DNA of 27,012 bases, taken from a bacterium. Lineage in GTDB: Bacteria; Planctomycetota; J058; JAJDCP01. Made by a program: the position numbers and the translations under genes. Each line of letters begins with the position of its first letter. Position 1 is the stretch's first letter. The notes under the pieces are model-generated. The model ran no database searches and was not told the origin of the DNA. It saw only the letters and a program-made list of their open reading frames with translations. Shown piece after piece: positions 1 through 27,012 of the stretch. The stretch is taken from contig JAUIEM010000090.1 in the NCBI GenBank assembly GCA_030428695.1, positions 1-27,012 on the forward strand, in the 5' to 3' direction.

Positions 1-4
1 GCCA

Positions 5-20
5 GGCGTGGGCTCACGCC
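5..20. terminator. GC hairpin, possible end of an upstream gene
   Basis: GGCGTG and CACGCC form a perfect 6-bp stem around a 4-base loop at the left edge of the window. No T-tract follows. It may terminate a gene lying to the left. Nothing else recognisable lies in 1-157 except a weak -10-like TAGGAT at 94-99. Confidence 0.25.
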
Positions 21-157
21 CGCATCCCCTGCCCGGAACGCCCGCTCGCTGCGGAGGGACGCTGTCCCGTTCCCCCCGCGGATCGAAAAGGTGTAGGATG
101 ATGGATCGACGCACGCAGTGTCCGGAAGGCGGCAGAGACGAGGCCCTGTCGCAGCCC

Positions 158-163
158 AGAGGG
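158..163 (+). promoter_or_regulatory. Ribosome binding site deciding the clpS start
   Basis: AGAGGG lies 7 bases before the TTG at 171 but only 1 base before the alternative in-frame TTG at 165. The spacing favours 171 as the clpS start. Confidence 0.5.
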
Positions 164-170
164 TTTGAGC

Positions 171-488
171 TTGGCTACCGAAGTCGAAACCGCTGTCGAC
201 GAGGCCATCCGGCTCGTCCCCCCGTACAACGTGATTCTGCTCAACGATGACGACCACACCTACGAGTACGTGATCCACATGCTCCAGAAGCTGTTCGGCT
301 ACCCGCCCGAGAAGGGCTTCCAGCTGGCGTGCGAGGTCGACACCACCGGGCGGGTGATCGTCCTGACGACGACCCTCGAGCGCGCCGAATTCAAACGCGA
401 TCAGATCCACGCCTTCGGTCCCGACAAGCAGATCCCGCGCTGCAAGGGGTCGATGTCCGCCATCATCGAGCCGGCCCCCGGCTGGTAG
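171..488 (+). CDS. clpS: ATP-dependent Clp protease adaptor ClpS
   Basis: ClpS is a small cytoplasmic adaptor that binds N-degron substrates and delivers them to ClpA/ClpC-ClpP. The 105-residue product carries the family core: PPYNVILLNDDDHTYEYVI near residues 17-35, then LACEVDTTGRVIV in the middle, where ClpS proteins form the substrate pocket. The C-terminal half, with KRDQIHAFGPD and the SMSAIIEPA tail, resembles the ClpS variant I associate with Planctomycetota rather than the E. coli form. Length fits the family. The start is a TTG chosen by ribosome-site spacing; TTG 165 would add two residues. No clpA or clpC is visible. The PP2C phosphatase gene begins 15 bases after the stop, so the two are probably co-transcribed. 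Confidence 0.9.
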   Translation: MATEVETAVDEAIRLVPPYNVILLNDDDHTYEYVIHMLQKLFGYPPEKGFQLACEVDTTGRVIVLTTTLERAEFKRDQIHAFGPDKQIPRCKGSMSAIIEPAPGW

Positions 489-503
489 GAACAAGCGAGC
501 TCC

Positions 504-1397
504 ATGGCACACACCAAGCCCTTTGCTGACTGGAACCTCGACGTCGCCGGGCGCACGGTCGCCGGGCTGGTGCGCGACAACAACGAAGACCAGTTCATGA
601 TCGCGCGCCTGCTGCGCGGCGTGTACTGCATCGACTCGAGCCTCTCCCCCGACGCCCTCGCCCACTTCAACGCCCGCTCGGGCTACCTGCTGGTGGTCAG
701 TGATGGGATGGGAGGACGCGCCGCCGGCGAGGTCGCGAGCGCGACCGCCGTCGAGGTGGTCGTACAGTGCGTCGAGGAGGTCTTCGACGCCCACGAGGGG
801 CACAAGGCGAGCGACGACGCGACCCGCGCCTTCCTGCAGGAAGCGGTCGAGCGCGCGGCGAGCATCCTGAAGACCATCCAGCGCCGCTCGCCGGACAAGC
901 ACGGCATGGGCTGCACGCTGACCCTCGGCTACGTGATCGACAAGAACCTGTGGGTCGCCCACGTCGGCGATTCCCGGGCCTACCTGGTGCGCAACCGCAA
1001 GCTGCACCGGCTGACCAAGGACCACACCTGGGCCGAGGCGCTCAAAGAGGCCGACGCGATCTCCGATGTCGAGAAACACCCCGGCCGGCACATGCTGACC
1101 AACGTGCTCGGCGGCAAGGATGAGCTGTTCGTCGACGTCTCGAAGATCCCCCTCAAGCCGGGGGACGTGCTGGTCTTCTGCTCCGACGGCATCCACGGCT
1201 GCGTCGGCGACGAGAAGCTCGGCAAGGTCGTCGTCCAGGCGCCGAGCGCCGACGCCGCGACCAAGAACCTGATCGACCTCGCCCTCGCCGAGGGCGGCCC
1301 GGACAACGCGACCGCGATCGTCGCGCGCATCGGCAGCGCGGTGCTCGATCTCGGGGAGGCCGAGGCGACGACGCGGCTGCCCCCCAAAGAGGGCTGA
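504..1397 (+). CDS. PP2C-family serine/threonine protein phosphatase
   Basis: This is a metal-dependent (Mg/Mn) phosphatase that removes phosphate from Ser/Thr in signalling proteins. The 297 residues have the ordered PP2C motifs: RDNNEDQF at 24-31, VSDGMGG at 65-71 with metal-binding Asp67, GCTLT at 136-140, VGDSRAY at 154-160, FCSDGI at 225-230 with Asp228, and GGPDNAT at 264-270 with Asp267. All expected metal ligands are present, so it should be active. There is no membrane segment or sensor domain, so it is a stand-alone cytoplasmic catalytic domain with a short Thr-rich tail. It follows clpS by 15 bases. No partner Ser/Thr kinase is in the window. The ribosome site is weak, which fits coupling to clpS translation. 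Confidence 0.93.
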   Translation: MAHTKPFADWNLDVAGRTVAGLVRDNNEDQFMIARLLRGVYCIDSSLSPDALAHFNARSGYLLVVSDGMGGRAAGEVASATAVEVVVQCVEEVFDAHEGHKASDDATRAFLQEAVERAASILKTIQRRSPDKHGMGCTLTLGYVIDKNLWVAHVGDSRAYLVRNRKLHRLTKDHTWAEALKEADAISDVEKHPGRHMLTNVLGGKDELFVDVSKIPLKPGDVLVFCSDGIHGCVGDEKLGKVVVQAPSADAATKNLIDLALAEGGPDNATAIVARIGSAVLDLGEAEATTRLPPKEG

Positions 1398-1479
1398 TGC
1401 CGCACGTCGTCACACGTCCCTCCTCCGGCTCACCCCGCCCACGACGCCCGTCCTCGCCGACCCGCGCGGGGAATAGGGC

Positions 1480-1508
1480 TTGCGCCCGATAACACAGCGC
1501 GTTAGACT
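1480..1508 (+). promoter_or_regulatory. Candidate sigma-70-type promoter for gcdH
   Basis: TTGCGC at 1480-1485 and TAGACT at 1503-1508 are separated by exactly 17 bases, in the 220-base gap between the phosphatase and gcdH. The predicted transcript start near 1515 gives a leader of about 100 bases. The -35 matches consensus only in its first three bases, so this is a candidate. No other gene is visible in this gap. Confidence 0.4.
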
Positions 1509-1617
1509 CGCCGCCCACAGCAGCCGGGGCCTGCTTCCGCCTAGATCTTGCATCCCTGCCGAAATGCGCGAAGATTGCGGAGAATCAACCCTTCGAGAGA
1601 CAAGGACGACCCTGGCC

Positions 1618-2781
1618 ATGGCATTCTCCAGCCCCGATTTCTACTGCCTCGACGAGATGCTCGAGGAGGAAGAGCTCCTCCTGCGCGAGACCGTGCGGCG
1701 CTTCGTCGACGAGAAGATCCTCCCCGACATCGACCGCCACTACAAAGACGGCACCTTCCCGCAGGAGCTGATCACCGAGTTCGGCGAGCTCGGCCTGCTC
1801 GGCGCCAACATCGAGGGCTACGGCTGCGCCGGGATGAGCAACACGGCCTACGGCATCATCATGCAGGAGCTCGAGCGCGGCGACAGCGGCGTGCGCAGCT
1901 TCGTGTCGGTGCAGGGCTCGCTCGTGATGTACCCGATCCTCGCCTTCGGCTCCCCCGAGCAGAAGGAGACCTGGCTGCCGAAGCTCGCCAGCGGTGAGGC
2001 GGTCGGCTGCTTCGGCCTGACCGAGCCCGACCACGGCTCCGACCCGGGCGGCATGATCACCCGCGCGGTCGAGGACGGCGACTCCTACGTGCTCAACGGC
2101 ACCAAGCGCTGGATCACCAACGGCACCATCGCCGACGTCGCCGTCGTCTGGGCCAAGCTCGACGGCAAGGTGCGCGGCTTCCTGGTCGAGAAGGAGCGCG
2201 AGGGCTTCTCCGCCCCGCTGATCCAGGGCAAGTTCTCGCTGCGGGCCTCGGTGACCAGCGACCTGATCTTCGAAGACTGCCGCATCCCGAAGGCGAACAT
2301 CCTGCCGGGCGTCGCCGGCCTCAAGGGCCCGCTGTCCTGCCTGACCCAGGCCCGCTACGGCATCGCCTGGGGGGCGATCGGCTCGGCGATGGAGTCCTAC
2401 CACACCGCCCTCGAGTACGTGAAGCACCGCACCCAGTTCGGCAAGCCGCTCGCCGGCTTCCAGCTCGTCCAGGCCAAGCTCGCCCAGATGCTGACCGAGA
2501 TCACCAAGATGCAGCTGATCTGCCTGCGTCTGGGGCGGATCAAGGACCAGGGGAAGATCACGCCGCAGCAGGTGTCCCTGGCCAAGCGCAACAACGTGTA
2601 CTGGGCGCTCGAGATCGCCCGGACGGCGCGCGACATGCTCGGCGCCTCCGGCGTGACGGACGAGTACCCGATCGGCCGCCACATGTGCAACCTCGAATCG
2701 GTGATCACCTACGAGGGCACCCACGACATCCACACCCTGATCCTGGGCCAGCACATCACCGGCATCGGCGCGTTCAAGTGA
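1618..2781 (+). CDS. gcdH: Glutaryl-CoA dehydrogenase (acyl-CoA dehydrogenase family)
   Basis: This FAD enzyme oxidises and decarboxylates glutaryl-CoA to crotonyl-CoA in lysine/tryptophan or aromatic breakdown and passes electrons to electron-transfer flavoprotein. The 387 residues align along their length with bacterial and human GCDH: ELERGDSGVRSF at 84-95, FGLTEPDHGSDPGG in the FAD/substrate loop, and TYEGTHDIHTLILG near the C terminus with the catalytic Glu at about 366. Glu86 and Arg93 match the pair that binds the substrate carboxylate in human GCDH (Glu87/Arg94), which separates it from general acyl-CoA dehydrogenases. ATG 1618 gives the usual N terminus and has AAGGA 11 bases upstream; an in-frame ATG at 1564 lacks such support. 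The etfB and etfA genes follow, which fits its electron acceptor. Confidence 0.9.
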   Translation: MAFSSPDFYCLDEMLEEEELLLRETVRRFVDEKILPDIDRHYKDGTFPQELITEFGELGLLGANIEGYGCAGMSNTAYGIIMQELERGDSGVRSFVSVQGSLVMYPILAFGSPEQKETWLPKLASGEAVGCFGLTEPDHGSDPGGMITRAVEDGDSYVLNGTKRWITNGTIADVAVVWAKLDGKVRGFLVEKEREGFSAPLIQGKFSLRASVTSDLIFEDCRIPKANILPGVAGLKGPLSCLTQARYGIAWGAIGSAMESYHTALEYVKHRTQFGKPLAGFQLVQAKLAQMLTEITKMQLICLRLGRIKDQGKITPQQVSLAKRNNVYWALEIARTARDMLGASGVTDEYPIGRHMCNLESVITYEGTHDIHTLILGQHITGIGAFK

Positions 2782-2787
2782 GAATTC

Positions 2788-2804
2788 CGGCTCGTCCCGA
2801 GCCG
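2788..2804. terminator. Hairpin between gcdH and etfB
   Basis: CGGCTCG and CGAGCCG form a perfect 7-bp stem with a 3-base loop, 6 bases after the gcdH stop. No T-tract follows directly. It could attenuate transcription or protect the gcdH mRNA end, setting etfBA expression apart from gcdH. Confidence 0.35.
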
Positions 2805-2854
2805 ACAACCCGAGGAAAGACCGTCCGTTTTTCCGAAGTCGCAGGAGTCCGAGT

Positions 2855-3607
2855 ATGAAGATAGTGGTCTGTATCAAGCGCATCCCGGCGACGGACACGA
2901 AGATCCGTCTCAGCGACGACGGGACGCTTGAAGAGGCGGGGATCCAGTGGATCACGAGCCCCTACGACGAGTACGCCGTCGAGATGGCCCTGCGTCTGGC
3001 CAAGGACACCAAGGGCGAGGTCGTCGTCGTGTGCCTCGGGCCCGACAAGGCGACCGACCGCATCCGCGGTGAGCTCGCGCGCGGCGCGACCCGCGCCATC
3101 CACCTGGTCGACGACGACATGCGCCGCGACAGCTACTCGGTCGCCAAGACCCTGTCCTGCGCGATCGCCGCGGAGAAGCCGGACGTGGTGTTCTGCGGCC
3201 GCTCCGCCGCCGACGACCAGTCCTTCGCCGTCGGGCCGATGCTCGGCGTCTTCCTCGACTTCCCGGTCGTCACCGAGGTCGCGGGCTTCGCCTACGAGGG
3301 CGGCAAGATCGTCGTCCACAAGGAGTTCGACGGCAAGGTCGCGCACATCGAGGTGCCGAGCCCCGTGCTCCTGACCGCGACGAAGGCCGAGTACGAGCCC
3401 CGCTATCCGAAGCTCAAGGACATCATGAAGGCCAAGAAGAAGAAGATCGCCAAGAGCGCCGCCGAAGCGGTCGCCTCGAAGGCCGAGACCCGCACCTGGA
3501 AGCCGCCGCCGCCTCCGGCCGACGGTCGTATCGTGGGTGAGGGGGCCGACGCGGCGCCCGAGCTCGTGCGGATCCTGTCCGAAGATGAGAAACTGCTCGC
3601 GCTCTAG
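2855..3607 (+). CDS. etfB: Electron transfer flavoprotein, beta subunit
   Basis: EtfB is the AMP-binding subunit of the EtfAB heterodimer, which carries electrons from acyl-CoA dehydrogenases to the quinone pool through ETF:quinone oxidoreductase. The 250 residues begin MKIVVCIKRIPATDTKIRL and contain SPYDEYAVEMALRL, a CGRSAADDQ segment and PRYPKLKDIMKAKKK, the characteristic EtfB signature near residues 187-201. Length is typical. AGGAG lies 7 bases before the ATG. The gene sits 73 bases after gcdH and 11 bases before etfA, and its TAG stop forms part of the etfA ribosome site. A Lys-rich and Pro-rich linker leads to the C-terminal tail, which in characterised EtfB wraps the partner subunit. 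Confidence 0.93.
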   Translation: MKIVVCIKRIPATDTKIRLSDDGTLEEAGIQWITSPYDEYAVEMALRLAKDTKGEVVVVCLGPDKATDRIRGELARGATRAIHLVDDDMRRDSYSVAKTLSCAIAAEKPDVVFCGRSAADDQSFAVGPMLGVFLDFPVVTEVAGFAYEGGKIVVHKEFDGKVAHIEVPSPVLLTATKAEYEPRYPKLKDIMKAKKKKIAKSAAEAVASKAETRTWKPPPPPADGRIVGEGADAAPELVRILSEDEKLLAL

Positions 3608-3618
3608 GAGATCACCCC

Positions 3619-4593
3619 ATGCCGAACATCGTCGCTTTTGCTGAACAGAAGGAAGGCAAGCTCCGCAAGGGTGCCTTCGAGACCACCTGCGAGGCGCGCC
3701 GTCTGGTCGACGCCCTCGGCGGTGGCGAAGTCGTCGCCATCGTGCTCGGCTCCGGCGTGACCGACGCCGCCGCCGAGCTCGGCCAGTACGGCGCCGACAA
3801 GGTCCTGGTCATCGACCACGCCGACCTCGGCAGCTACAGCAATGAGACCTATCTCAACCCGCTGGTCGCCGCGGTCCAGTCCGTCTCGCCCTACGCCGTG
3901 ATCTTCAACTCGAGCGCGATCGGGCGCGAGCTCTCGCCGATGCTCGCCGCCAAGCTCGACGTCGGCGTCGTCGCCGACTGCACCGGGATCGAGGTCGACG
4001 GCGACAACCTCGTCTTCACCCGGCCGATCTTCGCCGGCAAGGCCTTCGCCGAGGTCTGCCTGAGCTCGACCCCGAAGGTCTTCAGCCTGCGCCCGAACTC
4101 GGTCAGCGTCGGCACCGACAACGCCCGCACGGCCGACGTCAGCGCCTTCGAGGCCGAGATCCCCGCCCCGACGTGCACGATCACCAAGGTCGAGGAGTCC
4201 GGCAGCGGCAAGCTCGACCTGACCGAGGCGGAGATCATCGTCTCCGGCGGTCGCGGCATGAAGGGCCCGGAGAACTTCAACATCCTCGAAGAGCTCGCCG
4301 GCGAGATCGGCGCGGTCGTCGGCGCGAGCCGCGCGGTCGTCGACGCTGGCTGGCGGCCGCACGCCGACCAGGTCGGGCAGACCGGCAAGACGGTCAGCCC
4401 GAAGCTGTACATCGCCTGCGGCATCTCCGGCGCGATCCAGCACCTGGCGGGCATGAGCTCGAGCAAGTGCATCGTCGCGGTCAACAAGGACCCCGAGGCG
4501 CCGATCTTCAAGGTCGCGCACTACGGCATCGTCGGTGACCTGTTCGAGGTCGTCCCGGCGCTGACCGGTCTGGTCAAGGAGAAGAAGGGCTAG
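3619..4593 (+). CDS. etfA: Electron transfer flavoprotein, alpha subunit
   Basis: EtfA supplies the redox-active FAD of the electron transfer flavoprotein. The 324 residues have an N-terminal Rossmann-like half and a C-terminal FAD domain with the conserved run [45 protein letters not shown] and ADY-like [14 protein letters not shown] is 9 bases before the ATG and overlaps the etfB stop, indicating tight translational linkage. Together with gcdH this is a self-contained dehydrogenase plus electron-acceptor unit. The ETF:quinone oxidoreductase that would complete the chain is not in the window. No truncation or missing FAD-loop residue is apparent. Confidence 0.94.
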
Positions 4594-4620
4594 CCTGCGC
4601 TGGCTCTCTCTCCCCCGTGC

Positions 4621-4647
4621 GCCCTCTCCCTCGCCCGAGGGGAGGGC
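4621..4647. terminator. GC-rich hairpin after etfA
   Basis: GCCCTCTCC pairs with GGGGAGGGC (9 bp including one G-T wobble) around a 9-base loop, 27 bases after the etfA stop. There is no T-tract, so it is a candidate terminator or mRNA-stabilising hairpin only. Confidence 0.35.
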
Positions 4648-4666
4648 GTCGGCGATGGGGGTGCTG

Positions 4667-4672
4667 TACAAT
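4667..4672 (+). promoter_or_regulatory. Candidate -10 box for pgm
   Basis: TACAAT (5 of 6 to TATAAT) lies 29 bases before the pgm start codon and downstream of the preceding hairpin. No convincing -35 hexamer is found at the usual distance. Confidence 0.3.
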
Positions 4673-4701
4673 CCGGGGACAACCCGTACCCGGAGGTTCC
4701 C

Positions 4702-6342
<1,641 letters not shown>

Positions 6343-6494
6343 GGGCCCGGAAAGGAATACGTCGAGCACTCGGCCGCGCCTGCGGCGTGATTCTGTCACT
6401 TGCCTCTCTCCGAATAACACCGCTGAGCGGGCATGGGGTTTGCTCCGTCACCGGGCAGACACGCGCGGCAGCCGGTTTGGCGCGCGACGTGTGG

Positions 6495-6510
6495 CGAGGT
6501 GGTAACCTCG
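6495..6510. repeat. Perfect inverted repeat upstream of the CBS gene
   Basis: CGAGGT-GGTA-ACCTCG is a perfect 6-bp stem with a 4-base loop, ending 47 bases before the CBS gene start. It may be an operator or a leader hairpin. The rest of the 215-base gap (6343-6557) shows no gene. Confidence 0.35.
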
Positions 6511-6557
6511 CGGAGCTACAGCCACTACTTCCCGGTAGCGCCGGGGGGAGGAGAGAC

Positions 6558-6992
6558 ATGACCGTCAAAGTCGCCGAGCTGATGCGCAAACAGGTGATCA
6601 GCACCCGTCCCCACGAGACCGTCGGCCACGTCCGCAAGATCCTCGAGAAGAACCACATCTCGACCGTGCCGGTGGTCGACGCCGAGGGCGCGGTCGCCGG
6701 CATGGTATCCGCGGCCGACATCCTCGCCCACCCGAAGGAGAGCACCCCCGTCAGCCAGATCATGACCGAGGATGTGTACACGATCCCGGAGTACGCGGAC
6801 GTGCAGATCGCGGCCCGGATGATGCGCAACCACAAGATCCACCACCTGCCCGTCACCGACGAAGACCGCCTGACCGGGATCCTGAGCAGCTTCGACCTGC
6901 TCAAGCTGGTCGAGGGCCACCGCTACGTCGCGAAGAACCCTTCGACGCCGAAGGGCAAGGGCGTCGGCAAGCGGACGAAGAGCGAGCGCTGA
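6558..6992 (+). CDS. CBS-domain pair protein
   Basis: This is a small cytoplasmic protein with two CBS domains, modules that usually bind adenosine nucleotides and act as energy or redox sensors. CBS1 spans about residues 8-58 (LMRKQVISTRP, TVPVVDAEGAVAGMVSAADIL) and CBS2 about 66-118 (IMTEDVYTIPEY, HHLPVTDEDRLTGILSSFDLL). A basic Lys/Arg-rich tail follows (125-144) that could contact nucleic acid. There is no fused enzyme or channel, so the regulated partner is unknown. GGAGGA precedes the ATG at good spacing. The same frame is open far upstream over pgm, but only this part has the family signature. Its stop lies 3 bases from the convergent lysR stop, both inside one hairpin. Confidence 0.92.
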   Translation: MTVKVAELMRKQVISTRPHETVGHVRKILEKNHISTVPVVDAEGAVAGMVSAADILAHPKESTPVSQIMTEDVYTIPEYADVQIAARMMRNHKIHHLPVTDEDRLTGILSSFDLLKLVEGHRYVAKNPSTPKGKGVGKRTKSER

Positions 6993-7001
6993 CCCTCAGC
7001 G
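6987..7001. terminator. Shared two-way terminator hairpin with both stop codons
   Basis: CGCTGA-CCC-TCAGCG is a perfect 6-bp stem with a 3-base loop. The TGA of the CBS gene and the TGA of the minus-strand LysR gene form part of the two arms. There is no T-tract on either strand. Confidence 0.4.
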
Positions 7002-7880
7002 TTGCGGGGGCGCGAAGCGCTGGCTGAGCAGCGCGAGCATCGCGGTGACCTTCGGCGGCGTGTGCCGGCCACCGGGGAACACCGCGTGCACCGGGATCTC
7101 CGCGCCGCTCCAGGCGGGAAGCACCGGGACGAGCTGCCCTTCCGGCGCGCTCTCGAACACGTAGGCGGGCAGCAGCGCGATGCCGAGCCCGGCGCAGGCC
7201 GCGGCGCGCAGCAGGGCGTAGTCGTTGACGGCCAGCCGTGGTTGAAGCGGTAGCGTCACGCTCCTGCCGGCGGAGTGCAGCGTCCACATCGCCCGCTCCC
7301 TGCTTCCTCCGCTGAACTCGATGGTGTCGTGGGCCGCGAGCTCCGCCGGCTCGTCGGGCGCCGGGCGGGAGCGCAGGTAGCGCGGCGCGGCGACGAGCAG
7401 GCGACGGATCGTGCCGAGCCTGCGGGCCCGCAGCGTCGAGTCGGGCAGCCTCCCCGCCCGCACCGCGAGGTCGAAGCCCTCGGCGATCAGGTGCACGACA
7501 CGGTCGGTGCAGACCAGGTCGACGCGGCAGTCGGGGTACGACGCGAGGTATGCGCTGACGACCGACCCGAGGAACTCGAAGGTCAGCGGCGCGGTCATCC
7601 GCAGCGAGCCGTAGGGCCTCTTCCCCCAACCGGCGACCAGGGCCTCCGCGGCGCGGGCCTCGTCGACAGCGTGGCGGGCGCGCTCGAAGAAGGCCGCGCC
7701 GATGTCGGTCAGCCGCACCGAGCGGGTCGTCCGGTGCAGCAGCTGCGCGTCGATGCGCGCCTCGAGGTTGGCGATCCTGCGGCTGACCGTCGACCGGGGC
7801 ATCGCGAGCTGATCGGCGGCGGCGGTGAAGCTCCCGGCCCGCGCCACGGCGACGAACACCGCCATCTCGTTGAGGTCCAT
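6996..7880 (-). CDS. LysR-family transcriptional regulator
   Basis: The 294 residues have the LysR layout: an N-terminal winged helix-turn-helix (residues 1-60, with GSFTAAADQLAMPRSTVSRR at 17-36), a linker helix, and a periplasmic-binding-protein-like effector domain from about 90. Such proteins act as tetramers, bind T-N11-A dyads and usually control the divergent neighbour. That neighbour here is the ycaC-type hydrolase, with a matching dyad at 7914-7937 between them. The start at 7880 gives the usual MDLNEMAVFV N terminus; an ATG 6 bases upstream and an extension to 7916 are less likely because AGAGAG is best placed for 7880. The effector is unknown. The LysR/ycaC pair looks proteobacterial, so lateral transfer is possible. 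Confidence 0.92.
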   Translation of the reverse strand: MDLNEMAVFVAVARAGSFTAAADQLAMPRSTVSRRIANLEARIDAQLLHRTTRSVRLTDIGAAFFERARHAVDEARAAEALVAGWGKRPYGSLRMTAPLTFEFLGSVVSAYLASYPDCRVDLVCTDRVVHLIAEGFDLAVRAGRLPDSTLRARRLGTIRRLLVAAPRYLRSRPAPDEPAELAAHDTIEFSGGSRERAMWTLHSAGRSVTLPLQPRLAVNDYALLRAAACAGLGIALLPAYVFESAPEGQLVPVLPAWSGAEIPVHAVFPGGRHTPPKVTAMLALLSQRFAPPQR

Positions 7881-7913
7881 CCCCATCTCTCTAGTACCTC
7901 GGACTGCGCCCCG

Positions 7914-7937
7914 CATTGTTGCACAGGTGGAACAGTG
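7914..7937. promoter_or_regulatory. Candidate LysR operator dyad
   Basis: CATTGTT and AACAGTG are inverted with one mismatch around a 10-base centre, in the 149-base gap between the divergent lysR and ycaC-like genes. It contains a T-N11-A pattern (T7920 to A7932), the usual LysR recognition form. The site lies 34 bases before the LysR start, which suits autoregulation as well as control of ycaC. Confidence 0.45.
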
Positions 7938-8029
7938 TCTTCAGTTTTCGTCCGGGCCTGCGCCGAATGCAAGGCGTATCCTGCCTGTGGGTGCGACGGG
8001 TGCACCCCGCTACCGAAGGAGACTCGCTG

Positions 8030-8653
8030 ATGACCGCTCCCTATGTCCGCCTCGACAAAGACCAGGCCGCCGTCCTGCTCGTCGATCACCAGACAGGGCT
8101 CTTGTCCCTCGTCCGCGACATCGACCCCGACAAGTTCAAGAACAACGTCCTCGCCCTGGCCGACGCCGCCCGTTACTTCGAGCTGCCGACCATCCTGACC
8201 ACCAGCTTCGAGCAGGGCCCGAACGGACCGCTGGTCCCGGAGCTCAAGGAGCAGTTCCCGGACGCGCCCTACATCGCCCGCCCGGGGCAGATCAACGCCT
8301 GGGACAACGAGGACTTCGTCGCCGCCGTGCGCGCGACGGGCAAGAAGCAGCTGATCATCGCCGGCGTGGTCACCGAGGTCTGCGTCGCGTTTCCGGCGCT
8401 CTCCGCCCTGGAAGAGGGCTTCGACGTGTTCGTGGTCACCGACGCCTCCGGGACCTTCAACGCGCTGACCCGCGATGCGTCGTGGAGCCGGATGGCCCAG
8501 GCGGGCGCCCAGCTGATGACCTGGTTCGCGGTCGCCTGCGAGCTGCACCGGGACTGGCGCAACGACGTCGAGGGGCTCGGAGCGCTGTTCTCACGTCGCA
8601 TCCCCGACTATCGCAACCTGATCTCGAGCTACAATTCGCTGACGGGCGCCTGA
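8030..8653 (+). CDS. ycaC: YcaC-like isochorismatase-family hydrolase
   Basis: This member of the cysteine-hydrolase (isochorismatase-like) superfamily is very close to E. coli YcaC along all 207 residues, including PYVRLDK, FKNNVLALADAARYF, LPTILTTSFEQGPNGPLVPEL, INAWDNEDF and ACELHRDWRND. The catalytic set is intact: Asp19, Arg84 in YIARPG, and Cys118 in VVTEVCVAF. The physiological substrate of YcaC is not established, so no reaction is assigned. GAAGGAGA lies 7 bases before the ATG at 8030. It is divergent from a LysR gene that probably regulates it. Its strong likeness to proteobacterial YcaC stands out against its neighbours and hints at horizontal acquisition. Confidence 0.93.
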   Translation: MTAPYVRLDKDQAAVLLVDHQTGLLSLVRDIDPDKFKNNVLALADAARYFELPTILTTSFEQGPNGPLVPELKEQFPDAPYIARPGQINAWDNEDFVAAVRATGKKQLIIAGVVTEVCVAFPALSALEEGFDVFVVTDASGTFNALTRDASWSRMAQAGAQLMTWFAVACELHRDWRNDVEGLGALFSRRIPDYRNLISSYNSLTGA

Positions 8654-8666
8654 GCGGGCCGGGTGC

Positions 8667-8695
8667 TTTTCCTCCTCGGGGAGTCCCAGTAGACT
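8667..8695 (+). promoter_or_regulatory. Weak candidate promoter for the glycosyltransferase pair
   Basis: TAGACT at 8690-8695, the same -10-like hexamer seen before gcdH, is 26 bases before the GT2 start. TTTTCC lies 17 bases upstream as a poor -35. Confidence 0.25.
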
Positions 8696-8721
8696 GGTGG
8701 AAACTCCAACGCCGACGGCCG

Positions 8722-9384
8722 ATGCTTCCCGAGCTCAGCGTGATCATGCCCGTCCGCGACGCCGCCGGCACCATCGAGGCCGCGCTGCGGAGCGCCCTCG
8801 CCCAGGACGCCGACCTCGAGGTCCTGGTCGTCGACGATGGCTCCCGCGACGACTCCGCCGCCCGAGCCGCGCGCTTCGGTCCGCGCGTGCGGGTGCTGCG
8901 CCAGGCGCGGGCGGGGCCCTCCGCCGCCCGCAACCGCGGGATCGCGGCCGCCCGGGCGGAGGTGATCGGCTTCCTCGACGCGGACGACCTGTACGCTCCG
9001 GGCGCGCTCGCGCCGCTGCTCGCGTGCCTCCGGGAGGCGTCCGCGCCGGTGCTGCACGCGCGGCTCCAGGACCTCGGACCCGGCGCGGCCCTCGGCCCCC
9101 CGCGGCACTCCTTCAACCTCGGCAGCCTGCTGTGCGCGCGGACGGTGTTCGCGCGGGCGGGCGTCCTCGACGAGGCGCTGCACTACAGCGAGGACGTCGA
9201 CTTCCTCGTGCGCTTGCGGGATGAAGGCGTCGCGCGCCGGCTCGACTCCCGCGTGCTGCTTCACTACCGTCGCCACGAGGGCAGCCTGGTCGGACGGCTG
9301 ACTCCCGAAGAGCGGCGCGCCCGGCACGTCGACAAGTGGTTCGGGATCCTGCGCGCCAGCCTCGCCCGGAAGCAGGACCCGTGA
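8722..9384 (+). CDS. Family 2 glycosyltransferase (GT-A fold)
   Basis: This is a sugar transferase using a nucleotide-sugar donor, probably for a cell-surface glycan. The 220 residues show the GT2 fold: LSVIMPVRDAAGTIEAAL at 5-22, VVDDGSRDD at 36-44, ARNRGIAAARAEVIGFLDADD at about 69-89 with the metal-binding acidic motif, and SEDVDFLVRL as the acceptor/catalytic acidic region. It is shorter than many GT2 enzymes and has no membrane helices. No good ribosome site precedes the ATG at 8722, and the frame is open further upstream, so the start is uncertain. Its TGA overlaps the GTG of the next glycosyltransferase by 4 bases, indicating translational coupling. Donor and acceptor cannot be read from the sequence. 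Confidence 0.9.
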   Translation: MLPELSVIMPVRDAAGTIEAALRSALAQDADLEVLVVDDGSRDDSAARAARFGPRVRVLRQARAGPSAARNRGIAAARAEVIGFLDADDLYAPGALAPLLACLREASAPVLHARLQDLGPGAALGPPRHSFNLGSLLCARTVFARAGVLDEALHYSEDVDFLVRLRDEGVARRLDSRVLLHYRRHEGSLVGRLTPEERRARHVDKWFGILRASLARKQDP

Positions 9385-10904
9385 TCGAGGTGCTGCACAT
9401 CCTCGAGCGCCTCGCGGGCGACGGCCCGTCCCGCTCGCTGCTCGCGGCGGTCGAGGGCGCCCGTCAGCTCGGCCTGCCGCAACGCCACAGCCTGTGTACC
9501 CTCGAGCCGCGCGCCCATCCCCTGCTGCGCATCCGCGCGCATCGGGCGGGGCTGCAGGTGCTGCTCGCGCCGACCGGGGCGGCGCTCGAGGCCGCGATGC
9601 GGCGGGCGGACATCGTGCAGGTGCACTGGTGGAACAGCCCGGCGATGGACAGCTTCCTGCGCCGGGAGCTCCCGCCGGTGCGGCTGCTGGTGTGGTTGAA
9701 GGTGCTCGGCCGCCATCCTCCGCAGGTGCTCACCCCAGGGCTGGTCGCCTGGGCCGACCGGATCGTCGCGACGGCGAGCGCCACCCTGCGGCTTCCGGTC
9801 GTCGCCTCGCTGTCGGCGGCCGAGCGGGCCCACCGCTTCGCGCGCGTCCCCGGCATCGCGAGCTTCTCACGGCTCGACGGCTTCCGCCGCCAGCCGCATC
9901 CCGGGACCTGCGTCGGCTACCTCGGCACCCTGCACCCGAGCAAGATGCACCCGCGCTTCGTCGCCCTCGGCGCGCGCCTGTCGATCCCGGAGCTGACGGT
10001 GGTGGCGTGCGGCGGCGGCGGCGGAGAGGTCCCGCTGCGCGCGCGGGCCGAGGCCCGCGGCCAGAGCGCACGCTTCCGCTTCGGCGGCTACGTCGAGGAC
10101 ATCCGGCCGGTGCTCGCCGCCTTCGACATCTTCGGCTACCCGCTGTGCGCGGACACCTACGCGACCAGTGAGAAGAGCCTGCAGGAGGCGATGGCGGTGG
10201 GGATTCCCCCCGTCGTGCTGCCCCACGGCGGCGTGTGCGATCTCGTGGAGCACGAGCGGACCGGCCTGATCGCGGCCGACGAGGACGGCTACGTCGCCGC
10301 GGTCGAGCGGCTCGCGCGCGAGCCCGCCCTGCGCCGCGTCCTCGGCGGGAACGCACGGCGCTTCGTCCGCCGCATCTACAGCCGCGCGCGGGCGGTCCGC
10401 GCCTTCGACGAACTGTACCGCGAGCTGCTGACGCGCCCGCGCCGGGCGCGTCACGGGCGCTCCGCCGGGGACGGCGCCGCCGCACGCTTCGTCGCCGCGC
10501 TCGGCTCGCGAGGGGGACCGTTCGCCGCCAGCCTCACCTCGGCGACGCCGCCGCTTGCGGAGGAAGCCAGCATCGCGCGGGCGTCGCCGCTGCTGCTGCA
10601 CGGCACCGGCGGGATCCTGCACTGGGCCGGGGCCGCACCCGATGATCCGCACCTGCGCTTGTGGAGCGGGCTCGGCCTGCTCGCCGGCGGCCGCCCCGAG
10701 GCGGCCTGGCGGGCTCTGGAAGCGGCGCGCGCACGCGGCCTGACGCACTGGCGGGTCGCCTGGTACCAGGCCCAGGCGGCGGAGTCCGCGGGGGACCTCG
10801 TCCGGACCCGGGCGCAGCTGGCGGAAGTCTCGCGGGCCGCGCCGGAGTTCGGCCCGGCGAAACAGCGCGCCCGGGCTCTGGGCCTCAGCCTCCCGAAGGC
10901 GTGA
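9381..10904 (+). CDS. GT-B glycosyltransferase with C-terminal TPR-like extension
   Basis: The start is GTG at 9381, overlapping the upstream stop (GTGA). The 507 residues have a two-Rossmann GT-B layout. The C-terminal half holds the donor-site region SEKSLQEAMAVGIPPVVLP followed by GGVCDLVEHERTGLI, giving an E-x-n-E pattern with Glu269 and Glu290 as in family 4-type retaining enzymes. An earlier HWWNSP segment suggests the acceptor domain. From about residue 380 an Ala/Arg-rich tail contains a TPR-like helix pair (GGRPEAAWRALEAARARG, then WYQAQAAESAGDLVRTRAQL), which could mediate complex formation. It is probably co-translated with the GT2 gene for one glycan pathway. The 3' end overlaps the convergent GT-C gene by 20 bases. 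Confidence 0.85.
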   Translation: MIEVLHILERLAGDGPSRSLLAAVEGARQLGLPQRHSLCTLEPRAHPLLRIRAHRAGLQVLLAPTGAALEAAMRRADIVQVHWWNSPAMDSFLRRELPPVRLLVWLKVLGRHPPQVLTPGLVAWADRIVATASATLRLPVVASLSAAERAHRFARVPGIASFSRLDGFRRQPHPGTCVGYLGTLHPSKMHPRFVALGARLSIPELTVVACGGGGGEVPLRARAEARGQSARFRFGGYVEDIRPVLAAFDIFGYPLCADTYATSEKSLQEAMAVGIPPVVLPHGGVCDLVEHERTGLIAADEDGYVAAVERLAREPALRRVLGGNARRFVRRIYSRARAVRAFDELYRELLTRPRRARHGRSAGDGAAARFVAALGSRGGPFAASLTSATPPLAEEASIARASPLLLHGTGGILHWAGAAPDDPHLRLWSGLGLLAGGRPEAAWRALEAARARGLTHWRVAWYQAQAAESAGDLVRTRAQLAEVSRAAPEFGPAKQRARALGLSLPKA

Positions 10905-10907
10905 GCC
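10881..10907. terminator. Hairpin at the overlapping 3' ends of the GT-B and GT-C genes
   Basis: GGC-TCA-GCC pairs with GGC-TGA-GCC, with one bulged base on each arm and a 7-base loop. The minus-strand stop (TCA 10885-10887) and plus-strand stop (TGA 10902-10904) lie in the two arms. No T-tract is present. Confidence 0.3.
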
Positions 10908-12396
10908 GGTACAGCCGATAGACCTTCTCGTCGCGCCGCCGCTGCTCGAGCTCCAACCGCACCCGGACCCCCGGCCTGGTGCGCCAGGCCGTGAGGAGCG
11001 CCGGGCCCGGCTGGTAGAGGAAGGCCGTCCCGGACGGAAGCTCGCCCGCGCCGTCGCCGTCGACCAGCACGAAGCGCAGCTCCGGACGCGCGTGCGCCAG
11101 GGGCGCGAGCACGCCGAAGGGAAGGGGGCTGAGCAGCACCGGAGCCGGAACGGCGTCGAGGCGCCGCAGAACCTCGACATCGACCCGCGACAGCTCCCAC
11201 CAGGTCGGCGCGCGCACGAGCGTCGCGCAGGAGACCAGGGCGCCGAGCAGGACGGCGAGGACCACCCCGCGGTGCCCGCCCGCCCACCAGCGCGCGAACA
11301 GCCAGCCGAGGGCGAGCAGTCCGGCGACGTACCCCGGGAGCAGGTAGCGGGCACGCAGCCCGCGCTGTCCGCCGAGGACCAGGTCCGCGCCGAGGGAGAG
11401 CGCGATCACGGGCAACAACGCGACCACGAACAGCCATACCCGCCGCGGCGCGCGCGCGATCAACCTCCAGAGCGCCCACAGCAACAGCGCCCCGACCGGC
11501 AGGCACAGCAGGAGCAGGCCGTCGTCGCCCGGGGGGCCCGAGAACAGCAGGTGCCGTAGATGGCCCGCCCAGGCGCGCACCAGCGTCCCCGTCCCGAGCG
11601 GCCTGGCGAGGTGGGCGGTGGTCGCGGCGGCCGTCCGCCAGCGGGTCGCGAGCACGTAGACCCAGGGCAGAAAGCCGATGCCGGCCAGGACCAGGGCGGC
11701 GAAGAACGCGCGGGCCTGGCCTCGCTGCTCTCGACAACCGAGCACGTAGACGACGTGCCCCGCGAGCACGAACACGGTGAGCAGGTGGGTCCACAGGGCG
11801 AGGCAGGCGAGCAGGGCGTAGCCGACGAGATCCCGACGGCTCCTCGTGCGCAGGGCGCGCAGGAGCAGCGCGGAGGCGGCGAGAAACAGCAGCAACCACA
11901 CGCTGTAGGGCCGCGCCTCCTGCGCGTAGCGCACCGCGAGCGGACACAACGCCAGCGCCGCGGCGGAGAACCAGGCCGCGCGTCGGCAGCCGAACAGCTC
12001 GGCCGCCAGCCAGCCCAGCGCCGCGATCGCCCCGCTGGCGAAGAGCGCGGAGAGCGCCCGAAGCGCCCAGGGGGAGGCGCCGAAGAGCCAGGCGTGCAGC
12101 CACAGGAGCGCGAAGTACAGCGGAGGATGCTGGGGCTCGGCGGCGGCGAGCTCGCGCACCGTGTCGCGTATCCCCCGCTCGGGGCCGAGCTGCTGGAAGC
12201 GGAGCAGCGCCGAGCTCTCGAGGACGACGCCGCGCGGCAGCCCACGCGCGAGCTCGGCGCCGGGGGCGCCAGAGAGGCGCAGGGCGGAGTAGACCTCGTT
12301 GAACCAGAAGACCTTGCGTTCGAGCCCCGCGAAGCGCAACCCGACGCCGACCAGCACCAGCGCCGCGGCGAGCAACCTGACCTGACGAGGCTTCAT
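10885..12396 (-). CDS. GT-C membrane glycosyltransferase (ArnT/GT39-like)
   Basis: This is a multi-pass inner-membrane protein of 503 residues resembling the dolichyl/undecaprenyl-phosphate-sugar-dependent GT-C transferases. An N-terminal membrane helix (LLAAALVLVGVGLRFAG) is followed by an extracytoplasmic loop with FWFNEVYSALRLS, the position where this class has its catalytic acidic residue. About ten more hydrophobic segments follow, with a QEARPYSVW motif typical of the family, and then a soluble C-terminal domain of about 110 residues. The start at 12396 has GGGAGG 8 bases upstream, and a perfect -10 box lies 83 bases further up. It converges on the GT2/GT-B pair and probably adds a lipid-carried sugar to a surface polymer or protein. 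The substrate is unknown. Confidence 0.85.
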   Translation of the reverse strand: MKPRQVRLLAAALVLVGVGLRFAGLERKVFWFNEVYSALRLSGAPGAELARGLPRGVVLESSALLRFQQLGPERGIRDTVRELAAAEPQHPPLYFALLWLHAWLFGASPWALRALSALFASGAIAALGWLAAELFGCRRAAWFSAAALALCPLAVRYAQEARPYSVWLLLFLAASALLLRALRTRSRRDLVGYALLACLALWTHLLTVFVLAGHVVYVLGCREQRGQARAFFAALVLAGIGFLPWVYVLATRWRTAAATTAHLARPLGTGTLVRAWAGHLRHLLFSGPPGDDGLLLLCLPVGALLLWALWRLIARAPRRVWLFVVALLPVIALSLGADLVLGGQRGLRARYLLPGYVAGLLALGWLFARWWAGGHRGVVLAVLLGALVSCATLVRAPTWWELSRVDVEVLRRLDAVPAPVLLSPLPFGVLAPLAHARPELRFVLVDGDGAGELPSGTAFLYQPGPALLTAWRTRPGVRVRLELEQRRRDEKVYRLYRLTPSGG

Positions 12397-12748
12397 CTGC
12401 ACCACCTCCCTTGGAACCGCCCGCAGGCCTCCGGCGTGCGGACCGGCGGCGAACGGCTGGACCCGGAGCGCGTGGGACATTATAGAAAAGGGACTGGATC
12501 CGGTGCGCGCCGGTGCCCCGCCCTACCCACCTCGAGCCGACGGCGAAGGAAGCCCGGCTGGTGCACCGGGATTCGTCGCGAGGGCCCGGAGGCCACTTGG
12601 GGTCGGGCGCTTCGAGTCTTCGAGCGGCGGAGCCGTTTCCATCCCCGGCACCGGGCCACAGGTGCGCAGCGCAGCAGGCTCGAAGTGCCCGAGATCTGCG
12701 GCATCCGGGTCCACAGCAGGAAGCCCGGTGGTTCACGGGGGAAGGCCG
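12397..12748. other. 352-base gene-free divergent region
   Basis: I see no coding sequence here. The methyltransferase frame is open back to 12503, but that stretch has no ribosome site and no domain-like content. The region holds the promoters of the divergent GT-C and methyltransferase genes, and would give the latter a leader of roughly 255 bases if it starts from the TATAGA at 12481. Confidence 0.5.
12479..12484 (-). promoter_or_regulatory. Consensus -10 box for the GT-C gene
   Basis: On the minus strand this reads TATAAT, a perfect -10, 83 bases before the GT-C start. No good -35 is present. On the plus strand the overlapping TATAGA (12481-12486) has TGGACC 17 bases upstream (12458-12463), so the AT-rich spot may serve both directions. 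Confidence 0.45.
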
Positions 12749-13720
12749 ATGCGGAGTATTCTGGCCGGTTGGCTGCGCGAGCGCGACGAGCGTCCGGTCT
12801 GGTTCCCCGCACAGCCGACCGCGGGAACCGTGCTCGCCCTGGCCGAGGCGGCCGACGAGCTCCCGCTTCCGGCGCTTTACGAGTTCTTCCGCGCCGCGGC
12901 GCGGCTGCCGGAAGGCGGACGGGCCTACCTGTGGGCGCGCGGGCAGGAGGCGCGCCGGCCGCTGCGTCACTACCAGGCCCTCGCCCTGCACTTCCGGCTC
13001 CGACTCGCCTGGCCGGAGCTTCTCGAAGCTGACGACAGCGCGTGGGTGTTGCGTTGCGAGACCGCCGCCAGGGAGCCTCTCTGGCCGCCCGCCAGCGCGC
13101 CGGGGGAGGCGTACGCGAGCGGCGACTACGCGTCCTTCGACAAGCTCGAGGAAGCGGAGATCTACCTCGGGCTCCGCGAGGCGCTCGAGCGCGCGCTTCC
13201 CGAGGGAGAGGCCCGCATCCTGAGCCTCGGGATCCACGACGGCAGCGAGTGGGAGGTGCTCCACACCTGCCCGCGGGCGACCCCCGAGCGCTGGACGCTG
13301 TTCGGGATCGACACTTGCAGAGAAGCTCTGGTACGGGCACGGCGCCGCTTCCCCGACCGCTCCCGCACCCACCTCCTGCAAGCCGACGCCGCGCGCGCGC
13401 CGGAGCTCGGCGTGCCGCCGTGCGACCTCGTGCTGTGCCTGAACACCCTGCAGTCGCGCCAGCTGGACAGGGATGCCCTGCTGCGTGGTCTCAAGGCCGT
13501 GCTGCGGCCGCGCTGCCGCGTGCTGTTCTCGCTTCCGCATTGCCACCTGACCGCCGCGGGCCTCCATCTCGAGCCGTACCGTCGCTACCTCGGCCGCCCC
13601 GAACGCTCCCTCGCGCTCAAGGACGCGCGCTACCTCGCGCGTTACCTCTACCGCTCCGGATTTCAGTCGGTCGAGATCTTCGGCACGGCGTACCTGTACA
13701 TTCTCGGACGCCGCAGCTGA
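12749..13720 (+). CDS. SAM-dependent methyltransferase-like protein
   Basis: This 323-residue cytoplasmic protein has a C-terminal class I methyltransferase-like domain. ILSLGIHDGS at 157-166 sits where motif I (normally D/E-x-G-x-G-x-G) should be but is degenerate. LFGIDTCREALVRAR at 184-198 supplies the ribose-binding acidic residue (Asp188), QAD follows at 211-213, and CDLVLCLNTLQ at 225-235 matches motif II. The N-terminal 150 residues are helical and rich in Arg and Leu, with no family I recognise. A GGGGGAAGG run lies just before the ATG at 12749. Its position beside three glycosyltransferases suggests methylation of a glycan or its lipid carrier, but this is only context. The degenerate motif I leaves activity uncertain. 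Confidence 0.7.
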   Translation: MRSILAGWLRERDERPVWFPAQPTAGTVLALAEAADELPLPALYEFFRAAARLPEGGRAYLWARGQEARRPLRHYQALALHFRLRLAWPELLEADDSAWVLRCETAAREPLWPPASAPGEAYASGDYASFDKLEEAEIYLGLREALERALPEGEARILSLGIHDGSEWEVLHTCPRATPERWTLFGIDTCREALVRARRRFPDRSRTHLLQADAARAPELGVPPCDLVLCLNTLQSRQLDRDALLRGLKAVLRPRCRVLFSLPHCHLTAAGLHLEPYRRYLGRPERSLALKDARYLARYLYRSGFQSVEIFGTAYLYILGRRS

Positions 13721-13758
13721 ACGCAAGGAAAAAACAGACAAACGAATGCTTTCGTGCT

Positions 13759-13787
13759 TTACCCGCCACCCCACCCTGTGCTATCGT
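13759..13787 (+). promoter_or_regulatory. Weak candidate promoter for the tricorn-like protease
   Basis: TATCGT at 13782-13787 has TTACCC 17 bases upstream in a locally AT-rich gap. It lies 45 bases before the start codon. Both hexamers are poor matches. Confidence 0.25.
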
Positions 13788-13832
13788 CGAGCGTCCGGAC
13801 CCTGCCTGTCGTCGCCGACCGAGGAGATGTCG

Positions 13833-16800
13833 ATGCCCCGCCCTGGAACATGGATCGCTGCCCTCCTGCTGCTGACGCTCCCGCTGTCCGCCCAGGAGCT
13901 GTTCTTCCCCCGCACACCCGCGATCTCGCCGGACGGGCAGACCATCCTGTTCGCGTGCGGGGGCGACATCTGGAGCGTCCCCTTCGCGGGCGGACGGGCG
14001 ACGCGCCTGACCGCGCACCCCGCCTACGACCACGATCCGGTCTTCGCGCCCGACGGCGCGCGCTTCGCGTTCGCATCGGACCGCTACGACCAGGATGATG
14101 TCTTTACGATGGCGATCTCCGGGGGCTCCGCCACCCGGGTCACCTTCGCCGAGAGCGGCGACACGCCGGTCGCGTGGGATGCGGGACACATCCTGTTCCG
14201 CACCCGGCGCCTGTTCGACTATCCGATGGCGAACCAGGTCTGGACGATCCCCGCGACGGGGGGGACCCCGTTCCCGCTGCTCGGGACCTTCCTCGATGAG
14301 GTCGCCCCCGGGCCGGCGGGCCTGCTCGCCTCCATCGGTCGTCGCCGCCTCGGCCGGAAGGGCTACCGGGGCAGCTACCAGCCCGATCTCTGGCTCTTCC
14401 CGACCGACGGGGAGCCGCGCCAGCTGACCGACCACCGCGGGATCGACAGCCATCCGATGTGGGGTCCTGGACACGCGAGCGTGCTGTGGCGCAGCGACCT
14501 CGACGGCACCTTCAACCTGTGGCAGATGCAGCTCGCCGACGGCACCCTGCGGCAGCTGACCTTCTTCACCGCAGACGGCCCGCGCTCGGCGCGGGCCAGC
14601 GCGGACGGATCGCGGGTGGTGTTCAGCGCCGGTGTGCGGCTCTACACGCTCGAGGTCGAAAGTGGCGAGGTCCGCGCCCTCGACCTCGTCGGCGCCGCGG
14701 ATCGCACCGTCAACCTCGAGGTCTCCGAGACCGTCCGGGGCGGAGCGAGCGAAGTCGACGTCGCCGGTGACGAGGTCGTGGTCGTCGCGCGTGGAGAGAT
14801 CGTGCTGTTCCACCGCGAGCTCGGTGCCCAGGCCCGGCTGCTCCTTCCCCACGCCGCCCGCGACGAGGCCGCCTCCTTCCGCCCCGGGACGCCGCGCGAG
14901 CTCCTGTTCTGCAGCGACCGGGCGAGCGTGTGGAGCGACGGATGGGTGTTCGACGCCGCGCCGGGAGTCGATGATCCGGCGGTGCGCGAGGTGCACGAGT
15001 CCCTGGTCGCGTTGCAGGTCGCGCGGCTGCGCGAAGAGCTCCGCGCGCTCGACCCCTCGGCGCGTGTGCAGCGTCGCGGCGATCAGCTCGTGGTCTGGGC
15101 GCGCGATGGATGGTCCGATGACCGGCTGCGGGAACGCGTTCTCGCGGAGACCACGGGCGTCGGCCTCGACAGCCCCGTGCAGACCCGCCTCGAGACCTTC
15201 GAGCCCGCGTTCGGCCCCCGTCGCATCGGCCTCGCCCGACCGGCGGACACCGGCCAGACCACGCTCCGCGACGCCGACGAGCTCGAGCTGCGGTGGTTGA
15301 CGCCGGACAGCATCGACTGCCACAGCCCCCGCTGGTCGCCGGACGGAGAGCTGATCGCCTACGTGAGGAACAAGGGCGACCTGCACGTGATGCGCGCGGA
15401 CGGCAGTGAGGACCGGCAGCTGCTCGCGCACTGGTCCTCCCACGAGCTGCGCTGGTCGCCGGACAGCCGCTATCTCGCGTACGCGACCGAGGACCGCAAC
15501 TACAACTCCGACGTCTGGATCATCGCGGTCGACGGCACCGGGGCCCCGCTCAACGTCAGCCAGCATCCGGACAACGACGACCGGCCCGTGTGGTCGCCGG
15601 ACGGCAGGACCCTCGCCTGGTCGACGAACCGGCACGATAACCAGGCCGACGTCTACATCGCCTACCTGCGCCGCGAGGACTACGAACGCAGCCGCGACGA
15701 CTGGAAGCTGTGGGAGGAGACGCGCGAAGATCCCGACGAGGAGGTGCGGGTCGAGATCGACGTCGACGACCTCTTCCGCCGCACCCGTCGCTTGAGCAGC
15801 CTGCCGGGCAACGAGTGGCCCGTCGCGATCCACCCCCACGGCGATCGGATCTGGTTCTCGGCCTCGGTCGATGGCGACCGCGACCTGTTCAGCGTCGACC
15901 GCTTCGGCGGGGACCGCGAGCGGGTGACCTCGGGCGGCGCGAACCCCCAGGCGGTGCGCGCGCTCGACGGGAAGTCCGCCGTGTGCCTGCGCTCCGGTAC
16001 GCCGGCGGAGCTCAAGCTCGAGTCGGGCAAGCTGACGAGCTGGTCCTTCTCCGTCCGCGTCGCCCTCGATCGCGCCGCCGAGCGGCTCCAGGTCCAGCGA
16101 GAAGGCTGGCAGCGGCTCGGCGCCTGGTTCTACGACCCCGCCATGCACGGCTGCGACTGGCCCGCCGTCGGCGAGAAGTACGCAGGCTGGGTCCGGGAGG
16201 TCGAGCACGAGCGCGACTTCAGCGACCTGCTCAACATGATGCTCGGCGAGCTGAACTCGAGCCACATGGGCTACTCCGCACCCCGCGGCGAAGACAGCTA
16301 CCCCGCCTCGGGCTATCTCGGCCTCCGCTTCGATCCGGCCTACACCGGCGGCGGCCTGCGGGTCCTCGACGTCCTCGTCGACGGCCCGTGCGACGGACGT
16401 CTGCAGGCGGGCGACCTGCTGCTCGAGGTCGGCGGCTGGCCGGTCGGCGCCCACGACAACCTGCACCGCGGCCTCGAAGGACGCCAGGGGGAACGCACCC
16501 GCCTGCTCGCCCTGCGGGACGGCGACGAGCTGCGCTTCACGGTCGAGCCGATCTCCGGTCGCGCCGTCCGCGACCTCTCCTACCGCGCGATGGAAGAGCG
16601 ACGACGTGCCGCGGTCGCCGAGGCCGGGGAGGGCCGTCTGGCCTACGTCCACATCCAGGGGATGGGCCAGAGCCAGCTCGAGGAGTTCGAGCGCGATCTG
16701 TACGCGGCCGCGGACGGCAAGGAGGCGCTGCTGATCGACGTGCGGGACAACGGCGGGGGCTGGACGACCGACATGCTGCTGACCATCCTCACCCAACCGG

Positions 16801-17237
16801 TCCACGCCTACACCATCGGTCGCGACGGGGCGCCCGGCTATCCCCAGGGCCGCTTCCCCCTGTTCCGATGGGAGCGTCCGGTCGTCGTCCTCTGCAACGA
16901 GCGCTCCTTCAGCAACGCGGAGATCTTCTCCCACGCGATCCAGACCACCGGCCGCGGCGTCGTCGTCGGCAACGAGACCGCCGGAGGGGTGATCTCGACC
17001 GGCGGGTGGTCGACCCTGAACGGTGGCCGTTTTCGAATGCCCTTTCGGGGCTGGTACGTCTACGCGAGCGGGACGAACATGGAGCACGGTGGCTGCCGCC
17101 CCGACGTGATCGTCCCCTACGGCCCGCGCGAGCAGCTCCGCGGCGTCGACCCGCAGCTCGACGTGGCCGTGAAGCTCGCGCTCGAGGCGGCCGACGCCCT
17201 CGAGCGCGATCCGGAGACCGGGATGCCGCGGAGATAA
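13833..17237 (+). CDS. Secreted tricorn-like protease with S41 active site
   Basis: This 1134-residue peptidase is related to archaeal tricorn, which trims peptides. A signal peptide (MPRPGTWIAALLLLTLPLSA) indicates export. WD40-like/PD40 propeller repeats follow (SPDGQTILFACGGDIWSV, APDGARFAF, then WSPDG-type blades at Trp501, Trp541 and Trp587). A stretch at about 380-490 lacks propeller signatures. Next come an S41 N-terminal helix region with LNSSHMGY (Ser810-His811), a PDZ domain at about 830-915 (YLGLRFDP, GPCDGRLQAGDLLLEVGG), and the S41 catalytic core DVRDNGGG then NERSFSNAE with nucleophile Ser1027. Ser-His and the nucleophile match tricorn Ser745-His746 and Ser965. The start at 13833 has GAGGAG 6 bases upstream; ATG 13827 is too close. 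It is apparently monocistronic and probably periplasmic. Confidence 0.92.
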   Translation: MPRPGTWIAALLLLTLPLSAQELFFPRTPAISPDGQTILFACGGDIWSVPFAGGRATRLTAHPAYDHDPVFAPDGARFAFASDRYDQDDVFTMAISGGSATRVTFAESGDTPVAWDAGHILFRTRRLFDYPMANQVWTIPATGGTPFPLLGTFLDEVAPGPAGLLASIGRRRLGRKGYRGSYQPDLWLFPTDGEPRQLTDHRGIDSHPMWGPGHASVLWRSDLDGTFNLWQMQLADGTLRQLTFFTADGPRSARASADGSRVVFSAGVRLYTLEVESGEVRALDLVGAADRTVNLEVSETVRGGASEVDVAGDEVVVVARGEIVLFHRELGAQARLLLPHAARDEAASFRPGTPRELLFCSDRASVWSDGWVFDAAPGVDDPAVREVHESLVALQVARLREELRALDPSARVQRRGDQLVVWARDGWSDDRLRERVLAETTGVGLDSPVQTRLETFEPAFGPRRIGLARPADTGQTTLRDADELELRWLTPDSIDCHSPRWSPDGELIAYVRNKGDLHVMRADGSEDRQLLAHWSSHELRWSPDSRYLAYATEDRNYNSDVWIIAVDGTGAPLNVSQHPDNDDRPVWSPDGRTLAWSTNRHDNQADVYIAYLRREDYERSRDDWKLWEETREDPDEEVRVEIDVDDLFRRTRRLSSLPGNEWPVAIHPHGDRIWFSASVDGDRDLFSVDRFGGDRERVTSGGANPQAVRALDGKSAVCLRSGTPAELKLESGKLTSWSFSVRVALDRAAERLQVQREGWQRLGAWFYDPAMHGCDWPAVGEKYAGWVREVEHERDFSDLLNMMLGELNSSHMGYSAPRGEDSYPASGYLGLRFDPAYTGGGLRVLDVLVDGPCDGRLQAGDLLLEVGGWPVGAHDNLHRGLEGRQGERTRLLALRDGDELRFTVEPISGRAVRDLSYRAMEERRRAAVAEAGEGRLAYVHIQGMGQSQLEEFERDLYAAADGKEALLIDVRDNGGGWTTDMLLTILTQPVHAYTIGRDGAPGYPQGRFPLFRWERPVVVLCNERSFSNAEIFSHAIQTTGRGVVVGNETAGGVISTGGWSTLNGGRFRMPFRGWYVYASGTNMEHGGCRPDVIVPYGPREQLRGVDPQLDVAVKLALEAADALERDPETGMPRR

Positions 17238-17262
17238 ACCTTCGCGGGTTCCCCGGATCCGG

Positions 17263-17268
17263 TACCAT
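17263..17268 (+). promoter_or_regulatory. Weak candidate -10 for sodN
   Basis: TACCAT lies 71 bases before the sodN start in the gap after the tricorn gene. No convincing -35 is seen and no metal-regulator box (Fur or Nur type) is recognisable. Confidence 0.2.
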
Positions 17269-17339
17269 GACGGGGCATTGACCGGCGTGATCCTTCGGGC
17301 ACCACGCAGAGACTGAAAAAACTGAGGAGGAATCTTCCG

Positions 17340-17846
17340 ATGATGAGGCGTATGACGACGACCGTCGGCTTCGTTCTGTTGGCCAGCTCCGTCCTGATGG
17401 CGCACTGTCAGGTCCCGTGTGGGGTCTACACCGACGACCTGCGCATCAAGCAGATCCTCGAGGACGTGCAGACCATCGAGAAGGCGATGAAGTCGATCAC
17501 CGAGCTGTCCGCCCAGGAGAGTCCGAACTTCAACCAGCTCGTGCGTTGGGTCACCACCAAGGAAGCCCATGCGCAGGCGATCCAGAACACGGTGACCGAG
17601 TACTTCATGACCCAGCGCCTCAAGGCGCCGAAGGAAGGCGCCGACGAAGCCGCGCACGAGGCCTACCTGCACAAGCTCAGCACGCTGCACAAGATGCTGG
17701 TCGCCGCGATGAAGACCAAGCAGACCACCGACCCGGCCTTCTGCGACGAGCTGCGTGAGCTCGTGACGACGTTCTCCCGCGCCTACTTCTCCGAGGAGGA
17801 CTTCCAGCACCTGAACCTCGAGCACGGTGAGGGTCACGGCGACTGA
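17340..17846 (+). CDS. sodN: Nickel superoxide dismutase with signal peptide
   Basis: NiSOD converts superoxide to oxygen and hydrogen peroxide using nickel held in an N-terminal hook. The 168 residues start with a signal peptide (1-21, ending SSVLMA) followed directly by HCQVPCGVY, the nickel-hook signature H-C-x-x-P-C-G-x-Y. Cleavage after Ala21 would make His22 the new N terminus (His1), with Cys23 and Cys27 as Cys2 and Cys6, exactly the Ni ligands. The remainder (TIEKAMKSI, NQLVRWVTTKEAHA, VTEYFMTQRLK) matches the four-helix NiSOD body. GAGGAGG lies 9 bases before the first ATG; ATG 17343 is also possible. Export and maturation would be one step, with the enzyme in periplasm or envelope. 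No SodX protease gene is present. A strong terminator follows. Confidence 0.93.
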   Translation: MMRRMTTTVGFVLLASSVLMAHCQVPCGVYTDDLRIKQILEDVQTIEKAMKSITELSAQESPNFNQLVRWVTTKEAHAQAIQNTVTEYFMTQRLKAPKEGADEAAHEAYLHKLSTLHKMLVAAMKTKQTTDPAFCDELRELVTTFSRAYFSEEDFQHLNLEHGEGHGD

Positions 17847-17870
17847 GCCCGCTGCCACCGCCAGATCGAG

Positions 17871-17909
17871 CGAGCTGCCCCTCCGCGGAGGCGCAGCTCG
17901 TTGTCGTTT
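17871..17909 (+). terminator. Rho-independent terminator of sodN
   Basis: CGAGCTGC pairs perfectly with GCAGCTCG; inside, after one C-C mismatch, CCTCCG pairs with CGGAGG. A T-rich tail (TTGTCGTTT) follows. This is the clearest intrinsic terminator in the window, 25 bases after the sodN stop. Confidence 0.7.
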
Positions 17910-17942
17910 CCCCTGTTGCCAGCCCCCACTCCGGAGAACCCT

Positions 17943-18332
17943 ATGCTGTCACGCTGGCAGCTCCTCCGCGCCGCGGACGACCGCCCCATCGCCCGGGTGA
18001 CGCTCGCCGACGGCTTCTTCTCCCGGCTGCGCGGGCTGATGCTCCGCCCGCCGCTGGCCGCCGGAGAAGGGCTGCTGCTCGTGCCGTGCCGGTCGCTGCA
18101 CACCTGCTTCGTGCGCTCTCCCCTCGCGCTGATCTTCCTCGACAGCGACGGCAGGATCGTCGGCCTCCGCGAGCACCTGCCCCCGTTCCGCACGGCGAGC
18201 GGGGGAAGGTCCTGCCGGGCGGTGGTCGAGCTGCCCGCGGAACATCGACCCCTGGCCGGGCTGGAGCCCGGACAGCGGTTGTGTTTGAGGGGGGATCGGC
18301 CGCTGCCGCGCAGCGTGGACTTCCTGGCCTGA
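17943..18332 (+). CDS. DUF192-family protein
   Basis: This small protein of 129 residues has the DUF192 core: GFFSRLRGLMLRPPL at about 24-38, then GEGLLLVPCRSLHTCFVRSPLALIFLD and GRIVGLREHLPPFR. The family is a compact beta-barrel of unknown biochemical role, common in bacteria and often exported, though no signal peptide is visible here. The ATG at 17943 has GGAG 6 bases upstream. An in-frame TTG at 17901 would overlap the sodN terminator tail and is unlikely. It has its own transcription unit behind the sodN terminator, and converges with the EIIA gene, whose stop is 18 bases away. Confidence 0.85.
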   Translation: MLSRWQLLRAADDRPIARVTLADGFFSRLRGLMLRPPLAAGEGLLLVPCRSLHTCFVRSPLALIFLDSDGRIVGLREHLPPFRTASGGRSCRAVVELPAEHRPLAGLEPGQRLCLRGDRPLPRSVDFLA

Positions 18333-18355
18333 GGGCCTCTCCGGCCGGGCTCAGG
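18328..18355. terminator. Shared two-way terminator hairpin between DUF192 and EIIA genes
   Basis: CCTGAG and CTCAGG form a perfect outer stem, with an inner GGCC/GGCC stem and a TCTCC loop, leaving a small GGG bulge. The stop codons of both convergent genes (TGA 18330-18332 and TCA 18351-18353) lie in the stem arms. Confidence 0.45.
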
Positions 18356-18833
18356 ACTCCCAGAACAAGTCGCGGCTCTCCTCGCGCTCGATGATCGCGA
18401 AGGCCTGGTCGCCGGACTCGGCCCGGCGCAGCTGGTCACGCAACGCCTCGGAGTTCATCAGGCGGGCGATGCCGGCGAGCGTCTTGACGTGCGACTGGAA
18501 GGTGTTCTTGGGGATGATCAGGAGCATCAGGAAGTGGGTCGGCTTGCCGTCGAGGGACTCGAAGTCGATGCCGTCCGGGGAGATGCCGAGGCAGGCGATC
18601 ACCTCCCGGATACAGTCGACGGTCCCGTGCGGGATCGCGACGCCGTGCTGCATGCCGGTGCTCAGCGACTTCTCGCGGGCGACCACCGCGCGCAGCACCG
18701 CCTCGCGGTCGGTGATCTTGATCTCATGCTCGGTGATGAGGTAGTCGACCAGCTCTTCGATCGCGTCCCACTTGTTGCGGGCCTCGAGACCGATCTTGAT
18801 CAACGACTCCCGGAGGATGTCCATCAACCGCAC
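18351..18833 (-). CDS. PTS EIIA domain protein (fructose / PtsN type)
   Basis: This 160-residue stand-alone phosphotransferase-system EIIA domain can accept phosphate from HPr on a histidine, and PtsN-type members act in regulation rather than transport. STGMQHGVAIPHGTVD at 58-73 is the active-site signature with phosphorylated His69; IACLGISPDGIDFESLDG and LMLLIIPKN are further family landmarks. I chose GTG 18833 because GAGAGGG lies 6 bases upstream and the resulting MRLMDILRESLI aligns with usual EIIA N termini; ATG 18824 is the alternative. The gene overlaps the end of gmhA by 10 bases. No HPr, EI or sugar permease is nearby, so a regulatory role is likely. Confidence 0.88.
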   Translation of the reverse strand: MRLMDILRESLIKIGLEARNKWDAIEELVDYLITEHEIKITDREAVLRAVVAREKSLSTGMQHGVAIPHGTVDCIREVIACLGISPDGIDFESLDGKPTHFLMLLIIPKNTFQSHVKTLAGIARLMNSEALRDQLRRAESGDQAFAIIEREESRDLFWES

Positions 18834-19420
18834 GAGCTGCCCTCTCCATCGAACAGCTGACGCTCGATCAGATCGCACAGCAGGTGGCCGACGGCGAGAT
18901 GGGTCTCCTGGATGTGGTGGCACAGGGTCTCGGGCACACAGATCGCGACGTCGGCGAGGGGCTTGAGCCGCCCGCCGCCCTTCCCGGCGAGCAGCAGGCA
19001 GGACATCCCCCGCTCCTTCGCCGCCTCGAACGCCTTGACGACGTTGCCGGAGTTGCCGCTGGTCGACATCCCGACCAGCACGTCCCCCTTGCGTCCGAGG
19101 GCCTCGACCTGGCGCGCGAAGACCTGCTCGTAGCCGTAGTCGTTCGCGCACGCGGTCAACAGGGAGGTGTCGGTGCTGAGAGCGATCGAGGCGAGCGCGC
19201 GCCGGTTGCGGGTCGGCGCGAGGCGCACGACCAGCTCGGTGCTCAGGTGCTGGGCCTGGCCGGCGCTGCCGCCGTTGCCGCACCACAGGATCTTGCCGTC
19301 GGCCTCGAGGCAGGCGGCGAGGAGCCGCGCGGCCTCGACGATGGTGCCGCTGGCATCCCGCATCGCGAGGACGCTGCGGCTGGTCGTTTCGAGGTGGGCG
19401 CGGACAGCGTCGGCGAGCAT
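18824..19420 (-). CDS. gmhA: Phosphoheptose isomerase (SIS domain)
   Basis: GmhA converts sedoheptulose 7-phosphate to D-glycero-D-manno-heptose 7-phosphate, the first step toward heptoses of LPS or other surface glycans. The 198 residues form one SIS domain: CGNGGSAGQAQHLSTELVVR at 47-66, MSTSGNSGNVVKAFEAAK at 118-135, and CHHIQETHLAVGHLLCDLIE at 167-186. The zinc/active-site set His58, Glu62, Gln171 and His179 keeps the spacing of E. coli His61, Glu65, Gln172 and His180. The start at 19420 has AGGGGAAGG just upstream. It is the middle gene of an operon: lipoprotein 10 bases before, EIIA overlapping after. Later heptose-pathway genes (hldE, gmhB) are not in the window. Confidence 0.9.
   Translation of the reverse strand: MLADAVRAHLETTSRSVLAMRDASGTIVEAARLLAACLEADGKILWCGNGGSAGQAQHLSTELVVRLAPTRNRRALASIALSTDTSLLTACANDYGYEQVFARQVEALGRKGDVLVGMSTSGNSGNVVKAFEAAKERGMSCLLLAGKGGGRLKPLADVAICVPETLCHHIQETHLAVGHLLCDLIERQLFDGEGSSCG
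18840..18846 (-). promoter_or_regulatory. Ribosome binding site deciding the EIIA start
   Basis: On the minus strand GAGAGGG lies 6 bases before the GTG at 18833 but 15 bases before the ATG at 18824. It sits inside the 3' end of gmhA. Confidence 0.5.
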
Positions 19421-19430
19421 GAACCTTCCC

Positions 19431-19895
19431 CTACGGTCGGTTGCGCTGTTGCTGGTAGATGCGATCGGCCTCGGCGTAGAAGGTGCGACCGATCTTGACG
19501 GCGAGCGGCTTGTCGTCACCGCTGCGGGTCCAGTCGTCGCCCGTGCGAGAGAGGCTGATCGCCTGGATGAACAGCTCGTAGTCGTCCCCGGTCTCGGTGA
19601 TCTTGATCCGCACCCGTTTGGCTTTGGTCGGGCCGCTCAGGCGGTTGGTCTCGGTGACCTTGTACTCGGTCAGGATCAACCCGCCGGACTTGTCCGCGTC
19701 CATGATCTTGAAGCCTTCCTTCTGGACGGCATCGACCGCGGCCTTGAACAGCAGGTGGATGTCGAAGTCGATCGGCGAGTGGACGGTCTCGCCGACGCCC
19801 TTGAACTCCTCATCGGGTGTCGGCCGCCCGGTGGCGTTGCAGCCGACCAGAGCCAGGCCGAGGAGCACAAGCAGGCACTTCCCGAAGTTCGACAT
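19431..19895 (-). CDS. Putative lipoprotein of unknown function
   Basis: The 154-residue precursor has a type II signal peptide, MSNFGKCLLVLLGLALVGC, with lipobox LVGC and lipidated Cys19, so the mature protein is anchored in a membrane facing the periplasm. The mature part alternates charged and beta-forming stretches (GGLILTEYKVTE, KRVRIKITETGDDYELFIQAI) and ends in a helix. I do not recognise the family; the layout is reminiscent of small outer-membrane assembly or chaperone-like lipoproteins, but this is not a firm assignment. GGGAGG lies 6 bases before the ATG, and a promoter with 17-base spacing is just upstream. It leads the lipoprotein-gmhA-EIIA operon, which hints at an envelope role. 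Confidence 0.8.
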   Translation of the reverse strand: MSNFGKCLLVLLGLALVGCNATGRPTPDEEFKGVGETVHSPIDFDIHLLFKAAVDAVQKEGFKIMDADKSGGLILTEYKVTETNRLSGPTKAKRVRIKITETGDDYELFIQAISLSRTGDDWTRSGDDKPLAVKIGRTFYAEADRIYQQQRNRP

Positions 19896-19923
19896 CGCGA
19901 CCTCCCAACGGAGCGGAGCTCCA

Positions 19924-19952
19924 AGAATACAGGCGGCTTCTCAGCCGTTCAA
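19924..19952 (-). promoter_or_regulatory. Promoter of the lipoprotein-gmhA-EIIA operon
   Basis: On the minus strand TTGAAC (19952-19947) and TATTCT (19929-19924) are 17 bases apart, with TG directly before the -10. The -10 ends 28 bases before the lipoprotein start. This is one of the better sigma-70-like promoters in the window. Confidence 0.55.
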
Positions 19953-19987
19953 GCGAAACCCGGCGCCCCGCCTGGCGCGCGCTCGAG

Positions 19988-20011
19988 CACGGAGAGGCTA
20001 CAGGCTCCGTG
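19988..20011. terminator. Hairpin after the aldehyde dehydrogenase gene
   Basis: CACGGAG and CTCCGTG form a perfect 7-bp stem with a 10-base loop, 21 bases past the minus-strand stop at 20033. No T-tract follows, so terminator function is tentative. Confidence 0.35.
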
Positions 20012-20032
20012 TCATCGGGAGGTCCGCGCGCG

Positions 20033-21607
20033 CTACGCCAGCGCCTCCGCATCCAGCGCCTGCACCAGCACCGGGCGGCTGAAGGTCAGCAGCGCGTCAC
20101 GCAGCGAGAGCACCCCGAAGCCGGACTTGTCCGTCGCCGTGAAGCCGAAGGAGTCCGGGCCGCGCTGGCAGACGTCGTTGAGGTTGACGCGCGCGACGAG
20201 CGGCGCGAAGCGGCGGACGGCGTCCGCGACCTCGGCGCGCGGCCCCCACAGGCCGATCTGCTGGCCGAACGGAGACTCGCGCTGCCACTGGTGCACCTCC
20301 TCGAGGTTGGCGTAGGGCGCGATCGGGACGATCGGTCCGAACTGTTCCTCCGCGAAGATGCGCATGCGGGGGACGACCGGGAACAGCACCGCCGGGCGCA
20401 TCAGCGAGAAGCTGCCCGCCCCGCCCCCGGCGTTGACGATCCGCGCCCCCTGCGCGGTCGCGTCGGCGATCAGCTCGCGCATCCAGGCGAGCTTGTCCGG
20501 CTCCGGCAGCGGTGTGATCGCGGCGTCCTCCCAGGGCATCCCGACCGACAGCGCCGCGACCTCCGCGGCGACCGCCTCAGCACACTCCTCCCCGAGCGCT
20601 TGCGGCACACAGAGCAGCTTCTCGGCGGTGCAGCGCTGGCCGTTGAAGCCGAGGGCCCCCCGGACGATCGGCGGAACCACCTCCGCCAGCTCGACGCCGG
20701 GCAGGAGCACCGCCGCGTTCTTGGCGCCGAGGCCGAGCACCTTGTGCAGGCTGATCGGCTGCGGATGCTCGCGCATGATCGCGGTCGCGGCACGCTCGCT
20801 GCCGATGAAGGCGAACATGTCGATCGCGGCCCGCCCGCTGCCGTCGCGTGCGCCGATCAGCGACGGGATCACCTCGCGCCCCTCGCCGGGCAGCAGGGCC
20901 ATGGTGCCGGGCGGGAAGCACTCCGCGAAGGCAGACGCGAGCACCATGTTGGCGAGCACGCCGAAGCGGGGCGTCTTCGCGAGCACCACGTTGCCCATCA
21001 GCAGCGCCGGCACCACCGTGGTCAGGAGCTCGTTGACCGGATAGTTGAAGGGCGCGACACACAGCACCCGGCCGATCGGCAGGCGCAGCTCGCGGGCGTG
21101 GTGCACGGTGCTGCCTTTGCGGCCGGTGAACGGGGTGCCGGCCCCCTCCTCGAGGGCGCGCAGCTCGGCGATGGTCTCGCGGATGTAGGCGACGCTGCGG
21201 GTCACCTCCTTGGTCGCCGCGCTCTTCGGCTTGCCGATCTCGAGCATCAGGAGCCGCGCGATCTCGTCGGTGTGCGCGGCGATGCGGGCGGCGAAGCTGG
21301 CGACCGCCGCGCAGCGCCCCTCCGTCGACGCCCGCGGCCACGCGCCGAAGCCCCCGTCCCAGGCGCGCTCGGCCGCTTCCAGCGCCTCCTCCGCCTGCGC
21401 CGCGCCGAGCGCGGCCTGGGCCCCGAGCAGGACCGGCGTCAGGCCCTCTGGCGTGCGTCGGGCGACCCGGCTGTGGACGGGGATGGATGCGCCCGACCAG
21501 CTGCGGACCTCGCCACCGACCAGCCAGCGGGGCGGATGGTCGGCGGGATCGACGCGGCAGGGGCCGGGATGCTCGGGCGGAAACAGCTCCTCCAGCTCGT
21601 CGGACAT
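20033..21607 (-). CDS. Aldehyde dehydrogenase-superfamily protein, GapN-like, lacking the usual catalytic Glu
   Basis: This NAD(P)-dependent aldehyde dehydrogenase-fold protein of 524 residues carries VLCVAPFNYPVNE with catalytic Asn188, LAKTPRFG with the cofactor Lys211, MFAFIGS at 264-270, GFNGQRCTAEK with catalytic Cys326, and EEQFGPIVPI near the C terminus. The general-base motif, normally ELGGK, reads LGLGAKNA at 291-298, so neither position that carries the Glu in ELGGK or GLEAK-type relatives is acidic. Overall the protein resembles non-phosphorylating glyceraldehyde-3-phosphate dehydrogenases (GapN), but substrate is uncertain and catalysis may be altered. GGAGG is 5 bases before the ATG at 21607. 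It is probably its own transcription unit, because a hairpin and a new promoter follow. Confidence 0.85.
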   Translation of the reverse strand: MSDELEELFPPEHPGPCRVDPADHPPRWLVGGEVRSWSGASIPVHSRVARRTPEGLTPVLLGAQAALGAAQAEEALEAAERAWDGGFGAWPRASTEGRCAAVASFAARIAAHTDEIARLLMLEIGKPKSAATKEVTRSVAYIRETIAELRALEEGAGTPFTGRKGSTVHHARELRLPIGRVLCVAPFNYPVNELLTTVVPALLMGNVVLAKTPRFGVLANMVLASAFAECFPPGTMALLPGEGREVIPSLIGARDGSGRAAIDMFAFIGSERAATAIMREHPQPISLHKVLGLGAKNAAVLLPGVELAEVVPPIVRGALGFNGQRCTAEKLLCVPQALGEECAEAVAAEVAALSVGMPWEDAAITPLPEPDKLAWMRELIADATAQGARIVNAGGGAGSFSLMRPAVLFPVVPRMRIFAEEQFGPIVPIAPYANLEEVHQWQRESPFGQQIGLWGPRAEVADAVRRFAPLVARVNLNDVCQRGPDSFGFTATDKSGFGVLSLRDALLTFSRPVLVQALDAEALA

Positions 21608-21767
21608 CGCTTCCTCCAGCGCAGACGTTGTGCCGCCACTGTAAGGCCCTCTTCGCGACTTTACATCCCCTCTCTGGGTCCGACCGCCGGAAGCGGCCCG
21701 CCAGGCGGATCCGGCTCGGGCACGCGATGTGTATCCACGCCTCCCGTACCGACGACGGAGGCTCCCC
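21608..21767. promoter_or_regulatory. Divergent intergenic region, ALDH / repeat-protein module
   Basis: These 160 bases separate the divergent aldehyde dehydrogenase and repeat-protein genes and must hold both promoters. The part near 21636-21665 is the least GC-rich, but I find no pair of hexamers with good spacing. Confidence 0.3.
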
Positions 21768-22895
21768 ATGCCCGCACTCGCCCAGGCCCGCATCGAGCTC
21801 GGCCCTCGGCCGGAGAACCGCTACCAGCTGCGCTCCGGCAAGCGCTACCGCATCGTAGTGGGGCGCCGCGTCCAGGTCTTCGCCCGGCTCTTCGACGCGG
21901 CGGGCGAGCAGCCGCTCGCCGACCTCCCCTACCGCCTGCAGCTCCCCGACGGCAGCGCCCTCGCGGGCCGCACCGACACCACCGGCCTCCTGCGCCACCG
22001 GCCGCTCCCGCCCGGGACCTTCCGGCTCGAGCTCGACGACCCCCACGGCACGCCGCGGAGCCTGGCGCTGCCCTTCCTCGGGCTCGAGCGTGAAGCCCCC
22101 CACCTGCAGACCGTGCCCGGCTTCGGCACGAAGGTGCAGGTCTTCGTCCAGCTCTTCGACGCGACCGGCGCGGCGCCGCTCGCCGGACGGGCCTACCGCC
22201 TGCGCGGCCCCGACGGGGAGCGGCGCGGCCTGTGCGACGGGGCGGGGGTGCTGCGCGAGCGCGGCTGCGTCCCCGGAAACTACACCCTCGTCATCCGCGA
22301 CGCGGGCACCGACCGCACCGTCGGCGTGCCCTGGCTGGAGGCGCACCGCGCCACCCCCCACCGCCAGGTCGTGCCCGGGATTACGCTGGAACCCGCCCAT
22401 CAGCTCCTCGTCCGGCTGTTCGACGCCACGAGCCGCCGGCCGCTGGCCGGAGTGCCCTGCCGCCTCGAAGGGCCGGACGGCGCCCGGCACGACCTCGTCA
22501 CCGACCCGGACGGCCTCCTGCGCCAGCCGGCAGCCCCTGGCCGCTGGACCCTGCAGGCGACCGCGCCCGATGGCAGGGCGCTCCGTCGAGGCCTGCCCGC
22601 GTTGCCGGCGGCCGCCGAGGCGCCGGTGCTGCTCGCCCTGCCCTGGGGCCTCGCCGGGCCGCGCCAGGTGCGTATCCAGCTCTTCGGCCGCGACGGGAAG
22701 CCCCGGGCCGGCCTGGCCTGGAGCCTCGAGGCCGGCGGCGAGGAGGTCGCGCGCGGCAGCAGCGACCCCGCGGGGCGGATCGAGGCGCGCGGCCTCGACG
22801 ACCGGCCCTGCTCCCTGCGTCTCGCCGGCGCACCCGCGCAGCGGGTGCCCTTCAGCGAGGGCGCCCCGCATCTCCTGCTCGTCCCGACCTCCTGA
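21768..22895 (+). CDS. Four-repeat beta-sandwich-like protein of unknown function
   Basis: This 375-residue protein has no signal peptide or membrane segment. It is almost wholly four copies of a unit of about 70-90 residues, at roughly 36-105, 123-190, 211-290 and 299-370. Each opens with VQVFARLFDA / VQVFVQLFDA / HQLLVRLFDA / RQVRIQLFGR, then PLAGxxYRLxxPDG, and a glycine turn with PPGTFRLEL-like strands. This is the pattern of Ig-like or carboxypeptidase-regulatory-like beta sandwiches found as add-on domains in VgrG/tail-spike and LysM proteins of contractile injection systems, a resemblance rather than an assignment. GGAGG lies 6 bases before the ATG at 21768. The next gene starts 12 bases after its stop, so the two are almost certainly one operon. 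Confidence 0.75.
   Translation: MPALAQARIELGPRPENRYQLRSGKRYRIVVGRRVQVFARLFDAAGEQPLADLPYRLQLPDGSALAGRTDTTGLLRHRPLPPGTFRLELDDPHGTPRSLALPFLGLEREAPHLQTVPGFGTKVQVFVQLFDATGAAPLAGRAYRLRGPDGERRGLCDGAGVLRERGCVPGNYTLVIRDAGTDRTVGVPWLEAHRATPHRQVVPGITLEPAHQLLVRLFDATSRRPLAGVPCRLEGPDGARHDLVTDPDGLLRQPAAPGRWTLQATAPDGRALRRGLPALPAAAEAPVLLALPWGLAGPRQVRIQLFGRDGKPRAGLAWSLEAGGEEVARGSSDPAGRIEARGLDDRPCSLRLAGAPAQRVPFSEGAPHLLLVPTS
21873..22877 (+). repeat. Four degenerate tandem coding repeats
   Basis: The units span about 21873-22082, 22134-22337, 22398-22637 and 22662-22877. They are recognisable at protein level by the LFDA...PLAG...PDG framework. The fourth is the most diverged, which suggests old duplications. 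Confidence 0.65.
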
Positions 22896-22907
22896 GGAAC
22901 CCGCACC

Positions 22908-25900
22908 ATGAGCCAGACCCTTGTCGCGCGCTTCGCGCCTTCGATCATCCCCACCCCGGAGAGCCTGAAGGACCGGCGGGAGAGCCTGTCCAGCCACATC
23001 GATGACGCCCTCGCCGCCATCGAGGACCTGCGCGGGCGCATCCGCGACCGGAGCGGTCGCGCGCGCAGCCTGAAGATCGACCTCGAGGCCGAGGAGCGGA
23101 AGCTCGACACCCTGCGCGACCACTTCGACAACGACCGCGTCGAGGACTTCGAGACCGCGATCGTCGTCGAGAACCCGACCCGCCGGACCGGCAAGCTGGT
23201 CGTGCGGCTGTGGGAGCTCGACAGCTTCCTCGACACCCGCGCCGCCCGGCCCGACTACGCCACCGACCAGGCCCACGCGACCGTCACCGCGGGCGCGGGC
23301 GGCAGCTTCGTCCAGGAGGGGACCGGCGGGCGCCTGAGCGAAGATCCCTCCCGCAAGACCAAGCACGACTTCATCGCCGCCTTCGAGGGGGAGCTGACCG
23401 CCGAGGGCTTCCGCTGCGACGAGCTCGTGCTGCCCGACGTGTACGAGAAGGGGAAGCGGCGGCCGAGGCTGCGGGTGCGGGTCCCGGGCCGCGCGGAGCC
23501 GTACGAGCTGTACGTGCAGCGAGACGAGCTCGAAGAGGAAGGCCGCTACCTCGAGCTCGGCCTCGAGCTCGAGCTCGACGGAGAGGTCGTGTACTCGACG
23601 AAGGGCTCGAAGGAGGTCGCGCCGGCCTTCGTCGATCTCGAGCGCTGGACCTCCTACAACCGGGTCGTCGCCCGGGGTCTGGAGGAAGCGCGACGCCTGG
23701 CGCGGGAGCAGGAGTCGCGCGAGAGCCTCGAGGTCGGCGACATCGTCGTCCGCATCGATCCGAACATCATCCCCTCCCCCGCCCAGCGCGACGCCCGCAT
23801 GGACAAGCTCCAGGAACGCCTCGACGACCTCGACCGGCAGCTCTCCACCCGGCGCGCCCGGGCCCGGCGGCTCACGCGCGCCTGCGCCGCGGCGCGCGGC
23901 CCCGAAGAGCGGGAGGAGTGTGTCGCGGACGTGATGGACAACGCCGCCGCGATCGACACGCTGCTGTGGGAGCGGCGCAGGGAGAGCGAGAAGCTCGCAG
24001 GCCCCCTGCTCGACAGCTTCAGCGCCCGGCTGCACATCGACAACCCGAAGGGACACGAGGGCGCGCTCTCCATCAAGCTGTACGAGCTCGACACCTTCGA
24101 GGACGGCCGGGCGCGCGCCCCGGACTACGCGACCGACCAGCCGGACGCCGTGGTCGCCGGGAAGACCGTGAGAGAGGGCGGGAAGGACGACTTCCTCGCG
24201 GTCTTCCGCGGCACGCTGCAGGCCGACGGCAGCTTCGCCTGCGACGACTTCCAGCTCGCGAAGGAGGAGCAGCCCGACCGCCATCTGATCGGCGCCCCGC
24301 GGCTCAAGATCCGGCTTCCCGGCGACACGAAGCGCTACGAGCTGCCCCTCGAGGGCGACCCGGACGAGAACGAGGGCCGCTTCCTCGAGCTCGGCCTGAC
24401 CGCGGAGCTCGGCACCCAGCTCGCGTACTCGACGCTCGCCGGCAGCGGCGTCGCCCCGGCCTTCATCGACCTCGGCGCCTGGACGAAGCTCGACGGCTGG
24501 GCCCACAACCGCCTCGGCCAGAAGAAGAAGGGCAGCGACGCCCCGCTCGAGGACGACGAGACCGACACGCGCGCCCTGCCGAACCCCGCCGAGATCAACA
24601 ACCGCGCCCTGCGCCTGATCACGATCCCGAAGCCGGTCGGCGCCCAGCGCTTCCGCTTCACACCGGAGTCGAAGGACGGCGCGGAGCCGACCGACTACGC
24701 GACCGAGATGGGCAGCGCCGCCGACTACGCCGTCGCCGACCTGCTCGGCAAGTACTACCCGCGCTACAACCCCGGGGCCCTGCGCAAGCGGATGATCGTC
24801 GAGCACCAGATGCTCGGGCTGACCGTCTCGAGCTACCCGGGAGGCGGACGGGCCTACGTACGCGATGTGTTTAACTCCTTTTATGTGATCGTCCACACCT
24901 CCGTCGAAGACATCTGGGAGGAAGAGCGCGACGGCTCGAGCTACGTCCACGCCAAGGTCCGCCTCGAGCGGGTGTGCATGACCGACGAGGGCGAGGCGCA
25001 GTGGCTGAACAACCAGACCGGCGAGAAGCTGCCGCGCGGGGAGTGGCCGCCGGAGGTCGCGTCGTGCGACTGGACGATGATCGACACCGGCCAGCTCTAC
25101 GAGAGCTTCACCGGCCAGAGCTTCGTCACCCTCGCTCCCGAGCTGCGGCCGCGCGTCGATGGCAGCACCGAGCGCGGCATCCTGCGGGCCCGGAAGGACG
25201 CCGACCACGACCCGATCTGGGCCCGGCGGGCGGTCGAGAAGGCGGCGCTCGAGGCGGTCGGCCAGCTGCTCGCCGCGCTCCGCACGGTCGCCCTGCCGGA
25301 CCTGCTGAAGATCCGCGGCATGGGCCGGGTCGACGACAGCGGCGCGGCCGACATCCCCGCCCCGGGCTCGACCAGCAACCGCGAGCTGCGGCTGATCGAG
25401 ATCCTCGACAAGGACACCGCCCAGCAGCTGCGCTACCTGCCGAACCCGCGATCGGCGAGCCGCGACGCGGTGCTCGCCGACCTGCACGGGCTGGTCGCCG
25501 ACAGCCTGGCCGACCAGCTCGGCAAGCACTACCGCCGCTACGACTTCGGCGCGCTGGTCAAGAGCAGGGTCGTCGAGTCGCAGTTCCTCCACGTCCGCCT
25601 CGACGACCATCCCGGCGGCGCGGCGGGCTTCTTCCAGGACCTCGCCAACCAGGTGCACATCATCCTCGGCTACGGGATCGAGGACATCTGGACCGAGGAG
25701 CGGGACGGCGACAAGTTCCTCCACGCCCGGGTCTACCTCCGGCGGGTGTGCATGACGGCCTTCGACCCCGAGAAGGTCAGGATGATCGACCTCTGCAGCG
25801 GCCAGGCGACGCGGGACTGGACCTCGGCCACCGCGATGGTGAAGTTGCTGCCGCTGACCGTGCTGTCATCGGCATCGAGATCCAGCGATGGCGGCTGGTT

Positions 25901-26012
25901 GACGACGTCGCCGCCCCCATTGCCGTCGTCGCCGTCACCGTCGTCCCTGCCACCGTCGGTGCCGGCGTCGATGCGGCTGCCGTCGGTGGTCTCCTCGTCG
26001 CAGCCGGCGTAG
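22908..26012 (+). CDS. Large double-duplicated protein, unknown family, 3' end replaced
   Basis: The open frame is 1034 codons, but only residues 1 to about 975 look native. Two homologous A units (8-250 and 280-528) each have IIPTPES/IIPSPAQ, a charged coiled-coil stretch of about 60 residues or more, LWELDSF/LYELDTF, PDYATDQ, LELGL and VAPAFVDL/VAPAFIDL. Two B units (562-735 and 822-972) share NRxLRLI, LGKYYPRYN/LGKHYRRYD, VEDIWEEERDG/IEDIWTEERDG, RLERVCMT/YLRRVCMT and DWT. There is no signal peptide or membrane helix, and I recognise no family. GAGGAA is about 9 bases before the ATG. After DWTSATAM the frame runs through the antisense of a PKD-protein gene, giving a Ser/Pro-rich tail that is probably artefactual. 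Confidence 0.75.
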   Translation: MSQTLVARFAPSIIPTPESLKDRRESLSSHIDDALAAIEDLRGRIRDRSGRARSLKIDLEAEERKLDTLRDHFDNDRVEDFETAIVVENPTRRTGKLVVRLWELDSFLDTRAARPDYATDQAHATVTAGAGGSFVQEGTGGRLSEDPSRKTKHDFIAAFEGELTAEGFRCDELVLPDVYEKGKRRPRLRVRVPGRAEPYELYVQRDELEEEGRYLELGLELELDGEVVYSTKGSKEVAPAFVDLERWTSYNRVVARGLEEARRLAREQESRESLEVGDIVVRIDPNIIPSPAQRDARMDKLQERLDDLDRQLSTRRARARRLTRACAAARGPEEREECVADVMDNAAAIDTLLWERRRESEKLAGPLLDSFSARLHIDNPKGHEGALSIKLYELDTFEDGRARAPDYATDQPDAVVAGKTVREGGKDDFLAVFRGTLQADGSFACDDFQLAKEEQPDRHLIGAPRLKIRLPGDTKRYELPLEGDPDENEGRFLELGLTAELGTQLAYSTLAGSGVAPAFIDLGAWTKLDGWAHNRLGQKKKGSDAPLEDDETDTRALPNPAEINNRALRLITIPKPVGAQRFRFTPESKDGAEPTDYATEMGSAADYAVADLLGKYYPRYNPGALRKRMIVEHQMLGLTVSSYPGGGRAYVRDVFNSFYVIVHTSVEDIWEEERDGSSYVHAKVRLERVCMTDEGEAQWLNNQTGEKLPRGEWPPEVASCDWTMIDTGQLYESFTGQSFVTLAPELRPRVDGSTERGILRARKDADHDPIWARRAVEKAALEAVGQLLAALRTVALPDLLKIRGMGRVDDSGAADIPAPGSTSNRELRLIEILDKDTAQQLRYLPNPRSASRDAVLADLHGLVADSLADQLGKHYRRYDFGALVKSRVVESQFLHVRLDDHPGGAAGFFQDLANQVHIILGYGIEDIWTEERDGDKFLHARVYLRRVCMTAFDPEKVRMIDLCSGQATRDWTSATAMVKLLPLTVLSSASRSSDGGWLTTSPPPLPSSPSPSSLPPSVPASMRLPSVVSSSQPA
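22929..24491 (+). repeat. A1-A2 internal duplication
   Basis: Two coding copies of about 245 codons, 22929-23657 and 23745-24491. Shared landmarks at protein level are IIPxP, ELDxF, PDYATDQ, DDFLAVF/HDFIAAF, LELGL and VAPAF. The central coiled-coil part is the least conserved. Confidence 0.75.
24591..25823 (+). repeat. B1-B2 internal duplication
   Basis: Two coding copies, 24591-25112 and 25371-25823. They share LGKxYxRY, the VE(S/H)Q(M/F)L strand, EDIWxEERDG and RRVCMT-type motifs. The second copy is cut just after the DWT that both share, which marks how far the native gene can be followed. Confidence 0.7.
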
Positions 26013-27012
26013 CTGACCGTCGGTATCGCGTCGGTACTGCCGTCGTCGTCGCTGTCACCGTCGTCATTGTCCGCTTCATCACCATCGCCGCCCGCCCCGT
26101 CGCCGTCGCTTCCGTCGGTGGTGGGCACCGACAGTGGCTGGTTGCCGGACACGCTGAAGTGCAGGCTGTCCGACACCGCGTGGAAGCCGTCGTTGACGAA
26201 CAGCGTGGCGGTGTAGTCGCCGTCGGCAAGGTCGGCGACGCACGGGTACTCGCCCACCCGTACCTGCTCCTCGCCGTCGATCTGCCAGCGGTAGTCGAGC
26301 GGCAGTGGCCCCCCGTCCGGGTCGAAGGACGATGAGCCGTCCAGCCGCAGCACGTCGCGGCGGGTGCGGGACAGCCCGGCCACCGCTTGCGGACGGCTGG
26401 TGAACAGCGGCGCCTCGCCGCGCTCGAAGCGGATCACCTGGTCGATCAGGGTGAAGGGCTGGATGCCGCCGGTATTGGTGTTCTGGCGGAACTGGATGCG
26501 TATCGACTGGTCGAGGAAGCGACGGGTGTCGAAGTAGTGCACGTAGAAGCGACCGTCGCGGGGTTCGCCGGGGCAGCCCTCGCGCAGGCGCACCACGCTG
26601 GTCTGGAAGGGCTGGGCGGTGAGCACCTCGCCGTCCTCGGTGAGGATGCGAACCTCGAACTCCACCGGACGCACCACGCGCTTGCCGTCGCGGGTGCCGG
26701 TCAGGCTGGCGAAGACGATGCCGTCGCCGGCGACGAAGGGGTCGGAGGTGAGGATGCCCACCGAGCTGCGGCGACCGCTTTCCCCGGAGCGCAGCAATGC
26801 CGCGTGGCGGCCGAACAGGCTGATGCGGGTGGTGTCTTCGGCGGAGAAGCATTCCCCGGCGGTGACCACGTCCACCTGGCCGTCGCGGCTGCCCTGTGCC
26901 TCCCAGCCGATCAGTGAGCCGGCTTCGAAGTCGCCGTTCGGCAGCAGGCCGGCGGCCGTCGCCGGACCGGCGACCAGGCCGGCCAGCGCACATGCCCGCG
27001 AAATCCGTCGCT
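25733..27012 (-). CDS. PKD-domain secreted protein, partial at both ends
   Basis: The minus-strand frame runs in from beyond 27012. Its first visible residues (RRISRACALAGLVAGPATAAG) look like the rest of a signal peptide, followed by LLPNGDFEAGSLIGWE, a start typical of carbohydrate-binding-like beta-sandwich domains. A PKD domain follows (AGLSRTRRDVLRLDGSSSFDPDGG to VNDGFHAVSDSLHFSVSG), then an Asp/Gly-rich linker of about 70 residues and NQPPSLDLDADDS, which usually begins a further extracellular domain. Native sequence appears to stop near 25840; beyond that the frame is the antisense of the upstream gene's B2 unit until a stop at 25733. It is probably an exported calcium-binding surface protein. 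Its lower GC and different codon use suggest another origin. Confidence 0.7.
   Translation of the reverse strand, partial: RRISRACALAGLVAGPATAAGLLPNGDFEAGSLIGWEAQGSRDGQVDVVTAGECFSAEDTTRISLFGRHAALLRSGESGRRSSVGILTSDPFVAGDGIVFASLTGTRDGKRVVRPVEFEVRILTEDGEVLTAQPFQTSVVRLREGCPGEPRDGRFYVHYFDTRRFLDQSIRIQFRQNTNTGGIQPFTLIDQVIRFERGEAPLFTSRPQAVAGLSRTRRDVLRLDGSSSFDPDGGPLPLDYRWQIDGEEQVRVGEYPCVADLADGDYTATLFVNDGFHAVSDSLHFSVSGNQPLSVPTTDGSDGDGAGGDGDEADNDDGDSDDDGSTDAIPTVSYAGCDEETTDGSRIDAGTDGGRDDGDGDDGNGGGDVVNQPPSLDLDADDSTVSGSNFTIAVAEVQSRVAWPLQRSIILTFSGSKAVMHTRRR
25900..26125 (-). repeat. Low-complexity Asp/Gly-rich coding tract
   Basis: Iterated GAC-GGC-like codons encode runs such as DGSDGDGAGGDGDEADNDDG and DGGRDDGDGDDGNGGGD on the minus strand. 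Such tracts often bind calcium in secreted proteins. The simple repeat content also makes the segment prone to assembly error. Confidence 0.6.

Follow-up and report, generated by a model that had tools for sequence, protein, structure and literature searches.

Two adjacent genes for repeat-built proteins in a member of the Planctomycetota: an orphan family with a possible link to contractile injection systems

A contig from a bacterium of the Planctomycetota (J058; JAJDCP01) carries two neighboring genes, here called S and P (Table 1), whose products are built from internal repeats, and the question is whether the two make up part of an undescribed system or simply lie side by side. The window is the whole stretch analyzed, 27,012 bases in length (GCA_030428695.1, contig JAUIEM010000090.1, positions 1–27,012 of the forward strand). 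In it, 98 open reading frames (ORFs) reach a length of 100 aa, with many overlapping frames among them; 27 distinct ORFs, including S, P and a PKD frame, were scanned with Pfam. S and P occupy the same strand and are separated by a gap of 12 bases, as originally predicted, with P starting at the ATG at 22908. This spacing on one strand suggests co-expression. No promoter-like or terminator-like sites were found at 21550–22950. The pair is an orphan family worth recording, short of a demonstrated new system: P belongs to a nearly unknown family and S uses a common docking-type domain.

Table 1. Coordinates of the S–P locus; positions are those of the window unless residues are given.
Feature	Position	Strand	Remarks
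Gene S	21768..22895	+	375 aa, ATG start, GGAG upstream
S repeats	residues ~29–118, 119–206, 207–285, weak fourth 286–375		pairwise and profile scores
Gene P, native part	22908..25817	+	~970 residues, C-terminus missing; third-position GC 0.962
P unit N1	22908..23735	+	helical hairpin and beta-rich domain, by similarity to N2
P unit N2	23736..24572	+	helical hairpin and beta-rich domain, modeled
P unit C1	24573..25349	+	alpha/beta domain, possibly CsgG/TolB-N-like
P unit C2	25350..25817	+	cut off within domain
Non-native tail of the open frame	25818..26012	+	antisense of PKD-type gene, outside P
PKD-type protein fragment	25818..27012	-	tail-to-tail with P; weak PKD_4 and REJ matches, both below cut-off

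Three repeats stand out clearly in S, and a fourth is weak. The original prediction had described a four-repeat protein of 375 residues, of which the length and three repeats are borne out. The S1/S2 pair scores 72.0 bits and the S1/S3 and S2/S3 pairs 43.9 bits each, the best of 500 shuffles for each pair reaching 23.9, 20.8 and 18.9 bits, respectively. Unit 4 falls below its shuffles in every pairing (S2/S4, 24.3 against 25.0 bits; S1/S4, 20.4 against 21.6; S3/S4, 16.2 against 20.4) and draws its backing solely from the profile of S1–S3, which gives it 13.9 bits (best of 1000 shuffles, 8.6). The absence of a membrane helix or signal peptide, also predicted for both proteins, agrees with a simple hydropathy measure, the maximum over 19 residues being 1.38 in S and 1.26 in P. 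No relative of S was found at E ≤ 0.001 among 7990 scored candidates from the protein collection, in plasmids or phages at E ≤ 0.01, or in viral contigs.

Neither S nor P reaches the curated cut-off of any Pfam family. The best matches of S are CarboxypepD_reg (PF13620, 24 bits, cut-off 32.3) and the SpaA prealbumin-like family (PF17802, 17.4 bits, cut-off 23.1); such scores leave membership unproven and do not exclude it. The sequence pattern is common to S and these domains, from which S differs in its scores, in having no visible signal peptide and in its setting, since no sortase family occurs among the 27 scanned ORFs. Repeat 1 of S also matches PHROG 5348 (E 1.7e-9) over 35 positions, S residues 41–75 aligning with positions 125–159 of the 181 in the family. 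Although this family is labeled 'unknown function', each of the three members scanned combines PAAR with an additional C-terminal domain: gp51 of Burkholderia phage KL3 (L003:524-1033) and the products of a B. vietnamiensis plasmid gene (L004:2117-2647) and an Acinetobacter plasmid gene (L005:2141-2692). All three cover PHROG 5348 almost end to end and carry an N-terminal PAAR domain (65–83 bits), so that the S unit resembles the domain that comes after PAAR. Against these proteins, which were chosen by tblastn with S itself and are not an independent sample, the four-unit S profile scores 24.8, 24.5 and 17.9 bits (best of 600 shuffles, 5.8). S as a PAAR protein was ruled out, the motif being absent and PF05488 giving no match in S at E ≤ 0.1. 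In contrast to the PAAR proteins, S comprises 3–4 tandem copies of the unit and is followed by P instead of toxin/immunity genes.

The likeness is real; its specificity is not. When the S profile was run against ten proteins and 1000 shuffles (best shuffle 7.8 bits), a Streptomyces SpaA-type, sortase-associated pilin scored 24.5 bits among the matches listed, level with the best PAAR proteins. The prealbumin-like protein from a contractile-injection locus of Treponema succinifaciens reached 17.7 bits and a second B. vietnamiensis PAAR protein 16.9 bits. Because the pilin scores like the PAAR proteins, the likeness of S is to the prealbumin/transthyretin-like superfamily, and spikes are not singled out. 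The repeat motif had been linked to the spikes of injection systems, a connection that holds as to resemblance and fails as to exclusiveness. The 'LFDxxGxPLAGxxYRL' motif is therefore better taken as a superfamily signature than, by itself, as evidence of an injection system, which is useful even if S is not a docking form of the domain.

The company kept by weak S matches was considered as well. With S repeat 1 as the tblastn query (E ≤ 10), matches came up in 13 plasmid and 5 phage records, individually non-significant (E 2–9); the context of H2, H5, H7, H8 and H13–H18 was inspected directly and that of the others by listing. For five of the 13 plasmid records, the matching stretch falls within PAAR, VgrG or sheath genes or next to them. 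These are PAAR genes of B. vietnamiensis (two) and Acinetobacter (one), an unannotated stretch upstream of vgrG in Caballeronia that is split between frames and PAAR-like by eye, and a Treponema prealbumin-like gene that lies downstream of sheath, tail and VgrG/Pvc8 genes at a distance of a few genes. The other eight comprise a SpaA pilin gene, an XdhC gene, three matches over a VirB3 gene, one Klebsiella record with no listed gene, and unannotated stretches of Halorussus and B. stagnalis. Of the five phage records, two represent one PAAR gene of phage KL3, two are unannotated and from Staphylococcus, and one is an Arthrobacter exonuclease. VRR-NUC and immunity-type genes follow the PAAR gene both in KL3, where the immunity-type gene is of the DUF3396 kind, and in the B. 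vietnamiensis plasmid, where it is of the 'type VI immunity family' (L004); this order is the layout of the TseV effectors, which are antibacterial and come with DUF3396 immunity proteins, as given in the available portion of the published account (PMC9635880). The Caballeronia grimmiae stretch, on plasmid p1, has its PAAR-like start and prealbumin-like end in separate frames (L017:2651-3193 and L017:2866-3150). The Treponema locus, at 15000–50000 of plasmid pTRESU01 (L020), is a contractile-injection locus that includes, besides the gene for the prealbumin-like protein, sheath, LysM and PAAR genes and three genes for VgrG/Pvc8.

The S units thus have their matches in domains of PAAR proteins and of one contractile-injection locus, and a link between S–P and a contractile injection system is possible from these resemblances. 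S and P could be accessory parts, a cargo adaptor and a cargo or structural scaffold, of a T6SS/eCIS-type machine whose other genes are elsewhere, the S repeats tying P to the spike like the TTR-like add-ons of VgrG and PAAR proteins. The match to PHROG 5348 and the gene company of the tblastn records point in this direction, as does the prealbumin-like protein of T. succinifaciens, which is a separate protein encoded close to sheath and VgrG genes. Moreover, TTR-like domains of VgrG spikes bind and load effectors and set specificity, according to the accessible parts of two reports (PMC7376260, PMC7043769). Against this, the pilin is matched equally well, the tblastn matches are singly non-significant, S contains no PAAR domain, and none of the PHROGs matched by P has a known function. 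An injection role would require machine genes, and no sheath, tube, VgrG, PAAR or AAA/AAA+ gene was found by Pfam among the 27 scanned ORFs, the readable 3′ side ending at a junction with foreign-looking sequence near 25818. The domain likeness and the readable neighborhood neither establish nor refute the proposal that the pair are structural parts of an injection-type apparatus, and we regard it as rather unlikely.

Genes identified by Pfam around S–P include those for ClpS, a PP2C phosphatase, acyl-CoA dehydrogenase, ETF beta and ETF alpha, phosphoglucomutase, LysR, two glycosyltransferases, a PMT-type mannosyltransferase, a tricorn-like protease, Ni-superoxide dismutase, PTS EIIA, SIS and aldehyde dehydrogenase. 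The identified genes upstream of the pair are housekeeping or metabolic, which would fit a simpler explanation, namely that there is no joint system and that P, an orphan unrelated to S, just happens to lie beside an ordinary repeat protein of the prealbumin-like kind. The S profile fits a pilin too, and the domain is a common one: of 14 control genomes, 2 contain a match to PHROG 5348 at E ≤ 1. The search results for the two proteins also differ, one relative having been found for P and none for S. The arrangement of the genes speaks against chance: they are 12 bases apart on the same strand, and both encode repeat-built proteins with no export signals and high third-position GC. On balance, an accidental neighborhood appears rather unlikely.

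P is organized as N-N-C-C, that is, as two tandem duplications that are unrelated to each other, in agreement with the original prediction. N1 and N2 are 34% identical (E 1e-38, 124 bits, best of 500 shuffles 25.4), C1 and C2 42% identical (E 1e-36, 114 bits, best of 500 shuffles 22.7), and the N half matches the C half only at E 1.0. The repeats of the two proteins, the fourth S unit excepted, are thus far above shuffles. Structural modeling gave one usable model of P, with a mean pLDDT of 61 and covering one N and one C unit, in which N2 has a pLDDT of 56–91 per block in 24 of the 26 first ten-residue blocks; an earlier model of P together with its relative P0002 (pLDDT 34) was too low for use. 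With the better model, Foldseek returned no PDB matches at E ≤ 0.001 and two viral matches at this threshold with TM-scores under 0.2. The VIA list for the model consists mostly of coiled coils at model residues 11–96, leaving the beta domain in the N unit hardly probed. A TssJ-like N unit was considered, had no Pfam support and was dropped.

The C-terminal unit of P may have a CsgG/TolB-N-like fold, although the evidence is borderline. CsgG, TolB-N and LpoB would offer a possible topology for the C units, from which P differs in that it is not a lipoprotein by sequence. Were the resemblance genuine, the C-terminal half could be an envelope-assembly module of this kind and the pair could serve cell-envelope biogenesis, which we consider improbable.

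Only one convincing relative of P was found, P0002, a protein of 1048 aa from a 74,339-base NCBI contig that is 59% identical to P over 981 aligned columns. The search drew on 5.8 billion protein clusters and scored 7993 candidates, of which P0002 alone, leaving P itself aside, passed E ≤ 0.001. P0002 is a full-length relative with the same N-N-C-C architecture and, in contrast to P, a complete C-terminus. Conservation of the four-unit architecture at this level of identity indicates that P is a real, selected protein that does something. Other collections gave nothing comparable. No Pfam family matches P at E ≤ 0.1, NCBIfam yields coiled-coil-type matches only (E 0.11 and 0.21), and PHROGs two unnamed families (E 0.0021 and 0.063). 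The PDB holds no match to P, and the unit profile retrieves coiled-coil-type chains only (E ≥ 0.075). A profile of all units, run against 7994 candidates of the protein collection whose length range omits P and P0002, gave nothing at E ≤ 10. Plasmids gave no match to P, and phages gave two (E 2 and 8, covering 5% and 11%), which are taken as chance. Scans by exact short peptides, which reach close relatives only, found none in genome contigs (for P and P0002) or viral contigs (for P). P0002 itself has weak matches to CIA30 (E 7e-5, 23.4 bits, cut-off 24) and OmpH (E 0.0047). CIA30 was not adopted for the family, as the match lies just under the cut-off and none appears in P or its pieces. A role in anti-phage defense was likewise rejected, PADLOC matching neither S nor P, and P0002 only at E 0.026 or worse.

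No enzyme family was recognized in S or P by Pfam, NCBIfam or PHROGs, consistent with the predicted lack of a catalytic motif. A match of P to a known enzyme or housekeeping family, which would have spoken against a novel system, was looked for in these collections and in the PDB, and none was significant. P could nevertheless contain a catalytic domain of an unrecognized type, given the mean confidence and partial coverage of the usable model.

The large reading frame of P, originally put at a minimum of 975 residues, is confirmed in its bulk and requires revision at its 3′ end. The frame is open to 26012, but its last ~64 codons do not belong to P. The likeness to P0002 stops at residue 978 at the latest, the last firm matches lying at ~970, while P0002 runs ~80 residues further and completes its second C unit. 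On the opposite strand, the ORF 27010–25733 matches PKD_4 (E 7e-4, 20 bits, cut-off 27). The tetranucleotide distance of 25823–27012 to the rest of the window is 0.409, greater than that of all 82 other pieces (maximum 0.386), although Asp/Gly-rich coding may add to this value. Taken together, the stop in similarity, the PKD gene and the composition imply that 26012 is not the end of P, and P as one intact protein of 1034 aa was rejected because the tail is non-native. The contig looks chimeric or rearranged near 25818; it is probably a chimera, and assembly error and real rearrangement both fit.

The explanation we favor, with a confidence that falls a little short of even, is that S and P form a two-gene operon, probably translationally coupled, for non-enzymatic cytoplasmic scaffold/adaptor proteins. 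S would be a string of prealbumin/transthyretin-like domains that offers a docking surface; since the TTR-like domains of VgrG bind effectors, docking modules are by analogy the most likely role for the S repeats. Transthyretin-like domains are also listed among T6SS effector signatures in the part of the literature available (PMC11925235). P, being co-encoded with S and having no enzyme signature, is read as the larger scaffold, consisting of two units with a coiled-coil hairpin and a beta domain and two alpha/beta units. The S repeats would most likely bind P and/or a third partner and thereby assemble or deliver what they bind, presumably in the cytoplasm, as the absence of an export signal suggests. 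As a relative was found for P and none for S at the threshold applied, the two may not be an obligate pair.

A bolder version of the scaffold/adaptor reading makes S–P the core of an undescribed assembly, in which S, as a soluble multi-TTR adaptor, would cluster or load the scaffold P onto a secretion machine, injection-type or other, whose genes lie elsewhere in the genome, and P would be the founder of a family that combines a coiled-coil/beta module with a cytoplasmic CsgG-like module. We hold this to be improbable. If S were indeed the docking domain of injection spikes in a free-standing form with several copies, it would represent a new way to multiply cargo sites; no free-standing multi-copy TTR-like protein of the S kind was met in the literature surveyed, PMC3173608 included, itself a partial survey. 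The protein collection places S on two contigs and the 1034-aa form of P on one, so that a second contig exists and may show the true continuation of P.
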